Source: Pseudoflavitalea sp. G-6-1-2 (GTDB lineage Bacteria; Bacteroidota; Bacteroidia; Chitinophagales; Chitinophagaceae). Taken from it: DNA of 64,000 bases. How positions within the stretch are numbered: position 1 is the first letter of the stretch; each line of letters opens with the position of its first letter. Shown here in pieces: positions 1 through 64,000 of this stretch. The position numbers were made by a program, and so were the translations under genes. Under the pieces are notes generated by a model that made no database searches, had not been told where the DNA came from, and saw nothing but the letters and a program-made list of their open reading frames with translations. The stretch spans positions 930,001-994,000 of the forward strand of contig NZ_JABBGB010000003.1 in assembly GCF_012927185.1 (NCBI RefSeq). The letters are read 5' to 3'.

Positions 1-341
1 GCTTTCGGCTTGGCCATTCTGATGCCTGCGATGGTAGCCCCGGCCATGCTGTGATCGCCACTGAGCACCACAGGAAAGAAATTATTCTTGATGGTATCGT
101 GCACAGCCTTGCTCACGCGCTCGTACATGGTAGCTATACCCTTGATGCGTTTGGCGTAAGGAGATTCGATAGGCTCGTGCAGTATCTTATTTTCGTTGGG
201 AACTTTTTCTGATGGAAAATGAATGAAGAAGTTACTCATGAAATCCAGCGCTGCAATCTTGATGGCATCGATTCCGAGGCTTGCTCCTCGTGTTCCGGCG
301 CCAATTTCGGACGGTACTTCTATCAGCTTGATATTTTTCAT
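1..341 (-). CDS. rocF: Arginase family protein (partial, N-terminal 113 residues)
   Basis: The gene starts at an ATG at 341-339 on the minus strand and runs off the left edge, so only the first 113 residues are visible. The N-terminus reads EIGAGTRGASLGIDAI, and near the cut comes VVLSGDHSMAGATIAGI. The GDHS element carries the first Mn-binding His of ureohydrolases. Arginases hydrolyse L-arginine to ornithine and urea in the cytosol. The N-terminal wording resembles Bacteroidota arginases more than agmatinase, but the remaining metal motifs lie outside the window, so formiminoglutamase or agmatinase is not excluded. It is transcribed divergently from the acyl-CoA dehydrogenase gene. Confidence 0.8.
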   Translation of the reverse strand, partial: MKNIKLIEVPSEIGAGTRGASLGIDAIKIAALDFMSNFFIHFPSEKVPNENKILHEPIESPYAKRIKGIATMYERVSKAVHDTIKNNFFPVVLSGDHSMAGATIAGIRMAKPK

Positions 342-665
342 ATATAAACGTTGGTAACACAATCAGGTTTACTGAAATGAAAGCAGAAGGTCGGGAAGAA
401 AGTAATGGATGGAACGCTAGCCCGGAATGTAGTAGTTCACCGGCAGCACCTGCTGGGCGAATGGCATAATCAATATGGGTTTCCGTGTGCGGGTCGACAT
501 AACAACAGCGTTACGGCCTAAAGATAGCAAGTCTTCATCAAAAGAAAAACGAACAATTGTTAGCAGGTTAGCGCATCTCCATTATATTTGTGTTCCGTCC
601 AAAACCAACCATTCACAGAAAATCAATCTTTTTCACTGTAGGACGGCCAAAAAACAAGCGTCAAT
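342..665. other. Divergent intergenic region, arginase / acyl-CoA dehydrogenase
   Basis: This gap of 324 bases separates two divergent genes. A small open frame at 475-699 overlaps the dehydrogenase start and has no protein-like features. On the plus strand there is a TAnnTTTG box at 583-590. On the minus strand a weaker TATCTTTA box (525-518) could serve the arginase gene with a long leader. I see nothing else in it. Confidence 0.5.
583..590 (+). promoter_or_regulatory. Bacteroidota -7 promoter box for acyl-CoA dehydrogenase
   Basis: TATATTTG matches the Bacteroidota -7 consensus TAnnTTTG. A TTG at 557-559 could be the -33 element, although the spacing is slightly long. The leader to the ATG at 666 would be about 70 nt. 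Confidence 0.5.
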
Positions 666-1820
666 ATGCAATTTCAATTATCAGAAGAACACCTCATGAT
701 CCGTCAGGCTGCGCGCGATTTTGCCCAGCAGGAATGCTTACCCGGCGTTATTGAAAGGGACGAACAGCAGAAATTTCCCTATGACCAGGTTTACAAACTT
801 GCAGAACTGGGCTTTATGGGAATGATGGTTGACCCCAAATACGGTGGTTCCGGAATGGACACCATCAGCTATGTACTCGCCATGGAAGAGATCAGCAAGA
901 TCGACGCCAGCGTAAGCGTTTGCATGAGCGTGAATAACAGTCTGGTTTCATGGGGCCTCGAAGCTTTTGGTAACGAAGAGCAGAAACAAAAATACCTCAC
1001 ACCACTCGCACAGGGAAGAAAAGATGGCAAGCTCTATATCGGCGCTTTTCTGCTGAGTGAGCCGGAAGCGGGCAGCGACGCCACTTCGCAACGTACCACT
1101 GCTGAAGACAAAGGCGATCATTACCTGCTCAACGGAACCAAGAACTGGATCACAAATGGTTCTTCTGCATCTGTATACCTCGTAATGGCACAAACAGATG
1201 TTGCCAAAGGAAGCAAGGGCATCAACTGTTTCATCGTAGAAAAGAACTGGCCCGGCGTAGTAGTGGCGGCTAAAGAAAATAAACTCGGTATCCGCGGAAG
1301 CGATACGCATACTATCATGTTCAACGATGTGAAAGTTCCGAAAGAGAACCGTATCGGAGAAGATGGATTCGGATTCACATTCGCCATGAAAACATTGAGC
1401 GGAGGCCGCATCGGCATTGCCTCTCAGGCACTCGGTATCGCCAGCGGCGCTTACGAGCTGAGCGTAAAATATGCCAAAGAAAGAAAGGCATTCGGCAAAG
1501 AGATCATGCATCACCAGGCCATCCAGTTCAAACTGGCAGATATGGCAACACGCATCGAAGCAGCGCGTCTGCTCTGTCTGCGAGCAGCATGGGATAAAGA
1601 CCAGCATCAGGATTATGCGCTGAGCTCTTCCATGGCCAAAGTATTCTCCAGCGAAACAGCGATGTGGACAACGGTTGAAGCCGTTCAGATCCACGGAGGA
1701 TACGGATACGTAAAAGAATATCACGTAGAACGCCTCATGCGCGATGCCAAGATCACACAGATCTATGAAGGTACTTCCGAAGTACAGCGCATCGTAATCG
1801 GCAGATCTATTCTCAAATAA
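666..1820 (+). CDS. Acyl-CoA dehydrogenase, short/medium-chain type
   Basis: This 384-residue flavoenzyme has the normal length for a short-chain acyl-CoA dehydrogenase and would catalyse the first, FAD-dependent step of fatty acid or branched-chain acyl-CoA beta-oxidation. It shows the N-terminal helical domain, the FAD/substrate segment FLLSEPEAGSDA near residue 130, and the C-terminal signature IYEGTSEVQR with the presumed catalytic base Glu368. That placement of the Glu on the last long helix is typical of butyryl-CoA dehydrogenases, whereas isovaleryl and long-chain enzymes carry it elsewhere. The natural electron acceptor would be ETF, which is not encoded here. A terminator follows directly. 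The exact acyl chain preference cannot be read from the sequence. Confidence 0.9.
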   Translation: MQFQLSEEHLMIRQAARDFAQQECLPGVIERDEQQKFPYDQVYKLAELGFMGMMVDPKYGGSGMDTISYVLAMEEISKIDASVSVCMSVNNSLVSWGLEAFGNEEQKQKYLTPLAQGRKDGKLYIGAFLLSEPEAGSDATSQRTTAEDKGDHYLLNGTKNWITNGSSASVYLVMAQTDVAKGSKGINCFIVEKNWPGVVVAAKENKLGIRGSDTHTIMFNDVKVPKENRIGEDGFGFTFAMKTLSGGRIGIASQALGIASGAYELSVKYAKERKAFGKEIMHHQAIQFKLADMATRIEAARLLCLRAAWDKDQHQDYALSSSMAKVFSSETAMWTTVEAVQIHGGYGYVKEYHVERLMRDAKITQIYEGTSEVQRIVIGRSILK

Positions 1821-1840
1821 GTTTTATTTGAAAAGAAGAA

Positions 1841-1873
1841 AAGGCCTTCTCCGCAGGGAGAGGGCTTTTTTCT
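1841..1873 (+). terminator. Rho-independent terminator after acyl-CoA dehydrogenase
   Basis: GCCTTCTCC (1844-1852) pairs with GGAGAGGGC (1857-1865) across a GCAG loop, with one G-T pair, and is followed by a T-run. Confidence 0.8.
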
Positions 1874-1879
1874 TTTCAG

Positions 1880-1887
1880 TAGCTTTG
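1880..1887 (+). promoter_or_regulatory. -7 promoter box for yggS
   Basis: TAGCTTTG matches TAnnTTTG and sits 18 nt before the ATG at 1906, immediately behind the preceding terminator. It supports the start at 1906 rather than an in-frame start further upstream, which would lie inside the terminator. Confidence 0.55.
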
Positions 1888-1905
1888 CCCCTTCAATTTT
1901 CTATT

Positions 1906-2574
1906 ATGGCTGTGAATATTGCTGCATACAATCAGATACTGGCAGAGCTTCAACCCCAGGGCGTAACACTGGTGGCGGTTTCCAAAACCAAACCGGTGGA
2001 AGACATTCAGGCTTTGTACGATCTCGGTCAGCGCGATTTCGGTGAGAACTACGTACAGGAGCTCACAGAAAAACAGCCTCAGCTGCCGGCAGATATCCGC
2101 TGGCATTTTATCGGCCACCTGCAATCGAACAAAGTGAAATATATCGCTCCGTATGTGTTTATGATCCACGGAGTAGACAGCGCCAAACTGCTGAAGGAGA
2201 TCGATAAGCAGGCGGCGAAACTGGGCAGGGTGATACCGGTACTGCTGCAGGTGTTCATCGCACGCGAAGAAACCAAGTTCGGGCTCGATGCTGCTGAACT
2301 CGAAGCCATCCTCACCGGTGATGAAACCGCCGGGTTGCGGAATATCCGCATCGAAGGGCTGATGGGCATGGCCTCTTTCACAGACAATACCAATAATATC
2401 CGCGAAGAATTCCGTTCGCTCAAAGCCCTGCACAGCAGGTGGAGTGGGCATCGCACCCACAATATTGAACTGAAAACACTGAGTTTCGGCATGAGCAGCG
2501 ACTATGCCATTGCCATCGGAGAAGGAAGCAATCTGGTACGCATCGGAAGCCTGCTTTTCGGCGCACGTGGCTGA
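1906..2574 (+). CDS. yggS: YggS family PLP-binding (PLP homeostasis) protein
   Basis: This 222-residue single-domain TIM-barrel protein binds pyridoxal phosphate and is linked to vitamin B6 and amino acid homeostasis. No enzymatic reaction is established for the family. The PLP lysine is expected at Lys27 in LVAVSKTKP, and the family motif HFIGHLQSNK lies near residue 66. The C-terminal phosphate-binding stretch LSFGMSSDY is intact. The start was set at 1906 because the reading frame upstream crosses the terminator and the promoter box at 1880. It is flanked by its own promoter and terminator, so it is probably monocistronic. Confidence 0.93.
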   Translation: MAVNIAAYNQILAELQPQGVTLVAVSKTKPVEDIQALYDLGQRDFGENYVQELTEKQPQLPADIRWHFIGHLQSNKVKYIAPYVFMIHGVDSAKLLKEIDKQAAKLGRVIPVLLQVFIAREETKFGLDAAELEAILTGDETAGLRNIRIEGLMGMASFTDNTNNIREEFRSLKALHSRWSGHRTHNIELKTLSFGMSSDYAIAIGEGSNLVRIGSLLFGARG

Positions 2575-2709
2575 TAATCATCGTGGAATTGAAGCCATTC
2601 AACCCGTAATCGGGGCCAAACGTCGAATAAGTTATGGATGATGGCCGTTGCGCAGTAGTTTTACTCCTGTAATTAAATAGTGTTTTTCATAGGTTATTGA
2701 TTAATGGTA

Positions 2710-2735
2710 AGGAGCTGTTTCTACAGCTCTTTTTG
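2710..2735 (+). terminator. Terminator after yggS
   Basis: GAGCTGT (2712-2718) and ACAGCTC (2723-2729) form a short stem with a TTCT loop, followed by TTTTT. Confidence 0.65.
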
Positions 2736-2760
2736 CTTTTGGTACATCACCTCCTTCCGC

Positions 2761-2791
2761 TTGGTCAGCCAGCTTTTAAATAGTAAATTCG
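2761..2791 (+). promoter_or_regulatory. Promoter of glnS
   Basis: A TTG at 2761-2763 is followed after 20 bp by TAAATTCG (2784-2791). This matches the Bacteroidota -33/-7 arrangement with one deviation from TAnnTTTG, about 28 nt before the ATG. Confidence 0.5.
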
Positions 2792-2819
2792 CAGCATACG
2801 AATTAAAACGCGCAGCTCA

Positions 2820-4499
2820 ATGACAGAGACACTAAAAGAAGCAGAAAAGAGTCGCAATTTTTTGGAGGAGATCGTTGAAGAGGACCTGAAATCGGGGAAG
2901 TACCAATCCATCACCACACGTTTTCCGCCGGAACCCAACGGCTATCTTCACATCGGCCATGCAAAAAGCATTTGCCTCAATTTCGGTCTCGCCCTCAAAT
3001 ATGGCGGTAAGACCAACTTACGTTTCGACGATACCAATCCTGTTACAGAGGATACTGAATATGTAGACAGCATCAAGTCTGATGTCCAATGGCTCGGTTT
3101 CCAATGGGCTAAAGAACTGTATGCGTCTGATTATTTCGATCAGCTCTATGCATTTGCTGTAGACCTGATCAAAAAAGGATTTGCCTATGTAGACGACTCA
3201 ACGCCAGATGAGATCGCTGCACAGAAAGGCACGCCTACAGAACCAGGCATACGCAACAAATATTCCGAACGCACCGTCGAAGAGAACCTGCAGTTGTTCG
3301 AAGAAATGAAGGCAGGAAAATATAAGGATGGAGAGAAAGTGCTTCGCGCGAAGATCGATATGGGATCTCCGAACATGCACTTCCGCGATCCGATCATGTA
3401 TCGCATCAAGCACGCGCATCACCATAGGACCGGTGATAAATGGTGCATCTATCCGATGTATGACTTCGCTCACGGACAAAGCGATTCCATCGAACAGATC
3501 ACACATAGCATCTGTACGTTGGAATTTATTCCGCATCGTCCGCTGTACGAATGGTTCATCGAAAAGCTCGATATCTTCCCATCGCATCAATATGAGTTTG
3601 CACGTCTCAACCTCACGTACAACGTGATGAGCAAACGCAAACTCAAACTGCTGGTGGCAGACAAGCACGTAACAGGTTGGGATGATCCCCGCATGATCAC
3701 CATCGCCGGTCTCCGCCGCAGAGGATACACGCCGGAATCCATCCGCGAGCTCTGCGACAGAGTAGGTGTAGTGAAACGCGATAGCCTCATCGAAATGAGC
3801 CTGCTGGAATTCTGCATCCGCGAGCACCTGAACAAAATTGCACTTCGCCGCATGGTGGTGTTCGATCCGCTGAAAGTGGTGATCACCAACTATCCCGAAG
3901 GGCAATCGGAAATGCTGCACAGCGAAGACAATCCGGAAGATCCGAATGCAGGCAACCGCGAAATTCCTTTCAGCCGCGAACTCTTCATCGAGAAAGAAGA
4001 TTTCATGGAGGTGGCTCCGAAGAAATTCTTCCGTCTCGCACCCGGACAAATGGTGCGTCTGAAAAGCGCGTATATCATCAAGTGCGACGAAGTGATCAAA
4101 GATGCTGCCGGCAATATCACCGAGCTGCATTGTTCATACATCCCTGAAAGCAAGAGCGGTGCGGATACCTCCGGTATCAACGTAAAAGGAACCCTGCACT
4201 GGGTAAGCGCTCCAACGGCTATCAGTTGCGAACTGCGTTTATACGATCGCCTGTTTCAGGTAGAGGATATGCTTGCAGATGATAAGCCATTTACGGAAAG
4301 CATCAATCCGAATTCGCTGGTAATAGTGAGCAATGCGTATGCAGAACCAGCGCTGAAGACAGCGAAATTCGATGATCGCTATCAGTTCCTGCGCAAAGGA
4401 TATTTCTGCCTGGATAAAGATACCAGCGAAGAGAAGCTGGTTTTCAACAGAACAGTTACATTGAAAGATGGCTGGGCGAAAGAGCAGAAAAAAGGATAA
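2820..4499 (+). CDS. glnS: Glutaminyl-tRNA synthetase
   Basis: This 559-residue class I aminoacyl-tRNA synthetase charges tRNA-Gln with glutamine. The first signature [15 protein letters not shown] is at residues 36-50 (HIGH 44-47), and the KMSKS-equivalent VMSKR is near 269-273. The C-terminal half contains the two beta-barrel anticodon-binding domains typical of GlnRS, and the length agrees with bacterial GlnRS. It is GlnRS rather than GluRS because of the DDTNP...YVDSI segment near residue 70 and the beta-barrel C-terminus. It has its own promoter and ends in a hairpin shared with the convergent neighbour. Confidence 0.96.
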
Positions 4500-4527
4500 T
4501 AATGTAAGTTGAATTGATTACAATAAA

Positions 4528-4556
4528 GGAGCCGCTTCGTTTTTCGGAGCGGCTTT
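4528..4556. terminator. Bidirectional hairpin between glnS and the convergent GRDP-like cluster
   Basis: GCCGCTTCG (4531-4539) pairs with CGGAGCGGC (4545-4553). The T-run is modest on the plus strand, and the hairpin directly abuts the stop of the convergent gene. Confidence 0.65.
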
Positions 4557-4557
4557 C

Positions 4558-5226
4558 TTATTTGAATTGCTCAGGATCATAATAGCTTGTGGGTCGAAGA
4601 GAATTCCTTCCGCCGGACCGCACAAAAAAAATAACTAGAATCAGGACAAGAATGAACATAATAAAAATCAAAAAGGAAGCAGAAATAAAATGCCCCAGCA
4701 GAGGAATGAAAATAAACAATGGGGCGATCAGCCACCAGTAAAGGTTATTTTGCTTCCAGCTATTTCCGCGCATTTGAACAATTTGAAATGGGCCGGGTAG
4801 TTCATCTGCTGAAGGCCAGATTTCCTTAGGAGGAATTGCACTGAATACCTTCTGATATTTGTTGATCGTATCTGCATAATATTCATCAAGCCAATAGTAG
4901 CCTTCATCATCATTGTATCCGCTGTATTTTATCAGTGGTTTTTTAAACAGAAGTACCTGGGTACATAACTCTTTCCAACCAAGTGGATAAAAGCCCTCAT
5001 AGGTTTCCCATGCCAGCTCAACATCAGGAGGAGGAACCAGCATAGACTCCTTTTCAATTGTTATCAGAAAAAGAAAACGTTTGAATTCTTCGATTACTTC
5101 AGCAGTGTATTCTTTTGTCCAGTTTTCCTGATTTGCTAATCTGTCGGAAAATCTTTCGATCAGATTGGGTGCATCGAATGGGAATGCATTCAGTTGGTTC
5201 CAGATATGAGCTGTTTCGTTGTTCAT
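4558..5226 (-). CDS. GRDP-like domain membrane protein, diverged paralogue A
   Basis: This 222-residue protein is the last and most diverged member of a three-gene paralogous run. Its N-terminal ~125 residues align with the next two genes (conserved FPFDAPNLIE, PPPDV and IPPKEIWP). The region resembles the alpha-helical glycine-rich-domain-protein-like domain seen in plant GRDPs and bacterial membrane proteins. The family WHLH motif has become WETY (73-76), so both histidines are lost. Two strongly hydrophobic segments (about 160-205) should anchor it in the inner membrane. The glycine/cysteine-rich tail of paralogue C is absent. It lies 15 bp after paralogue B. The function is unknown. Confidence 0.75.
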   Translation of the reverse strand: MNNETAHIWNQLNAFPFDAPNLIERFSDRLANQENWTKEYTAEVIEEFKRFLFLITIEKESMLVPPPDVELAWETYEGFYPLGWKELCTQVLLFKKPLIKYSGYNDDEGYYWLDEYYADTINKYQKVFSAIPPKEIWPSADELPGPFQIVQMRGNSWKQNNLYWWLIAPLFIFIPLLGHFISASFLIFIMFILVLILVIFFVRSGGRNSLRPTSYYDPEQFK

Positions 5227-5241
5227 GGGATCAGGTTGTAT

Positions 5242-5928
5242 TTATTCAGGATCGCAATAACCGGTTGTATTCACAACACGCCATCCTTTGGTATGGCGTT
5301 CTCCATAGAAATGAATCGATGCCAGCAGCGCAATCAATATCACAACGGTGAAAGCAGAGAATGCGCTAAGGCTGAAAAATAAAAGAACCAGTAACGGGGC
5401 TTTCAACCAGAGTGAATTGAATCTGATTTTTCCTTCCTTGAAAGGATTGGGAAACTCTACTTCCTGCGTATAACTTCTTCTTACATCGGTCCAGATTTGC
5501 GGTGGCGGCTCGGAAAGGAATGCTTCGTAATATCTCGATCCGGTAAATTCATAGTACTCAACAATCTTCCTGTAATACCAGGATGAGGTGGAATTGCTGT
5601 TTCCAAGGAGGCCAGCCAATTCTTTTGATTCTCTTTTCAGGTTTCTGTTCAGTATGGTTCTGCAGATTTCTTCATATGCCAGAGGGTAATAGTTCTGATG
5701 GATAACCCACGCGTAATCTACATCCGGAGGCGGAACCAGATAACTGTTCCGATCAAAAACAGTGAGGAAAAGAAATCGTTTGTATTCGATGATCACTTGA
5801 GTGGTAAATTCTTTTGTCCAGCCTTTGGAGTTTGCCAATCTATCGGGGAAGGTTTCTATAAGGTTGGGTGCATCGAATGGATAGTCGGTTAGTTTGTTCC
5901 AGACGATAATATCCTCGTAATTCTTCAT
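5242..5928 (-). CDS. GRDP-like domain membrane protein, paralogue B
   Basis: This 228-residue protein is the middle member of the tandem trio and lies 18 bp downstream of paralogue C on the minus strand. It has the same domain layout: the N-terminal helical domain with FPFDAPNLIE-like DYPFDAPNLIE, PPPDVDYAW, then SEPPPQIWTDV, and a hydrophobic C-terminal region around residues 180-205. The WHLH motif reads WVIH (74-77), retaining only the second histidine. The final tail GYCDPE resembles the YYDPEQ end of paralogue A, so A and B are closer to each other than to C. No enzymatic function is known. Membrane location and co-transcription are inferred. Confidence 0.75.
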   Translation of the reverse strand: MKNYEDIIVWNKLTDYPFDAPNLIETFPDRLANSKGWTKEFTTQVIIEYKRFLFLTVFDRNSYLVPPPDVDYAWVIHQNYYPLAYEEICRTILNRNLKRESKELAGLLGNSNSTSSWYYRKIVEYYEFTGSRYYEAFLSEPPPQIWTDVRRSYTQEVEFPNPFKEGKIRFNSLWLKAPLLVLLFFSLSAFSAFTVVILIALLASIHFYGERHTKGWRVVNTTGYCDPE

Positions 5929-5946
5929 GTCTGCATTCGTTAGGGT

Positions 5947-6669
5947 TTAATCTCCGCCGCCACATCCGGAACATCCGCTGCTGCAACCTCCGTCGCCACT
6001 GCAACCGGAGCATCCATGTGCGGAGTTGCATCCAGAGCCACATCCTCCGATGCTTCCAGACCTGCCGTTGCCGGTTTTACTGGAGATAACCAATGCAAGG
6101 AAGATTCCACCGATCATTATTTCACCGTGCTTTGAAAGCAATGCAATAATCAGAAAAATAAACAGTACCAGTATTGGTAAATGCCATATTTTTTTTCGGA
6201 TGATCCAGTGATCGGCAGCGGTTATGTGCGGGGAATTGCTGCTGCTGAATCTGGCTTCCGATGCCGGCCAGATATTTTCCGGAGGTTCTGTTTCGAATGT
6301 GGTTCTGTAAAGCGATAGTGTAAACTCGTAGAAGCTGAAGAATTTCTCTGTTTCCGATTGGCCGCCTTCTGTGGGATTGTGGTGTATTTTCTTTCCCAGC
6401 AGGTTTTCGCAGAGATCGTTCCAGTAAGACTTTGTGTAAGATAAGTGAAGATGCCAGGCCTGATCAACATCGTGGGAGGGGGTGCAGGCGAGGTCCTGAA
6501 TGGCGCAGAGGAAAATGAACTTTTTGTACTCGTGAACTACTTCGGCAGCGTACTGCTCAGACCAGCTGTTTTCTCTCGCCAGTCTTTGTGTGAACGTGAA
6601 TTGCACATCGGGCGGATCAATGGAAAAGATTTCGAGCTTTTTCCAGAGAGGGTTTGTCTCAATTTTCAT
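5947..6669 (-). CDS. GRDP-like domain membrane protein with Cys/Gly-rich tail, paralogue C
   Basis: This 240-residue protein is the first gene of the trio and the one closest to the family norm. It carries DVDQAWHLHLSYTKSYW (67-83) with an intact WHLH (72-75), then KKIHHNPTEGG with HH at 96-97, and EPPENIWP. These histidines could bind a metal, but that is inference. One or two membrane segments follow at about 165-195. The last ~40 residues are almost only Gly, Cys and Ser, a tail seen in bacterial GRDP-like and TIGR04222-type membrane proteins. A TATTTTTG box lies 14 nt upstream, so this gene probably starts the three-gene operon. Confidence 0.8.
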   Translation of the reverse strand: MKIETNPLWKKLEIFSIDPPDVQFTFTQRLARENSWSEQYAAEVVHEYKKFIFLCAIQDLACTPSHDVDQAWHLHLSYTKSYWNDLCENLLGKKIHHNPTEGGQSETEKFFSFYEFTLSLYRTTFETEPPENIWPASEARFSSSNSPHITAADHWIIRKKIWHLPILVLFIFLIIALLSKHGEIMIGGIFLALVISSKTGNGRSGSIGGCGSGCNSAHGCSGCSGDGGCSSGCSGCGGGD

Positions 6670-6683
6670 AAAGAACTCTTTTA

Positions 6684-6691
6684 CAAAAATA
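6684..6691 (-). promoter_or_regulatory. -7 promoter box of the GRDP-like trio
   Basis: Read on the minus strand the box is TATTTTTG, matching TAnnTTTG, 14 nt before the ATG at 6669. Confidence 0.5.
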
Positions 6692-6702
6692 GCTCGCCAA
6701 TA

Positions 6703-6855
6703 TTACCGGAAGGTTATGTTAATGGTTTCAGTCCATCCACGCATGCTGTCTGCTGTGCGCGGATTTCCCAACCTTATCAGGCTGGTCAGTATCATGAACA
6801 GAAGAAAACCGATTATCAGAAAAGGAAGGAAAACAGGATGGATGCCTTTCTTCAA
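6703..6855 (-). CDS. Possible 50-residue single-pass membrane protein (TTG start)
   Basis: Between the M20 gene and the GRDP-like trio, a frame opens with TTG at 6855-6853, 7 nt after the M20 stop codon, and ends with TAA at 6705-6703. It encodes two lysines, then a clean hydrophobic helix (VFLPFLIIGFLLFMILTSL), then a polar tail rich in Arg and Thr. This topology is typical of small membrane proteins, and the coupling to the upstream stop would suit translational reinitiation. There is no ATG start before the helix. It could still be a chance frame. Confidence 0.35.
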   Translation of the reverse strand: MKKGIHPVFLPFLIIGFLLFMILTSLIRLGNPRTADSMRGWTETINITFR

Positions 6856-6862
6856 TTGAAAA

Positions 6863-8176
6863 TTACTTTTTAGCTGCTTTCAGTTTTGCATAATCAAACA
6901 CCAGCTGGCAGAATGTTTTCACGCCGAGATCGAGCTGGCTATCATCGATAAAGAAATCAGGTGTATGATGTGGAGGGGCTTTCGATTTATCCGATCCTTT
7001 GGGCATGCCTCCGATGTAAAAGAAAAATGCAGGCGCTTTGGTTCCGTAGAACGAAAAATCCTCTGCACCGGTAACCCATTCTCTTTCTTTCACGTTATCC
7101 TTTCCGGCAGCGGATTCCAGCGAGTTGGTCATAAGCTTCACCAGTGCAGGATCATTGAAAGTGACCAGTGTTTTTGTATCGATATTTACCGTGGCCGATG
7201 CTCCGTAATCAGCGGCAATGCCGGTAGCCATTTTGCGGATGCGTTCGTGGGTTTCCTGTTGCATCTTGCTGTCGAGTGTTCGGATAGTGCCTTCGAGTAC
7301 TGCTTCTTCGGGCATGATATTCGGGCGCACGCCACTGTTGAATTTCCCTACAGTGATTACCACCGGCGCTTTGGTGAGCTCGCTCTGACGGCTCACGATA
7401 GTTTGCAATCCGTTGATGATGGCAGTTGCCGCAACGATCGGATCAACTCCTTTCCATGGCTGCGAACCATGCGATTGTTTGCCTTTGATATGTATGGTGA
7501 ACCAGTCTGAGGATGCCATGAAGGCGCCGGGCTTGTATTCCAGTTTACCCACTTCTATGTCCGACTGAATATGCATTCCGAAAACAGCGTCCACTTTGGG
7601 ATTGTCCATTACGCCTTCTTTCACCATCAAAGGAGCGCCGCCTTCCTCATCTCCGGGAGGGCCTTCTTCGGCAGGCTGAAAGATAAACTTCACGGTGCCC
7701 GGCACTTCACTTTTGATCGATGCCAGCAACTGCGCTGTGCCCAGCAGCATCGACACATGGCTGTCGTGGCCACATGCGTGCATCACCGGAACATTTTGTC
7801 CGAGATAGTCTGCTGTTACCGTCGATTTGAAAGGAATATCTACCCGTTCTTTTACAGGCAATGCATCCATGTCGGCGCGCAATGCCACAACAGGACCGGG
7901 TTTGCCGCCTTTCAGTATCGCCACAACACCGGTTTTGGCAATGCCGGTTTGTACTTCAAGTCCGAATGATTTGAGGAGAGCGGCAACGTATTCGCCTGTT
8001 TTCACTTCGCGGTTGCTCAACTCAGGATGTTCATGGATGTATCGTCTCCATTCTATCAGTTTGGGACGCAGTGCTTCTGCTTTGGATGGGAGACTGGCAG
8101 GGATTGTCTGTGCATCGGCCGTATTATTGATAGCAGCCATACACAGCAGGGTAGAGGCGATAAGGATCTTCTGCAT
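6863..8176 (-). CDS. Secreted M20 family metallo-amidohydrolase (HipO-like)
   Basis: This 437-residue protein has an N-terminal signal peptide (about residues 1-22) followed by an M20D amidohydrolase. The motifs are ADMDALP (101-107), HACGHDSH with Cys135 and His137, QPAEEG with Glu170/171, GMHIQ, and a C-terminal HHTPDFFID. Together these give the usual metal site of N-acyl-amino-acid, hippurate or IAA-amino-acid hydrolases. The lid domain between about 220 and 330 is complete. Substrate cannot be read from the sequence. Export suggests that it trims peptides or N-acyl amino acids in the periplasm. It lies in a long minus-strand series but has 42 bp to the upstream gene. Confidence 0.9.
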   Translation of the reverse strand: MQKILIASTLLCMAAINNTADAQTIPASLPSKAEALRPKLIEWRRYIHEHPELSNREVKTGEYVAALLKSFGLEVQTGIAKTGVVAILKGGKPGPVVALRADMDALPVKERVDIPFKSTVTADYLGQNVPVMHACGHDSHVSMLLGTAQLLASIKSEVPGTVKFIFQPAEEGPPGDEEGGAPLMVKEGVMDNPKVDAVFGMHIQSDIEVGKLEYKPGAFMASSDWFTIHIKGKQSHGSQPWKGVDPIVAATAIINGLQTIVSRQSELTKAPVVITVGKFNSGVRPNIMPEEAVLEGTIRTLDSKMQQETHERIRKMATGIAADYGASATVNIDTKTLVTFNDPALVKLMTNSLESAAGKDNVKEREWVTGAEDFSFYGTKAPAFFFYIGGMPKGSDKSKAPPHHTPDFFIDDSQLDLGVKTFCQLVFDYAKLKAAKK

Positions 8177-8218
8177 GAACGTTGGGATTTGGTACGCTGA
8201 ATGTACTCAAAATTTTCG

Positions 8219-8773
8219 TCAGCTCCAATCCCAGGCAACTACTGCCCATTCATCGAGTTCATCCAGATGGGTATGAATTATTTTGAAACCAACCCGCTCA
8301 TGCGCGCGCATCGAACGGAGGTTGCGTGTAGCAATCTCGGTAACGATGCAGTCGAAACTTGCACCATATGTAATTTTGTGCTGCTGATAGAGTTTATCGA
8401 AGACGCCTTGCCCGCGATAGGCTTCTGCTACACAAATTTGCCCCATTACATAGAACTTACTGTCACGCAACGATTTTCCCTTCCAGCTTACTTCGTCGAG
8501 CAGCGCAAACATAGGTTCGAGATCGGACATGAGGTAGCGGCATTCGCGGGTTTGTGTGAGCGCATAGCCAGCCATGATATCGCCGTCTTTTGCGATGATG
8601 CTGGGACTGGCTTCATGAAGTTTCTGAAGATCGGAGAGTGAATGTGATAAGCTCACAAACCCTTGCGACTGGCTGGTTTCAGCCGAAATGTTGTAACGCA
8701 GATTTTGTTGCTGCAATTGCAGTATTTGCTCCAGTTCTTTTTCGGAGGAAACGGTTGTGGTGATGATGGCCAT
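8219..8773 (-). CDS. GNAT family N-acetyltransferase
   Basis: This 184-residue protein has the GNAT fold. The acetyl-CoA pyrophosphate loop is CVAEAYRGQGVFDKLY (R-x-x-G-x-G/A type, near residue 112), followed by the later segment ATRNLRSMRAHERVGF typical of motif B. The substrate is unknown. It lies 30 bp downstream of the methylmalonyl-CoA mutase gene on the same strand and could be co-transcribed with it, although the functions give no obvious link. Confidence 0.85.
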   Translation of the reverse strand: MAIITTTVSSEKELEQILQLQQQNLRYNISAETSQSQGFVSLSHSLSDLQKLHEASPSIIAKDGDIMAGYALTQTRECRYLMSDLEPMFALLDEVSWKGKSLRDSKFYVMGQICVAEAYRGQGVFDKLYQQHKITYGASFDCIVTEIATRNLRSMRAHERVGFKIIHTHLDELDEWAVVAWDWS

Positions 8774-8803
8774 ACCTAAATTTACCGGAATTTTTCGGGA
8801 TCC

Positions 8804-10360
8804 TTAGCCTTTGTATTCTCCGAATACCTCGCGCAGCGTATCTGCAATCTCTCCCAGCGTACAGAGATTTTCAACTGCTTCAACAACAGCAGGCATGATG
8901 TTCTCACCGTTCACAGCTCTGTCCTGCAACAACTGCAGCATCTGATCGCAACGGGCGGGGTCGCGACGATTGCGAAGGCTGGCCAGCTTTTCAGACTGGA
9001 GTTGTCTGATGCTGTCATCTATCTTGAACAGCGGAATGCTGTCTGTTTCTTTCACCTGAAATTTGTTCACGCCCACAATGATCTTCTCTCCGGTTTCGAT
9101 CTCACGCTGGTAATTGTAGGCGCTTCGCGCGATCTCATCCTGAATAAATCCTGCTTCAATAGCGCTTACACTTCCTCCCATGGCATCGATGCTGTGGATG
9201 AGTTTCCATGCCTGTGCTTCCACTTCGTTGGTGAGGGCTTCCACGTAGTAAGATCCTGCAAGCGGATCAACCGTATCAGCTACGCCGCTTTCGAATGCTA
9301 CGATCTGCTGTGTGCGAAGTGCTATGCGTGCTGCTTCTTCCGTAGGGAGACTCAGCGCTTCATCATATCCGTTGGTGTGTAAAGATTGAGTTCCGCCCAA
9401 AACAGCAGACATGGTCTGCACTGTTACACGTGCGATATTGTTAAGCGGCTGTTGCGCTGTGAGCGTGCTTCCTCCGGTCTGTGTGTGGAAACGAAGCATC
9501 TGTGCTTTGGGATCGGTAGCGCCCAGCTCTTTCATGATGCTTGCCCACATGCGGCGGGCAGCACGGAATTTGGCTACTTCTTCAAACATATTGTTATGTG
9601 CGTTGAAGAAGAAGGAAAGCCTTTTGCCAAATACATTGATGTCCAAACCCTTTTCCAGTGCGGCTTTCACGTATGCGCGCCCATTGCTGAGTGTGAAGGC
9701 GATCTCCTGAACGGCAGTGCTTCCTGCCTCACGGATATGATAGCCCGATATGGAAATGGTGTTCCATTTCGGCACTGTTGTACTGCACCACTCGAATATA
9801 TCGGTGATGATGCGCATGCTCGGTTTGGGTGGATAGATATAAGTTCCGCGTGCGGCGTATTCTTTGAGGATATCGTTCTGGATGGTGCCTGAGATCTTTT
9901 TCAGATCGGCGCCCTGTTGTTTGGCCAGTGCTGTATAGAATGCCAGAAGAATGAAACCGGTGGCGTTGATGGTCATGGAAGTGGAAACATCTTCGAGTTT
10001 GATGCCTTTGAAAAGTGTTTGCATGTCTTCGAGACTGTCGATGGCAACGCCTACTTTTCCTACTTCGCCTTCGGCCAGCGGATGATCACTGTCGTACCCG
10101 ATCTGGGTAGGAAGATCGAATGCCACACTCAATCCCATTACGCCCTGTGAAAGCAGATAGTGGTATCGTTTATTGCTCTCTTCGGCCGTGCTGAAACCTG
10201 CGTATTGACGCATGGTCCAGAGTTTACCGCGATACATATCGGGCTGAACGCCTCTGGTGAAAGGGAATTCACCGGGCTTTTCGCTCATAGGTACCGGATC
10301 GGTATAGAGTTGATTGATCTCGATTCCGCTATCTGTAAACACTTTCTTTTCTTCTGACAT
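8804..10360 (-). CDS. Methylmalonyl-CoA mutase catalytic (large) subunit without B12 domain
   Basis: This 518-residue TIM-barrel subunit would isomerise methylmalonyl-CoA and succinyl-CoA. Substrate-specificity positions agree with methylmalonyl rather than isobutyryl mutase: Tyr53 in RQYAGF (the isobutyryl enzyme has Phe) and Arg171 in RGTYIYPP (the isobutyryl enzyme has Gln). His208 in SGYH matches the catalytic His. The chain ends at EVFGEYKG with no DxHxxG cobalamin-binding domain, so a separate B12-binding subunit must exist elsewhere. The start was placed at 10360 (MSEEKK) because the open frame upstream overlaps the preceding gene and has no homologous look. Confidence 0.9.
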
Positions 10361-10380
10361 GGCAAGCTTTGTTTGTTCTT

Positions 10381-10926
10381 CTATTTCATCAGCTTCTTGG
10401 CTTCGAAGCTGAGTACATCCGACACTACGGTGTGCAGGGTGGCTTTGGGGTTCTGCATCAGCATTTCGAGCAGTGCGCGGCTCAGATCCTGGCCGGAGGC
10501 TTCTGCAGGCAGGAAGCTGGCTACCTGGTTTATGATAAGGATGTTCTGATCTTTCAGATTGCGCACAGCATCCCACGATTCTGCGCTCACATAAATCTGC
10601 TGGGTTACGTTGTGCTCAAATTCCTGTTTAACATGCTGGGTAAGCACCATCTGCATATCCCTGGCGCTGAGGCCGGGCTGGTTCACCCTGTTGATCAGGT
10701 TCGGGAGGGCAATGCGGTCTGTGAGCAGAATAAGGCGCTCATAGGCCTGCAACTGAAGCCCCTGCACGTTGGCTGATTTCTTGTCGTCTGTATCCTGTCC
10801 GGCCTGTTTGCGGGCCAGCAGCTCCTTCATATCTTTTCTCTGTTTCCAGAAAACAAAGGCCAATGAGCCGCCAAGAACAAAGGCAATAACCAGCGCGATC
10901 AATAATTCGTTTGTCGATAATGACAT
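10381..10926 (-). CDS. Conserved membrane-anchored protein upstream of the mutase
   Basis: This 181-residue protein has one N-terminal transmembrane helix (about residues 8-27), a Lys-rich juxtamembrane stretch, and a cytosolic helical domain from about residue 55 ([13 protein letters not shown], later [19 protein letters not shown]). I do not assign a named family. It ends 20 bp before the mutase start and shares its promoter, so the two are almost certainly co-transcribed. A role tied to the mutase is possible but not shown by the sequence. Confidence 0.75.
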
Positions 10927-10948
10927 TCAGGGTTGTTTTTAGGTGCAA

Positions 10949-10956
10949 CAAATGTA
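10949..10956 (-). promoter_or_regulatory. -7 promoter box of the membrane protein / mutase operon
   Basis: TACATTTG on the minus strand matches TAnnTTTG, 22 nt before the ATG at 10926. It is divergent from the box of the Fe-S protein gene. Confidence 0.55.
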
Positions 10957-10975
10957 ATAAAATAACGGGTAGTCG

Positions 10976-10983
10976 TATTTTTG
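10976..10983 (+). promoter_or_regulatory. -7 promoter box of the A-type Fe-S protein gene
   Basis: TATTTTTG matches TAnnTTTG and ends only 5 nt before the ATG at 10989, which would give an almost leaderless transcript. Confidence 0.5.
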
Positions 10984-10988
10984 TATTT

Positions 10989-11333
10989 ATGGAAACGAAA
11001 AATGTATCTCCCGTGTTGTTCACTGCCGGTGCTATTGCTGAGATTAAGAGGCTGATGGCAGAGCCTGGATTCGATCAGAGCATGTTGCTGCGCGTTGGGG
11101 TGAAAGGCGGTGGCTGCTCCGGATTCAGTTATTTGCTGGGCTTCGATCAGAAACTCGAAGGGGACGCGGAATATGAATATGAAGGATTGAAGTTTATCAT
11201 GAATCCCTCGCATGGGTTGTATTTGACGGGTATGCAGATCGACTGGACGGATGGATTGAATGCGAGAGGGTTTTCGTTTGATAATCCGAATGCGAGCAAG
11301 AGTTGCGGATGTGGTAGTTCGTTTGGAGTGTAA
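10989..11333 (+). CDS. A-type iron-sulfur cluster carrier (IscA/ErpA/HesB family)
   Basis: This 114-residue protein has the three invariant cysteines of A-type carriers: Cys43 in GGGCSGFSY, and Cys106 and Cys108 in SCGCGSSF. These would bind iron or a transient Fe-S cluster for delivery to apo-proteins. The start at 10989 was chosen because the open frame upstream runs through the promoter boxes. No other isc or suf genes are in the window, so IscA, SufA and ErpA cannot be told apart. It ends 1 bp from the convergent DNA repair gene. Confidence 0.9.
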   Translation: METKNVSPVLFTAGAIAEIKRLMAEPGFDQSMLLRVGVKGGGCSGFSYLLGFDQKLEGDAEYEYEGLKFIMNPSHGLYLTGMQIDWTDGLNARGFSFDNPNASKSCGCGSSFGV

Positions 11334-11334
11334 C

Positions 11335-12045
11335 TCAACACTTCACAGTCTTTTTCTTCTTCCCAATCACACCTTTCTCTTTCACCTTCAGAATGTAATC
11401 CGGTGAAAAAGGAACTTTGCATGCTGTACCATTCATATCCACACTGATCACGCCAATCATGCGCCCCAGCTGAATCGATTCTGCAGTTAAAGCAGCTACA
11501 TAACTTCCGGCTGCAATAATAAATCCATTCATCGTATACTTAACACGGTTAGGAGCTGTCTGAATTTCATCTTTCACACGATCCATCAATCGACGGATGT
11601 TTTCTATATCCAGCTCAGCATCCGGCCGGAGTGAAAGAATGCCAGATAAAGTATTCCATCCCGCAGCAGCCACCAGTTCTTTTTTGGAGTCGATCCATTT
11701 GAGTGCAATTGCCCAGCCTTTAGGATTTTCTGCGGTTACCCATGGCACGGTGTATTCGCTGAGAGAAGGGGAGTTGGCATTGTTCACCCAATGCTGCAGT
11801 TCTTTTTCAGTCATCTTTGCTCCATTGGCCATGAGCCCTGCAAGGTACATGGCATCTGCATTGCCCGAATTGTACAGCTCCATGGCAATGGACTGTGTGT
11901 CTTCTTTGATTTCTTTCTGTACTTTTTTGAGGTCTTCCACTTTAACACCAAAGAGCGGTTCTTTGGCCCCGTGCTTCATCAGTATCTTTTTGATCTGGTC
12001 GCTGCCGAGTGTTTCGAGTTTTGAAAGTACTTGTTCCGCCGTCAT
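11335..12045 (-). CDS. DNA alkylation repair protein (AlkD-like HEAT-repeat family)
   Basis: This 236-residue all-helical protein is similar to the DNA alkylation repair enzymes that excise N3/N7-alkylpurines without base flipping. Motifs include FGVKVEDLKKVQKEI near residue 33, an ALxLYNSGNADAMYLAGLM helix, and WGNW-like positions replaced by ALKWIDSKKELVAAAGWNTL. The catalytic Asp/Trp set of AlkD cannot be confirmed by eye, and many Bacteroidota members of this family are of unknown activity. The start at 12045 (MTAEQV) follows a TACATTTA box. It lies 38 bp after the RND pump gene on the same strand and may be read through from it. Confidence 0.75.
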   Translation of the reverse strand: MTAEQVLSKLETLGSDQIKKILMKHGAKEPLFGVKVEDLKKVQKEIKEDTQSIAMELYNSGNADAMYLAGLMANGAKMTEKELQHWVNNANSPSLSEYTVPWVTAENPKGWAIALKWIDSKKELVAAAGWNTLSGILSLRPDAELDIENIRRLMDRVKDEIQTAPNRVKYTMNGFIIAAGSYVAALTAESIQLGRMIGVISVDMNGTACKVPFSPDYILKVKEKGVIGKKKKTVKC

Positions 12046-12083
12046 GGTATGCAATTCTGTTATCCTAAATGTAGGGTGTTTTC

Positions 12084-15000
12084 CTAATTCACCAATCCGG
12101 TTTTTGTAAGCAGTTTTCTGTTTTTTCTGTTGTGGATGATGCGGAATACCAGCGAATAGATCACGGGAAGAATCAGCAGGGTAAGAATGGTGGCGGTTAC
12201 CAGTCCTCCGATCACTACAATGGCCAGTGGTTTCTGCGTTTCGGATCCGATGCCCGAAGAGACGGCTGCGGGCAGCAGTCCGATCATGGCCATGAGGGCT
12301 GTCATCACCACAGGTCGCACGCGCGAGAGCACTCCCTGCCTGATCGCATCCTCGAGGTGCAAGCCTTCTTCGAGATTTTTTCTGAATACGGAGATCAGTA
12401 TCACGCCATTCTGGATACATACACCAAACAGCGCAATGAATCCGATGCCTGCGGAGATGCTGAAATTGAAACCGGTGATATGCAAAGCGAGTATCCCTCC
12501 GATCAGTGCAAACGGTACATTGAGAATGGTGAGCACGGCATCTTTCGCATTGCCGAATGTGATGAAGAGTATGAGAAAGATGGCCAGCAAACAAATGGGT
12601 ACCACATGCGAAAGTGTTTTGCTGGCGCGTTGCTGATTTTCAAATTCTCCGTTCCAGGTCATTTTGTAGCCCGATGCCAGATGTACGCCGGCATTCACTT
12701 TTTGCTGTGCTTCTGCGATGGTGCTGCCGAGATCGCGTTCACGCACGGAGAACTTCACGGCGATGTACCGCATGTTGTTGTCGCGGAAAATAAAAGCAGG
12801 TCCGGTTAAAGTTTGTATCGAAGCGATTTCTTTCAGCGGCACTTTGGCCCCGTCGTTCGAGGGGACCATCAGGTTTTCGATGGCTTCCTGTGTGGCCCGG
12901 TATTCTTTCTGATAGCGAATACGTACATCGAATTTTCGTTCGCCTTCGTAGAGTTGTGTTGCGGCTTTACCTCCGATAGCCATCTCGATCACTGCATTGG
13001 CATCGGCGGTGTTAACGCCGTAGAAAGCCATCTTGCGCTGATCGAGTTCGATGCGGAATTCCGGTTGACCGAGATTGCGCAATACACCGAGGTCTTCGAT
13101 GCCACGAACTGTTTTGAGAATGTTCAGTACGCTGTCGGCCTTGTCGTCGAGCACCTGAAAATCTGAACCGAAAATCTTTACTGCAAGTGCAGCATTCACG
13201 CCTGCAACGGCTTCTTCCACATTGTCGCGGATCGGCTGGGAATAGTTGTAAATGATGCCGGGAAGTTTGCGCAGCTGCTGATCCATGGCATCGATCAGTT
13301 TGTCTTCACTGAGGCCTTTGGTCCAGTATTTTTTCGGTTTCAGATCTACCTGTATCTGCACGTTGAAGAATCCTTTTGGATCGGTACCATCGTTGGTTCT
13401 GCCAACCTGCGATAAAGTTTGTTTCACTTCAGGGAACTTAGCCAGAATATCGATCATTTTGTTGGAGATATTGTTGGCTTCTGAAAGTGAAACACTCATG
13501 GGCAATTCTGCTTCCACCCAGAGTGCGCCTTCATTCAGTTCGGGTAAAAATTCTGTTCCGAGGAATCTGGAAGAGAAGAAAGTAAGTGCCATGATCAGCA
13601 ATGCCACAAGCACACTTTTTTTCTGATTGCTGTACACGATGTTGAACAGCCTGCCAACACCACGTTCAAAGAACCGCACTATAGGATTATGTTTCTCTCT
13701 CACATTCTTTCGCAGTAAGATGCTGCTGAGTGCAGGCACCAGCGTGAGGGTAAGTATCAATGCGCCCAGCAGTGCAAAGCCCAGCGTGTAAGCCAGAGGT
13801 GAGAACATCTTTCCTTCCACTTTCTGAAATGCGAATATGGGAATGAGACAAGTGATGATAATGAGCTTGGAAAAGAAAATGGCCTTACCCATTTCAGTCC
13901 CCTTGTTCTTGAAGAGCCCCAGTTTGGCGAGGCGATTGAATTTCTCCATGCCTACTTCTCTGGCTTTGTGATCGAGCGCTACGAATAACCCTTCCACCAT
14001 CACCACCGCTCCATCGATGATAATGCCGAAGTCTACAGCGCCCATGGAGAGCAGGTTTGCGCTCATGCCTTTTATGCGCATGCATATGAAGGCGAACAAT
14101 AGCGAAAGTGGAATGATGATGCTTACGATCACTGTAGTGCGCCAGTCGGCCATGAACAGAAAAACGATCACCGTAACCAGAAAGATGCCTTCGATGAGAT
14201 TATGGATCACGGTTTCCTGTGCGTAATCCATCAGATTGGTGCGGTCGTAGAAAGTGCTGATCTTAACATCATCGGGAAGGATGGAGTTGTTGAGCTCATT
14301 CACTTTTTCCCGAACACGATCCAGCACTTCGCCGGGGTTCTCGCCTTTGCGCATAACGATGATACCTTCAATCACATCTTCCTGCTGATCCCGCGCAACC
14401 TGCCCCAGCCGTGGCTTTCCGGCTTCCACTACGGTAGCCACATTCTTCACCAGCAAGGGAACGCCGTTGACTTTATTGATGATGATGTTCTCGATATCCG
14501 CAATATCATTCAGCACACCAATGCCCCGAACAACGTAGGATTGGCCGTTTCTTTCGATCACATCTCCGCCTACATTGATATTGCTTTTCTGAATGGCCGA
14601 ATATACATCCAGCGAAGTGAGATTGTATTTGATCAGCAATTCAGGATTCACACTTACTTCAAAGATCTTTTCTTCACCTCCGAAACTGTTTACGTCTGCA
14701 ATGCCGGGAACGGATTTGAACTGCCTGTCGAGCACCCAGTTCTGAATGGTGGTGAGATCGCGGATGCTGCGTGTATTGCTTTTGAGTGTGTAGCGGAAGA
14801 TCTCGCCGGTGGGGCCATAGGGTGGTTGTACGTCGGGCTTTACGCCATCGGGAAGGTCTGCTCCTCCGAGCCGGCTGAGCACCTGCTGGCGGGCGAATGC
14901 ATCGTCTACATCATCGTCGAATATGATGCGTACGTAACAAAGTCCGAATGCGGAAGTAGTGCGCAGATTCGATTTCTTCTGCACCGAATTCAGTACCGTT

Positions 15001-15218
15001 TCTATGGGGATGGTTACAAATTTCTCCACTTCTTCTGCGCTTCTTCCCGGCCATTGTGCAATGATGATGATCTGTGTATTGGTAACATCCGGGAAAGTTT
15101 CGATGGGTGTTTCTTTGTAGCTCCAGATGCCGAGGGCTACCAGTACCGCCGTCATAAAAAAAACAAAATAGCGGTGGCGGAGTGAGAAGTATATGATTCG
15201 TTTGATAAACTTGTTCAT
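12084..15218 (-). CDS. czcA: CzcA/CusA family heavy-metal RND efflux pump
   Basis: This 1044-residue inner-membrane proton antiporter is the full length of HME-RND pumps: 12 transmembrane helices and two large periplasmic loops. The TM4 signature DFGIIIDGAVVMVE spans Asp396, Asp402 and Glu409. This corresponds to Asp402/Asp408/Glu415 of CzcA, the form found in Zn/Co/Cd pumps, whereas monovalent Cu/Ag pumps have a different segment. So divalent cation export is inferred. It lies 10 bp behind the adaptor gene in a run of sensor kinase, regulator, outer membrane factor, adaptor and pump. Confidence 0.93.
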   Translation of the reverse strand: MNKFIKRIIYFSLRHRYFVFFMTAVLVALGIWSYKETPIETFPDVTNTQIIIIAQWPGRSAEEVEKFVTIPIETVLNSVQKKSNLRTTSAFGLCYVRIIFDDDVDDAFARQQVLSRLGGADLPDGVKPDVQPPYGPTGEIFRYTLKSNTRSIRDLTTIQNWVLDRQFKSVPGIADVNSFGGEEKIFEVSVNPELLIKYNLTSLDVYSAIQKSNINVGGDVIERNGQSYVVRGIGVLNDIADIENIIINKVNGVPLLVKNVATVVEAGKPRLGQVARDQQEDVIEGIIVMRKGENPGEVLDRVREKVNELNNSILPDDVKISTFYDRTNLMDYAQETVIHNLIEGIFLVTVIVFLFMADWRTTVIVSIIIPLSLLFAFICMRIKGMSANLLSMGAVDFGIIIDGAVVMVEGLFVALDHKAREVGMEKFNRLAKLGLFKNKGTEMGKAIFFSKLIIITCLIPIFAFQKVEGKMFSPLAYTLGFALLGALILTLTLVPALSSILLRKNVREKHNPIVRFFERGVGRLFNIVYSNQKKSVLVALLIMALTFFSSRFLGTEFLPELNEGALWVEAELPMSVSLSEANNISNKMIDILAKFPEVKQTLSQVGRTNDGTDPKGFFNVQIQVDLKPKKYWTKGLSEDKLIDAMDQQLRKLPGIIYNYSQPIRDNVEEAVAGVNAALAVKIFGSDFQVLDDKADSVLNILKTVRGIEDLGVLRNLGQPEFRIELDQRKMAFYGVNTADANAVIEMAIGGKAATQLYEGERKFDVRIRYQKEYRATQEAIENLMVPSNDGAKVPLKEIASIQTLTGPAFIFRDNNMRYIAVKFSVRERDLGSTIAEAQQKVNAGVHLASGYKMTWNGEFENQQRASKTLSHVVPICLLAIFLILFITFGNAKDAVLTILNVPFALIGGILALHITGFNFSISAGIGFIALFGVCIQNGVILISVFRKNLEEGLHLEDAIRQGVLSRVRPVVMTALMAMIGLLPAAVSSGIGSETQKPLAIVVIGGLVTATILTLLILPVIYSLVFRIIHNRKNRKLLTKTGLVN

Positions 15219-15228
15219 GGCCGCGGGA

Positions 15229-16326
15229 TTAGTTTTCTCTCAATGCATTGAAAAGAAGTACCTGGTTTCTGGAAATGATCAGTTCTCCGGGGACCGCGCC
15301 ACCACTGAGATAGGTGCTGTTGCCTACTGTGCGCAGCACCTGCACTTCGCGTATGGCGAGATCGCATTTGCCGTGATAGACGATCACGTAGTTTTTTCCG
15401 TTATCGCTGATCACAGCTGTGCGTGGAATGGTGATGGCCTGCGCTCCCTGTTTGTTTTCGATGAGGATGTTCGCGAACATCTCAGGTTTGAGCAATAGTC
15501 CGCTGTTGGGGAGCCGCACTCTTATCTTCATCACTTTTGTTTCGGGATCGAGTTGCTGGCTGATCTTGTCCACTACGCCGTTGAAGGTGGAGTCGGGGTA
15601 GGCGAGTGTGGTTACTTTAGCTGTATATCCTTCTTTCACTTTTGCTATATCGCTTTCGTATACATTGGCCCAAACCCATACATCACTGATATCGCCTACG
15701 GTGAAGAGGTTGTCGTTGAAATCGCTTCTGATGAATGATCCCTGTCCGATCTTCTTCTCCACTACGTATCCGCTCATGGGAGCCTTCACCACGTATGTTC
15801 CGTTGGGACTGGTTTGTCCGCCTCCATTGATCGCAATCTGCTCCTGTATTTTTCTCGAAGCAGCCAGCGACTTGTTGTAGTTTTCCTTTGCTTCTACATA
15901 TTCTCTTTCACTGGCGATGCCATTTTTGTAGAGAGATTCCGCATTGTCGAGTTGCTTTTTTGCGATGGCGATATCATTGCCTGCCGTTGCCATGTCTGCG
16001 TAATTGCCTGCAACATCGGCGGACTTGATGATGGCGAGTGTTTGCCCCTTCGCCACTTTATCTCCGAGCGAAACATTCACCTGCAATACCTGTCCGCTGC
16101 TGAAAGGAAATACTTTCACTACTTTATTGTCGTCGAAACTGATCTCACCTGAAAGCTTCAGCTGGTCGTCGATACGGCTGGTTATCACCGTATCGATACT
16201 GATCATTTTTGCCAGTGAATCGCTGATGCAAACATCTTTGGGATCGCCGTCTTTGGGAGCATTCTCTTTGCAGCTTGCAAAGGAGATCACGGCAGAGATC
16301 AAAAGCAGTTGTATAAAGATTTTCAT
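15229..16326 (-). CDS. czcB: Efflux RND periplasmic adaptor lipoprotein (CzcB/CusB family)
   Basis: This 365-residue membrane fusion protein starts at the ATG at 16326. The signal sequence ends in VISFASC, making Cys19 the lipidation site. Then come the lipoyl/barrel-sandwich half (VSLGDKVAKGQTLAII), the helical hairpin (QLDNAESLYKNGIASEREY), the second lipoyl half (APMSGYVVEKKIGQGSF), the beta-barrel and the membrane-proximal domain. It would link the pump to the outer membrane factor. No His- or Met-rich metal-binding N-terminal extension is seen. It lies between the TolC-like gene (36 bp upstream) and czcA. Confidence 0.92.
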   Translation of the reverse strand: MKIFIQLLLISAVISFASCKENAPKDGDPKDVCISDSLAKMISIDTVITSRIDDQLKLSGEISFDDNKVVKVFPFSSGQVLQVNVSLGDKVAKGQTLAIIKSADVAGNYADMATAGNDIAIAKKQLDNAESLYKNGIASEREYVEAKENYNKSLAASRKIQEQIAINGGGQTSPNGTYVVKAPMSGYVVEKKIGQGSFIRSDFNDNLFTVGDISDVWVWANVYESDIAKVKEGYTAKVTTLAYPDSTFNGVVDKISQQLDPETKVMKIRVRLPNSGLLLKPEMFANILIENKQGAQAITIPRTAVISDNGKNYVIVYHGKCDLAIREVQVLRTVGNSTYLSGGAVPGELIISRNQVLLFNALREN

Positions 16327-16362
16327 AATTGACCTGATTTCTGGTAACAAAAAAATGATGGT

Positions 16363-17640
16363 CTATGGCAGAGCCACCACATTGGCGCCGGTACTGAAAT
16401 TCAACTCTGCTGCTGCATTTCTGAAAGCAGCGATTTGCTGTTGCTTTCTGATAAGCACCTCTTTGTACGAGTCGAAGAAGTCGATGAATTCTACGAGGCT
16501 TACCTGTCGCTGCCGGTAGCTGCTGATCATGTTCTGCAACAATTTGTCGAAGGGTTCATTGAGGGCGGGATCGGTTTGCTGCAAAAGATTGGCGGCAAGC
16601 AGGAATTTTCTGTAGGAAGCTGTTACATCCTGACTGATCTGGGTTTGTGCCTGTCTGATATTTAGGTCTGCCTGTTTGATGGATTCCTTTGCTGCGTTGA
16701 TATTTCCCTTGTTCTGATTGAGAATGGGTAATGGCACACTCAGCTGAATGCCCCAATAATGCGGCACATAACTGTTGAGGCGGTCATATGCTACGCCGGC
16801 TGTAACATCGGGGGCCACCAGCGATTTCTGATAGGCAAGATTGTGCTGCTGCTGCAACAGACTGGTATTGGCCAGCTGCAGATCGGGGCGATTGTTCATC
16901 GCAGTATCAATCAGATCTGCGAGAGGCGGTAAAGGCGGGATAGTAACTTTGATTTCAGCAGGTATGATGATGGTCTGATCGTTCATCTGCAACAGTACAT
17001 GAAGGTCTTTCTGAATATCGGCGATCTGTTGCTGCAATGCAGCCCGATCGTTCTGCAAAGAGAAGAGAAGCGCTTTGATGCGGAGGTTCTCTTTCTGCGA
17101 AATATTTCCTGCCTTGAATTCGGCATCCATCCCCTGTACCAGTTTTTGCATGGATTCCAGCTCGCGGGCATAAAGCTGATCTACTGCAGTAAGTTGCCCA
17201 AGGGTACTGAACTGTGTGGCAAGAGTGAATTTCAGATTGCGGAGCAGATCGCTGAACTGCTGACTGGCGCTGAGGGTAGCGTCTTCACTGAGTTTGATGA
17301 GTTTGTTTCTTTTGCCGGCGGTGCGGATCACCTGTTGAAGCTGGAGGTAGATCTCTCCGTAGGTTTGTCCGTTGGCGTTCTCTTTGCTGTGGCGAAAAAA
17401 TTTTCCGTCGTAGAGTGTCTGATCTGTGTTGAGGGTGGGGTTGTCCCAGTATCTGGCTTGTTGTTCCAGCGCTTTGCTGATGGAGATATTGTATTGTTGC
17501 GCAAGGAGGACAAGATTTTTCTGAAGGAAGATTTTCTCAGCTTCCGGCAGATTGAGTTTCAGTGTATCGGTTTGCGCCTGCAGCTTGCTGTAACCCATAA
17601 AAACCAACAGCAATGCAAGCCACCTTAATGTGAACTGCAT
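16363..17640 (-). CDS. czcC: TolC-family outer membrane factor (CzcC-like)
   Basis: This 425-residue protein has a signal peptide (about 1-22) followed by the two repeated OEP coiled-coil/beta-strand modules of TolC-like channels. The repeats are recognisable from NRPDLQLANTSLLQQQ near residue 260 and the alanine- and glutamine-rich helices. It would form the outer-membrane exit duct of the tripartite cation pump. It is the first efflux gene after the response regulator. The intergenic stretch before it carries four phased TTAA boxes, suggesting that it has its own regulated promoter. Confidence 0.9.
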   Translation of the reverse strand: MQFTLRWLALLLVFMGYSKLQAQTDTLKLNLPEAEKIFLQKNLVLLAQQYNISISKALEQQARYWDNPTLNTDQTLYDGKFFRHSKENANGQTYGEIYLQLQQVIRTAGKRNKLIKLSEDATLSASQQFSDLLRNLKFTLATQFSTLGQLTAVDQLYARELESMQKLVQGMDAEFKAGNISQKENLRIKALLFSLQNDRAALQQQIADIQKDLHVLLQMNDQTIIIPAEIKVTIPPLPPLADLIDTAMNNRPDLQLANTSLLQQQHNLAYQKSLVAPDVTAGVAYDRLNSYVPHYWGIQLSVPLPILNQNKGNINAAKESIKQADLNIRQAQTQISQDVTASYRKFLLAANLLQQTDPALNEPFDKLLQNMISSYRQRQVSLVEFIDFFDSYKEVLIRKQQQIAAFRNAAAELNFSTGANVVALP

Positions 17641-17693
17641 CTTAGTTAAGAATTTAGAAGTGATTGCTACTGCAAAGCTGGCAGCTTATTTGG

Positions 17694-17729
17694 TTAAGCC
17701 GTCATTAACCTCGGTTAATGCACCGTTAA
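17694..17729 (-). promoter_or_regulatory. Four phased TTAA boxes upstream of the efflux genes (candidate regulator operator)
   Basis: TTAA occurs at 17694, 17705, 17715 and 17726, with start-to-start spacings of 11, 10 and 11 bp. All boxes therefore face one side of the helix, as expected for an OmpR-family regulator bound as tandem dimers. The last copy overlaps the stop codon of the response regulator gene. The same spacing recurs at 19781-19805 and 21251-21275. A weak -7 candidate, TAAATTCT (17656-17649), lies 41 bp from the nearest box, the same distance as at the other two sites. Confidence 0.6.
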
Positions 17730-18424
17730 CTAACATTTGCGTTGAAGCGAAATCCAACGCCATGAATGGTTTCGAGAATTACGGAAGGGTCTGATTTAAA
17801 ATACTTGCGGAGTTTGGTCATGAATACGTCCATGCTTCTGCCGAGGAAATAATCGTCTTTTCCCCAAACGTTCAGCAGCACTTCTTCGCGCCTGAGAATG
17901 CGGTTGGCGTGTTCGCAGAGGAACTTCAGGAGGTCGGCTTCTTTCTGGGTGAGGGTGTGAATGTCGCCGGACGCATAGAGTTTGAGATCGGTATAGGAGA
18001 AACGCATATTGCCGATGCCGTATTCCTGCACCTGATCGGCCTGCAGCTTGCGTGTGCGGCGGATGAATACTTCCATGCGCAGCAGCAGCTCCTGCATGCT
18101 GAAGGGTTTTACAATGTAGTCGTCTGCGCCTGTGAGAAACCCTTTGATCTTGTCCTCTTCCATGGAACGCGCCGTGATAAAGAGAATGGGTACTACATCG
18201 CTTTGTTGTCTGATTTTCTTTGCAACAGTGAACCCGTCTTTGAAGGGCATCATCACATCGAGCAGACAGATATCCACCTGTGTTTTATCGAAATTGTCGA
18301 GGGCTGTTTGTCCATCTGCAAAAAGATGCACATCATATCCTGCTTCTGTGAGGTTGTCTTTTATTACATAGCCGAGTGAGAGATCATCTTCGGCCAACAG
18401 TACTTTGATCTTTTTGGGTGCCAT
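17726..18424 (-). CDS. OmpR-family response regulator
   Basis: This 232-residue regulator has a receiver domain with acidic pocket EDD (12-14), phosphoacceptor Asp56 in ICLLDVMMP, the switch Thr in LFITAR, and Lys in YIVKPF. A winged-helix DNA-binding domain occupies the C-terminal ~100 residues (LTQKEADLLKFL, GRSMDVFMTKLRKYF). It lies 11 bp after the sensor kinase gene and upstream of the efflux genes, so it very likely controls them. The phased TTAA boxes next to it are the obvious candidate target. Confidence 0.93.
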   Translation of the reverse strand: MAPKKIKVLLAEDDLSLGYVIKDNLTEAGYDVHLFADGQTALDNFDKTQVDICLLDVMMPFKDGFTVAKKIRQQSDVVPILFITARSMEEDKIKGFLTGADDYIVKPFSMQELLLRMEVFIRRTRKLQADQVQEYGIGNMRFSYTDLKLYASGDIHTLTQKEADLLKFLCEHANRILRREEVLLNVWGKDDYFLGRSMDVFMTKLRKYFKSDPSVILETIHGVGFRFNANVS

Positions 18425-18435
18425 AGGTCCGTTGT

Positions 18436-19701
18436 TTAGTTTCCTGGCAACAGCAGTCTGAATTCGGTTCCGATACCCGGAATGCTGTTGATGTCGATGC
18501 TGCCATGATGGGCATCGATGATTCGTTTAACAAAGCTCAGCCCCAATCCGAAGCCTTTTACATTATGCACATCGCCGGTAGGTACGCGATAGAATTTCTC
18601 GAACAGTTTCTTATGGTATTTCTTATCGATACCTATCCCGTTGTCTTTTACTGAAATAAATATATGATCATTTTCTTTACCGGCACTCACAATTATGCGG
18701 GGATTGGGCGAGTATTTAAGGGCGTTCTCCAGCAGGTTCACAATGGCCAGCTCCAGGTGGGCCCTGTCGGCCAGCAGCTCATAGTTGTTGTCTTCGGGCA
18801 ATTGCAGTTCCAGCACGGCTTTCTTCTCCTGTGCCAGCGGTTGAATTTTGGTAACGGCCTCTTCGATAATGCCGTTAACGGTAACCGGGGTACGCTGAAT
18901 CGGTAATTCCTTTCTTTCGGAAGTGGCTACCTGCAATAAACGTTCTACCTGCTTCTGCAGGTGCATCGTTTGGTTCTGAATAATGGTAGCATACTGATGC
19001 AGCCGGTCTGGTTGTTTTATGATCTTCTCCTGCAACAATACATCCGACGATATCTTCATCACCGCCAGCGGTGTTTTGAATTCGTGCGTGAAGTTGTTCA
19101 CGAAATCTTTCTGCACTTCGGCCAGAAATTTCTGTCGATAGAAATAGAAAAGACTTACCGCCAGTCCGATCAACACTACAAACAATACCACACTACTGAT
19201 AAACCAGAAATTCATCTGTTGCAGCACATACCTGTTTCTGTGCGGAAAGTACAGCAATACATAATCGTACTGGCGTTCGAATACGGGGAATGGCGATACC
19301 ACGGGATCATATCGTGCAGCGGCAGCAGCAACATATTCCCGCGATGTATATTTCTTTTCCCTGGAACTGTAAAAACCTACATGAGCATCGGTGAGCACAT
19401 CAAAATCGTTCAGTTCATCTTTGAGATACCAAACGAGTGAATCTTTCTCATATACGCCACTGGTGCGGAAGAGAAAGTAGTCAGGCGAAGGGTGCTCGAT
19501 AATATCCTGGAGGTGATTCACCGGAGAGTCCATGATGTTCACATCTTCGTACAATCCTCTGATGCTCTTCACCACATTGATGTTGAAGGTTTTCTGCTCA
19601 AGTGAATAGATCATATTGAGCCAGTAAAGCTGAACCCCCACTATCACAATGATGAGCAGGGTAGCTGTAAGCACAATCCATTTCAGGGTTTTAGAACGCA
19701 T
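18436..19701 (-). CDS. Sensor histidine kinase of the metal-efflux locus
   Basis: This 421-residue membrane kinase has TM1 at about 8-28, a periplasmic sensor of about 135 residues, TM2 at about 166-187 and no obvious HAMP. The dimerisation/phosphoacceptor helix has His206 in FTHEFKTPL, followed by the N-box NLLENALKYS, G1 DNGIGID and G2 GFGLGLSF. The sensor loop lacks an evident Cys/His metal cluster. The start at 19701 was preferred over an in-frame start 39 bp upstream because a -7-like CAAATTTG (19732-19725) lies between them. It precedes the regulator gene by 11 bp. Confidence 0.9.
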   Translation of the reverse strand: MRSKTLKWIVLTATLLIIVIVGVQLYWLNMIYSLEQKTFNINVVKSIRGLYEDVNIMDSPVNHLQDIIEHPSPDYFLFRTSGVYEKDSLVWYLKDELNDFDVLTDAHVGFYSSREKKYTSREYVAAAAARYDPVVSPFPVFERQYDYVLLYFPHRNRYVLQQMNFWFISSVVLFVVLIGLAVSLFYFYRQKFLAEVQKDFVNNFTHEFKTPLAVMKISSDVLLQEKIIKQPDRLHQYATIIQNQTMHLQKQVERLLQVATSERKELPIQRTPVTVNGIIEEAVTKIQPLAQEKKAVLELQLPEDNNYELLADRAHLELAIVNLLENALKYSPNPRIIVSAGKENDHIFISVKDNGIGIDKKYHKKLFEKFYRVPTGDVHNVKGFGLGLSFVKRIIDAHHGSIDINSIPGIGTEFRLLLPGN

Positions 19702-19780
19702 ACCATCTATATAATCGACTATGACAAATTTGCTGCGCATTATGGATAATACATTTTTTTACTGCTCAAACAACATATCC

Positions 19781-19858
19781 TTAACAGCTGTTAACCGCCG
19801 GTTAAGGGTGGCTTCAAATAGCAATAGGGCAGGTTTATTGAATAGATTTAGGATGTAA
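19781..19858 (+). promoter_or_regulatory. TTAA-N6-TTAA-N7-TTAA operator and core promoter of small secreted protein 1
   Basis: TTAA boxes begin at 19781, 19791 and 19802. The core TTTATTGAATAGATTTAGGA starts at 19834, with a -7-like TAGATTTA at 19843-19850, 41 bp after the start of the third box. Box spacing, box-to-core distance and most core bases are the same as at 21251-21328. The site lies between this gene and the divergent sensor kinase gene, so it may also autoregulate the kinase. Confidence 0.65.
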
Positions 19859-19887
19859 ATGTTTTTTTGAAATCAAACACCACTATC

Positions 19888-20076
19888 ATGAAAAAGGTAT
19901 TAATGGCTGCTACCCTGGTGATTGCTCTGGCAGGTTTTGCTACTGCACAAACCAAGCCTGCAGCTGATCAGAAGAAGCCTGCGAAAAAAGAAGCTAAAGC
20001 TCCGGCAAAGGAAACTCCTGCAAAGGATTCTACCACCAAGCCAGCAAAGAAACCACACGCCAAAAAAGGGGCGTAA
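19888..20076 (+). CDS. Small secreted Lys/Ala/Pro-rich protein 1
   Basis: This 62-residue product starts at 19888 (MKKVLMAATLV). It has a standard signal peptide ending at about ATAQ, leaving a mature part of about 40 residues made almost only of Lys, Ala, Pro, Thr and Glu/Asp with a final KPHAKKGA. The mature peptide would be unstructured and strongly basic. The composition recalls enterobacterial acid-shock protein Asr, but homology cannot be claimed. Its promoter carries the same operator as small protein 3, and it faces the metal-sensor kinase. A buffering or cation-competition role in the periplasm is inference. Confidence 0.75.
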   Translation: MKKVLMAATLVIALAGFATAQTKPAADQKKPAKKEAKAPAKETPAKDSTTKPAKKPHAKKGA

Positions 20077-20124
20077 TCTCTGAGATGTTTTAAACGTTTG
20101 AGTATCGGTATGTTTTGGTTTTTT

Positions 20125-20155
20125 TTGCGCCGCTCCCTTGCGGAGCGGCTTTTTA
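20125..20155 (+). terminator. Terminator after small secreted protein 1
   Basis: GCCGCTCC (20129-20136) and GGAGCGGC (20142-20149) form a perfect stem followed by TTTTT. Confidence 0.8.
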
Positions 20156-20207
20156 AGAATTAAGTTTACTCTATCATATTTCTCCCAACTCTCTTAAAAA
20201 TTAAGGT

Positions 20208-20531
20208 ATGAAAAAGATCATGTTAGCCCTCGCATTGCTGCTTTCTCTGTCTGTTATGAGTTATGCTCAGACAGCTGCACCTGCAAAGCCTCAGCAGAAA
20301 GAGCAGAAAAAGAAAGCAGAAAAAGCTGAAAAATCAGCGAAGGACGCCGCTGCAGCAGCACCGGCAAAAGCAGCTCCTGCAAAGGAAGCAACAGCACCTG
20401 CCGGAACCCATGTGAAAAAAGATGGCACTCCCGATAAACGCTACAAAGAGAACAAAGGAGCTCCAACAGTTCACGTAAAAAAAGACGGTACTCCCGATAA
20501 ACGTTACAAAGAAAATAAGAAAAAGAGCTAA
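20208..20531 (+). CDS. Small secreted Lys/Ala-rich protein 2 with duplicated 16-residue motif
   Basis: This 107-residue protein has a signal peptide ending near SYAQ, then a Lys/Glu/Ala-rich low-complexity stretch, then two exact copies of HVKKDGTPDKRYKENK separated by GAPT, and ends in KKS. The motif is polar, positively charged and not recognisable as a catalytic domain. The phased TTAA operator of its two neighbours is absent upstream, so it may be regulated differently. Its terminator lies inside the 3' end of the convergent DUF1003 gene. The function is unknown. Confidence 0.75.
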   Translation: MKKIMLALALLLSLSVMSYAQTAAPAKPQQKEQKKKAEKAEKSAKDAAAAAPAKAAPAKEATAPAGTHVKKDGTPDKRYKENKGAPTVHVKKDGTPDKRYKENKKKS

Positions 20532-20550
20532 GGTTGGTTTTAATTAGCGT

Positions 20551-21171
20551 CTATGCTGTGCCGCCTGCATCAGGCGGCATTTTTTTTGACCCCTCTTCCG
20601 CAGTTTTCTTATTCGCTTCTTTCAGCTTCGCTTCGTCTCTGATCAGCGACTGCAATAACCTAATCTGATCTGCCTGCGCCTCCATCAGTTTTTTGAATTG
20701 CTCTTCGAGCAGCAGATCCATTTTCTGATGCAATGTTCTGATTTCGATCTCTGCCTTCAGATTCACGATATAATCGTTCTCATTCCGCTTACGGTCTTTT
20801 TCTTCCTGCCGGTTCTGACTCATCATAATCACCGGCGCCTGTATTGCAGCCAGACAAGATAATACCAGGTTCAGCAAAATAAAGGGAAAGGGATCGAATC
20901 TTTTTCCTTCCGGCAATTGCATATTGATGATGATCCATCCGATCAGTATCACCGCAAATGAAATGATGAATTTCCAGCTGCCTCCGAACCTCGCCACCTG
21001 ATCGGCGATGCGTTGGCCCGTCGTCAATTTTTCGGACGAAGGTTTTTCGATATTCTGCAGTATCAACTTTTCCTGTTCCACAGCCTGGCATACTATCTCA
21101 TGCAATTTTTTCAGATGATCATTCTCCGTATTCATCAGATCATGTATATACCTGCCTTTTTGTGGATTCAT
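20551..21171 (-). CDS. DUF1003 family membrane protein
   Basis: This 206-residue protein has a central pair of transmembrane helices (FIISFAVILIGWIIIN and PFILLNLVLSCLAAIQAPVI) joined by a short LPEGKRFDPFP loop, followed by the family motif MMSQNRQEEKDR. A long coiled-coil C-terminus then precedes an acidic/Lys tail. This is the DUF1003 arrangement, of unknown biochemical function. The start was set at MNPQKG (21171). A further in-frame ATG lies 12 codons downstream. It is divergent from small secreted protein 3, sharing the region with the 21251 operator. Confidence 0.85.
   Translation of the reverse strand: MNPQKGRYIHDLMNTENDHLKKLHEIVCQAVEQEKLILQNIEKPSSEKLTTGQRIADQVARFGGSWKFIISFAVILIGWIIINMQLPEGKRFDPFPFILLNLVLSCLAAIQAPVIMMSQNRQEEKDRKRNENDYIVNLKAEIEIRTLHQKMDLLLEEQFKKLMEAQADQIRLLQSLIRDEAKLKEANKKTAEEGSKKMPPDAGGTA
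20559..20588 (+). terminator. Terminator after small secreted protein 2, inside the DUF1003 coding end
   Basis: TGCCGCCTG (20559-20567) pairs with CAGGCGGCA (20571-20579) and is followed by eight Ts. The same bases encode the last codons of the convergent DUF1003 gene. Confidence 0.8.
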
Positions 21172-21250
21172 ACTGCAATAATTTGTACTGAAGTTACAGA
21201 TTCGGCAGCATACCTGAACAGGCCCGTCTGATGGGCCTTTTAGCCAATGG

Positions 21251-21328
21251 TTAACGGTTGTTAAGCCCCGGTTAAGCAGCCGCCAAATTATTAATCGGCT
21301 ACATTTATTGAATAGCTTTACGACGTAA
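21251..21328 (+). promoter_or_regulatory. TTAA-N6-TTAA-N7-TTAA operator and core promoter of small secreted protein 3
   Basis: TTAA boxes begin at 21251, 21261 and 21272. The core TTTATTGAATAGCTTTACGA starts at 21304, with TAGCTTTA at 21313-21320, again 41 bp after the start of the third box. The layout is identical to 19781-19858, while the intervening bases differ, which argues for constraint on the boxes and the core. Confidence 0.65.
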
Positions 21329-21358
21329 TCAATTCTCTCATACATAAAATCTAGTAAG

Positions 21359-21553
21359 ATGAAAAAGTTATTGATCGTTGCAGGATTTGTATTAGCGATG
21401 ACAGGATTGGCCGCAGCCGCTCAGACAGAGCCTACAGCTGCCACCACAAAAACAGAAAAAACAGCCATGGCAAAAGGACAAAAACATGGCAAAAAACATC
21501 ATCACCATAAACAACATGCAGCAAAGCCTGCACCCGCAAAAAAAATGAATTAG
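21359..21553 (+). CDS. Small secreted His/Lys-rich protein 3
   Basis: This 64-residue product has a signal peptide ending near AAAQ. The mature peptide of about 42 residues is Lys/Thr/Ala-rich and contains a His-Lys block, GKKHHHHKQH, then KPAPAKK. Four adjacent histidines in a periplasmic peptide beside a divalent-cation efflux locus suggest metal binding, but this is inference. It shares operator and core promoter with small protein 1 but only signal-peptide-level similarity in sequence. It is followed by a good terminator. Confidence 0.75.
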   Translation: MKKLLIVAGFVLAMTGLAAAAQTEPTAATTKTEKTAMAKGQKHGKKHHHHKQHAAKPAPAKKMN

Positions 21554-21600
21554 AAGTGTAACAGCTTCTTAAAGAAGGTTTGTATTAGGGGTTTTTTATA

Positions 21601-21635
21601 AAACGTCGTACCGGGATAAGTACGGCGTTTTTTTA
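21601..21635 (+). terminator. Terminator after small secreted protein 3
   Basis: AACGTCGTAC and GTACGGCGTT form a stem around CGGGATAA and are followed by a T-run. Confidence 0.75.
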
Positions 21636-22184
21636 TTGTCTTCGTAGGTGGCTGCCGGGGCGGGTTTTTGAATGTAAGATGAGTGTTTGATAATGCGGTG
21701 GAGCGATTTGTTTGTGTGATTTTTCCTGTGCTTCTTTCCCGGCTGCCGGCAGGAATATGTAACCGAGTCGAGAAATTAGCCAGGCAGGGATCTATGTTTC
21801 AGCTGATGTAGGTAGGATTGAACTGTGGTAATTCTTATGGACGGCCACGCAACTAATTTCAAGGCCTCAGGTAACATATCCCGTGACCGGCAGCATCGCT
21901 GGAGGTGAGGCTTTGTTGAATCGCTGATAGTGCAACTCAGACAATATATGTGGGGGAGGAGGAGGGGTTTCTGTGCAACGCTCTAAATAATTGCAGTCTT
22001 TGTTTCCGTGATAGATTGTTTGCCTTGTGTTTTGCTTTCGCGTTATTCCGCCAATATTTGTGAGCATGCGCATGCTTCAGTGAGTACGGGATTTCTTTTC
22101 ATTGAGAAATGAATCCGATGAATATGATTGCGCATGATGGGCTTTTCAATCTTGCATTATCTGCATGTAATATTCTGTGCGCAA

Positions 22185-22340
22185 GGGCCTTCGTCGGGGT
22201 ATAAATCACAGCCTTAAAACGGGTTGCGTGAGTGCCCCCGGATATATTCTATCGCTCAATCCTCCTTTTTATATGCTTCATCGGAGTTAACCCCTCCCTG
22301 GCCTGTTTTTCCGCCGTGCTTTATACCCCGACGAAGGCCC
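22185..22340. repeat. Perfect 21-bp inverted repeat enclosing 114 bp
   Basis: The left arm is at 22185-22205 (begins GGGCCTTCGTCGGGG) and the right arm at 22320-22340 is its exact reverse complement. The 114 bp between them encode nothing obvious. No target-site duplication is evident next to the arms. It could be a MITE-like element, a long-range RNA hairpin, or the trace of a rearrangement. Confidence 0.6.
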
Positions 22341-22383
22341 GGAGATGGCCTCATAAGCCCTATAAAACCCAAACGATATCAGA

Positions 22384-22415
22384 CAAAAAAAGCCCCGGCA
22401 AAAACCGGGGCTTAA
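22384..22415 (-). terminator. Terminator of secDF
   Basis: AGCCCCGG (22391-22398) and CCGGGGCT (22405-22412) form the stem. On the minus strand it is followed by seven Ts, just past the secDF stop. Confidence 0.85.
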
Positions 22416-22435
22416 ATATATTAAATCAATACTCG

Positions 22436-25400
22436 TTACGCTTTCTTAGCTACAGGAGCACTGCCTTTTGCAGCAGTTGCAGCAGCAGCTTTCTTAGGAG
22501 CTTCACCGAGTGGCTTGTCTTTTGCAAAATCAACAAGGATCGGAGCTGATACGAACATAGAAGAGTAAGTACCGGTAATTACACCAATCAGCATCGCGAA
22601 TGCAAAGCCTTTAGTTACCTCACCACCTACCAGGAACAGGATCAGAATGGTCAGGAACACCGTGAATGATGTCATGATGGTACGGCTCAGTGTATCGTTG
22701 ATCGCCTTGTTGATGATAGTGGTCTTATCGGCACCAACCATCTCTCTGCTGTACTCACGGATACGGTCGAATACGATTACCTTATCGTTCATCGAGAAAC
22801 CGATCACCGTAAGGATCGCCGCAATGAAGTGCTGGTCTACCTCCAGTGAGAACGGCATCACATTCTTCAGGAACGAGAATACCGCGAGCGTTACAAGAAT
22901 ATCGTGCAACAGTCCTACGATGGTACCTACTGAATATCTCCAGTCGCGGAAACGGAGGAGGATATACGCTGCAATGATGAACAAGCTCCAGAAAGTTGCC
23001 CACTGAGCGCCTTTCTTCAGGTCGTCGGAGATCGTAGCGTCTACACGCTTGAAGCCCTGCAGATTCTTGGCTGCGAAATCAGCCTGTGAAATGCCTGGTT
23101 TCAGGAATGGCTGCAAACCTTCAAACAGTTTGTTCTGTACGCTGGAGTCGCCTGCTGTACCGGATCTTTCGATCAGATAGTCAGTAGTGATGTCGAGCTG
23201 ATTGGTTGCACCATAAGTTTTCACTACAGGTGTTTTCTGGAAGGTATGCTCGAGGTTCAGACGAACTTTTTCGAGATCTACAGGCTGATCGAATTTCACT
23301 ACGTAGCTACGGCCACCGGAGAATTCAACACCATATTTGAAACCATTCACCAGCGCGCCGATACCCAGTGCCAGGATCACGAAAGAAACCACATAAGTTT
23401 TCTTTCTCAGCTCGATGAACTTGAAGCTGGCATGTTTGAATATCTTCTGGCTGAGCGGAGTGAAATAGTTGAAGTGACGATTTTTTCTTGTCCAGAAATC
23501 GCTGATCAGTCGAGATACCAGGATACCGCAGAAAAGCGACAGCAGGATACCGATGATCTGAGTGGTAGCGAAACCGAGTACTGGTCCGAGACCGAAGTAG
23601 AACAGAATGATCGCAGTTAACAGGTTTGTGATGTGGGCATCGAATACAGGCGCCATTGAACGCTTGTAACCATCAGCCACAGCCTGTGAGTAGCTCTTTC
23701 CTTTGCTCAGCTCTTCTTTGATACGCTCGAAGATCAGTACGTTGGTGTCTACCGCGATACCGATAGTGAGTACCAGACCGGCGATACCAGGCGCTGTAAG
23801 CGTTGCACCCATTGCACTCAGCACACCTACAGTGAAGAGGAGGTTGAGGATAAGGGCGATATTCGCAACCCATCCACCAGTGTTGTAATACAGCAGCATC
23901 AGGATGAAGATTACAATGAAAGAGAGTGCGAAAGACATCATACCACCTTTAACAGCGGCTTGTCCGAGCGTTGGACCAACTACCTGCTCCTGAACAATCT
24001 TCGCTGGTGCATCCAGTTTACCGGATTTGAGGATGTTGGCAATGTCCTGCGCTTCTTCGATCAGAATCTGACGATCCTGATTGCCTCTGCCCATGGTGAT
24101 GCGCGAACTTCCACCGTCGATCTTCTGCTGAACGTTCGGTGCAGTGTACACGATATCATCGAGCACGATAGCGATTGGCTTGTGAATGTTCTTCTCCGTC
24201 ATGCGCGCCCATGCACTTGATCCCGCAGGAGTCATGTTCATGGTTACGAGCACTTCGTTGGTAACAGGGTCGAACTCCTGTTTTGCATCTTCGATAGCAT
24301 TTCCTTCCAGCTCTGCACCTTCTTTACCGGGAACGGTTTTGATGGCATAGAGGTTAAGGGCAGGAACGAGTGTACCATTGGCATTTCTTTCCTGTTTGCC
24401 CCAGAGGAATTTAACGTTACCTGGGAAATTATTGCGAACTGCAGGGATGTTGAGGTAGCTGTTTACGATACCTGTATCCTGCAGACGGCTTGTTCCGATA
24501 AAGCTGTAGTAAGAAACACGGCCTGTTTCTTTATCAGGCTGCGGCTGCGCAGGGAACAGTTTCTGGAAGAGCGGGTTCATGTTGGATGAATCCACTTTAG
24601 CAGTTGCTGTGCTGTCGATAACCACATTACCGAGTGAGTCTACTTTTCTGCCACCGGAGAGATAGCCTTCGAGGGCTTTGTCGGCAGCCTGCAGCGGACC
24701 GGCAATGGTTTCGAGAGTGTATACTTCCCAGAATTGCAGGTTGGCAGTTGATTGCAGGTATTTTCTTACACGCTCAGGATCGCTTGCACCTGCCAGCTCC
24801 ACCGTTATGATACCTTTGGTTTCATCGAGGCTGATGGTAGGTTGGGCAACACCGAATTTGTCGATACGTTTTCTCAGAACCTGGAAGGTCTGCTCCATGG
24901 CGTTGTTAGCCTGAGTGCTGATGTAATCGAGAATGGCATTGTCGCTCGCAGATGTGTTGAGCTTATTGTTGGCATTAGCAAAATGAGGAGCCAGTGCAGC
25001 GCCATTGTTCACCTTTTTGAATGCAGTTCCGAAAAGTGTGATATAATTCTGGTCGCTGTTCAGTTTTAACCGGTTAGCTTCTTCAATAGCCTTGATGATC
25101 TGGGGATCTTTGGAATTGTTGGCCAATCCTTTGATCAGACCATCGAGTGCAATATCCAGCGTTACGTTGATACCACCCTGAAGGTCGAGACCAAGGCGCA
25201 GTTCGCTTTCTTTTGCTTTCTGATAGGTTTGACCCCACCAGGTGATCTTGGTGTCAGCTGTACTGTCAAGCAACTCTTGATTGCGTTTTTTCAGCAGTTG
25301 GTCCAATGTGTCCTGGTAAAGTGCCCCTGCTTCTTTGTCGCCGGGATACTTCGTCGCGGCTGTAGGGTAGGCTCTTTTAATCTGCTGTAATGCTTTCTCA

Positions 25401-25501
25401 CCCATGGCCTTTTCGTGCTTGTTCACGAACCAGGTAAAGGAAAGCTGGTACAGCGAGATGCCTATTAAAAGGGCAGTAAAAATGCTAACCAGTGCTCTCA
25501 T
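22436..25501 (-). CDS. secDF: Protein translocase SecDF fusion protein
   Basis: This 1021-residue fusion of SecD and SecF uses the proton gradient to help pull preproteins across the inner membrane. The SecD half shows LRLGLDLQGGINVTLD near residue 90, the P1 periplasmic domain, and VLTIGIAVDTNVLIFERIKEE. The SecF half shows GVEFSGGRSYVV and IGFSMNDKVIVFDRIRE. Twelve membrane helices are expected. The single-chain form is usual in Bacteroidota. The start was set at the ATG at 25501 (MRALVSIF), because the promoter box at 25532-25539 overlaps an in-frame TTG upstream. The Ala/Lys-rich tail is typical. Confidence 0.95.
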   Translation of the reverse strand: MRALVSIFTALLIGISLYQLSFTWFVNKHEKAMGEKALQQIKRAYPTAATKYPGDKEAGALYQDTLDQLLKKRNQELLDSTADTKITWWGQTYQKAKESELRLGLDLQGGINVTLDIALDGLIKGLANNSKDPQIIKAIEEANRLKLNSDQNYITLFGTAFKKVNNGAALAPHFANANNKLNTSASDNAILDYISTQANNAMEQTFQVLRKRIDKFGVAQPTISLDETKGIITVELAGASDPERVRKYLQSTANLQFWEVYTLETIAGPLQAADKALEGYLSGGRKVDSLGNVVIDSTATAKVDSSNMNPLFQKLFPAQPQPDKETGRVSYYSFIGTSRLQDTGIVNSYLNIPAVRNNFPGNVKFLWGKQERNANGTLVPALNLYAIKTVPGKEGAELEGNAIEDAKQEFDPVTNEVLVTMNMTPAGSSAWARMTEKNIHKPIAIVLDDIVYTAPNVQQKIDGGSSRITMGRGNQDRQILIEEAQDIANILKSGKLDAPAKIVQEQVVGPTLGQAAVKGGMMSFALSFIVIFILMLLYYNTGGWVANIALILNLLFTVGVLSAMGATLTAPGIAGLVLTIGIAVDTNVLIFERIKEELSKGKSYSQAVADGYKRSMAPVFDAHITNLLTAIILFYFGLGPVLGFATTQIIGILLSLFCGILVSRLISDFWTRKNRHFNYFTPLSQKIFKHASFKFIELRKKTYVVSFVILALGIGALVNGFKYGVEFSGGRSYVVKFDQPVDLEKVRLNLEHTFQKTPVVKTYGATNQLDITTDYLIERSGTAGDSSVQNKLFEGLQPFLKPGISQADFAAKNLQGFKRVDATISDDLKKGAQWATFWSLFIIAAYILLRFRDWRYSVGTIVGLLHDILVTLAVFSFLKNVMPFSLEVDQHFIAAILTVIGFSMNDKVIVFDRIREYSREMVGADKTTIINKAINDTLSRTIMTSFTVFLTILILFLVGGEVTKGFAFAMLIGVITGTYSSMFVSAPILVDFAKDKPLGEAPKKAAAATAAKGSAPVAKKA

Positions 25502-25531
25502 TTCAGTGTTGTTTATTTTTTTAGGAGTTGG

Positions 25532-25539
25532 CAAAGATA
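25532..25539 (-). promoter_or_regulatory. -7 promoter box of secDF
   Basis: On the minus strand TATCTTTG matches TAnnTTTG, 30 nt before the ATG at 25501. It fixes the start choice. Confidence 0.55.
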
Positions 25540-25690
25540 GGGTTTTCAGGCAGAATCGGAAATACGAAAATCAGGGTGGATAAGGGGGATACAATGGCCG
25601 TCCGGACTGGCATTCCGGGGCCCTCAACTCCAATTTCAATATGACCTGCAACTGTTGTCAAACTTTGCGTGGATTTTGTATTTTACGGCA

Positions 25691-27025
25691 ATGAAAATAC
25701 GTGTTCTGGCTCTGATTTGCTTATCCTCTTATCTTTTTTTGTCATGTAAACAGCAGAAAGAGATACAAAAGCTCGCCGAAAAACGAATCGCTGATTCCGC
25801 TGCAACGCAGCCCCCGCCTGTAATTCCGGCTGCCATCCCAACCGGAAAAACTGATTCTCTGCTCGTGGCAGTTTTAGCGCAATACCCGCAGTATTTCGAT
25901 TCCATTCTTCGAAATCCCGACCAATACAGGGTACAGATCATCTATACGCAGATCGATCGGGGGGCCAATAATATGCCTTCATTCAGACCATATTATTATC
26001 AGGTGGATCCCAATAAATACTTCTATCCCGCCTCCACCGTCAAAATGCCCACTGCTCTGCTGGCATTGCAGCGGCTCAGGGAACTGAACAAACCGGGTCT
26101 CAACAAATACACCACCATGATCACCGACAGTGCGTACAGCAAACAAACCGCGGTGTTCAACGATCCCACTACGCCCGACGGCCGCCCCAATATTGCGCAG
26201 TACCTGAGAAAGATATTCATGACAAGCGATAATGATGCGTATAACCGTTTGTATGAATTCCTTGGCCAGCAATATCTGAATGATGAGCTGAGGAAGAAAG
26301 GATACAGCTCGGCTGAGATCGTCCATCATCTCGAAGTGGTGATGAATGCCGATGAGAACAGGCATACCAATCCGGTTACCTTCCTCGGCGCCGCAGGCGA
26401 TACCATTTATCATCAGCCCATGCAGGTGAGCACACTCGCTCCGCAGCCACGGCACGATTCCCTCGGCATTGGGTACGAGAAGGATGGCGCCATCGTTCAT
26501 CAGCCATTTGATTTCTCCCGCAAGAACCGCATCAGTCTCGAAGACCTTACGGGCGTGCTGAAATCCATCCTCTTTCCACAGTCCATTCCTGAATCGCAGC
26601 GTTTCGATATAGATGCAGACGATTATCGTTTTGTGTGGAAATACATGAGCCAGTACCCGCAGGAATCTGTGTATCCTCCCTACGATACCAGCTTTCAGGA
26701 TGCTTACTGCAAATACCTTTATTATGGAGGGGAGAAGGGGAGTCTGCCCAAACAGTTCCGCATCTTCAACAAGATCGGCGATGCATACGGCTTTCTGGTA
26801 GATGTGGCCTACTTCGCAGACTTCGACAGAAATATCGAGTTCATGCTCTCAGCTACCATCCTCAGCAATAAAGATGGGGTGTTCAACGACAGTCAGTACG
26901 ACTACGAGACCGTCGGGTTTCCATTTATGAAGCAGCTCGGACGCGTGATTTATGAATATGAATTAAAAAGACCCCGAAAAACAGCGCCTGATTTGAATGA
27001 GTTCAAATTGTTGTATGATAAGTGA
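25691..27025 (+). CDS. Class A beta-lactamase-fold serine hydrolase lipoprotein
   Basis: This 444-residue lipoprotein has lipobox YLFLSC with Cys19. The hydrolase domain has the active-site tetrad S-T-V-K (Ser115, Lys118), SDN at 179-181 and a KIG element in FNKIGDAYG that replaces the usual KTG. The order matches class A beta-lactamase-like serine hydrolases. The size (about 160 residues longer than true class A enzymes) and the long insert between SDN and KIG argue against a standard antibiotic-hydrolysing enzyme. Peptidoglycan or other amide/ester cleavage at the periplasmic membrane face is possible. Start at 25691 by signal peptide. Confidence 0.8.
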   Translation: MKIRVLALICLSSYLFLSCKQQKEIQKLAEKRIADSAATQPPPVIPAAIPTGKTDSLLVAVLAQYPQYFDSILRNPDQYRVQIIYTQIDRGANNMPSFRPYYYQVDPNKYFYPASTVKMPTALLALQRLRELNKPGLNKYTTMITDSAYSKQTAVFNDPTTPDGRPNIAQYLRKIFMTSDNDAYNRLYEFLGQQYLNDELRKKGYSSAEIVHHLEVVMNADENRHTNPVTFLGAAGDTIYHQPMQVSTLAPQPRHDSLGIGYEKDGAIVHQPFDFSRKNRISLEDLTGVLKSILFPQSIPESQRFDIDADDYRFVWKYMSQYPQESVYPPYDTSFQDAYCKYLYYGGEKGSLPKQFRIFNKIGDAYGFLVDVAYFADFDRNIEFMLSATILSNKDGVFNDSQYDYETVGFPFMKQLGRVIYEYELKRPRKTAPDLNEFKLLYDK

Positions 27026-27056
27026 GAATCCGGTAACCCGATTCGGCGTTCTTCCG

Positions 27057-27064
27057 TACTTTTG
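27057..27064 (+). promoter_or_regulatory. -7 promoter box of the aminotransferase gene
   Basis: TACTTTTG matches TAnnTTTG, 33 nt before the ATG at 27098 and after the stop of the preceding gene. Confidence 0.5.
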
Positions 27065-27097
27065 CGGCTCACGTAAAGCAAGCAACAGACAAACATT

Positions 27098-28288
27098 ATG
27101 CAACTATCAACCCGTTTAGATCTTTTCAACGAACCAGAAACGTTGAAAATGGCAAAGCTCGGCCGCGAACTGCGGGCCAAAGGCTTCGATGTAATTGACC
27201 TGAGTTTGGGCGAACCCGATTTCGATACTCCCGAACATATCAAGGAAGCTGCTAAGAAAGCAATTGACGACAACTACAGCCACTACACACCTGTGGCAGG
27301 TTATCCTGAACTCCGCGAAGCGGTTTGCCTGAAGCTGAAGCGCGACAATGGTCTCGAATACAAAGCCGAGAACATCATCGTATCTACAGGCGCCAAGCAA
27401 AGCCTCGCCAACGTGGTACTCGCTACGGTGAGCAAGGGCGATGAAGTAGTGATCCCCACTCCATACTGGGTAACTTACTCCGAAATTGTGAAGCTGGGAG
27501 AAGGCGTTGTGAAACTCGTTCCCACTTCTGTAGAAAACAAATACAAGATCACACCTGCTCAACTCGAAGCAGCGATCACCGATAAAACCAGATTGTTCAT
27601 CTTCTCCTCACCCTGTAATCCAAGCGGCTCTGTATACAGCAAAGCTGAACTGGAAGGGTTGGCAGAAGTATTCCGCAAGCATCCGAAAGTATTCATCCTC
27701 TCCGACGAGATCTATGAATACATCAACTTTGTAGGCAAGCACGAGAGCATCGCTCAGTTCGAAGACCTCAAAGACCGCGTGATTGTGCTCAATGGTCTCA
27801 GCAAAGGTTTCGCCATGACCGGATACCGTCTCGGTTATGTAGCAGCTCATCCTGATGTGGTGAAAGCCTGCGAAAAACTCCAGGGACAATTCACCAGCGG
27901 TACCAACTCCATTACGCAGCGTGCTGCGATTGTGGCGCTCACTGCCGGTCTTCGTCCTACAGAAGAAATGGTGGAGGAATTCGGAAGAAGAAAGAAAAGA
28001 GTACTCGATATCATCGCCGCTATTCCCGGCCTCCAGCTGGCAGAGCCCGATGGCGCATTCTATGTGTTCCCCATCGTGAGCGCTTACTTCGGTAAGAGCG
28101 ATGGTAATGAAACCATCAAAGATGCCGATGATCTTTGCATGTACCTGCTGAACAATGCACACGTGTCTACTGTAACCGGCCGTGCATTTGGAGAGCCTAC
28201 CTGTATTCGTATCTCTTTTGCGAACAGCATGCAGAAGATCGAAGAAGGATGGAAGAGAATCAGTGAAGCACTGGCAAAATTGAAGTAA
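27098..28288 (+). CDS. Class I PLP-dependent aminotransferase (aspartate aminotransferase type)
   Basis: This 396-residue fold-type I aminotransferase has the PLP lysine Lys236 in NGLSKGFAMTGYRLGY, the upstream Asp/Tyr pair in LSDEIYEYI, the N-terminal SLGEPDFDTPEHI, the phosphate-contact loop TGAKQSL, and the C-terminal Arg in CIRISFANS. It matches the subgroup Ib aspartate/prephenate aminotransferases, which move amino groups between aspartate (or glutamate) and 2-oxo acids. Exact substrate preference is uncertain. It is likely monocistronic, with its own -7 box and a strong terminator. Confidence 0.92.
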   Translation: MQLSTRLDLFNEPETLKMAKLGRELRAKGFDVIDLSLGEPDFDTPEHIKEAAKKAIDDNYSHYTPVAGYPELREAVCLKLKRDNGLEYKAENIIVSTGAKQSLANVVLATVSKGDEVVIPTPYWVTYSEIVKLGEGVVKLVPTSVENKYKITPAQLEAAITDKTRLFIFSSPCNPSGSVYSKAELEGLAEVFRKHPKVFILSDEIYEYINFVGKHESIAQFEDLKDRVIVLNGLSKGFAMTGYRLGYVAAHPDVVKACEKLQGQFTSGTNSITQRAAIVALTAGLRPTEEMVEEFGRRKKRVLDIIAAIPGLQLAEPDGAFYVFPIVSAYFGKSDGNETIKDADDLCMYLLNNAHVSTVTGRAFGEPTCIRISFANSMQKIEEGWKRISEALAKLK

Positions 28289-28304
28289 GAAACTTCTTGC
28301 ATAA

Positions 28305-28342
28305 AACAAAAAAGCTCCGGCAATTGCCGGAGCTTTTTTGTT
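28305..28342. terminator. Bidirectional terminator, aminotransferase / YD-like lipoprotein 1
   Basis: A perfect 20-bp palindrome at 28314-28333 built on GCTCCGGCAA/TTGCCGGAGC has an A-run before it and a T-run after it, so it serves both convergent genes. Confidence 0.85.
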
Positions 28343-28346
28343 TTAT

Positions 28347-29213
28347 TTACTTCTTAAAAATATAGGTGCCGGCTCCTCCATATTGCCGGGTTTCTACCAG
28401 CAAATCATTAGTGTAATCATCTTGTTTGGTGATGAATGAAAAAATTTTCAGTCTGTGATCAGGGTAATAGTCATTTAGGAAGTTTGTAAGCTTTTCTGTT
28501 TTTCTGTTGAAGGTGGTAGTTATACTATGAAACTTCGCAGGGTTATTCTTTGACAACAGCAATGCTTTGTCTATTCTTACCTGCTGCAGCACATCAGCGA
28601 TAAGAAAGAATTCTCCCAGACCATTTTCTCCAAGTACATTTTTCATGTTATCATATTCAAACTCAAAATTGCCTGTTCCCTCTGTATTGCTATAGTTGTC
28701 TATGATAAGATTGCCTTTACTGTTGTATTTGTAGGTTTCGATATCGGTATCTGGTCCAAAAGTGGTTTCTGATCTGATCAATCTGTTCTGTTCATCATAT
28801 TGATAAATTGAATGCCTTTCTACTGGGATATCCCGATAGGTATTTCGTTTTTTGATCGGCTTCCCTTTTGAATTGAATTCAAAATAGATGGTTTCCAGAT
28901 GTTCCAATTCATCCTTCAGATTGTCTTTGAAATAGTATTCAATTTTCTCCGGATAATTAGCTGTTGTATTGTTGTAAGTAAAAACTGCGACCTCATTGAA
29001 GTAAAGTGGATCATTGTCGTTTTCTGTGCGGAGATTGCTTTTTGTCGGCCGGTTTTGTTCATCATAAGTAAGATCGATGATTTGATTGTCGAACTGAATT
29101 CGGCTTATTTGAGGGATCTTTTCTGGTTCTTCGACCCCGTTCTTATCATTTTTTTTGCTGCAGGATGTAATTGCCAATAGTATAAAAAAAGCATGCAGGA
29201 TAACCTTTTTCAT
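28347..29213 (-). CDS. YD-like repeat lipoprotein 1
   Basis: This 288-residue lipoprotein starts at 29213 (MKKVILHAFF). Its lipobox places Cys18 before SKKND. The mature part is built of repeated short beta units of the kind YDEQNRP, YQYDEQNRLIRS, YKYNSKGNL and FEYDNMKNV, reminiscent of single Rhs/YD repeats. Such small Bacteroidota lipoproteins have no assigned function. It is a paralogue of the next gene (shared SCSKKND, NNLGE/NGLGE, LSKNNPAKF). The upstream 23 codons of the open frame look untranslated. Confidence 0.75.
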   Translation of the reverse strand: MKKVILHAFFILLAITSCSKKNDKNGVEEPEKIPQISRIQFDNQIIDLTYDEQNRPTKSNLRTENDNDPLYFNEVAVFTYNNTTANYPEKIEYYFKDNLKDELEHLETIYFEFNSKGKPIKKRNTYRDIPVERHSIYQYDEQNRLIRSETTFGPDTDIETYKYNSKGNLIIDNYSNTEGTGNFEFEYDNMKNVLGENGLGEFFLIADVLQQVRIDKALLLSKNNPAKFHSITTTFNRKTEKLTNFLNDYYPDHRLKIFSFITKQDDYTNDLLVETRQYGGAGTYIFKK

Positions 29214-29387
29214 AGTAGTTGAACCTTGATTTGAATGGATGAATAACAAGGAACGTTTTATCCTGCCTGGAGAGATCATAGGCTGAAGCAGGATCCTTAG
29301 AGGTAAGTTGCATTATTTTTTGCAGAAATCCAAATATGGAGACACTCTTTGTCAGCTGCTATCACTTGCTTATTCACGATTGGCATA

Positions 29388-29416
29388 TAAAAAGCTCCGG
29401 ACATTACCGGAGCCTT
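29388..29416 (-). terminator. Terminator of YD-like lipoprotein 2
   Basis: GCTCCGG (29394-29400) and CCGGAGC (29407-29413) form the stem, with a T-run on the minus strand. The arms are the same as in the terminator of its paralogue at 28314-28333. Confidence 0.75.
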
Positions 29417-29441
29417 TGCAAATTATCAGAATTGTCCTTTA

Positions 29442-30290
29442 TTATTGATACTTGTTGAAAAAATACTTTCCTTCGCCGGAACCAACCTCAGTATACTGCA
29501 GCATATCATTCCTGTAACGCATTTCCTTTTTGTTAATGGTATAAGCACTTAGTTTGCCATTCGGTTCAAATTGATTGGTGAAATCGGTAGTGCTCTCCAC
29601 TCTGACGTTATCGTTCACCGTTACTTCTGTAAATTTCACCGGATTATTCTTCGATAGATAAATCGCCGGTTCGCCCATAATGCTGGGTAACACTTCTATG
29701 CTGTACAGCAATTCTCCCAGATTATTTTCGCTCAGCACATTCTTCTTCGTATCATATTCATAATTGTATGTGCCGCTGCTGGCGCCATCCGAGTAATTCA
29801 GTTTGGTGATATTTCCCTGTGCATCATAATTGAATATGCTGAAACCATAGTAAGACCCCAGCGTAACATCCACTCTGCTCAGTCTGCCTTTCTCATTGTA
29901 TTTGAAATAGGCCATTTGCCCAGCACTGCTAACGGAATTGGACATTTTCCTTTCGATGATCCGTCCGTTGCCATCGTAGGTAAAATAAGCGGTGTTTCCC
30001 AACACGAAATTGCTGGTGCCTGGTTGCCTGCCGAGATATTCAACACGAGCCAGTTTATCTTTATCCCAGATCAATACTGCTGTTGAATGCGCAGGCTCCA
30101 ATACATTCAATTCCCTCCTGCGAAAATGGCACTTTACTGGTCTGTCGTTTTTGTCGTATTCGATCTCAACCAATTGGTGATTGTACTGAATGCCGGTGAG
30201 CAGGTTGGGGTTTGTTGAATGATCGTTTTTCTTACTGCACGATGTGCCTGCCACCACTGCAGCAATCACATAAAATAAAATCCTTTTCAT
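29442..30290 (-). CDS. YD-like repeat lipoprotein 2
   Basis: This 282-residue lipoprotein has Cys18 at the lipobox (AGTSC) followed by SKKND, exactly as in lipoprotein 1. The repeats are IEYDKNDRPVKC, FTYDGNGRIIER, FKYNEKGRLSRV, FNYDAQGNITKL and YEYDTKKNVLSE. The C-terminal domain again carries YLSKNNPVKF and ends in a short aromatic tail (KYFFNKYQ). It is clearly a tandem duplicate of lipoprotein 1, with each copy followed by its own similar terminator. It probably faces the periplasm or the cell surface. The function is unknown. Confidence 0.78.
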   Translation of the reverse strand: MKRILFYVIAAVVAGTSCSKKNDHSTNPNLLTGIQYNHQLVEIEYDKNDRPVKCHFRRRELNVLEPAHSTAVLIWDKDKLARVEYLGRQPGTSNFVLGNTAYFTYDGNGRIIERKMSNSVSSAGQMAYFKYNEKGRLSRVDVTLGSYYGFSIFNYDAQGNITKLNYSDGASSGTYNYEYDTKKNVLSENNLGELLYSIEVLPSIMGEPAIYLSKNNPVKFTEVTVNDNVRVESTTDFTNQFEPNGKLSAYTINKKEMRYRNDMLQYTEVGSGEGKYFFNKYQ

Positions 30291-30410
30291 AAAACAGGTT
30301 GTGGATGGGAATTATGAATGATGCGTTACATGCATCCTGCACTGAAGGATCAGTGGCTGTAGGCAGGAGGAATGATTACGAAACGAAATTACTTTGCCTG
30401 CTGTATGGTG

Positions 30411-30440
30411 CAAAAAAATGGTGCACCAATCTGGTGCACC
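30411..30440 (-). terminator. Terminator of the M14 peptidase gene
   Basis: Two copies of GGTGCACC (30420-30427, 30433-30440), itself palindromic, form a stem with loop AATCT. Seven Ts follow on the minus strand. Confidence 0.75.
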
Positions 30441-30466
30441 TAACAATAACTTAATATAGGACAGGC

Positions 30467-32209
30467 TTACTTCTTCCTGCTCACCAATCCACCTTTCTTA
30501 CTGTCTACTGTAATGGTGTAACTGCCGGCACCCTGCACAATCCATCTCACCGTTACCGTACTCACGCCGGGGATATTCGATACCTCGATATTCGCCGGAT
30601 CGTTCTTCTGCTCTTTTGAAATATTCAGATCCCTGTTCTCCACCACCATTCCGGCCAGCACTTTGGCTCCGCTGATACTTACTTTATCAGGTGTTTCGAT
30701 CCTGTATTTCAAATCCTGACTCGCATGCGTAGGAATAACGCGCTCGTTGGATATGATGGCTGTTACTTCTTTCAATCCATCTCCGAGATCGCGCTCCATG
30801 ATGCTGTCGATATTCAGTTTCGGTGTCTGATAACAATGGAAAACACTAAAGCTCATATTGCGATGTGCATCTGCTTCGAGCAGAAAACCCGGATGCATGC
30901 GGCCGAAGTTTTTCTTGAATCCGCCAATCTCGATCTTTCCGTATTGCGGATGATCGTAGGCATGCCATTCAACAAATGCATCTTTGAAGAGCAGGTAACG
31001 ATCGAACATATACGAAGGATCCTGCGCGCCTGATTCTTCATCATTGCCCTTGTTGAACATCAGGTAGCCCGTCCAGAGTTCGTTGGAGAAAGTGTAGATG
31101 CCACGGCCTCCGTAAAACCAGTCGAGCTCACCTCCGTACACCGAATACATATCTTTATACACTACCAGGTAGCGGTATCCGGGCATGAGGCTTTCGCCTT
31201 TTTTAGCGAGGAAATCATAGATGGAAATATCAGCCTGATTGTATGTGCCGATGTCTTCGATGGCACCGGGACCGCGAAGGATCATGCCACCGGAGTTGTG
31301 GTAAGATTGTGCTGCTGCGATATTCGGATGTTTCATCACAAACTCCATCACAGCGCGGTTTTCAGGAATGGAGAAAGGATATTTGTAAGCGCCGCCCTGA
31401 ATGGGATTCGGCTGCCAGTTCCAGCCCCAGTCGCGGTTGGGATCGTACTGATGCGTGGGCGCATCTTCGTTCACCAATCCGTCGCCATCGTTGTCGATGC
31501 CTTCGGCGCCGAGCATATCGTATTCGCCTTTTTCTTCGGGACCAACCATTATCATTTTACGTGGATCAACGGGATCCTGTTTCCAGCGGCCATTGGGATT
31601 TTTGCGGCGCATCATGGTGATGCTGCCATCATTGTCGAGATCATCATAAGGATCCTCGTCGATGGTTCCATCGCGGTCGTTGTCGATAGGGATGAGGCCC
31701 GAACGTGGTGAGTGCGCAGTATTGGGTTCATGAAAGAAATAATCCCGCGCATCCGGGTTGATAGTTGGCACAATGTAGAATGTTTTATCTGCCAGCAGGT
31801 CTTTGATGAAAGCATTGTCCGCAAAGGATTCCAGCAGGTACCAGGCAGTGTAGAGCGCGAACTCGCTGCCCTGTACTTCATTGGAGTGGATATTGCCATC
31901 GATGTACATCGCAGGCTTGCGGTTGGCATCGCCTTTTTTGAGATCGGAGATGGTGAGGCACCAGAGATCTTTCCCTTTGAACGATTTTCCCAGCGACTCC
32001 AGTTTGCAGAGATTGGGATGCGCTGCTGCCAGTTTTTTTACGATCTCTGTAATGGCTGCATGATCGTTGTACCGGTTCCAGCTCACGGGAACCTTGGGAT
32101 TCACCGGTGTGCCGGATGCTTTGAACACCTGATTGGGTTGCTGCGCCTGAACGGACATGCCGGTTACCAGTGCAGCTGATATGATGATGGAACGTATGCT
32201 GAATGTCAT
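30467..32209 (-). CDS. Secreted M14 family zinc carboxypeptidase
   Basis: This 580-residue protein has a signal peptide (about 1-22) and an M14 catalytic domain. The zinc ligands are His108 and Glu111 in GNIHSNEVQGSE, with His304 in QSYHNSGG. Arg155 in NPDAR is the expected substrate-binding residue, and Glu377 in FSNELW is the expected catalytic acid. Inserts with DNDRDGTIDED, DLDNDGS and DNDGDGLVNED look like calcium-binding loops. A C-terminal beta domain of about 150 residues follows. It would release C-terminal residues from peptides outside the inner membrane. A degenerate paralogue lies 23 bp upstream on the same strand. Confidence 0.92.
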   Translation of the reverse strand: MTFSIRSIIISAALVTGMSVQAQQPNQVFKASGTPVNPKVPVSWNRYNDHAAITEIVKKLAAAHPNLCKLESLGKSFKGKDLWCLTISDLKKGDANRKPAMYIDGNIHSNEVQGSEFALYTAWYLLESFADNAFIKDLLADKTFYIVPTINPDARDYFFHEPNTAHSPRSGLIPIDNDRDGTIDEDPYDDLDNDGSITMMRRKNPNGRWKQDPVDPRKMIMVGPEEKGEYDMLGAEGIDNDGDGLVNEDAPTHQYDPNRDWGWNWQPNPIQGGAYKYPFSIPENRAVMEFVMKHPNIAAAQSYHNSGGMILRGPGAIEDIGTYNQADISIYDFLAKKGESLMPGYRYLVVYKDMYSVYGGELDWFYGGRGIYTFSNELWTGYLMFNKGNDEESGAQDPSYMFDRYLLFKDAFVEWHAYDHPQYGKIEIGGFKKNFGRMHPGFLLEADAHRNMSFSVFHCYQTPKLNIDSIMERDLGDGLKEVTAIISNERVIPTHASQDLKYRIETPDKVSISGAKVLAGMVVENRDLNISKEQKNDPANIEVSNIPGVSTVTVRWIVQGAGSYTITVDSKKGGLVSRKK

Positions 32210-32232
32210 AGATCAGTTTTTACGCGTGAACA

Positions 32233-33873
32233 CTAGAGGTTGATGTCGATTCCGGAATTGCCGGAAGTAGGGCAGGCCGCTTCGATGCGCAGTTTGCCGC
32301 TGCCTTTGATCAGCCAGTTGAGCGTTTGACTGCTGTTGCCTTCGAGCGTTGGTAGCAGTTGTTTGCTTTTTCCGCTTACGACCGATTGGTTGCCGCTGGT
32401 ATTTACTTTCACCGTGATGCGTTTGGTGAAATAATTGCGCTCACCCATTTTGGTATGTGTGGCCAGCAGCCCTTTGTTGGTGAGATCGAGTGTTACACGG
32501 GTAAGTCCGTTGCCCAGTTTTTCTGTTTTCACATTGAGCAGTTCGAGAGTTGGTTGATATCCCGCGAGCTTCACCAGAAAGTTCGTATGCTGATCTACGA
32601 TAGGCTGTACTAATTTGTATGGAGGATTGATCAGCACATAGGGATCGAGCCCGCCCACTTCCACTTTCTGATCAGGGAAATCGGGATGCGATACGGGTTT
32701 CCAGTCCGTGAATGTATTGGTGATTCCCTGCTGTGCCGCCCATCTCAGATAATTGGCAGAGGCATCTTCTACTGAAAATGCTTTTTCTTTTTTGGCGGTG
32801 TCTGGTTTGGCTTTGGGAACCGCCCAGCCGGGTGTGCTGAAACTGTATCGCGCATAATGATAGTACGCCCACGAAAGCAGGTCGCCTCCGGTAGGCGTGG
32901 TTTTCGGCGCATCTTTCAGCGTTACTGTTTTGTTGTAGAGATCAGACACACTCGCATTGATCTTTGCATCTGCTTCCTGATAACCATTGGTGAGCTTCTG
33001 CGAAGCAGCTGCCGCATTGTAAGTGAATGGTACGGACAGGTTGTTGTTTGTTCCGAAACTCACTACTGCGTATACATTGAAAAGTTCATAGAGCTGATCG
33101 AGCAATGCACGTGTTTCCAATTCGGAAACGGCAAACTCTCCTGAGCCGGGAACGAAGGGGGGATAGTTGTGCGTGAGATTGCGGTTGAACCAGATGCCGC
33201 CTTCGCCGTCTTCGTTGAAGCGGCTGTCTTTATCGTTGTCGGTTCCTTCGGTGTAGAGGAGGTATTGTCCTTTTTCTCCTTTGGAAAGATCTGCTTTGAT
33301 GAGCACACGCGCATCATCAGGATGTGTCTTGTATTCACCCATGGGACTCTCTACGCGCATGAGCGTGATCTTTCCGTTATTGTCGAGATCATCAAATCCG
33401 TCCTCATTGTTTTTGCCGTCGCGGTCGTCGTCGGTAATGGTGGCATTACCCTGACGTTCGTAACGGAGTTTGGAAAAATATTGCTCGGATGCATCCGGAC
33501 TCATATTCGGGAACACATAGAAAGTAGTGTTGCTGAGCAGGCGGCTGATGGAATCCGACTTGCTGCCGGCGAGCAGTTTTTCTGCGAAACCGAGAGCGAG
33601 CTCCGATCCCAGCAGGTGATGGCCTTCCACACCTCCGATAACTGCGATGGCTGATTTGGCAGAAGCGGGGGATGTGCCGATGGTGAGCATCCAGATATCT
33701 TTTCCGCCGGATGTTTTAGTGATCGATTTTACTTGAACGAGGCCGGGATAAGCAGCCTGAATGGCTTGTATCCGCCTGCTCTGTTGCTGATGATTGCTGT
33801 AATCAGCAGGGCTTTGCGCCGCCAATGCAAATGGCAGACTGCACAACGCCAGGGCTGTCAGGGTTTTTCTCAT
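32233..33873 (-). CDS. Catalytically dead M14-like paralogue (secreted)
   Basis: This 546-residue protein has a signal peptide (MRKTLTALALCSLPFALAAQ) and aligns along its length with the M14 peptidase next to it. It shares FYVFPNMSPDA, the calcium-loop-like DDDRDGKNNED and DNDKDSRFNED, and the C-terminal beta domain. Key residues are gone: the zinc HxxE is replaced by E83-G-H-H86, the NPDAR Arg by Ser129, QSYHNSGG by VSFGTNNN, and FSNELW by FSTPGW. The gene is intact and not frameshifted, so a binding or regulatory role is more likely than decay. It precedes the active enzyme in the same operon. Confidence 0.85.
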   Translation of the reverse strand: MRKTLTALALCSLPFALAAQSPADYSNHQQQSRRIQAIQAAYPGLVQVKSITKTSGGKDIWMLTIGTSPASAKSAIAVIGGVEGHHLLGSELALGFAEKLLAGSKSDSISRLLSNTTFYVFPNMSPDASEQYFSKLRYERQGNATITDDDRDGKNNEDGFDDLDNNGKITLMRVESPMGEYKTHPDDARVLIKADLSKGEKGQYLLYTEGTDNDKDSRFNEDGEGGIWFNRNLTHNYPPFVPGSGEFAVSELETRALLDQLYELFNVYAVVSFGTNNNLSVPFTYNAAAASQKLTNGYQEADAKINASVSDLYNKTVTLKDAPKTTPTGGDLLSWAYYHYARYSFSTPGWAVPKAKPDTAKKEKAFSVEDASANYLRWAAQQGITNTFTDWKPVSHPDFPDQKVEVGGLDPYVLINPPYKLVQPIVDQHTNFLVKLAGYQPTLELLNVKTEKLGNGLTRVTLDLTNKGLLATHTKMGERNYFTKRITVKVNTSGNQSVVSGKSKQLLPTLEGNSSQTLNWLIKGSGKLRIEAACPTSGNSGIDINL

Positions 33874-33998
33874 GCAGTGTTTATTTGTGGCTAAATATAG
33901 CAGATTGCACCACAAACAACAAAAGGAATGGATGAGTGGAATGAGGCAAAAACATCATATGTGCGCATGCTGCGATCTGCGTGTAATGCAGGAGTGGA

Positions 33999-34595
33999 TC
34001 AGTTCTTAGCCGCTGCCAGTTTCAGCAGTTGCTGATGCAGTGCAAGCACCTGAGGAAGTACGGGATGCTGCTCATCATTCACGATTACAAAATCGCATAA
34101 GCGCATTTTGATGTTTTCGTTGATCTGTTTGCTCATGCGTGCGATTACTGCTTCGCGTGAGATATTGTCGCGCTGCATGGCGCGGTGAATGCGGAGTGCA
34201 GTGGGAGCGTATACGCCGATCACCAGATCGAGGGATGATGCGGAACCGCTTTCGAAGAATAGCGCTGCTTCCTTGAGCGCGTAGGGAGTAGTTTGGCGGA
34301 GCATCCAGTTCTCGCCATCGAGAATGGTGGCAGGATGTACCAGTGCATTCAGCTGTTCCAGTTTTTCTTTGTTGTTGAACACTGCCGAAGAGAGATAACT
34401 TCTGTTGAGCTGACCATCCACATAACTTTCAGCGCCGAAGGCTGCAATGATGGCTTCGCGAAGTGAAGCATCTTCATTCATCAGCCGCTTTGCAGCATCA
34501 TCGGCATAGTAGACAGGAATGCCGAGTACTTCGAAGATTTTTGCAACAGTACTTTTGCCTGAGCCGATGCCGCCGGTAATGCCAATGCTGATCAT
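33999..34595 (-). CDS. coaE: Dephospho-CoA kinase
   Basis: This 198-residue P-loop kinase phosphorylates dephospho-CoA at the 3'-OH of ribose, the last step of coenzyme A synthesis. The Walker A GITGGIGSGKSTVAKIF is at residues 5-21. It is followed by YYADDAAKRLM, the family AALFFESG segment, and an RxxxR-type lid stretch, MQRDNISREAVIARM. The length is normal. It is isolated from the nusB-yajC group, from which only a few kilobases separate it. Confidence 0.94.
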   Translation of the reverse strand: MISIGITGGIGSGKSTVAKIFEVLGIPVYYADDAAKRLMNEDASLREAIIAAFGAESYVDGQLNRSYLSSAVFNNKEKLEQLNALVHPATILDGENWMLRQTTPYALKEAALFFESGSASSLDLVIGVYAPTALRIHRAMQRDNISREAVIARMSKQINENIKMRLCDFVIVNDEQHPVLPQVLALHQQLLKLAAAKN

Positions 34596-34821
34596 GGGAC
34601 TAAGTTAGCTAAAGGAGCCGATATACTGCGGCGCTGGTAAAAATTCGGGGTAAAAATACGGGTATTGATGTCTGATAAATTAAAGAAAACAATTGGAGAA
34701 AAATTGTAATTTGCGCACCTGTTCTGTATATTTATTTCAGAAAGATGACGCTTTCCTACAGCCCATGGAACTCATTTTTCTGTAATGCCGCGATAGCAAT
34801 TTTTTATTTAAACCCCTTTCA

Positions 34822-35772
34822 ATGAACAACACAAGACTCTATTTGAGAGCCATATTCCTTGGCCTCTGCATTCCACTTTTGATGATCAGCTGTACGAAGG
34901 AAACTCTTTTAAACAAAGTTCCCGTAGTGGATGCCGGTCAAACGCAAAACGTAAAGATTCCGGAAGTAACGCTAACTGGTTCTGCTTCTGATTCAGACGG
35001 CCATGTGGTGGCCTATTTATGGAGCCAGGTTTCGGGCCCTGGCGCTTCTACTATCCTGAATGCAGGTTCTCCCTCTACCAAAGTGATGGGGCTGTCCAAC
35101 GGTAGATATGTATTCCAGTTGATGGCAACAGACAACAATGGAGCAACCGGAGTTGATACGGTTTCTGTTTTCGTGAATGTTCCCAATGTGGTTACCAAAA
35201 CTCTTACACTGCAACCGATAAATAACACTGCAGAGTATAAGTTGAACCTGCGTGGTTCAGACTCGTGGGCTCAGGGCGATAATTTTGAATTTGTAATTTG
35301 TGCATGGACATGGGATGGTGCTACTTTCAATAACAGAATGGCCCTTAAGTTCGATATGAGCCAGATCCCTGCCAATGCAGTGGTGCAGAGTGCAAAGCTG
35401 GCTTTGTATTCATATCCGGTAGCTCCATTGAATGGCAACCATGTTGATCCGAACTATGGTACATCCAATTCATTTACCATCAGACAGATCAATGGCAACT
35501 GGAACCCGTCAGCCTTTAATTGGGCTACGCCAATTCCGGTTACTGAAGCAAATAAGGTTACTGTGCCTACTACCAACGAAAGCAGACTGGATCTTAATCT
35601 GGACGTGAAAGGGATGGTAGCGAGCCAGATCAATGGCAATGCCAACTACGGTTTCCATATGATGCTGGATAATGAGGTTACTTACAACTCCCGCATTTTC
35701 GTAGGCAGCTACAGCGTGCCTTATGCCGAAAAGAGACCCAAACTGGAAATTACGTACCAGGTTGCTCAATAA
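34822..35772 (+). CDS. Cell-surface lipoprotein with PKD-like and DNRLRE-type domains
   Basis: This 316-residue lipoprotein has the lipobox LLMISC (Cys24). Residues about 32-118 form one PKD/Ig-like domain (VDAGQTQNVKIPEVTLTGSA...YLWSQVSGPG...ATDNNGATGVDTVSV). The remaining ~190 residues match the DNRLRE-type carbohydrate-associated beta-sandwich (RMALKFDMSQIPANAVVQSAKLALYSY, ending KRPKLEITY). No catalytic residues are seen. It probably binds extracellular polymers at the cell surface. It shares a bidirectional terminator with the convergent gene. Confidence 0.8.
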   Translation: MNNTRLYLRAIFLGLCIPLLMISCTKETLLNKVPVVDAGQTQNVKIPEVTLTGSASDSDGHVVAYLWSQVSGPGASTILNAGSPSTKVMGLSNGRYVFQLMATDNNGATGVDTVSVFVNVPNVVTKTLTLQPINNTAEYKLNLRGSDSWAQGDNFEFVICAWTWDGATFNNRMALKFDMSQIPANAVVQSAKLALYSYPVAPLNGNHVDPNYGTSNSFTIRQINGNWNPSAFNWATPIPVTEANKVTVPTTNESRLDLNLDVKGMVASQINGNANYGFHMMLDNEVTYNSRIFVGSYSVPYAEKRPKLEITYQVAQ

Positions 35773-35802
35773 TAGCTGACTTCAGATGAACGTAATATTC
35801 AT

Positions 35803-35837
35803 AAAAAATCCCCGGTCGATCTGACCGGGGATTTTTG
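35803..35837. terminator. Bidirectional terminator between two surface-protein genes
   Basis: The arms 35805-35817 and 35823-35835 (AATCCCCGGTC / GACCGGGGATT core) have a GATCT loop, with runs of A and T on either side. Confidence 0.88.
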
Positions 35838-35861
35838 TTGTATTCAGTTGTGTATCTGCTG

Positions 35862-37202
35862 TTATTTTCCAGCTTTAGCTGCTTTCTCGAGTGCTTCGAT
35901 TCTCTTATTCTGCTCGATAATATAAAGTGTGAGCTCTTCAATTTTTTTCAGCAGAGCTGCCTGATTGGACCCTACATCGAGCCCTTCCTTGCTTACTTCT
36001 TTTGCCGAAGGCATATCCGGGAGATGCTGATTATTTGCAATGAATTGTTCCAGCTCACTGAGCGGCATCAGCTGATAATTGCGGCTGAACACATAATCGG
36101 GCCAGTTTTGCTGATCGACTCTCACTTTTCTTGCTCTGATATTTCCTGATACATAGAGCTTGTAATCCGTGCCGATATTGTTAATGCCGATACCTACATT
36201 ACCGTTGCTGGATATGCGCATTCTTTCAACGTTATTGGTAATGATGGGAAGGTCGAAGTTATCGATGGTTCCTAAGAGTTTCACTGCACCCACGGTGGTA
36301 CCGCCTTGTCCCCAGCCACTGCCTCCGGCAGCAGGTGTTTGCCAGGTGGCGTTACCTGTTGCATCACTCGTAAGCACTTTGCCGGCACCCGCGCCTGCGG
36401 TCACCGTAAGGGATCCCAGTTTTGCATTGCCCGTAATGATGGAAGAACCTGTTACATGAAGGTTAGTGGTAGGGTTCCATGTGTTGATGCCTACATTGCC
36501 TTTGAAATAGCCATTGCCGGTTTCTGTGATCTGTGCTGTGAGTGCATGTGCTGTATCTCTCCAGGTCATTGTTTTGTATAAGGAGTTGGGAGCAAATTTA
36601 GTGAGTACTCCAAACTCGTTGGAGGGCCTGTCAGGTACATATTCTATTTCAGCAACAACGGCCTGTGCGCCTGGTTTGGCAGTAATGGTGAACTCCAGTT
36701 TTTTCAGGTAGTTCCAGTTACCGGGTGTGGTTCCTCTCCATACGGCATAGTTTGGAAAAGTGGAGATATTGCTCCAGTCTGTAATGTCGTACCAGGTTTC
36801 GTCGTTCTTCTGCGCACGGCCGGTTACTGAAAGAGGAACGCCAGTGTAGTAAAAATGAACATAGACTTTCCCGCCCGGGTAGGCGATACTTCCCAAACCT
36901 CTGCCGGTAAAATCAACGGTGATTTTGCCTGTTTCGCCTGCCGGCACTGTTACAGCGAGGCTTTCGTAAGATCCGTCGAACAGCAGGGCTGGCGAATTGG
37001 TAGTGCTGCTTGTTTCGGAGGTAACAGTAAAGCGGCTTGTACCTGAGAAGAGGTAATTGTCTACCAACTGATAACGCACGGTTGGTTGTCCCCAAACGCC
37101 GTTTGAGGTGAGATAACTTTTGTAGGGAATGTATTCCTGTGCCAATAACTGAATATTCATTAAAAGCAATAGCAAAGGAATAAGGGGTAATGATCTTTTC
37201 AT
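35862..37202 (-). CDS. Secreted tail-fibre-like protein with C-terminal coiled coil
   Basis: This 446-residue protein has a signal peptide ending at about LLAQ, an N-terminal beta-sandwich half (about 22-210), then short repeats GNVGINTWNPTTNLHV and GNVGIGINNIGTDYKLYV. The C-terminal module PDYVFSRNYQLMPLSELEQFI...LPDMPSAKEV is followed by a coiled coil (LLKKIEELTLYIIEQNKRIEALE). This module is widespread in Bacteroidota fibre-like proteins, where the coiled coil probably trimerises the chain. It is cell-surface or secreted, and the ligand is unknown. Confidence 0.8.
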   Translation of the reverse strand: MKRSLPLIPLLLLLMNIQLLAQEYIPYKSYLTSNGVWGQPTVRYQLVDNYLFSGTSRFTVTSETSSTTNSPALLFDGSYESLAVTVPAGETGKITVDFTGRGLGSIAYPGGKVYVHFYYTGVPLSVTGRAQKNDETWYDITDWSNISTFPNYAVWRGTTPGNWNYLKKLEFTITAKPGAQAVVAEIEYVPDRPSNEFGVLTKFAPNSLYKTMTWRDTAHALTAQITETGNGYFKGNVGINTWNPTTNLHVTGSSIITGNAKLGSLTVTAGAGAGKVLTSDATGNATWQTPAAGGSGWGQGGTTVGAVKLLGTIDNFDLPIITNNVERMRISSNGNVGIGINNIGTDYKLYVSGNIRARKVRVDQQNWPDYVFSRNYQLMPLSELEQFIANNQHLPDMPSAKEVSKEGLDVGSNQAALLKKIEELTLYIIEQNKRIEALEKAAKAGK

Positions 37203-37231
37203 AATCAGGGAGTAATTGAAGATGCAATATG

Positions 37232-37262
37232 AAAAAAAATCCCGACTGAATTTCAGTCGGGA
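37232..37262 (-). terminator. Terminator of the nusB-DUF1573-yajC operon
   Basis: TCCCGACTGA (from 37240) and TCAGTCGGGA (to 37262) form a perfect stem. On the minus strand eight Ts follow. Confidence 0.88.
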
Positions 37263-37287
37263 CCAGAAACTTTATAACTGTGATGAA

Positions 37288-37629
37288 TTACTTGGCAGGC
37301 GTTGCAGCTGCTGCTTTGTTGATATTGTTGGTCCACTCCATGGAGATGGCGCTCTTTTCGATTTTGATGTAGCTGCCAGGGCTGGTTTCCAGCTGAATGG
37401 TGCCATCTTCGTTCATTTTGTATACAGTTCCGTGGATACCTGCGATGGTAACAATCTTGTCACCTTTCTGCATGTTCTCCTGGAATTGTTTGGCAAGCTT
37501 GGCTTTCTTGGCTTGTGGACGGATCATGAAGAAATAGAAAACCAGGATCATACCGCCCAACAGCACGAAGTTCATCATGGAAGCTGATCCTCCTGATGGT
37601 GCCTGTAAAAAAATCGCTAACTGTGTCAT
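37288..37629 (-). CDS. yajC: Preprotein translocase subunit YajC
   Basis: This 113-residue protein has one N-terminal membrane helix (MMNFVLLGGMILVFYFFMIRPQ) with the signature FMIRPQAKKAKLAKQFQENMQKGDKIVTIAGIHGTV. YajC is an accessory inner-membrane component that associates with SecDF and the SecYEG translocon. It is the last gene of a three-gene set, 37 bp after the DUF1573 lipoprotein, and is followed by a strong terminator. secDF itself lies about 12 kb away in this window. Confidence 0.95.
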   Translation of the reverse strand: MTQLAIFLQAPSGGSASMMNFVLLGGMILVFYFFMIRPQAKKAKLAKQFQENMQKGDKIVTIAGIHGTVYKMNEDGTIQLETSPGSYIKIEKSAISMEWTNNINKAAAATPAK

Positions 37630-37666
37630 TGTATTGAATTTGAGAATTTGTGTTTGAATAGTATGT

Positions 37667-38095
37667 TTATTGTTTCGCTTGCGGTACTACTTCCACATCG
37701 AAAGATACTTTATGTGATTGTGTTCCGTTGGTATTGGCTTCCACATCTATCTCCTTGTGGTTGCTGCCTTCTCTGCCCTTGCTGTTGAAAGTAGCTTTGA
37801 TCTCGCCTTCTGCACCCGGAGCGATCGGCTCGGCAGGAGGGTTGGCCACTGTACATCCGCAGCCGGGATGAACGCCTCTGATCACCAAAGGCTTCTTGCC
37901 TGTATTCTTGAACCTGAATACCACTTCTACCATTTGTCCTTCGGTGATCTTACCCAGATTTTTGGTGGAATCGATCCACTGAATATCCGTCAGCTCTGCA
38001 CTGGTATTCAGTTCAGGTTGTTTGTAAGTCTGATCGCTGTTATTGCAGGCTGTTGCCAGAAGAACCGCGAGAACTGCTATGGACAGGAGTTTCAT
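37667..38095 (-). CDS. DUF1573 lipoprotein
   Basis: This 142-residue lipoprotein has the lipobox ATAC (Cys17). The mature part is a single immunoglobulin-like DUF1573 domain with the hallmark FRFKNTGKKPLVIRGVHPGCGCTVANPP, including the CGC pair. The molecular role is unknown, but the family is common in Bacteroidota, where it often sits between nusB and yajC as here. The promoter-like box at 38112-38119 suggests it can also be transcribed separately from nusB. Confidence 0.9.
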   Translation of the reverse strand: MKLLSIAVLAVLLATACNNSDQTYKQPELNTSAELTDIQWIDSTKNLGKITEGQMVEVVFRFKNTGKKPLVIRGVHPGCGCTVANPPAEPIAPGAEGEIKATFNSKGREGSNHKEIDVEANTNGTQSHKVSFDVEVVPQAKQ

Positions 38096-38111
38096 TGGTT
38101 GAAGGTTTTTG

Positions 38112-38119
38112 CAAATCTA
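38112..38119 (-). promoter_or_regulatory. -7 promoter box upstream of the DUF1573 gene
   Basis: TAGATTTG on the minus strand matches TAnnTTTG, 16 nt before the ATG at 38095. Confidence 0.5.
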
Positions 38120-38136
38120 GTGAATGAAGTGTTTGA

Positions 38137-39099
38137 TCAGCTTTGTTTGTTATTAGGATTCGGTGAAAATGCCACTTTTCGCATTTTGTTTTCACTTACA
38201 AGATCTTTATGGATGTTGTCGAGAATGCCGTTCACAAACTGTCCGCTTTGCGGCGTGCTGTATTCTTTTGCCAGATCGATGTACTCGTTGATGGTCACCT
38301 TCGGCGGAATGGTTTCGAAGAACAGGAATTCTGCAATGCCCATGCGCATCAGCATCATATCCAGCACGGCAATCCTCTCTGCGTCCCAGTTCTTGAGCTT
38401 GGGGCGGATGAGTTCCATGGTCATTTCTTTCTTATCAACCACAGTCTCCAGCAGGGTTTTGGCGAAATACCATTTTTCTCTTCCCAGCAGTTCCTGAAAG
38501 TTGAAGCCAACGGGTTTGGCGAGGAGGGTCATCAGCAATTGACTGAGCATATCTCCATCATCGTCCCAGTTGTTGAAATGCTCTTCAACATAACTGTCGA
38601 ACCTTTCGCTGCTGAGCATCAGTTGAGTGAAGATGAATTCGATGATGTCTTTCTCCTGCTTCTTATCCCTTCCCTGAACAGCAATGTATTCTTTATACTC
38701 CGGCTTTTCTGTCAGCTCGATGTATACTTTCTTTACCAGGTCCTGGTCGGTGATGGAATAGGGTTTTGCCTCTTTCTTTGCCTGCTCCCATGATGGAGAT
38801 CCGAGGATCTTCCAGAGGAGTTCATTTCCTGCAAGCTTGATATTTACATTGAGGTCTTCTGCCGAAGGAAGGTGTTTGGCTGCCCGGTTGCGCGCATCTG
38901 TTTCTGCATAGCGGGCTACTTCTGTGAGAAAATGAACCATGAATACAAACAGTTGCTGGCTCTGATCAAACTGTTTCTGCAATAACTTAACCTGTTCTGC
39001 TGTTGATGGTCTTTTGTCTTCACCTGATTCTGTAAACTGGCTTTCCACAGCATACAAGGTCTGCATTACTTTCACACGAATATTTCTTCTGCTGATCAT
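38137..39099 (-). CDS. nusB: Transcription antitermination factor NusB (long Bacteroidota form)
   Basis: This 320-residue protein has a NusB domain in its C-terminal ~150 residues (WDAERIAVLDMMLMRMGIAEFLFF, then KVTINEYIDLAKEYSTPQSGQFVNGILDNI). The first residues, RRNIRVKVMQTLYAVE, also belong to the fold. The middle insert of about 150 residues makes it roughly twice the length of proteobacterial NusB, as usual in Bacteroidota. NusB binds boxA RNA with S10 to prevent early termination in rRNA operons. It has its own -7 box, and the genes behind it are DUF1573 and yajC. Confidence 0.92.
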   Translation of the reverse strand: MISRRNIRVKVMQTLYAVESQFTESGEDKRPSTAEQVKLLQKQFDQSQQLFVFMVHFLTEVARYAETDARNRAAKHLPSAEDLNVNIKLAGNELLWKILGSPSWEQAKKEAKPYSITDQDLVKKVYIELTEKPEYKEYIAVQGRDKKQEKDIIEFIFTQLMLSSERFDSYVEEHFNNWDDDGDMLSQLLMTLLAKPVGFNFQELLGREKWYFAKTLLETVVDKKEMTMELIRPKLKNWDAERIAVLDMMLMRMGIAEFLFFETIPPKVTINEYIDLAKEYSTPQSGQFVNGILDNIHKDLVSENKMRKVAFSPNPNNKQS

Positions 39100-39125
39100 T
39101 TTCTAAGAACTTATTTTAGAGCGGG

Positions 39126-39133
39126 CAAAGCTA
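39126..39133 (-). promoter_or_regulatory. -7 promoter box of nusB
   Basis: TAGCTTTG on the minus strand matches TAnnTTTG, 26 nt before the ATG at 39099. Confidence 0.55.
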
Positions 39134-39250
39134 ACTCATTTAAAGGTAGCCCCCAAAATTTGAATGGGAGCGGGATTGCCGCATTGGCTGAAAATTTGGC
39201 ATTGGATATTAAGGAGATACAGGGTGTTATTGTGGAGTTTCTGGCAGGCT

Positions 39251-39360
39251 GGCCTCCGAATCCGGAAAAAATGGCTTTAACCGGAGGCCGTTAACCGATT
39301 GGTACGGAATTCGTGTACCTTTGGCAGCCTCCGACCGGCAGGGCATCCCATATGCCGGTC
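39251..39360 (+). promoter_or_regulatory. groESL promoter region with two inverted repeats
   Basis: The -7 box TACCTTTG is at 39316-39323. Upstream is an inverted repeat GGCCTCCG (39251-39258) / CGGAGGCC (39282-39289) and a direct repeat TTAACCG (39277, 39291). In the leader, GACCGGCA (39333-39340) pairs with TGCCGGTC (39353-39360) around a 12-nt loop. The CIRCE operator is absent. A role in heat-shock control is inference. Confidence 0.5.
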
Positions 39361-39395
39361 AGATCATTAAACAAAATCATAAAAACTGATACAAC

Positions 39396-39677
39396 ATGGC
39401 TAAGAAGTTAAATGTTACCCCACTGCACGACAGGGTAATTGTGAAACCTGCTAAAGCGGAAGAAAAGACTGCTGGAGGTATCATCATTCCTGATACTGCC
39501 AAAGAGAAACCCCAGCGCGGAACCATCGTAGCTGCCGGCCCCGGCAAAAAAGATGAGCCCGTTACCGTTAAAGTTGGAGACACTGTACTGTATGGCAAAT
39601 ATGCCGGTACTGAGATCCAGATCGAAGGTGAAGATCTCCTCATCATGAGAGAAAGCGACATCTTAGCAATTGTCTAA
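39396..39677 (+). CDS. groES: Co-chaperonin GroES
   Basis: This 93-residue protein is the standard GroES length. It begins [12 protein letters not shown], carries the mobile loop [20 protein letters not shown] that contacts GroEL, and ends with DILAIV. It forms the heptameric lid of the chaperonin cage. It is followed after 50 bp by groEL in a classical operon, and its 5' leader contains a hairpin (39333-39360) discussed separately. Confidence 0.97.
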
Positions 39678-39727
39678 GTGTATCCGTTTAGTTCCCACCA
39701 ATTTTAAAAATTACAAATTACCAGTAT

Positions 39728-41359
39728 ATGGCTAAGCAACTGTTCTTCGACATCGAAGCACGTAATAAAATGAAGAAAGGGGTTGATACCCTCGCCAATG
39801 CAGTGAAAGTAACACTGGGCCCTAAAGGCCGCAATGTGGTTATCGAGAAAAAATTCGGTGCACCTGCCGTAACTAAAGACGGTGTGAGTGTTGCCAAAGA
39901 AATCGAACTGGAAGATCCCATCGAAAATATGGGTGCTCAAATGGTGAAAGAAGTAGCTTCTAAAACTGCAGATATTGCAGGTGACGGTACTACCACTGCA
40001 ACCGTTCTGGCACAGGCTATCATCGGCGAAGGTCTGAGAAACGTAGCTGCAGGCGCCAATCCAATGGACCTGAAACGTGGTATCGACAAAGCTGTTGCCA
40101 AAGTAATCGACAACCTCCGCGCTCAAACGCAGACTGTTGGTACCGACAGCAAAAAAATTCAGCAGGTAGCTTCTATCTCTGCCAACAACGACGACACTAT
40201 CGGCAAACTGATTGCTGAAGCGTTCGGCAAAGTAGGTAAAGAAGGCGTTATCACTGTTGAAGAAGCCAAGAACACCGAAACTACCGTAGACGTAGTAGAA
40301 GGTATGCAATTCGACCGTGGATACATCTCTCCATACTTCGTTACCAACAGCGAGAAAATGGAAGCTGAACTCCAGACTCCATACATCCTGATCTACGACA
40401 AAAAGATCAGCGCTATGAAAGATATTCTGCACATCCTCGAGAAAGTTGCACAAAGCGGCCGTCCTCTCGTGATCATCGCAGAAGACCTCGAAGGCGAAGC
40501 ACTCGCTACACTCGTAGTGAACAAACTGCGCGGAACACTGAAAGTAGCTGCTGTTAAGGCTCCTGGCTTCGGCGACCGTCGTAAGGAAATGCTTCAGGAT
40601 ATCGCGATCCTCACAAAAGGTATCGTTATCTCCGAAGAGCAAGGATACAAACTGGAAAACGCAGACCTGAGCTACCTCGGAACATGCGCCAGCATCACTA
40701 TCGACAAAGACAACACTGTTATCGTTGGTGGCAAAGGCAAGAAAGATGATATCAATGCCCGCGTTAACCAGATCAAAGCACAGATCGAAGCAACAACTTC
40801 CGATTACGATAAAGAAAAACTGCAGGAGCGCCTCGCTAAACTGAGCGGTGGTGTGGCAGTTCTCTACGTAGGTGCTGCTACCGAAGTAGAAATGAAAGAG
40901 AAGAAAGACCGCGTAGACGACGCTCTTCATGCAACACGCGCTGCGGTTGAAGAAGGTATCGTACCTGGTGGTGGTGTAGCTTATATCCGCGCTATCGAAT
41001 CTCTGGAAAAAGCGAAAGGTGCAAACGAAGACGAAACCACTGGTATCGCAATCGTTAAACGCGCACTGGAAGAACCAATCCGTCAGATCGTTGCCAACAG
41101 CGGTATCGAAGGAAGTATCGTGGTTCAGAAAGTGAAAGAAGGTGCTAAAGATTTCGGTTTCAATGCCCGCACTGAAGTGTATGAAAATCTCTTCAAAGCT
41201 GGTGTAATCGATCCTACTAAAGTTACCCGCATCGCTCTCGAGAATGCAGCTTCTATTGCCGGTATGGTACTCACTACCGAGTGTGTTATCGCCGACAAAC
41301 CTAAGAAAGAAGAAGCACACGCTCACCCTGCTCCTGGCATGGGCGGCATGGATTATTAA
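39728..41359 (+). CDS. groEL: Chaperonin GroEL
   Basis: This 543-residue chaperonin ATPase has motifs in order: [19 protein letters not shown], the ATP loop [13 protein letters not shown] (near residue 84), [16 protein letters not shown] (near 405), and a short C-terminal tail ending APGMGGMDY. That tail replaces the long GGM repeats of enterobacterial GroEL, as usual in Bacteroidota. It folds cytosolic proteins together with GroES. Codon use is strongly biased, consistent with high expression, and leaves a long open antisense frame that is not a gene. Confidence 0.98.
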
Positions 41360-41380
41360 TCTGGTCCAACTTAGTATAAA

Positions 41381-41413
41381 GAAGGGCGGCCCAATGGGTC
41401 GCCCTTTGTTTTT
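41381..41413 (+). terminator. Terminator of groESL
   Basis: AAGGGCGGCCC and GGGTCGCCCTT form a stem around AAT, with a TTTGTTTTT tract behind it. Confidence 0.8.
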
Positions 41414-41490
41414 GCATTTATCGGCGTCCTTTCGTCATAATTAACCTTACTGCCATTGGCACCCATCCCATTTTTCGATAATATTGACCT

Positions 41491-41976
41491 ATGAAACCAT
41501 TAAACACTATCTTACCCGCCGCTGCCCTGGCAGCCGCCCTCGCCATCACGGCATTTGCTCTGCCCGCCAAACAGGAGCAGACTCCGTCTTTCGCAGATAA
41601 ATACTGGCTCATGGAATCGGGCAGCATTGTACCTGCCACCGATCTCAATGCCGACGGCAAACCAGATTCCGATCTCCGCAACTTTTTGGAAGATTGTGAG
41701 AAAGACGATACCGAAATGTTCAGAAGCAATGGCAAATTCGTGAAGAACCTGGGCAAACAAAAATGTGTTGAAGGAGAAGATGCAGAGTATGAAGATGGCA
41801 GCTGGACCTACAACTCCGCCACCAAACAGCTCACCATCAAACAAAACGAAGTGCCTCAGCCAATCGTAATAAGTATCAAAGAACTCACTGCTACCAAACT
41901 GGTGGGTACGTTTGAGTTCACTTCACCACAGGGGCAGAAAGTGATGATTACAGGCGTGTACAAACTAAAGCAGTAG
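41491..41976 (+). CDS. Secreted lipocalin-like protein, paralogue 1
   Basis: This 161-residue protein has a signal peptide (about 1-24, ending FALP). The mature part runs DKYWLMESGSIVPATDLNADGKPDSDL, then FLEDCEKDDTEMF, DGSWTYNSATKQLTI and ATKLVGTFEF, and ends ITGVYKLKQ. The order W...L.(E/D)C..DD...G.W.Y....K.L.I...G.(Y/F) recalls Bacteroidota lipocalin-like small beta-barrels. The DLNADGKPD loop could bind calcium. It is a tandem paralogue of the gene at 42080. The ligand is unknown. Confidence 0.75.
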   Translation: MKPLNTILPAAALAAALAITAFALPAKQEQTPSFADKYWLMESGSIVPATDLNADGKPDSDLRNFLEDCEKDDTEMFRSNGKFVKNLGKQKCVEGEDAEYEDGSWTYNSATKQLTIKQNEVPQPIVISIKELTATKLVGTFEFTSPQGQKVMITGVYKLKQ

Positions 41977-42079
41977 TAGGGAATTGTTTCGCTGCAGTTC
42001 AGCCGCCTGATTATGCAGTTCGTCTGAATACGTCAGACACAGGTTTCAGCCGGCCAGTGGTTTTCTCTAATATTGGACC

Positions 42080-42562
42080 ATGAAACCATTCAACCAATTA
42101 TTGACCGTATCGGCAGTGGCAGCAACCATTGCCATCACTGCATTTGCCATCCCTTCGGCAACTGAACAAAGCGCACCATTCACCGAAAAATTCTGGGTGC
42201 TCGAATCCGGCTCCATCGTTCCTGCGATCGATGTAAGCGGCGATGGCAAACCCGATAAGGATATCCGCGCCATGCTCGAAGACTGCGAATTAGATGATGC
42301 AGAGATGTACAAATCCGGTGGCAAAGTGATGAAACACCAGGGCAAAGTAAAGTGCGATGAAGAAGATGAAACCACAATGGAGTCCGGCACCTGGAAATAC
42401 AATGCCGCTACCAAACAGCTTACCATCCATCACTACGATACCGAGAAGCCGCAAACCCTGATTGTAAAAGAGGTTACGGCCACTAAAATGGTTTGCACCT
42501 ACGAGTTCACCACTCCCAAAGGAAGCAAACACCTCATCACCGGTGTCTTCAAAGTAAAATAA
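42080..42562 (+). CDS. Secreted lipocalin-like protein, paralogue 2
   Basis: This 160-residue protein has the same layout as its neighbour: signal peptide, EKFWVLESGSIVPAIDVSGDGKPDKDI, MLEDCELDDAEMY, SGTWKYNAATKQLTI, ATKMVCTYEF, and an end at ITGVFKVK. Differences concentrate in the middle strands. One additional Cys occurs late in the chain. The 103-bp spacer between the two genes contains no terminator, so co-transcription is possible. It probably arose by tandem duplication. The function is unknown. Confidence 0.75.
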   Translation: MKPFNQLLTVSAVAATIAITAFAIPSATEQSAPFTEKFWVLESGSIVPAIDVSGDGKPDKDIRAMLEDCELDDAEMYKSGGKVMKHQGKVKCDEEDETTMESGTWKYNAATKQLTIHHYDTEKPQTLIVKEVTATKMVCTYEFTTPKGSKHLITGVFKVK

Positions 42563-42581
42563 CGCTCGCTTAATCCGAAAT

Positions 42582-42620
42582 AAGAAGCGCTCCGGGCATT
42601 GTACGGGGCGTTTCTGTTTT
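42582..42620 (+). terminator. Probable terminator after lipocalin-like paralogue 2
   Basis: AAGCGCTCCG and CGGGGCGTTT form an imperfect stem around GGCATTGTA, followed by CTGTTTTTT. Confidence 0.6.
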
Positions 42621-42707
42621 TTATAGACAGTTGACTACAGTACTGCCCCCAATGCTTTTGGTTTCCATAAAGAAATTGTAACTTTTGACTTACTAAGAAA
42701 CCCTGCT

Positions 42708-43358
42708 ATGAAAAATTTTCTATGGTGCCTGCTGCTGTTGGCTTCAGCCGCCTCTGCTCAGACAAGCACACCTAAATCGAGTGACGAATACGACGGCGTT
42801 GCCGGATCTCCCTATCTTTTCAAAGACTGGCTCAGCGGTACCGTGTATTATAAAAACGGAAGAGTGGTGAATCAGTTCAAACTTCGGTTCGACTGCTGCC
42901 GCAATTACCTGATGCTCGAATTCAAAGGACAATCATTTGCTCCGCAAACGGCCAGCATAACATCTTTTGTACTCAACACCAAAGAAGGAAAGAATGCAGA
43001 CTCGATGGTATTCCGCAAAGGATACCCCAGTGTAGAAAACTGGAACGAAGAGACCTTCTACCATATTCTGCTGACCGCAAAATCTCCGGTACTGCATATT
43101 CTCACCAAATCCATCGTGGAAGAAAAAGGATTGCTGCCATCGAGCACCCGCAAGTTCTTTGAAGATGAAGAACATTTCTTTCTGCTGCACGATGGTAAAA
43201 TGATCCATCTGCCCAAAGATGAACGCGAACAACTGGCAGCGCTATTCCCTGCACAGCGCGAAGCGCTGCTGAAATTTATGCAGGATCAGGACCTGAAAAT
43301 GAAGTCCCCGGCGGATTTCATCAAGTTGGGGAAGAAGTTCAACGAACTGGTTCCTTAA
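42708..43358 (+). CDS. Secreted protein of unknown family
   Basis: This 216-residue protein has a signal peptide (MKNFLWCLLLLASAASAQ). I do not recognise the family. The N-terminal half of the mature protein looks beta-rich (PYLFKDWLSGTVYYKNGRVVNQFKLRFDCCRNYLML, with an adjacent Cys pair). The C-terminal half is helical and charged (KDEREQLAALFPAQREALLKFMQDQDL). A Chitinophagaceae-type protein that is periplasmic or surface-located is the most that can be said. It is separated from its neighbours by terminators on both sides. Confidence 0.65.
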   Translation: MKNFLWCLLLLASAASAQTSTPKSSDEYDGVAGSPYLFKDWLSGTVYYKNGRVVNQFKLRFDCCRNYLMLEFKGQSFAPQTASITSFVLNTKEGKNADSMVFRKGYPSVENWNEETFYHILLTAKSPVLHILTKSIVEEKGLLPSSTRKFFEDEEHFFLLHDGKMIHLPKDEREQLAALFPAQREALLKFMQDQDLKMKSPADFIKLGKKFNELVP

Positions 43359-43407
43359 GAAAGTGAATTGCACCTATTCATCGATGTTAGATAGATGATA
43401 TTCAAAC

Positions 43408-43438
43408 AAAAAGGCCAGCTTGCCGGCTGACCTTTTGT
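43408..43438. terminator. Bidirectional terminator between 43358 and 43455
   Basis: AAAAGGCCAGC and GCTGACCTTTT form a stem with one mismatch around TTGCCG. It is A-rich before and T-rich after, and suits the convergent genes. Confidence 0.75.
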
Positions 43439-43454
43439 TGATATTATGCAGTAA

Positions 43455-44054
43455 TCAATCTTTCAGTTTTTTCAGCTTCAGATCTTTCCATCTCACTTTG
43501 ATACCACCACCATCGTGGATCTGCAATGCAATGAAACCATTGGCTGCACCGATCTTTTCATCATCGATGGTAACCATTTCATGCCCGTTCAGCCAGGTGG
43601 TAACTTTACTGCCTTTTGCGATTATTTTCAGCGTATTCCATTCTCCCTGCTGCAGGTAAGCTTCTTTTTCTTTGGCAGGCTGTATCAGCCAGCCACGTCC
43701 GTACGACTCATAGATGCCGCCCGTATGATTGTTGAGCGGAGCCACTTCTACCTGCCATCCGCTGATCTTAACGCCTTCGATCGATGATCGGAAGAATACA
43801 CCGCTGTTGCCATTAGCCTCCTGTTTGAACTGGCAGGAAAACTCAAAATTCTTATAAGCACTGGTGGTAGACAAATAACCATACTGTTTGTCCGGGCCGC
43901 TTTCGCAGACCAGTTCACCATTATCTACGTACCATTTCTCGGTTCCGTGGATAGTCCACCCACTGAGGTCTTTGCCATTAAAGAGTTTCACTGATTTCTG
44001 GGCCGATGCAGCAAGCGTGCAGCAGCAGGCGAGGAGTAAAAAAAGATGTTTCAA
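43455..44054 (-). CDS. Secreted DUF1080 (3-keto-disaccharide hydrolase-like) protein
   Basis: This 199-residue protein has a signal peptide (KHLFLLLACCCTLAASAQ) and one DUF1080 jelly-roll: SVKLFNGKDLSGWTIHGTEKW, YGYLSTTSAYKNFEFSCQFK, NSGVFFRSS, GGIYESYGRGWL, EWNTLKIIAKG, and IALQIHDGGG. The family includes 3-keto-glucoside hydrolases and related carbohydrate-active proteins. The start codon is TTG at 44054-44052, since no ATG precedes the signal peptide and the next codons (KHLF) fit a normal n-region. It is probably periplasmic, and the glycan substrate is unknown. Confidence 0.85.
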   Translation of the reverse strand: MKHLFLLLACCCTLAASAQKSVKLFNGKDLSGWTIHGTEKWYVDNGELVCESGPDKQYGYLSTTSAYKNFEFSCQFKQEANGNSGVFFRSSIEGVKISGWQVEVAPLNNHTGGIYESYGRGWLIQPAKEKEAYLQQGEWNTLKIIAKGSKVTTWLNGHEMVTIDDEKIGAANGFIALQIHDGGGIKVRWKDLKLKKLKD

Positions 44055-44106
44055 AGCCTGGGATTTTATCAGATTAAGATAGTAAATTTCAGTATAACCT
44101 CCCCAT

Positions 44107-45192
44107 ATGCAACGATTTTATGTTGATCCGGATATCTCCGTAGCGAAGACCCTGCACACAGACTTCTACACAGATACTGCAATGTACCAGCTGGCAAAGG
44201 AGAAAATATTTGCCCCTTCCTTTCAGTTCATTGGCGACCAACAACAGGTGCCGGAGGCAGGCAGCTGTTATCCTTTCACTTATCTGGATGGTTATTTCAA
44301 CGAACCGCTGCTGCTCACAAGAAGCAATAATGGTGCCCTGCATTGTTTGAGCAATGTGTGTACGCATCGCGGTACCATCGTGGTGCACGAAGCCTGCAAA
44401 GCAGCTCAGCTGCGCTGCCGCTATCACGGAAGGTTATTTCATCTCGACGGCAAATTCAAGTCGATGCCGGAGTTCAAAGAAGTGAAAGACTTTCCGGCAG
44501 AAAGCGACAACCTCACGCAATTGCCGGTATTCAAATGGGGGCCGCTGCTGTTTGCATCCCTGCAACGGAATTCCGATCCTGCCCCTTACCTGCAGGATAT
44601 GATCGATCGGGTGGGGTGGTTGCCCATCGATGATTTTGTACTCAAACCCGAACTCTCCAAAGATTACATCGTTCAATCGCACTGGGCATTGTATTGCGAA
44701 AACTATCTCGAAGGATTTCATATACCCTTTGTACACGCAGGGCTCAATGCAGTGATCGATTTCGGCAATTACACCACCGAGCTTTTCAGGTATTCCAACT
44801 TACAGCTTGGCATCGCCAAAGACGATGATGATACATTCGATCTTCCCGCAAGCTCGCCTGATTACGGAAAGAAAGTAGCGGCCTATTATTTTTTCGTATT
44901 CCCCAATATGATGTTCAATTTCTATCCATGGGGACTGAGCATCAATATCGTTCAGCCATTGGCGATAGATCAGTGCAAAGTGAGTTTCGTAACATATGTC
45001 TGGAACCCGGATAAATTCAATACCGGCGCCGGTTCCGATCTCAATACAGTGGAGATGGAAGATGAAGAAGTGGTGGAAGCAGTGCAGCTCGGAGTAAAGA
45101 GCAGGTTCTACGAACATGGCAGGTATTCCGTTACGCGCGAACAGGGAACGCATCATTTCCATCGCATCATATCATCGATACTCAACCCATAA
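44107..45192 (+). CDS. Rieske non-heme iron oxygenase alpha-subunit-like protein
   Basis: This 361-residue protein has a Rieske [2Fe-2S] domain (Cys85-T-His87, Cys104-R-Y-His107 in CTHRG...CRYHG). A catalytic domain follows, with mononuclear iron ligands His205 and His210 in NYLEGFHIPFVH and a later ligand expected in MEDEEVVEAVQ. This is the ring-hydroxylating/choline-monooxygenase type of oxygenase. No reductase or ferredoxin partner is nearby. Twenty base pairs downstream starts an amino acid permease, hinting at oxidation of an imported amine or amino acid. The last 12 bp, including the stop, are tandemly duplicated. Confidence 0.88.
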   Translation: MQRFYVDPDISVAKTLHTDFYTDTAMYQLAKEKIFAPSFQFIGDQQQVPEAGSCYPFTYLDGYFNEPLLLTRSNNGALHCLSNVCTHRGTIVVHEACKAAQLRCRYHGRLFHLDGKFKSMPEFKEVKDFPAESDNLTQLPVFKWGPLLFASLQRNSDPAPYLQDMIDRVGWLPIDDFVLKPELSKDYIVQSHWALYCENYLEGFHIPFVHAGLNAVIDFGNYTTELFRYSNLQLGIAKDDDDTFDLPASSPDYGKKVAAYYFFVFPNMMFNFYPWGLSINIVQPLAIDQCKVSFVTYVWNPDKFNTGAGSDLNTVEMEDEEVVEAVQLGVKSRFYEHGRYSVTREQGTHHFHRIISSILNP

Positions 45193-45204
45193 CTCAACCC
45201 ATAA
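45181..45204 (+). repeat. Tandem duplication of a 12-bp unit across a stop codon
   Basis: CTCAACCCATAA occurs at 45181-45192 (ending in the stop codon of the Rieske gene) and again at 45193-45204, just before the permease start at 45213. Confidence 0.8.
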
Positions 45205-45212
45205 CCTAACCT

Positions 45213-46652
45213 ATGTCTGCACCTCCATCGCATCGCCTGCTGGGGTTCTGGTCTGCAACCAGCATAGTTATTGGCAGCATCATCGGATCGGGTGTTTTTA
45301 TGAAACCCGCTACCATGGCGGCACAGGTATCGTCTCCCATATGGCTGGCGATGGTGTGGGTAATTGCAGGCATCTTCTCTCTCTTTGGCGGATTGATCTA
45401 TGCAGAAGTAGGCGCGATGTTTCCGCAAACCGGCGGACTCTATATTTTCTTCCGTAAAATGTTCGGCGAGTTCTTCGCCTTCATGTACGGATGGGCAGCA
45501 TTTGCAGTGATCAATACTGCTTCGGTTGCGGCCATCTCTTTCGTATGCGCGCAGTACGCCGATTTCTTTTTGCATCTTCCAAGGTTTACAACTGTTACAG
45601 AGCAATCGGTTGTGTGGCATATTCCGTTTCTCGGCAATCTCTATCCCTTGCAGAATGCCGGCGTAAAATCGCTCGCCATTGCACTGATTCTTGGTCTCAC
45701 CTGGCTCAACTACCGCAGCGTAAAAGCAGGAGGCGTGGTGCAGGTAGTATCCACCATCATCAAAATAGGCGTGATAGTGCTGCTGGTATTCGGCATCTTC
45801 TTCAGTGGCAAAGGAACTGTATCCAATTTCGTTTCACCTTCTTCCCACTCTAAAGATGGATGGCAGCTGATCGGCGGCATCGTTGCCGCACTCACCGGCG
45901 CTTTCATGGCATTCGACGGATGGGTGAATGTAACTTTTGTAGGAGGTGAGATAAAACACCCGCAACGAAACATCCCCAAAAGCCTGCTGGTGGGATTGCT
46001 GGTCTGTATCGGCATTTACCTGCTGGTGAATCAGGCATACCTCTACGTAATGCCTGTGGATGCGATGGCGGCTTCTCCGCTCGTAGCTGCTGATGCCATC
46101 GGCATCGCCATGGGCGAAACCAGCGGCGCCATCGTAGCAGCCATGATTGTGATCTGCACTTTCGGCGCCATCAATGGCAATACCATGACGGAAGCCCGTG
46201 TTACCTACGCCATGGGAAAAGACAAACTCTTCTGGGCCTTCACCGGAAGGCCACACCCCAGATACGGAACTCCCGGCAACGCACTCTGGCTGCATTTCGC
46301 ATGGGCTGCAGTGTTGGTAGTGAGCGGCAGCTTCGATATGCTGGCCGATATGTTCACCTTCATTGCCTGGGTGGCCTATACTTTCGGTGCAGTAGGTGTT
46401 TTTGTATTGAGAAAAAAAATGCCTGATCATCCAAGACCCTATCGCGTATGGGGATATCCGGTAGTGCCGTTATTGTTCCTTGGTTTCGCAGGCTTCTATG
46501 TGGTGAGTACTATTGTGAATGATATCCGCAAATACAATGCAGGTGAAACACCGGTGGTGAATTCGTTGCTCGGATTATCCGTTGCAGCGCTGGGAGTGCC
46601 GCTGTACCTGTATTTCAGAAAAGTAAAGTCTAAGGCTCAATCTGAATCTTAA
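45213..46652 (+). CDS. APC-superfamily amino acid permease
   Basis: This 479-residue inner-membrane transporter has about 12 hydrophobic helices. The first carries the APC signature IVIGSIIGSGVFMKP (unwound GSG segment), and TM6 contains MAFDGWVNVTFVGGEIKHPQRNIPKSL. The length and order fit the LAT/SLC7-like bacterial branch of amino acid permeases. The substrate is not determinable. It shares a 20-bp junction with the upstream Rieske oxygenase, so the two are likely co-transcribed. Its 3' end overlaps the convergent gene by 23 bp. Confidence 0.9.
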   Translation: MSAPPSHRLLGFWSATSIVIGSIIGSGVFMKPATMAAQVSSPIWLAMVWVIAGIFSLFGGLIYAEVGAMFPQTGGLYIFFRKMFGEFFAFMYGWAAFAVINTASVAAISFVCAQYADFFLHLPRFTTVTEQSVVWHIPFLGNLYPLQNAGVKSLAIALILGLTWLNYRSVKAGGVVQVVSTIIKIGVIVLLVFGIFFSGKGTVSNFVSPSSHSKDGWQLIGGIVAALTGAFMAFDGWVNVTFVGGEIKHPQRNIPKSLLVGLLVCIGIYLLVNQAYLYVMPVDAMAASPLVAADAIGIAMGETSGAIVAAMIVICTFGAINGNTMTEARVTYAMGKDKLFWAFTGRPHPRYGTPGNALWLHFAWAAVLVVSGSFDMLADMFTFIAWVAYTFGAVGVFVLRKKMPDHPRPYRVWGYPVVPLLFLGFAGFYVVSTIVNDIRKYNAGETPVVNSLLGLSVAALGVPLYLYFRKVKSKAQSES

Positions 46653-47574
46653 CGGGCTTTCCGCCATAATACCAAACGTTCAGTGAATCTTTGAGGCGGG
46701 TGGTATCTGCTGCTTCTGCCGGAAGGCGAACAAAGATGGTGAAGTTGAGGGAGTCGCTTGTTTCCATCTGTATGCGCGAACTGAGATTGTGAACGAAAGC
46801 ATATCGCTTCAACGCTCTCGATTTTTTATCCGTTCTCTCGAATACGAATTTGTAAGTGCCGGGAACAGTTGTGGCAACAGTAGCCGGAGGCGTTGCCTGC
46901 GGACTGTCTGGCAGTACGTTGGAACTGGTTGTATCGGGTGTGGTTACAGGAGTAGCTACCTGTTGTGTATTGTCGGGCGAATTGTGATTGTCGCTTTTGT
47001 TGTAGAGCATGTATCCGCCCCAGAGGATCACTACCAGTCCGATAACGGCCAATGTACCGATCAGCAATATGCGGCGTTGACTGTTGTGCACTTTATGACG
47101 AACCTGGTTCTCATCGTACACGGGAATATGGCGGGTAGATTTATCCGGCGTTCTGTCCTCCGTATGAAAATCGAGTTTCTCGATGGTGGGTTCTCCGGGA
47201 GTGAAAGCCAGTTCACCATCTTTCAGTTTCTGCAACGATCCGATACCTTCGATGGAGAAAGGTTTGCCGATATTGAGCAGCAGCTTGCCATCGGCAAGAT
47301 AACTTTCGAGATCGGCTTCTGCCAGTGGTTTGATCTTACCGGTTTGTGTACGGATAAATTCAATCAGCTCTTCATCAACTTTCGCAGCAGGCTTATGGGT
47401 GAATTGAATATACTTCAGCACTTCCCTGAAATTCTTATCGCTGAAATCGGGAACGGTTACGGCTGCATCCAGATGCAATTCACCGATACCCGGCAGGCTA
47501 AGGCGTTTATTGGTGTAGAAGTATTTCGCTAACAGAACGGCAAGTTTCAAGATATCATGGATTTTGTTGCCCAC
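46630..47574 (-). CDS. HU-CCDC81-like/SPOR-type membrane protein
   Basis: This 314-residue protein starts at GTG (47574). The first ~130 residues hold two short domains with LSLPGIGELHLD and FSIEGIGSLQKLKDGELAFTP, matching the paired HU-CCDC81-like domains of Bacteroidota membrane proteins. A linker, one membrane helix (about 169-190), a Thr/Pro-rich periplasmic stretch and a C-terminal domain of about 80 residues (YKFVFERTDKKSRALKRYAF) follow. Such proteins are thought to connect the cytosol and cell envelope, possibly at division sites. A canonical SPOR fold is not certain here. The 3' end overlaps the permease gene. Confidence 0.65.
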   Translation of the reverse strand: MGNKIHDILKLAVLLAKYFYTNKRLSLPGIGELHLDAAVTVPDFSDKNFREVLKYIQFTHKPAAKVDEELIEFIRTQTGKIKPLAEADLESYLADGKLLLNIGKPFSIEGIGSLQKLKDGELAFTPGEPTIEKLDFHTEDRTPDKSTRHIPVYDENQVRHKVHNSQRRILLIGTLAVIGLVVILWGGYMLYNKSDNHNSPDNTQQVATPVTTPDTTSSNVLPDSPQATPPATVATTVPGTYKFVFERTDKKSRALKRYAFVHNLSSRIQMETSDSLNFTIFVRLPAEAADTTRLKDSLNVWYYGGKPVKIQIEP

Positions 47575-47623
47575 AAGTTAAACATAAATTGTTGGTATGC
47601 AAACAAACAAGCATCACAGGTTG

Positions 47624-47631
47624 TAATTTTG
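47624..47631 (+). promoter_or_regulatory. -7 promoter box directly before the 47636 gene
   Basis: TAATTTTG matches TAnnTTTG and ends 4 nt before the ATG, predicting a leaderless mRNA. Confidence 0.45.
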
Positions 47632-47635
47632 CAAT

Positions 47636-47980
47636 ATGACAGAAAGAGAGATACAATTCATGCGTTACTGGGAAGAGAACAGGGAGCGTGAAAGCAAATG
47701 GCAATATCAGCTCGTGATCGGCATACCAATAGGACTGCTTTTTTCGTTACCCATTATCGGCATCGTATTCACCAGCCGCTACTGGTACGAGCGTGCAGAC
47801 ATGGCCGTCAATGCAAGCCTCAACCCAACAGTATTGATGGTGGCGGTGTTCATAATTTCGGTTTTTGTAGCTATCTTTTACAAGCGGTACCAGTGGGACA
47901 GAAAAGAGCAGCAGTACAAAGAACTGAAAGCAAAGGAAGATCGTGAGCGGAAGTCGGGTAGTGAGCCGGTGCAGCAATAA
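47636..47980 (+). CDS. Small two-helix membrane protein
   Basis: This 114-residue protein has a charged amphipathic start (MTEREIQFMRYWEENRERE), two membrane helices (about 26-45 and 63-82) with a short YWYERADM loop, and a long charged cytosolic tail. I do not recognise a named family. Its start is unusual in having a promoter box 4 nt upstream. The next in-frame ATG (47660) would remove the charged N-terminus. It stands alone between the divergent HU-CCDC81-like gene and the FKBP lipoprotein. Confidence 0.7.
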   Translation: MTEREIQFMRYWEENRERESKWQYQLVIGIPIGLLFSLPIIGIVFTSRYWYERADMAVNASLNPTVLMVAVFIISVFVAIFYKRYQWDRKEQQYKELKAKEDRERKSGSEPVQQ

Positions 47981-48033
47981 TATTGAGACGATTGTCTATA
48001 TGTGCATTCCGTGCATTACCAGCAATAATAACC

Positions 48034-48522
48034 ATGCTAAGACCACTACTGTATCTGTTGATTGTAACTTTCCTCATCGCCTGTTTCAAAAAGGAGAATG
48101 ATTGCGCCCCTAAAAATGTAACTGCTCCTGCATCCGAAGTTCAGGCAGTAAGAGATTATCTCGCGGCCAACAGCATCGAGGCCGAAGCGCATAGCAGCGG
48201 AATGTATTTCCAGATACTCGCACCGGGCAATGGAGTTCCTCCTCCCATCTGCAGCAGCATCCGTGTAAAATTCAGTGGCAAACTCGTAAACGGAACCGAA
48301 TTCGAAAGCAGCAATGATGTAGTGCTGAATCTTAAACTGATGCTGGAAAGCTGGAGAATCTGTTTGCCGATGATCAAACCCATGGGCAGGATCCGTTTTT
48401 TTGTTCCGCCTTCACTTGGCTACGGCTCCGAAGGCAAGAAAGACAAGGTATCCGGAGCCATCCTCGTAGCCCCGCATACTCCCGTGATTATCTACGAAGT
48501 AACCCTGTTCGAAGTGAGTTAG
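48034..48522 (+). CDS. FKBP-type peptidyl-prolyl isomerase lipoprotein
   Basis: This 162-residue lipoprotein starts at 48034, with the lipobox FLIAC (Cys17). The C-terminal ~110 residues form an FKBP domain: GMYFQILAPGNGVPP, RVKFSGKLVNGTEFESS, MKPMG-like MIKPMGRIRFFVPPSLGYGSEG, and VIIYEVTLFEV. These match the ligand-pocket strands of Bacteroidota lipoprotein FKBPs. It probably assists folding of exported proteins. The insert VLNLKLMLESWRIC deviates from the usual VIPGW segment, so isomerase activity is likely but not certain. Confidence 0.82.
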   Translation: MLRPLLYLLIVTFLIACFKKENDCAPKNVTAPASEVQAVRDYLAANSIEAEAHSSGMYFQILAPGNGVPPPICSSIRVKFSGKLVNGTEFESSNDVVLNLKLMLESWRICLPMIKPMGRIRFFVPPSLGYGSEGKKDKVSGAILVAPHTPVIIYEVTLFEVS

Positions 48523-48541
48523 GAGGTTATCCCTTTTCAAC

Positions 48542-48549
48542 TATCTTTG
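48542..48549 (+). promoter_or_regulatory. -7 promoter box of the L-serine dehydratase gene
   Basis: TATCTTTG matches TAnnTTTG, 17 nt before the TTG start at 48567. It supports that start. Confidence 0.5.
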
Positions 48550-48566
48550 TAATAAATTAAGCTCAC

Positions 48567-49994
48567 TTGCCACACGAAGCCATTTCAGTTTTCGATATGT
48601 TCAAGATTGGTGTAGGTCCCAGCAGCTCCCATACACTGGGGCCCTGGCGTGCCGCACAACGATTTCTCCAGGCCCTCGCAAAACGTCAGCCTCTCTTCAA
48701 CGTAATGTCTGTTCGCGTACTGCTCTATGGCTCTCTTGCCAAAACCGGTAAGGGCCACGGAACGGATATCGCCGTTCAGCTCGGTCTTTGCGGAGAAGAT
48801 CCGGTAACCTTTGATGTGCATCAGATTCAACCCCGCATCAAAGACATCAGGGAGATGAAGAAGATGGTGCTGGATGGCAAACACGAAATAGATTTCGATC
48901 CCGCTGAAGATATAGAACTGCTGATGACGGAAAGCCTGCCTTTCCATCCCAATGCACTCACTTTCCTCGCCACATTCGAAAATGGCGATCAGGTTGCAGA
49001 AACTTACTACTCTGTTGGTGGAGGTTTTGTAACGCAGGAAGGAGAGGAGACAGGTGGAGCCGATGCAGTTCAACTGCCTTTTCCCATCGATACCGGTGAT
49101 GATCTCGAACACTGGTGCCGCAAAACCGGACTCAGCATCAGCGAAGTGGTGATGGAGAACGAAAACTGCTGGAGGCCCGAAGCTGATACCAAAGCCGGCA
49201 TGCTCCGTATCTGGCAGGTGATGAAAGATTGTATCTACAGAGGTTGCCATACACAGGGCATCCTTCCCGGTGGACTCAATGTAAAACGCCGCGCTGCCGA
49301 CCTCAACAAAAAACTGATCGGCGGAAGAGAATACCACAACTACGACAGCTGGCTGGAGGCTATCAGAGCCGGAGGCCAGAACTTTCAATATACCCTCGAC
49401 TGGGTGAGCTGCTTTGCACTGGCCGTGAACGAAGAGAATGCATCCTTCGGCCGAGTAGTTACTGCGCCCACCAATGGCGCTGCAGGTGTGATCCCCGCAG
49501 TGCTGCAATATTTCGTGACCTTCTGCGATGGTTATAAAGAAGACAGGATACTGCAGTTTATGCTCACTGCAGCAGAGATCGGAAGCATCTTCAAAAAAGG
49601 TGCAACCATATCTGCGGCTATGGGTGGCTGTCAGGCTGAGATCGGTGTATCATCTGCAATGGCTGCTGCCGGCCTTACCGAGGCAATGGGTGGAACCCAG
49701 CGCCAGGCTATGATGGCTGCAGAGATTGCAATGGAACACCACCTTGGGCTTACCTGCGATCCGATTGCGGGCCTCGTTCAGATCCCCTGCATCGAACGCA
49801 ATACCATGGGCGCCATCAAGGCTATCACTGCTTCTCAACTGGCCTTACAGAGCACGCCTGATTTTGCCAGGGTGTCTCTGGATGGTGTGATCAGAACTAT
49901 GTGGGACACAGCAAGGGACATGAGTTTCAAGTACAAGGAAACCGCCGAAGGCGGGCTGGCTGTTCATATTCCGATCAGCCTGCCGGAATGTTAA
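48567..49994 (+). CDS. sdaA: L-serine ammonia-lyase (iron-sulfur type, single chain)
   Basis: This 475-residue enzyme deaminates L-serine to pyruvate with a [4Fe-4S] cluster. The beta-type N-domain has [22 protein letters not shown], and the alpha-type domain has [35 protein letters not shown] and [18 protein letters not shown], with the expected cluster cysteines. The start codon is TTG (48567). The first ATG (48597) would delete the conserved ISVFD. It has its own -7 box. Confidence 0.94.
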
Positions 49995-50106
49995 CGGATA
50001 AGACCGTTGATTGGATTCCTGCCACTGACCTTCTCCGACATCGACTGCTTTTCGTTGCGTTTACGACTCCCTTAGTCCCGTTGTTCATTCTTTAAAAACA
50101 ACAGGT

Positions 50107-50979
50107 ATGACTACAGAACGTAACTTCAACACCATTAGTCCATCAGCACGCGTATTGCTGCTGATGAAGGCATTAACAGACATTCCCTTCGCCAGGGAAA
50201 CAGCCTCGCTTATTCTCGATCCGGAAGCATTCGACCGGTTGCTGCAGCAACAGCATTCCATTACATTCCTCATGCGCGTAGTGCATTTCGAGAACAGGTA
50301 CAAGACCATCGATCAGATGCTCGACATCCTGCTGCCGCATAATATTCTGGAACTCTCATCGGGCTTCAGTTGCAGAGGACTGGCCATGGCGCAGCACCAA
50401 CCGGTGATCTATCTCGATACCGATCTTCCTGAGTCGGCAGGCAATAAGAAAACACTCATCACCGATCTCATCCGCATTCACCATGTGCATCGCAGAGGCA
50501 AACTTTATGTGCAGCCACTCAATGCCATGGACGAACATCAGTTTGAAAATGCGTTGCAGTTTTTTCCACCCGGCCCCATCACCATCGTAAATGAAGGACT
50601 GCTGGTATATCTCAACGATGAAGAAAAACGCGAGTTATGCCGAACCATACATGCCATACTCAAACGCCGCGGCGGGCATTGGATAACCGGAGATATTTAT
50701 CTGAAGAATCCAGATCACGAACCCGGTAACAGCAAGGTAACGGCAGATGATAACAGATGGAAAGAATTTCTCACCGAGCATAATGTAAACGATAACAAGT
50801 TCGGCAGTTATGAAGAAGCGGAGACTTTCTTCAACAGCTGCAAGTTCCGCGTAGCGCACAAAGCGCCCACCCTGTACAAAACCATCAGTGCGCTGCGATA
50901 TTTCTCAGAGCCGGTAACAACAGAAATGATCGACAGGTGGTTGCAGTTCAGGCAAACATGGGTGCTCGAAGCGGAATGA
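50107..50979 (+). CDS. Class I SAM methyltransferase, leucine carboxyl methyltransferase-like
   Basis: This 290-residue protein has an AdoMet site resembling the LCMT/PPM1 family: NILELSSGFSCRGLAM (motif I, normally E-x-G-x-G, here E-L-S-S-G), then VIYLDTDLPE (acidic end of strand 2), later PITIVNEGLLVYLNDEEKREL and the HWITGDIY strand. Targets of bacterial members include small carboxylates and polyketide-like products, so the substrate here is unknown. No biosynthetic genes adjoin it. It follows sdaA by 112 bp without a visible terminator. Confidence 0.78.
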   Translation: MTTERNFNTISPSARVLLLMKALTDIPFARETASLILDPEAFDRLLQQQHSITFLMRVVHFENRYKTIDQMLDILLPHNILELSSGFSCRGLAMAQHQPVIYLDTDLPESAGNKKTLITDLIRIHHVHRRGKLYVQPLNAMDEHQFENALQFFPPGPITIVNEGLLVYLNDEEKRELCRTIHAILKRRGGHWITGDIYLKNPDHEPGNSKVTADDNRWKEFLTEHNVNDNKFGSYEEAETFFNSCKFRVAHKAPTLYKTISALRYFSEPVTTEMIDRWLQFRQTWVLEAE

Positions 50980-50998
50980 GAAGAGCTTGCCTGCTAAG

Positions 50999-51032
50999 AC
51001 AATGGCGCCGGATCTGATACCAGGCGCCATTG
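50999..51032. terminator. Hairpin between the convergent 50979 and 51033 genes
   Basis: ACAATGGCGCC and GGCGCCATTGT form a perfect 11-bp stem with a 12-nt loop. The T-run is weak. Confidence 0.6.
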
Positions 51033-51854
51033 TTATTGGTAAGTATATTCTTTTTTGAAAATTCTATCGGCTTTTCTTTTTCTCTTTCCATTACTCTTGA
51101 TGGTGACCTCAAAAATCCGCATCTCTGTACAATTGCCAAAGCTGTCATAGTTGTACTCATAGTCGTAATTAACTTCGGTACCATTGAACTGTTTGGTTGT
51201 CGAAGTGAGGGCATCACCGTGCTCATTGTACGTGACCCCTTCTTTGGGAAACTTACTGCCATTTTCAAAATTCAAGGTGGCGGTATCTGTCAGCAGTTTT
51301 CTGCCATCCGGATGGTAGGCCGTTTTTACATATTTGTTCTGATCATAAAGATATTCCGCACATTCGGTTCCGAAAGGGGAACCACTCTTATCGTACAGTG
51401 TAAACTTTACCGGATCCCCGTTTTCATTGTTGACAATATCGGCATACTGATACATGGTTCGGTAAGCATCCTGATAGATTTCCTTTATAAGAAAACCTTT
51501 GCTGTCGTATTCGAACACCGTGGTTTCTTTATTGATGCCGATGCTTGTAAGGTGCTCGCTGTATGAGGATAACCTTCTTCTGTGAATAGTGTCGTTGGTG
51601 CAGGTGAGTTTGAAAATGAGCTTGTCGTCTTTATCATATCTTTCAACCTGAGCCAGCATCCCGGCTTCAAACAACATTATCGATCGCTCAATCTTTTTTC
51701 CGCTGGAACCATAGAATATATTGGTAGCAATGATTTTTTCCGGCCTGACGGTTTTGTATTCAGGTCTGTCGCGTTGAATAGTCGAATAAAGACTTTGTGC
51801 CTGTAATACTGAACAATACAATATAGAAAAGCAGAAAGTAAATAGTCTGATCAT
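51033..51854 (-). CDS. Secreted YD-like repeat protein 3
   Basis: This 273-residue protein starts at 51854 (MIRLFTFCFSILYCSVLQAQ), a typical signal peptide without lipobox. The mature chain has repeated short beta units (VERYDKDDKLIF, FEYDSKGFLIKEIY, YLYDQNKYVKTAY, YEYNYDSFGNCTEM), comparable to the two YD-like lipoproteins at 28-30 kb but with a different N-terminus. It ends in a basic stretch, RKRKADRIFKKEYTYQ. The function is unknown, and export to the periplasm or cell surface is inferred. Confidence 0.72.
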   Translation of the reverse strand: MIRLFTFCFSILYCSVLQAQSLYSTIQRDRPEYKTVRPEKIIATNIFYGSSGKKIERSIMLFEAGMLAQVERYDKDDKLIFKLTCTNDTIHRRRLSSYSEHLTSIGINKETTVFEYDSKGFLIKEIYQDAYRTMYQYADIVNNENGDPVKFTLYDKSGSPFGTECAEYLYDQNKYVKTAYHPDGRKLLTDTATLNFENGSKFPKEGVTYNEHGDALTSTTKQFNGTEVNYDYEYNYDSFGNCTEMRIFEVTIKSNGKRKRKADRIFKKEYTYQ

Positions 51855-51919
51855 GAAAGATTGTACATTGAATATCATAACTGCAAGATATTACGGATCT
51901 GTTACTGCTGCAAGTGATT

Positions 51920-52447
51920 TTATGGAACCGGCACCCAGTAAGTGCGTACCATTCTGTCGTTCACATTGTCGTAGAGCTCGGCATTGAAAATGCCACCATT
52001 ATTTTCGATCACTTTCATAGATCCGATATTGGTGATATTGCAGCCGATGAGTACGCGGCTGTTTTCTTTCTTATCGATCTTTTGCAGCAGCAGCTGGAGC
52101 ATGATGGATGCGAGGCCTTTGAGTCTGTGCGAAGGTGCGATGTCATATCCGATATGTCCACCAATGTTGGCGAAGTATTCGTTGTCTAATGATGGCCGGT
52201 AGCGGATGGTGCCGTAGATGGTATTTGTTTCGTCTGTAAGCCAGTAGGAATGCATTTTTACGAAGCCGGGTGGGAGGTTGATGCCTTGCGATTCATCGAG
52301 ACGGTCTTGCACGTATTGGGGAAAGTTGTCGAGGGCGGGTTGGAAGATGTTGTATTTGCGCGTTTCGTTGTGGTGGAAGAAATCCAACACAAAAGCTGAG
52401 AATTCATTTTCATATTGAAGAGCTGGTATGGTAAGGAACTGTTGCAT
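51920..52447 (-). CDS. GNAT family N-acetyltransferase
   Basis: This 175-residue protein has the GNAT core. GHIGYDIAPSHRLKGLASIMLQLLL contains the acetyl-CoA loop (R-x-K-G-x-A form), followed by LIGCNITNIGSMKVIENNGG, which is motif B with the usual N-x-x-S-x-x-(V/I)-(I/L)-E. This wording resembles GNATs that act on small molecules or amino acids. The acceptor is unknown. It lies between unrelated secreted-protein genes. Confidence 0.85.
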   Translation of the reverse strand: MQQFLTIPALQYENEFSAFVLDFFHHNETRKYNIFQPALDNFPQYVQDRLDESQGINLPPGFVKMHSYWLTDETNTIYGTIRYRPSLDNEYFANIGGHIGYDIAPSHRLKGLASIMLQLLLQKIDKKENSRVLIGCNITNIGSMKVIENNGGIFNAELYDNVNDRMVRTYWVPVP

Positions 52448-52479
52448 AGGTTTGCTTTTTCCTTCTGTAAAGGTAGAGC

Positions 52480-53640
52480 CTATAATTTCACTTTATCCAA
52501 AAAACCTTGAGCCAGTTTCAAAAGCATTTCTGCTCTTTCTTCTGATCGCTCCGATTTGGAAGTGTAATGGACAGATTTATCATTTTCAAAGTACCAATCC
52601 ATTAGTAATTCCTTTCCGTCTGCGGTTACTTTTTCTTCTACTTTGATCAGTTTGTTCTCGTTGAAATAAAAAGCACTGATAGCATGCATTTCAAGGGTCA
52701 CTCCATTTTCCTTTCTTTTGGAATGAATATCATTGATGTATTTTTTCAGTTCTTTGTTCTTTACCAAAGCGGTAAGATAAGTGCGGAAAGACATTTCATT
52801 TGCTAGATAATCTGTTTTGACGCTGTCTTTTAAAGCGTTCAGGTCTGCATTATTGATTAGTTTTACCATTGCATCAATTCTCCTGATTGCAGTACTGTCC
52901 TGAGAATAAGCATTGAATGAAAAGCAGGAAAACAAGAGTATTGAAATAGGGATGATGCTCCAGAACTTCCACCATTGTTTTGCAGCCTTCGCTGTTTTTT
53001 CATTCTTTGTACGGGGTTGCGATTTCTTCAACTGGCTAGTCCATAGTGTATGAAATGTTACCCCTACGTAGCTATTGTCGGGCAAAGTATAAGGCAGATT
53101 GAGCTTCTCCATGAAATCATGCAATTGCCACTCCTCTTTTCCGTATTCATCACCGGGATATGCTTTCTCCTCATCTTCATCATTCCATCGTACGAGGTAG
53201 TTGCTGATGCTGTCCGCTTTCACATTGGGCAAATACTTTTCGATAATGGAAGCATTGCCTTTCCAACTGTCAAGCTCTTCGGGAGAAAGGCTATCGTCCC
53301 AATAATCAGGAATGGGATTGAATTGATCAACCACCTCACCATTATGATAGAGTGTGTACATCCAAAGGTCACCATCGTGAATATGAAACGAAAATACAGA
53401 CGTGTTAAGGTCTTTTGAAATGAAGGCTGAGCTTTCGTCCCATTCAAGGTATCCGCTGGGATAACGAACCGTAGTGTTTCCAAACGCCTGAATTACTATA
53501 GTGTGGTTATCCGATTCTTCATCGGCAACAGAATCTGGTTCAAATCCGCCTGAAACCGAAACTGCATATCTGGCCATGCTTTCTGTTACCTGATTTGCAG
53601 GTTTGCCTATTACTGAAGAAAGTGCGATAAAGTTACCCAT
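52480..53640 (-). CDS. Two-part protein with an internal signal sequence
   Basis: This 386-residue protein is built of two unlike halves. Residues 1-210 are soluble, acidic and Trp-rich (PSGYLEWDESS, HIHDGDLWMYTLYHNGEVVDQFNPIPDYW), from a family I cannot name. Residues 224-246 form a hydrophobic segment ending FSCFSFNAYSQ, a perfect signal-peptide c-region. The remainder (DSTAIRRIDAMVKLIN ... RAEMLLKLAQGFLDKVK) looks like an independent small secreted protein. It may be a real fusion with the second half exported, or a joined pair of former genes. No frameshift is evident. Confidence 0.7.
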   Translation of the reverse strand: MGNFIALSSVIGKPANQVTESMARYAVSVSGGFEPDSVADEESDNHTIVIQAFGNTTVRYPSGYLEWDESSAFISKDLNTSVFSFHIHDGDLWMYTLYHNGEVVDQFNPIPDYWDDSLSPEELDSWKGNASIIEKYLPNVKADSISNYLVRWNDEDEEKAYPGDEYGKEEWQLHDFMEKLNLPYTLPDNSYVGVTFHTLWTSQLKKSQPRTKNEKTAKAAKQWWKFWSIIPISILLFSCFSFNAYSQDSTAIRRIDAMVKLINNADLNALKDSVKTDYLANEMSFRTYLTALVKNKELKKYINDIHSKRKENGVTLEMHAISAFYFNENKLIKVEEKVTADGKELLMDWYFENDKSVHYTSKSERSEERAEMLLKLAQGFLDKVKL

Positions 53641-53710
53641 TGCAGATTGAGATCAATTTGTATATGATTGTTAGCAATAATAACGTCAAAATTCCATTTG
53701 TAGTTTCTGC

Positions 53711-53745
53711 ATAAAAAAAATCACCGGCCAGAACCGGTGATTTCA
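53711..53745 (-). terminator. Terminator of mqnE
   Basis: ATCACCGG and CCGGTGAT form the stem around CCAGAA. Eight Ts follow on the minus strand. Confidence 0.85.
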
Positions 53746-53763
53746 TCATATCATAATCCTTAC

Positions 53764-54933
53764 TTAATTCAGCAAAGGATTCATCTCGATCTCTTTTATA
53801 TCCAGCTCAGAATAATCACGTACTACATTATACAGCGTATCGCGCTCAACAGGCTTGCGTTTCACCTGCTTGATCAGCGTTACCAGCTGCGCTGTACTCA
53901 TCGCCGGCGTCTGCTCTTCAGAACCCGCCATGGAGTAGATCTTCGTAGAATCATCGATGGTGCCATCGATATCATTCACACCAAATGAAAGCGACAACTG
54001 CGCATTGTTTCTTCCCAGCATCGGCCAGTAAGCTTTCAGGTGCGGGAAATTATCCATGTAAAGACGTGCGATGGCATACAGGCGCATATCTTCTATGATG
54101 CTAGTCTCAGCGATATGGCTCATCTCATTATCGCCGTTTCTGAATTTGAGCGGAATGAATGTATTGAAGCCGCCGGTCTCATCCTGAAGACTGCGGAGTT
54201 TTTCCATATGATCCACACGGTCTGCATAGCTTTCAATATGACCATAGAGCATGGTGGCATTGCTGTGCATGCCGAGCTGGTGAGCTGCTTTGTGAATGGC
54301 CAGCCATCCTGCACCATCGATCTTATCGTCGCAGATCTGTTGACGAACTGCCGGTGCGAATATCTCTGCACCGCCGCCAGGCAGTGATTGCAAGCCTGCT
54401 TCATGCAGATACGCCATTCCTTCTTCCACGGTTTTCTTTGCTTTGCGGAACATATAATCCAGCTCCACTGCAGTGAATCCTTTCACATGCAGATCGGGGC
54501 GGTGTGCCTTGATCTTTCTGATCAGGTCTGCAAAGAATTCGAGGTTCATCTTAGGGTGAACACCACCCACAATATGCACTTCGGTTACGGGCTTGCCGTC
54601 GTATTTTTTAACGATATCGAGCATCTGTTCGGTGCTGAGTTCCCAGCCTTCTTCGCGGTGTGCGTACAGGCGTGAGTAAGAGCAGAATTTGCATGCGAAC
54701 ACGCATACGTTGGTAGGCTCGATATGGAAATTGCGGTTGAAATAAGTTGTATCTCCGTGCAGGCGTTCTCTTACGAAATTGGCCAGTGCGCCCACAAAGG
54801 GAAGGCTGGCATGTTCGAAAAGATAGATGCCGTCTTCGGGACTGATCCTTTCCTTCCGAACTACTTTTTCTGCGATGGTCCTGAGTGCCTGATCGGGTTC
54901 GGCTGCGATGAGCTTTTCAATAGAAGTATTCAT
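53764..54933 (-). CDS. mqnE: Aminofutalosine synthase (radical SAM)
   Basis: This 389-residue radical SAM enzyme joins the futalosine route to menaquinone: it adds the adenosyl radical to an enolpyruvyl-benzoate to give 6-amino-6-deoxyfutalosine. The [4Fe-4S] motif is Cys77-x3-Cys81-x2-Cys84 in CVFACKFCSYSR. MqnE-type segments include NRNFHIEPTNVC, EVHIVGGVHPKM, LPGGGAEIF and SFGVNDIDGTI. This implies menaquinone-based respiration without the classical men pathway. The start at 54933 follows a -7 box at 54962-54969. Confidence 0.94.
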   Translation of the reverse strand: MNTSIEKLIAAEPDQALRTIAEKVVRKERISPEDGIYLFEHASLPFVGALANFVRERLHGDTTYFNRNFHIEPTNVCVFACKFCSYSRLYAHREEGWELSTEQMLDIVKKYDGKPVTEVHIVGGVHPKMNLEFFADLIRKIKAHRPDLHVKGFTAVELDYMFRKAKKTVEEGMAYLHEAGLQSLPGGGAEIFAPAVRQQICDDKIDGAGWLAIHKAAHQLGMHSNATMLYGHIESYADRVDHMEKLRSLQDETGGFNTFIPLKFRNGDNEMSHIAETSIIEDMRLYAIARLYMDNFPHLKAYWPMLGRNNAQLSLSFGVNDIDGTIDDSTKIYSMAGSEEQTPAMSTAQLVTLIKQVKRKPVERDTLYNVVRDYSELDIKEIEMNPLLN

Positions 54934-54961
54934 GGTATTAACCGCCTTTGAGTGAATGTCA

Positions 54962-54969
54962 CAAAGGTA
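54962..54969 (-). promoter_or_regulatory. -7 promoter box of mqnE
   Basis: TACCTTTG on the minus strand matches TAnnTTTG, 28 nt before the ATG at 54933. Confidence 0.5.
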
Positions 54970-55023
54970 CAATAGTGATGTAACAGTTGAAGCGCAATAT
55001 TGTTTGTGATGATGAAAACAACC

Positions 55024-56328
55024 TTACACCTTATCGAACAGTGCACCGGCGATACAGCCGCACATGAGGCAGGCGATGGTGCCGCCGATGAGGGCTTTCA
55101 CGCCCAGCTCCGTAAGGTTTTTGCGTTGATTGGGCGCCAGCTGGCTGATACCGCCGATCTGAATGCCGATGCTCGCAAAGTTGGCAAAGCCACAGAGCGC
55201 ATAAGTGGTAATCAGTATCGACTTGGGATCGGAGATGGCTCCCGATGTTTTCATATTGCCGAAAGAGATATAGGCAACAAATTCGTTGAGGATGGTTTTC
55301 TCTCCCAATAGTTGCCCCACCTGCACCATCTCCGGCGAGTTGACGCCGATCAGCCAGGCAACAGGCGAGAACACATATCCAAGTATCATCTGAAGTGACA
55401 GAGAATCGTAGCGTCCGTTTGTGTTGCGTGCGATGGTTTCATTGAGGTGCGTCCAGTGACCAACGCTGCCCAGAATATAGTTGGCGAAATACATCAGGGC
55501 AGTGAATACAATCAGCATGGCGCCAACGTTCACAGCCAGTTTGAGACCATCGGTAGTGCCGAGTGAAATGGAATCGAGGAAATTATCGCCGAGCTTTTCG
55601 CGGGGAACTTTCAGTTCGCGCATATACGGCTCGGTTTGAGGGAAGAGAATTTTTGAAACTACAATGGCAGCTGGTGCACTCATGATGCTCTGACTGAGCA
55701 TATGCAGTGCAAAGAATTTCTGCTGATCGGGATCGTTGCCTCCGAGAAAACCCACGTAGGCTGCGAGTACGCTGCCGGCTGTGTTGGCCATGCCACCGAT
55801 CATGATACAGAGTATTTCCGAGCGGGTCATCTTGTCGAGGAAAGGGCGGATCATCAGCGGAGCTTCTGTCTGGCCGAGAAAGATATTCGCGCCCGTGCTC
55901 ACACTTTCCGGTCCGGATATGCCGAGTTTTTTCAGCATCCATGCAAATACATACACTATTTTCTGCAGCACGCCCAGGTAGTAGAACATCGCACTTAGTG
56001 CGGAGAAGAAAATGATATTGGGAAGAACCTGTACGGCAAAAACGTATGCCCATGATCCCTGTGCATTGGCCAGATTTCCGAAAAGGAACTCGATACCTTT
56101 GTGACCGATATTGATCACATCCACAAACTTCTCGGAAAGCCATACGAAGATGGCTTTGATGAAGTTCACTTTCTGCACACCAAGGGCGAAGCAAACCTGC
56201 GCTACAACGCCGATGATCACAAGCCTCCAGTTGATGGCCCTTTTATTATTGCTGAGAAGAAAACACACGAAAATGAGGAAGAACATGCCAAGCATGCCAC
56301 GGAGAATATTTTCCAGTACAGGACTCAT
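55024..56328 (-). CDS. Concentrative nucleoside transporter (NupC/NupX family)
   Basis: This 434-residue inner-membrane symporter has about 10 hydrophobic helices. CNT signatures are VLPNIIFFSALSAMFYYLGVLQ, SGPESVSTGANIFLGQTEAPL (the GQTEAPL hairpin tip that forms the nucleoside site) and SAPAAIVVSKILFPQTE. It imports nucleosides coupled to Na+ or H+. The specificity is not readable. It lies upstream of mqnE on the same strand, with about 90 bp between them that includes the mqnE promoter. Confidence 0.92.
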   Translation of the reverse strand: MSPVLENILRGMLGMFFLIFVCFLLSNNKRAINWRLVIIGVVAQVCFALGVQKVNFIKAIFVWLSEKFVDVINIGHKGIEFLFGNLANAQGSWAYVFAVQVLPNIIFFSALSAMFYYLGVLQKIVYVFAWMLKKLGISGPESVSTGANIFLGQTEAPLMIRPFLDKMTRSEILCIMIGGMANTAGSVLAAYVGFLGGNDPDQQKFFALHMLSQSIMSAPAAIVVSKILFPQTEPYMRELKVPREKLGDNFLDSISLGTTDGLKLAVNVGAMLIVFTALMYFANYILGSVGHWTHLNETIARNTNGRYDSLSLQMILGYVFSPVAWLIGVNSPEMVQVGQLLGEKTILNEFVAYISFGNMKTSGAISDPKSILITTYALCGFANFASIGIQIGGISQLAPNQRKNLTELGVKALIGGTIACLMCGCIAGALFDKV

Positions 56329-56473
56329 GTATCACGGTTTGGATGAAAAGACCGGCCAATATAGCCAAAAATCATAATCAGAGGATGGCAGGGCGGCAAA
56401 AATAGGCAGGTTAAGCCGGATATGTAAAAAAAATCGACTGCAATAGCCCGGTAGGAGGGGCGCTAAGCAACAA

Positions 56474-56505
56474 AAAAGCGCTTCAGGGGTGAATTGAAGC
56501 GCTTC
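56474..56505 (-). terminator. Second terminator downstream of trxA
   Basis: AAGCGCTTCA (56476-56485) and TGAAGCGCTT (56495-56504) form a perfect 10-bp stem. Six Ts follow on the minus strand. It lies about 50 bp beyond the trxA terminator. Confidence 0.75.
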
Positions 56506-56550
56506 GAATGGTATACGTTAACCGGATGTTATTGAATGCAGACGCAAAAC

Positions 56551-56582
56551 AAAAAAGACCGGCTCTCAGAACCGGTCTTTTC
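56551..56582 (-). terminator. Terminator of trxA
   Basis: AAAAGACCGG and CCGGTCTTTT form a perfect stem, followed by a T-run on the minus strand. Confidence 0.85.
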
Positions 56583-56615
56583 ATTCAGCAGTATACTGCT
56601 TCTATATTGCGAATA

Positions 56616-56933
56616 CTACATATGCTGCTCAATCTTCTTAACGAAGTTCGCTTTAGGCTGTGCACCTACCAGCTTGTCTACGATCTTTCCACCTTTGAAG
56701 AAAAGGATCGCAGGGATAGATGTGATGCCATAGTTGATGCTGATCTCAGGATTGTGGTCAACGTTCACTTTACCTACATTCACTCTTCCTTCGTATTCTT
56801 TATGCAGATCTTCGATAACTGGTCCGATTGCACGGCAGGGTCCACACCATTCAGCCCAGCAATCCACTACAGACAGTTTATCGGAAGAAAGAACTTGTTC
56901 CTGGAAGTTCGCATCTGTAAATTCTAAAGCCAT
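56616..56933 (-). CDS. trxA: Thioredoxin
   Basis: This 105-residue protein has the classic thioredoxin fold and active site WCGPC (Cys30, Cys33) in VVDCWAEWCGPCR, the buried Asp equivalent in that strand, and the cis-Pro loop ITSIPAILFF. It reduces protein disulfides in the cytosol with thioredoxin reductase. A -7 box lies about 115 nt upstream, and two terminators follow. An additional Cys at position 25, close to the active site, is unremarkable in Bacteroidota. Confidence 0.96.
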   Translation of the reverse strand: MALEFTDANFQEQVLSSDKLSVVDCWAEWCGPCRAIGPVIEDLHKEYEGRVNVGKVNVDHNPEISINYGITSIPAILFFKGGKIVDKLVGAQPKANFVKKIEQHM

Positions 56934-57048
56934 AAATTAAATTTTATAAAGATGATAATTTGAATAAAGACCGTATAATGAATAAAACAGGTAAACCTTC
57001 GCTTTTGTTCATCACCCTTCCGGCCTCTGTTTCATGGGGTCAAGAGTG

Positions 57049-57056
57049 CAAATATA
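57049..57056 (-). promoter_or_regulatory. -7 promoter box upstream of trxA
   Basis: TATATTTG on the minus strand matches TAnnTTTG, 115 nt before the trxA ATG and just beyond the dnaE stop codon. Confidence 0.5.
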
Positions 57057-57107
57057 AAACCATTTCCATTTTACTGAAACGGTGACATTTCCACATATCC
57101 ACACCTG

Positions 57108-60100
57108 CTAGAGCGTCACTACAGACACTTCTACCTCAGGCTTTTCGTGCAGCCAGGCAGTCATTTCGTCATTCATGGTGAAACGCCCTTCCAGACTGTA
57201 CAATCCTACTTTGAATTGTGTTTTCGGCTCCACTATGTTAAAGCGAAGACCTGTTCCGCCTGGATTCTTTTTAACATTATCTTCAAGGAAATCGATCATC
57301 TCCGCACTCACATGCCTCGCCTGAATATCCAGTATCAGCTGCTTTGTGTATTTCGCTTTCACTGTTTCGAGCAGCGTGATCTCCGATGCCTTGAATTCGA
57401 ATTCCGGTGGTTTGTTGGGATCGGTATTGAAGCTGCGTTTGGCCGCGAAACTTCCTGTAACCAGCAGGTTCAGTCCGTTCTGGAAGAAAGAACTGAAACG
57501 CGGATAGTCGTTGCTCCAGAAAAGCAGTTCTGCATTGCCTGTATAATCTTCTATCACCACTTTCGCAAAGTTCTTACCTGTTTTGGTTACGCGATGCTGC
57601 GCATCGGTCACCAATCCCGCAATACGGATGGTTTTGCCCACGTTTGCCTGCATCATCAGCTCCGAGTTCTGGATCTCGTTGTAATCCTGCAATGTTTTGA
57701 TACCGTAATGATGCAGCTCAAATTTGAAGTGATCCAGCGGGTGACCGCTCATGAAGATGCCCGTTACTTCCTTCTCCTTGTTCAGCAGATCGGTGAGCGT
57801 CCAGGGTTCGCAGGGTGCAATCTTCGGTGGTTGAATTTCTATATTGGTGCTTAACGCTCCGAACAATGTATTCGAAGAGTTATTGCTTTCTGCCTGTAAG
57901 ATGTTGCCATACTTGATGATCTTCTCCAGACCCGAACTGGTATCGCCGGGAGGGATGGTAAAGTATTGCGCGCGATGCAGTTCGGGGAAGCAATCGAATG
58001 CTCCTGCATACACCAGACTTTCCAGCGTTTTCTTGTTCACGGTACGCTGATTCACACGCTTGGCCATATCGAAGATGGAAGTGAAGTGCCCTTTGCTGTC
58101 TCTCTCTTCGATGAGGCTGTCTACTGCGGCTTCACCTACGCCTTTCAAGCCTCCCAATCCAAAGCGGATATCGCCTGCTTTGTTCACAGCGAAACCCTTT
58201 TTAGATTCGTTTACATCCGGACCAAGTACATTCAATCCCATGCGCTTGCACTCTTCCATGAAGAAGGTGATCTTCTCGATATTGCCGGCGTTGTTCAGTA
58301 CCGCGGCCATATATTCAGAAGGATAGTGCGCTTTTAAGTATGCTGTCTGATACGCCACAAATGCGTAACAGGTAGAGTGCGATTTGTTGAAGGCGTACTG
58401 TGCGAAAGCCTCCCAGTCTGTCCAGATCTTCTCCAGCTTGTCTGCCGGATGGCCCTTTGCCGTGGCTCCGTTGATGAACTGGGCTTTCATTTTATCCAGT
58501 ACCGATTTCTGCTTCTTACCCATCGCTTTACGCAGTACGTCTGCATCACCTTTGGAGAATCCGGCAAGCGATTGTGCCAGCAACATCACCTGTTCCTGAT
58601 AAACCGTGATACCGTAAGATTCTGCGAGGTATTCTTCCATCTCCGGAAGATCATACGTAATGGGTTCGCGGCCATGCTTACGATCGATGAAGAGTGGGAT
58701 GTAAGCCAGTGGACCGGGGCGGTACAGGGCGTTCATCGCAATGAGATCCGCAAACTGATCCGGTTTGAGATCGCGGAGGTATTTCTGCATACCCGGACTT
58801 TCAAACTGGAAAGTACCGATGGTATCAGCTTTCTGGTAAAGCTCGAATGTTTTTGCATCGTCGAGCGGAACATCATCGATCACAATATCCACTCCGTGGT
58901 TCTCCTTGATCATGCGGAGTGCATTCTTGATGATGGTAAGGGTTTTCAAACCCAGAAAGTCCATCTTGATTACACCCGCATCTTCGATGATGCTTCCTTC
59001 GATCTGTGTTACCCAGAGCGCAGAGTCTTTGGCGGTACACACAGGAATCAGTTCTGTAAGGTCTTTCGGTGCGATGATGATACCAGCCGCGTGGATACCG
59101 GTGTTACGAACAGATCCTTCGAGACGTTCCGCTTCGTGCAGCACTTGTGCATTGAGGTTATTGCCACGATATACTTCGCGGATGCGTCTTACATTCTCTA
59201 TATCATCAGGACCTAACTGGTCTTTTTCTTCGAGTGATTTTTCTCCGTCTTTTGCGGTGATGGGCGCTTTCAGTACACGGCCCAACTCGATGCCCGGTTT
59301 GTCGGGAACAAGTTTGGCGAGTGCGTTTGCTTCAGCCAGCGGCAGATCGAGCGCACGGGCCACGTCTTTGATACTCATCTTGGCAGCCATGGTACCATAG
59401 GTGATGATCTGCGCTACCTGGTTCTTTCCGTATTTTTCGACAACATAATCGATTACGCGTTGACGGCCTTCGTCGTCGAAGTCCGTATCGATATCCGGCA
59501 TGCTCTTACGATCCGGGTTAAGGAACCTCTCGAACAGCAGGTTGTATTTGATGGGATCGATATTGGTGATGCCGATGCAATAGGCCACGGCACTACCCGC
59601 AGCAGATCCACGACCCGGCCCGATGAATACACCCATGTCTCTTCCGGCTTTGATGAAGTCGCTCACAATTAGGAAGTAACCGGCAAATCCCATCGTTTTG
59701 ATGGTGAAGAGTTCAAAGTCGAGACGCTCCTGAATATCGGGCGTGATGTCTACATATCGTTGTTTGGCGCCTTCGTAGGTAAGGTGCCTGAGGAACTCCC
59801 ACTGATTGAGATTGCTGTCGTTGGTAGTCTGGAATTCTTTCGGCAGCGGGAAGGCGGGAAGCAGGATATCTTTCTTCAGGTTCAGCACTTCCACACGATC
59901 AACGATCATATTGGTATTGTCGATGGCCTGCGGAACATCAGCGAACAGTTTCTTCATCTCATCCTGAGTTTTGAAGTAGAACTGATCGTTCGGGAATTTG
60001 AAACGACGGTCTTTGATGAGGGTATCATCGTTTACAAAGTCGTCGAAGCCCGGCGTTGATTTCTTTTCGCCGGTGTTGATGCAAAGCAGGATATCGTGGG

Positions 60101-60773
60101 CATTGTAATCGTCCTGATCGGTATAATGGCTGTCGTTGGTGGCGATCATCGGCACATTATACTTGAGGGCGAATTTCATCAGCACCTCATTGATCTGAAT
60201 CTGTTCTTTGATATCGTGCCTTTGCAGTTCGATGAAATAATCTTCTCCGAAAAGGTCGAGCCACCACTTGAATTCTTTCTCCGCTTTTTCTTCTCCATCG
60301 TGCAGGATGGTCTGCGGAACGTAAGCACCGATGCAGCAGGTGGTAGCGATCAGGCCTTCGTGGTATTTTTCGATCAGCGATTTATCAATACGCGGGTACT
60401 TGCTGTACATACCCTCGATATATCCGAGAGAAGTGAGTTTGATGAGGTTCTGGTAGCCGGTGGCATTTTTGGCCAGCAGCACCTGGTGGTAACGTTCGTC
60501 TTTTACTTCTTTGGAGAAAGTTTTGCGCGTTCTGTCTTCCACCACATAGAATTCGCATCCCACAATTGGTTTTACTTTGAGGGAGCCGTCGTCGTTCTTG
60601 TGTTTGTAAGCTTCCGATACAAACTCAAAAGCCCCGAACATATTGCCGTGGTCGGTGATGGCAATAGCGGGTTGCCCATCTTTGATGGCCTTTTTGTAGA
60701 GGCTCTGGATGCTGGCTGCACCATCGAGTAAGGAGAACTGGGTATGTACGTGGAGATGCGAGAATTTACTCAT
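57108..60773 (-). CDS. dnaE: DNA polymerase III alpha subunit
   Basis: This 1221-residue replicative polymerase opens with the PHP domain (HLHVHTQFSLLDGAASI near residue 6). The polymerase core carries catalytic acidic residues in PDIDTDFDDEGR and a third in the palm, plus FIGPGRGSAAGSAVAYC. Fingers, the beta-clamp-binding region and the OB-fold domain (IRIAGLVTDAQHRVTKTGK) follow. The length and order are those of DnaE1. The PHP start is intact, but retention of metal-dependent proofreading cannot be judged by eye. It is divergent from the NlpC/P60 gene, with a periodic 11-bp array between them. Confidence 0.97.
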   Translation of the reverse strand: MSKFSHLHVHTQFSLLDGAASIQSLYKKAIKDGQPAIAITDHGNMFGAFEFVSEAYKHKNDDGSLKVKPIVGCEFYVVEDRTRKTFSKEVKDERYHQVLLAKNATGYQNLIKLTSLGYIEGMYSKYPRIDKSLIEKYHEGLIATTCCIGAYVPQTILHDGEEKAEKEFKWWLDLFGEDYFIELQRHDIKEQIQINEVLMKFALKYNVPMIATNDSHYTDQDDYNAHDILLCINTGEKKSTPGFDDFVNDDTLIKDRRFKFPNDQFYFKTQDEMKKLFADVPQAIDNTNMIVDRVEVLNLKKDILLPAFPLPKEFQTTNDSNLNQWEFLRHLTYEGAKQRYVDITPDIQERLDFELFTIKTMGFAGYFLIVSDFIKAGRDMGVFIGPGRGSAAGSAVAYCIGITNIDPIKYNLLFERFLNPDRKSMPDIDTDFDDEGRQRVIDYVVEKYGKNQVAQIITYGTMAAKMSIKDVARALDLPLAEANALAKLVPDKPGIELGRVLKAPITAKDGEKSLEEKDQLGPDDIENVRRIREVYRGNNLNAQVLHEAERLEGSVRNTGIHAAGIIIAPKDLTELIPVCTAKDSALWVTQIEGSIIEDAGVIKMDFLGLKTLTIIKNALRMIKENHGVDIVIDDVPLDDAKTFELYQKADTIGTFQFESPGMQKYLRDLKPDQFADLIAMNALYRPGPLAYIPLFIDRKHGREPITYDLPEMEEYLAESYGITVYQEQVMLLAQSLAGFSKGDADVLRKAMGKKQKSVLDKMKAQFINGATAKGHPADKLEKIWTDWEAFAQYAFNKSHSTCYAFVAYQTAYLKAHYPSEYMAAVLNNAGNIEKITFFMEECKRMGLNVLGPDVNESKKGFAVNKAGDIRFGLGGLKGVGEAAVDSLIEERDSKGHFTSIFDMAKRVNQRTVNKKTLESLVYAGAFDCFPELHRAQYFTIPPGDTSSGLEKIIKYGNILQAESNNSSNTLFGALSTNIEIQPPKIAPCEPWTLTDLLNKEKEVTGIFMSGHPLDHFKFELHHYGIKTLQDYNEIQNSELMMQANVGKTIRIAGLVTDAQHRVTKTGKNFAKVVIEDYTGNAELLFWSNDYPRFSSFFQNGLNLLVTGSFAAKRSFNTDPNKPPEFEFKASEITLLETVKAKYTKQLILDIQARHVSAEMIDFLEDNVKKNPGGTGLRFNIVEPKTQFKVGLYSLEGRFTMNDEMTAWLHEKPEVEVSVVTL

Positions 60774-60887
60774 GAGTCTGGATCTGTCGGTTCTAAATCA
60801 ATCAAACAGCAAATAACGCTACAAAGTTCCTGAAAGGGCGCAAAACTCTCCACAATTTTAATCCACAGCAGCTTAGGTAAATGTGAA

Positions 60888-61029
60888 GATTGCAGCAATG
60901 CCGCAGAATTGCTGACGAACAGGGGAAGATTGGCTGTGGAATGGCACTGTAATGGCTCGTTACTGGCTGGATTCCCCTTTAAAACCGCTGAATTCAGGCT
61001 GAATAATGGCTGAAGATAGGCTGAAAGTT
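60888..61029. repeat. Degenerate 11-bp tandem array (iteron-like)
   Basis: The GGCTG-like unit recurs every 11 bp at 60932, 60943, 60954, 60965, 60997, 61008 and 61019. The last three read GGCTGAATAAT, GGCTGAAGATA and GGCTGAAAGTT. Weaker in-phase units (TGCCGCAGAAT, TGCTGACGAAC) lie to the left. Units at 60976-60996 have lost the motif or one base. The period is not a multiple of three, so it is not a coding repeat. Confidence 0.6.
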
Positions 61030-61086
61030 GCGACCCCTTCCCGCGAAGTAATCCCGTCATTCAGACTCATTTGGCAATGTATTTGT

Positions 61087-61094
61087 TATATTTG
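61087..61094 (+). promoter_or_regulatory. -7 promoter box of the NlpC/P60 lipoprotein gene
   Basis: TATATTTG matches TAnnTTTG, 30 nt before the ATG at 61125. It rules out an in-frame TTG at 61071, which would lie upstream of the box. Confidence 0.55.
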
Positions 61095-61124
61095 CTCACT
61101 TACTTACTAACCAGATCTGAAATA

Positions 61125-61799
61125 ATGTTTTTTACTGTGAAGAACAGCTTATTGGTAGCTACGATCGCAATTTCAGCTACCAGCTGCGGCACTTTTAAGC
61201 GATCAACCACCAGTAGCCCTCCGGCTGGCGGCTCTTCGTCGACGGCAAAAGCTAGCCATCCTCCCAAATTCATCGAGAATATTTCCATCAACAGCAGTGA
61301 TTTCCACGGCGCGAGAACCGAAGGAAGCAATATGCCCACTTTAATTGCACCCGCTTCGAATATGGAATCTGTTGCACCGATGGCATTCAAATATGCCATT
61401 CTGCTCGATGTGCCTGTGGAACAGATAACAGATGGCAGGCTCTTCGATTTTATCGAAAGCTGGTACGGAACCCGTTATCGGTATGGAGGCAACGACAAGA
61501 GTGGCATCGATTGCTCTGCATTTGCGAAAACATTCATTTCATCCATCTACAATGTGAATCTGCCGCGTACATCTGCCTCGCAGTACGATAACAGCGAACG
61601 CATCAGCAAAAGCGAATTGCGCGAAGGCGATCTGGTGTTCTTCAAAACAATGGGAAGAAGAAAAGGCGTATCGCATGTAGGCGTGTACCTGAGGAACAAT
61701 AAATTCCTGCATGCATCTACTTCAAATGGTGTGATCATCAACGATCTCAACGATAATTACTATGCTACGCATTTCGCAGGTTGCGGAAGAGTGAAGTAG
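61125..61799 (+). CDS. NlpC/P60 family lipoprotein (peptidoglycan endopeptidase type)
   Basis: This 224-residue lipoprotein has Cys21 in the lipobox (ISATSC), a Ser/Pro-rich linker, and a C-terminal NlpC/P60 domain of about 120 residues. The catalytic Cys130 lies in SGIDCSAF, His184 in GVSHVGVYL, and the third polar residue is His196 in KFLHAS. Such enzymes cut the stem peptides of peptidoglycan at the inner face of the outer membrane. The start at 61125 follows from the promoter box position and the signal peptide. Confidence 0.92.
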   Translation: MFFTVKNSLLVATIAISATSCGTFKRSTTSSPPAGGSSSTAKASHPPKFIENISINSSDFHGARTEGSNMPTLIAPASNMESVAPMAFKYAILLDVPVEQITDGRLFDFIESWYGTRYRYGGNDKSGIDCSAFAKTFISSIYNVNLPRTSASQYDNSERISKSELREGDLVFFKTMGRRKGVSHVGVYLRNNKFLHASTSNGVIINDLNDNYYATHFAGCGRVK

Positions 61800-61815
61800 A
61801 AGTACAACTCATAAA

Positions 61816-61856
61816 AACAAAGGCGTCCCGTTCAATTGGGACGCCTTTGCTTTTTA
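61816..61856. terminator. Bidirectional terminator between the NlpC/P60 and lectin-like genes
   Basis: AAAGGCGTCCC and GGGACGCCTTT form a perfect 11-bp stem around GTTCAATT, with A-rich and T-rich flanks. Confidence 0.88.
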
Positions 61857-61866
61857 TGGCTGAAAA

Positions 61867-63009
61867 TTATAAATGATCCCAGCCGGTGCTCCAGCCAAAT
61901 GGTTCATAATACCATAAGTGCTCGAGATTACCAGCGCTGCCAGTTGCTACAATGTTGAAGCCTGCATTATCTCTTGTTACCACATATGATTCAGAATAGA
62001 GGTAACCGCCTTTGTTCTGCCAGCTTCCCCAGAGGGCAACGGCATTGTCGTAGGTTCTGAATGAAAGTGTATTGCCTGTACTGGTTGCTGCCACATGCAA
62101 AATGCTGCCATGGGTGCCACGCACAGAAGCATGTGGTTTAGAAGCAACATTACCTCCGAGATTTTCCCAGGTACTGGTCCAGCCCGTTGGATCTGTATAC
62201 CACAGATGCGCAAGTGTATTGCCGCTTCCTCTGGCAACTACATTGATGTCTGTACGATTCTGACCGCGAACAACTGCTGTAGGAGCAGAGTAGAGATAAC
62301 CACCGAGATTATTCCATTGTGCAATCCAATTGGTAGCATCTGTGTACCTTTTTTGAACCAGATTGTTGTTGGCTCCTAATGCGAATACATCGATTCTTTC
62401 CAGATTGGCGCCTCCTGCAACAGCGAATGGTTCAGAAGTAATATAGCCACCGAGATTATCCCAGCCTGTGCTCCAGCCTAAGATATCTGTGTACCATAAA
62501 TGCACCAGGTTGTTACTGGAACCTTTGGCAAATATGTTGAAGCCATTCAGGTTAACACCTCTGGCGATTGCCTGCGGAGCAGAAGTGATATTCCCTCCTT
62601 TGTTCTCCCAGCTTCCCCATCCAATACTGTCTTTATAAGCAATATGCAACAGGTTATTGCTGGTGCCTTTTGCAAATACATCGATAATATTGCCTGTTGC
62701 TCCTCTGTACACCGCATAAGGATCAGAGGTGAGATTACCGCCCAAATCTACCCATGCAGCCCATCCTGAACCTTCGTGATAATTGCGATGCAGCAGGTGA
62801 TTGTCTGTACTCCTTGCAAATACATCCAGATTGGTGAGGTTGCGCGCGATGGCAACAGGATTGCCGGTGATGGAACTGGTTGTAATAGTTCCGGTTAGTG
62901 CTTCTGCAACCGCATTGTCTGCTGTTAATGCTGATTTCTTGCAGGATACGGCCATTACACTGCCGGTGATCAGGGAAAATACAATTCTCAGATACATTCT
63001 TCTTTTCAT
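61867..63009 (-). CDS. Seven-bladed lectin-like beta-propeller lipoprotein (PLL/PHL type)
   Basis: This 380-residue lipoprotein has the lipobox MAVSC (Cys23), a linker of about 25 residues, then seven tandem units of about 46-48 residues. Each unit follows the pattern xSxPxAxxRGxxxxIDVFAxGxxNNLxHxxYxD...GWxxxWENLGG. Seven units and the W..W..LGG ends match the Photorhabdus-lectin-like seven-bladed propellers that bind fucosylated or O-methylated sugars between blades. Surface anchoring as a glycan-binding protein is inferred. The first and last units are the least regular. It shares a terminator with the convergent gene. Confidence 0.85.
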   Translation of the reverse strand: MKRRMYLRIVFSLITGSVMAVSCKKSALTADNAVAEALTGTITTSSITGNPVAIARNLTNLDVFARSTDNHLLHRNYHEGSGWAAWVDLGGNLTSDPYAVYRGATGNIIDVFAKGTSNNLLHIAYKDSIGWGSWENKGGNITSAPQAIARGVNLNGFNIFAKGSSNNLVHLWYTDILGWSTGWDNLGGYITSEPFAVAGGANLERIDVFALGANNNLVQKRYTDATNWIAQWNNLGGYLYSAPTAVVRGQNRTDINVVARGSGNTLAHLWYTDPTGWTSTWENLGGNVASKPHASVRGTHGSILHVAATSTGNTLSFRTYDNAVALWGSWQNKGGYLYSESYVVTRDNAGFNIVATGSAGNLEHLWYYEPFGWSTGWDHL

Positions 63010-63390
63010 ACTGAAAGGTTTTGATAAATGAAAATGGATTGATTATAGAAATAGATTACCCGTCAGGCAGAAAACGAACTTCTTCCTGATCCGATAAAAC
63101 TTTCTGAATGAACAAACAATCCATTACACTCCGCATTTTTCCAATGCATCGTTACAAATGAAAACGGGGCTGACAGAGAAATAATGAAAAAAGCAATTGT
63201 TGTGTAGCAAGTGCCTATAAACAGATGGGCTGATAAGAGATATTAAGGTACGAAAGTTCTGATACTTCGAATGCTGGTCAACGTTTATTTTTAAATTTTT
63301 GCGGCTAACAACATTGCAATAAAAAACAGGGCCGCTCATAATGAGCGGCCCTGTTTTCGGTTATACCTGAGTGATACGGGTAACCGTAAT
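63010..63390. other. Intergenic region before the lectin-like gene
   Basis: This 381-bp, AT-rich stretch has no credible gene. An open frame at 63124-63339 on the minus strand overlaps the terminator and looks random. The only clear element is the M1 peptidase terminator. I cannot place a TAnnTTTG box for the lectin-like gene. Confidence 0.5.
63320..63359 (-). terminator. Terminator of the M1-type peptidase gene
   Basis: Arms of 17 bases (63323-63339 and 63341-63357, core CAGGGCCGCTCAT) form a very strong stem. A T-run follows on the minus strand. Confidence 0.9.
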
Positions 63391-64000
63391 TTATTCCTTC
63401 ACTTCTTTAGTAGTGATGTAGAAATTCTTATCTGCTTTGAACACCTTACCTGAATAGCCGTCTACTGAAACACTCTGCCATTCGGTAGTTGGGTTGATCC
63501 ATTGTGTTTTTCCTCCCAGATCTGCCTTTACCGGCATATTGAAACCATCCACCACATTGTTCCAGCGGAAGCTGATTTTGCCTTCTGTGGTTTTATATTC
63601 CAGCACAGGAATTTTGATGGTACGCAGATACTGGTCAAATACCTTAGAGAAATCTTTGCCGGCTGTTTTGCTGATATATTCTTCGATCTGCTTTGTAGTC
63701 ACAGTCTGATGATAGAATTCTTTATTCAGTCCGCGCAATATTTTTCTGAACAGCGTATCATCGTTGATCACGGTGCGGATATTGTGGATCATATTCCCAC
63801 CCTTGTAATACATATCGCCACTGCCTTCCTGGTTCACACCATATGGCCCGATAACAGGAATATCATTCCTGATATTATTTCTCGTGCCAATCACATATGC
63901 CTGTCCGGCTTCAGTTCCATACTGGCAACCTGTGTAGATGGTCTCTGAATAATTGGTTAAGCTTTCATGTATCCACATATCCGCGATATCTTTTGAGGTG
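63391..64000 (-). CDS. M1 family metallopeptidase (partial, C-terminal 202 residues)
   Basis: The gene enters from the right edge. The first visible residues are TSKDIADMWIHESLTNYSE, where the Glu of HES is the third zinc ligand downstream of the HExxH site that lies outside the window. MYYKGGNMIH has the catalytic-Tyr-containing segment seen in M1 peptidases. The remainder is a helical stretch and a C-terminal beta-sandwich (VPVLEYKTTEGKISFRWNNV-like), ending TTKEVKE. It is probably a secreted aminopeptidase. It has a strong terminator. Confidence 0.85.
   Translation of the reverse strand, partial: TSKDIADMWIHESLTNYSETIYTGCQYGTEAGQAYVIGTRNNIRNDIPVIGPYGVNQEGSGDMYYKGGNMIHNIRTVINDDTLFRKILRGLNKEFYHQTVTTKQIEEYISKTAGKDFSKVFDQYLRTIKIPVLEYKTTEGKISFRWNNVVDGFNMPVKADLGGKTQWINPTTEWQSVSVDGYSGKVFKADKNFYITTKEVKE

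Follow-up and report, generated by a model that had tools for sequence, protein, structure and literature searches.

The window, the 64-kb stretch of DNA analysed here, holds a two-component system placed between the genes of a czcCBA-type efflux pump and several genes for small secreted proteins. The features that are needed for the following are:

12084..15218, minus strand: CzcA/CusA-family RND pump (TIGR00914, 989 bits against a cut-off of 701)
15229..16326, minus strand: czcB-type adaptor, its start taken at the ATG and not at the listed TTG
16363..17640, minus strand: czcC-type outer membrane efflux gene (OEP)
17673..17680, minus strand: likely -7 box of czcC, CAGCTTTG, 13 bp past the last TTAA box, a spacing seen in relatives
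17694..17729, minus strand: czcC operator, four TTAA boxes with spacers 7-6-7 (11-10-11 bp); four-box sites precede czcC in relatives
17726..18424, minus strand: OmpR/PhoB-type response regulator (Response_reg and Trans_reg_C), the proposed binder
18436..19701, minus strand: sensor histidine kinase, start placed at the second Met (19701), not at 19740
19725..19732, minus strand: CAAATTTG, probable -7 box for the kinase operon; a GCAAATTTG-like element lies before the kinase in many relatives
19781..19805, plus strand: operator 1, TTAA-N6-TTAA-N7-TTAA, in the gap that separates small protein 1 from the kinase operon
19843..19850, plus strand: -7 box of small protein 1, TAGATTTA, assigned from the exact core and from relatives
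19888..20076, plus strand: small secreted basic protein 1, 62 aa, 24% Lys, pI 10.3
20118..20160, plus strand: strong hairpin with a T run (-17.7 kcal/mol), which probably ends transcription downstream of small protein 1
20208..20531, plus strand: small secreted protein 2; it contains two repeats that end in KKDGTPDKRYKENK
20551..21171, minus strand: gene for a DUF1003 protein, with operator 2 between it and the divergent gene of small protein 3
21240..21275, plus strand: operator 2, TTAG-N7-TTAA-N6-TTAA-N7-TTAA, upstream of small protein 3
21313..21320, plus strand: -7 box of small protein 3, TAGCTTTA, assigned on the same grounds as that of small protein 1
21359..21553, plus strand: small secreted Lys/His-rich protein 3, 64 aa, with an HHHH run

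The last box of the czcC operator shares bases with the response regulator's stop codon, and a degenerate box (ACAA) lies at 19770, 11 bp upstream of operator 1. The kinase probably starts at the second Met, since the -7 element conserved in relatives falls inside the longer open reading frame. Operator 2 possibly serves the DUF1003 gene as well. In this locus small protein 2 lacks its own TTAA pair and sits behind the terminator-like hairpin; in other loci, proteins of its type are found directly behind the operator.

The pattern TTAA-N6-TTAA-N7-TTAA was found at 19781-19805 and 21251-21275 (both plus strand), where the original prediction had placed it, and the four phased boxes described for 17694-17729 start at 17694, 17705, 17715 and 17726. 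This four-box site contributes two further exact matches (17694-17718, minus strand; 17705-17729, plus strand), so that the window holds four, as compared with a chance expectation of 0.01 and with none of 100 shuffles that reached four or more. Throughout the 6.1-Mb genome we counted five exact matches versus two for the reversed-pattern control, four of the five inside one 3.6-kb stretch. The fifth match (C1:605332) has more AT-rich spacers and was judged to be a chance occurrence. Relaxed searches of this genome all remained below their controls, with 60 matches versus 70 when one mismatch was allowed, which is background, 49 versus 65 in the three-mismatch search and 40 versus 60 for the box combined with the -7 element. 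Therefore, a large regulon was dropped, and only three sites stand out. It had also been argued that the boxes are kept while the bases between them differ. The boxes are indeed present, but this carries no weight by itself because the exact pattern fixes the TTAA letters. Independent evidence comes from the -7 element and the ATG distances, for which the sites were not selected, from the periodicity before kinase orthologues that were not selected for boxes, and from the co-occurrence with the kinase.

The core promoter TTTATTGAATAGNTTTA occurs exactly at only two places in the genome, 19834-19850 and 21304-21320 of the window, and stands at an equal offset from operators 1 and 2, as had been predicted. 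The distance of 41 bp between the third box and TAGnTTTA was reproduced as a start-to-start distance (19843 versus 19802, 21313 versus 21272) and equals 37 bp from the box end. Counting only sites followed by an MK-starting ORF of <130 aa with its ATG 60-125 bp away, we obtained 22 sites in 20 loci, in which the ATG lies 66-89 bp after box 3 and the unselected -7 box is conserved. At the kinase promoters the gap between box and -7 element is exactly 33 bp in 22 of 52 cases, and at czcC, where 13 of 17 genes near the system have a box pair, it is exactly 13 bp in seven of the 13 and 33-35 bp in three, with no strict -7 match in the other three. Many of the loci with equal spacing are close relatives of one another. 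We had considered a common 41-bp geometry for czcC as well, with TAAATTCT at that offset; this candidate was dropped, as relatives conserve CAnnTTTG at 13 bp instead. Of the single architecture proposed for all targets, the TTAA boxes are present at all three, whereas the distance from box to -7 element at czcC is 13 bp and not 37 bp. The czcC promoter, as far as its sequence tells, seems not to use the 41-bp offset.

In a survey of 294 Chitinophagaceae genomes, in which a stricter form of the operator was searched and kinase-positive meant a full-length match with an E value up to 1e-90, the operator was present in 43 of 69 kinase-positive genomes (62 sites, control 0) and in 8 of 225 others (9 sites, control 10). 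Kinase matches that covered the catalytic part only or were weaker than 1e-70 were left out of this co-occurrence count. By genus, the operator occurred in 23 of 28 kinase-positive genera versus 6 of 73 others, with a P value of 1e-12 that is less overstated by relatedness than the genome-level P values. Outside the Chitinophagaceae the operator was not enriched (8 sites, control 27). The strict three-box pattern is absent from the remaining 26 of the 69 kinase-positive genomes; 17 of these were looked at, and 13 carry a two-box form at the kinase while four carry none. Likewise, the exact three-box site is absent from 25 of the 61 kinase loci that were fetched. The region upstream of the kinase was compared in 60 of these 61 loci, as the contig of L124 starts at the kinase. 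TTAA boxes 10 or 11 bp apart were found in 52 of the 60 (shuffles: mean 5.2, maximum 13) and no such pair in eight; pairs at 11 bp numbered 74, with 2.7 expected. For the small basic secreted ORFs, three of 39 candidates lay far from the kinase and were removed as apparently spurious; of the 36 that remained, 33 had a TTAA pair within 200 bp upstream, compared with 98 of 535 long ORFs. Several pattern matches away from the kinase had no sensible target. Other targets in relatives comprise secreted proteins and a GH18-deacetylase-GT2 fusion, which by appearance have envelope-like functions. In this genome the fusion gave only 13 partial matches, the best with 37% over part of the GT2 domain; its candidacy as a target is confined to relatives.

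Taken from sequence evidence, it is quite likely that the two-component system regulates itself and, via TTAA half-sites, a small regulon for envelope protection. The kinase would sense periplasmic stress and phosphorylate the OmpR/PhoB-type regulator, dimers of which would bind the half-sites every 10-11 bp and activate, rather than repress, Bacteroidota sigma-A type promoters. Binding at the three operators of the window, one upstream of both the kinase operon and small protein 1, one before small protein 3 and one before czcCBA, would control the regulator's own operon and switch on the other targets. The products would be signal-peptide proteins rich in Lys, Ala, His and Pro, which may act as Asr-like periplasmic buffers or chaperones, together with the CzcCBA efflux pump. 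The proposal of a single regulon that unites the sensor kinase with the pump and the small basic proteins agrees with the boxes before all three, with the modification that the pump is optional and the small proteins are the commoner partner.

The regulator has the receiver and the winged-helix Trans_reg_C domain of the OmpR/PhoB family, an adjacent kinase and tandem half-sites about 10-11 bp apart upstream of its putative targets, and much of its DNA-recognition region is conserved across 60 orthologues. Together with the operator-kinase co-occurrence and the boxes before kinase, small proteins and czcC, this supports the predicted OmpR-family type of site. Published boxes of PmrA (BasR) of Salmonella and Klebsiella, another OmpR/PhoB-type regulator, are built from similar half-sites: the PmrA box CTTAAG-N5-NTTAAT corresponds to TTAA-N7-TTAA and the Klebsiella box2 TTTAAT-N4-TTTAAG to TTAA-N6-TTAA. 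However, PmrA has two half-sites versus two to four here, and the targets named there serve antimicrobial-peptide resistance. In addition, the regulator scored 82 bits against PmrA in a PDB search, behind at least 26 other chains, and 106.4 bits against the PmrA/BasR model NF007928 (cut-off 330). Among the matches listed (25 of 94) it stayed below the cut-off of each NCBIfam model, the best being RprY of the RprXY system of Bacteroides and Porphyromonas (NF051850, 255.1 bits, cut-off 370). One RprY paper, when checked, contained none of the terms motif, consensus, binding site and operator.

As to the signal, the regulon may respond to acid or to envelope stress in general, in the manner of RstA and asr, with the pump as a lineage-specific addition; this is a tentative reading that falls somewhat short of an even chance. 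Small proteins 1-3 have the composition of mature E. coli Asr, namely Lys, Ala, Thr, Pro and His with almost no aromatic or aliphatic residues, although His makes up only 2% of proteins 1 and 2; judged by composition, they are probably disordered. Asr is also the best NCBIfam match of small protein 3 (NF033636, E 0.0043, 17.8 bits, below the cut-off of 50), whereas this model is not among the matches listed for small proteins 1 and 2. None of the small secreted proteins reached a Pfam cut-off. The likeness to Asr is one of composition only, since, out of 500 shuffles each, 263 (protein 1), 346 (protein 2) and 133 (protein 3) reached the residue-order score. The E. coli RstBA-asr system has an OmpR-type regulator and tandem 4-bp boxes 10 bp apart, about 100 bp before a small disordered periplasmic protein rich in Lys, Ala and His; in the E. 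coli sequence the RstA box TACA-N6-TACA stands 117 bp before the asr ATG. In contrast to the present system, those boxes are TACA and not TTAA, czcCBA has no part, and RstA is described as being under PhoPQ while the kinase operon here carries its own boxes. The further, envelope-like targets in relatives agree with an acid or general envelope-stress signal, and so do the ten charged residues conserved in the periplasmic sensor part (at least 75% of 61 kinases), of which seven are acidic (E35, E52, D53, D87, E96, D99, D105). No clear relative of the sensor emerged from a fold search.

A metal regulon of the SilE/PcoE type, in which the kinase would sense Zn, Co, Cd, Ni, Cu or Ag, His-containing proteins would act as sponges and CzcCBA would export the metal, appears unlikely. 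CzcA does belong to a heavy-metal family, and pump and operator are adjacent here and in some relatives. In 18 of the 61 loci czcA or czcC is close to the system, and the operator also stands beside czcC or czcA at L174, L180 and L214, which were found by the pattern alone. However, 43 of the 61 fetched stretches, among them those of the congeneric L102 and L103, hold no czc match; five of the 61 lack the regulator or end <4 kb beyond it. The SilRS-SilE-SilCFBA and PcoE systems likewise combine a two-component system, an RND metal pump and a small disordered His-containing periplasmic protein, SilE being a Met/His-rich Ag sponge with HxxM motifs. Small protein 3 and its relatives have His runs, but it is Lys, not His or Met, that recurs most constantly among the small proteins, with 0-2% His in 4 of 22, and by eye the HxxM motifs known from SilE are not conserved. 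Moreover, the sensor part has no His or Cys conserved at 75% in the 61 kinases, and regulator and kinase are far below the heavy-metal CzcRS/CusRS models TIGR01387 and TIGR01386 (136.7 versus 279.2 and 111.8 versus 292.55 bits).

Genomes of this kind usually hold many OmpR-type regulators. The boxes could accordingly belong to another regulator, or to a nucleoid or RNA-polymerase element, with an indirect link to the kinase. We regard this as improbable in view of the tight 10/11-bp phasing, of an operator that tracks the kinase by genome and by genus with no enrichment outside the family, and of the boxes at the kinase's own promoter. It is very improbable that the small ORFs encode peptide precursors that are later modified (MNIO-type RiPPs, bufferin-like) and not free disordered proteins. 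The best NCBIfam match of small protein 1 is the chryseobasin precursor (NF050124, E 0.0041, 17.7 bits, below the cut-off of 50), which speaks for this reading. Against it, Cys is absent from 20 of the 22 operator-associated small proteins, and a scan of nine proteins of the locus recognised no modification enzyme.

Our literature searches, which covered few subscription papers, and those partly, returned no description of the TTAA operator or the regulon, nor any of the four repeat words of small protein 2. The TTAA-box system may represent an undescribed, family-wide envelope-stress regulon of the Chitinophagaceae, with a disordered Lys-rich core output as an independently evolved analogue of Asr, effectors that differ by lineage (either CzcCBA or a polysaccharide synthase of the GH18-deacetylase-glycosyltransferase kind) and three preferred operator-promoter spacings of 13, 33 and 37 bp; for this full proposal we see the chances as evenly balanced.

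To our knowledge, few two-component regulons have been mapped in the group of this bacterium. The present analysis pairs an operator defined by sequence with a candidate regulator, and it gives these small secreted proteins, for which Pfam offers no match above cut-off, a link to a testable function. The question of metal or acid becomes testable by a single reporter. If the outputs are Asr-like, two phyla would have come to the same solution, a tandem-box OmpR-type regulator that drives a basic, disordered periplasmic protein, with no visible shared ancestry of the proteins.

In our study the three-box pattern TTAA-N6-TTAA-N7-TTAA of the original prediction was confirmed at its positions, with four matches in the window compared to 0.01 expected. 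The proposed search of the whole 6.1-Mb genome returned five exact matches, and two with the reversed pattern used as control. The near-identical core promoter at an equal offset was found as well: it occurs exactly at two places in the genome (19834-19850 and 21304-21320), with its -7 box starting 41 bp after box 3 starts. The four boxes located between regulator and czc genes start, as described, at 17694, 17705, 17715 and 17726. The features are:

12084-15218, minus strand, czcA, a CzcA-family pump
16363-17640, minus strand, czcC
17694-17729, operator 3, between regulator and czcC
17726-18424, minus strand, regulator with Response_reg and Trans_reg_C domains
18436-19701, minus strand, kinase with HisKA and HATPase_c domains
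19781-19805, operator 1, separating the kinase operon (minus) from small protein 1 (plus)
19888-20076, plus strand, small protein 1
20208-20531, plus strand, small protein 2
20551-21171, minus strand, DUF1003 gene
21240-21275, operator 2, between the DUF1003 gene and small protein 3
21359-21553, plus strand, small protein 3

When 294 genomes of the family were searched with the kinase, 121 had a match with E up to 1e-60; a near full-length match with E up to 1e-70 was present in 92. The eight best named matches of a separate search belonged to Pseudoflavitalea, Longitalea and Niastella (66-84%). We fetched 60 kinase loci of relatives (L numbers), one per genome (G numbers) except for two from G126, which together with the window makes 61 loci. 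At least one exact three-box site was present in 36 of these and none in 25. Boxes ahead of the kinase itself suggest autoregulation: within 250 bp before this gene, TTAA pairs were spaced by 11 bp 74 times (2.7 expected), by 10 bp 30 times (2.7 expected) and by 21 bp 30 times (2.8 expected). A 10/11-bp pair preceded the kinase in 52 of 60 loci (shuffles: mean 5.2, maximum 13), and the remaining eight belong to the more distant loci with 37-46% identity. Exactly 33 bp separated the last pair from a [TC]AnnTTT[GA] element in 22 of the 52 loci, 13 of these 22 being close relatives (L104-L116); the strict element was absent in 17 of the 52. For the window, L102 and L103 this gap is 48 bp if strict boxes only are counted, and it would be 37 bp with a degenerate box (TTGT) inside it. 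The conserved -7 element of the kinase promoter lies within the listed ORF, therefore the kinase probably starts at 19701.

The stricter pattern TTAACNNNNGTTAANNNNNNGTTAA gave 71 sites in 51 of the 294 genomes, compared to 10 sites for the control. With the kinase called at E up to 1e-90, it occurred in 43/69 genomes with the kinase versus 8/225 others (Fisher 2e-25), or 62 sites versus 9 (control 0 versus 10), and counted by genus in 23/28 versus 6/73 (1e-12). At thresholds of 1e-70 and 1e-100 the counts were 44/92 versus 7/202 and 41/56 versus 10/238 genomes, respectively. In G268, a kinase-negative, fragmented genome of the same genus as the window, sites adjoin czcC and precede a homologue of small protein 3. 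Among the 26 kinase-positive genomes lacking the strict pattern, a two-box form preceded the kinase in 13 of 17 loci examined. Across 295 genomes of the class the operator was not enriched (8 sites outside genome G000 versus 27 in the control); therefore, it is not general to the class.

Moreover, ORFs of 61-97 aa with a signal peptide-like N-terminus, a pI of 10.0-11.2 and 18-25% lysine follow 22 operator sites, which are distributed over 20 loci; these ORFs were selected for an MK start, a length under 130 aa and an ATG 60-125 bp away. The operator lies 66-89 bp from the ATG, 79-83 bp in 12 of the 22. A -7 box TAgcTTTA, which was not selected for, is conserved at 37 bp in the 14 plus-oriented sites, and the eight inverted sites carry CAACTTAG-like letters at that position. 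An independent scan identified 39 small basic secreted ORFs in 33 of 61 loci. A TTAA pair lay upstream of 33 of 36 such ORFs near the kinase versus 98 of 535 long ORFs; regulated genes are included in this background. The exceptions are a His-rich protein in L118 and two KKDGT-repeat proteins, namely small protein 2 and a protein of L105, both downstream of another small protein. KKDGT-type proteins directly follow three boxes in L128-L130 and box pairs in L110, L117, L118, L120 and L121. The gene for the 61-aa secreted protein of L118, which is very rich in histidine, lies beside that for a Lys-rich one, some 0.6 kb ahead of the kinase. Small proteins 1-3 reached no Pfam cut-off (matches with E up to 1 considered) and every NCBIfam match was below cut-off, the top one for small protein 2 being the YidC N-terminal model (E 0.0003). 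Tandem-repeat proteins of the KKDGTPDKRYKENK type, to which small protein 2 belongs, were found again in several fetched loci; they stayed under every Pfam cut-off, and a literature text search gave no mention of them.

The DUF1003 gene and small protein 3 diverge across operator 2. A DUF1003 relative lies close to the kinase in 16 other stretches among 68 searched (some genomes present twice) and the divergent pair recurs in L215; operator 2 may therefore serve both directions. Of the 61 loci, 18 encode CzcA or CzcC close to the system; L102 to L105, from the same genus as the window, are not among them. A TTAA pair preceded czcC in 13 of 17 cases and was missing in four; its gap to the -7 box was 13 bp in seven loci, three of them close relatives, and 33-35 bp in three, while three had no strict -7 box. 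With the pattern as the sole criterion, sites were found next to czcA (L180) and, on a short contig, next to czcC (L174); in both cases the gene lies on the divergent side of the site. Together with the boxes before czcC this argues that the pump, where present, would belong to the regulon.

Sigma-A in a flavobacterium has been described to use a -7 box TAnnTTTG at -12 to -5. With this placement the end of box 3 would fall near -50 for the small genes; for czcC it would fall near -26, the box there covering the -33 region. At the small genes, no clear -33 element was visible by eye in the stretch that separates box 3 from the -7 box. OmpR-family practice points to activation and, together with this promoter geometry, leads us to infer that the regulator activates. 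Between the two membrane helices of the sensor, the charged residues E35, K45, R48, E52, D53, D87, E96, D99, D105 and R155 are each kept by at least 75% of 61 kinases, and no His or Cys in the sensor part reaches this conservation. This speaks, weakly, for a sensor of acid or cations rather than for a metal site based on His. The sensor model (pLDDT 76) is mixed alpha-beta, of uncertain class.

PmrA boxes are also described as TTAA half-sites at both spacings (N6, N7). RstA boxes are given as TACA-N6-TACA, and in E. coli such a box lies 117 bp before asr. The mature small proteins 1-3 resemble Asr in composition but not in residue order, as the score of this comparison was reached by 263, 346 and 133 of 500 shuffles, respectively. 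Judged by sequence, they would therefore be analogues of Asr and not homologues.

Further candidate targets were observed. In genus g100, three genomes (L162, L163 and L212) share a conserved TTAACAGCGGTTAAATAGCTGTTAA site 50 bp upstream of a gene for a 483-485 aa secreted protein, which points either to another target or to another regulator. Several off-locus matches that by our reading lack a sensible target (L173, L187, L191, L213, L218-L220) may be due to chance. Boxes precede a GH18-polysaccharide deacetylase-GT2 fusion of about 1150 aa in L125 (domains scanned) and L110; by eye, ORFs with a similar N-terminal part follow boxes in L181 and, divergently, in L222-L225. This fusion may be a regulated exopolysaccharide synthase. 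In L178, L221 and L226 the operator is followed by secreted proteins of 186-194 aa. In L221 (1502, minus) and L226 (1469, plus) it lies 82 bp upstream of the gene (186-187 aa), which is divergent from a gene resembling, by eye, arginine decarboxylase; the L226 protein reached no Pfam cut-off.

The regulatory architecture is thus real and conserved. The comparison supports the predicted single regulon of kinase, pump and small proteins, and the emphasis on metals was not supported. The fusion and the 186-194 aa secreted proteins as putative targets suggest a regulon engaged in envelope work.
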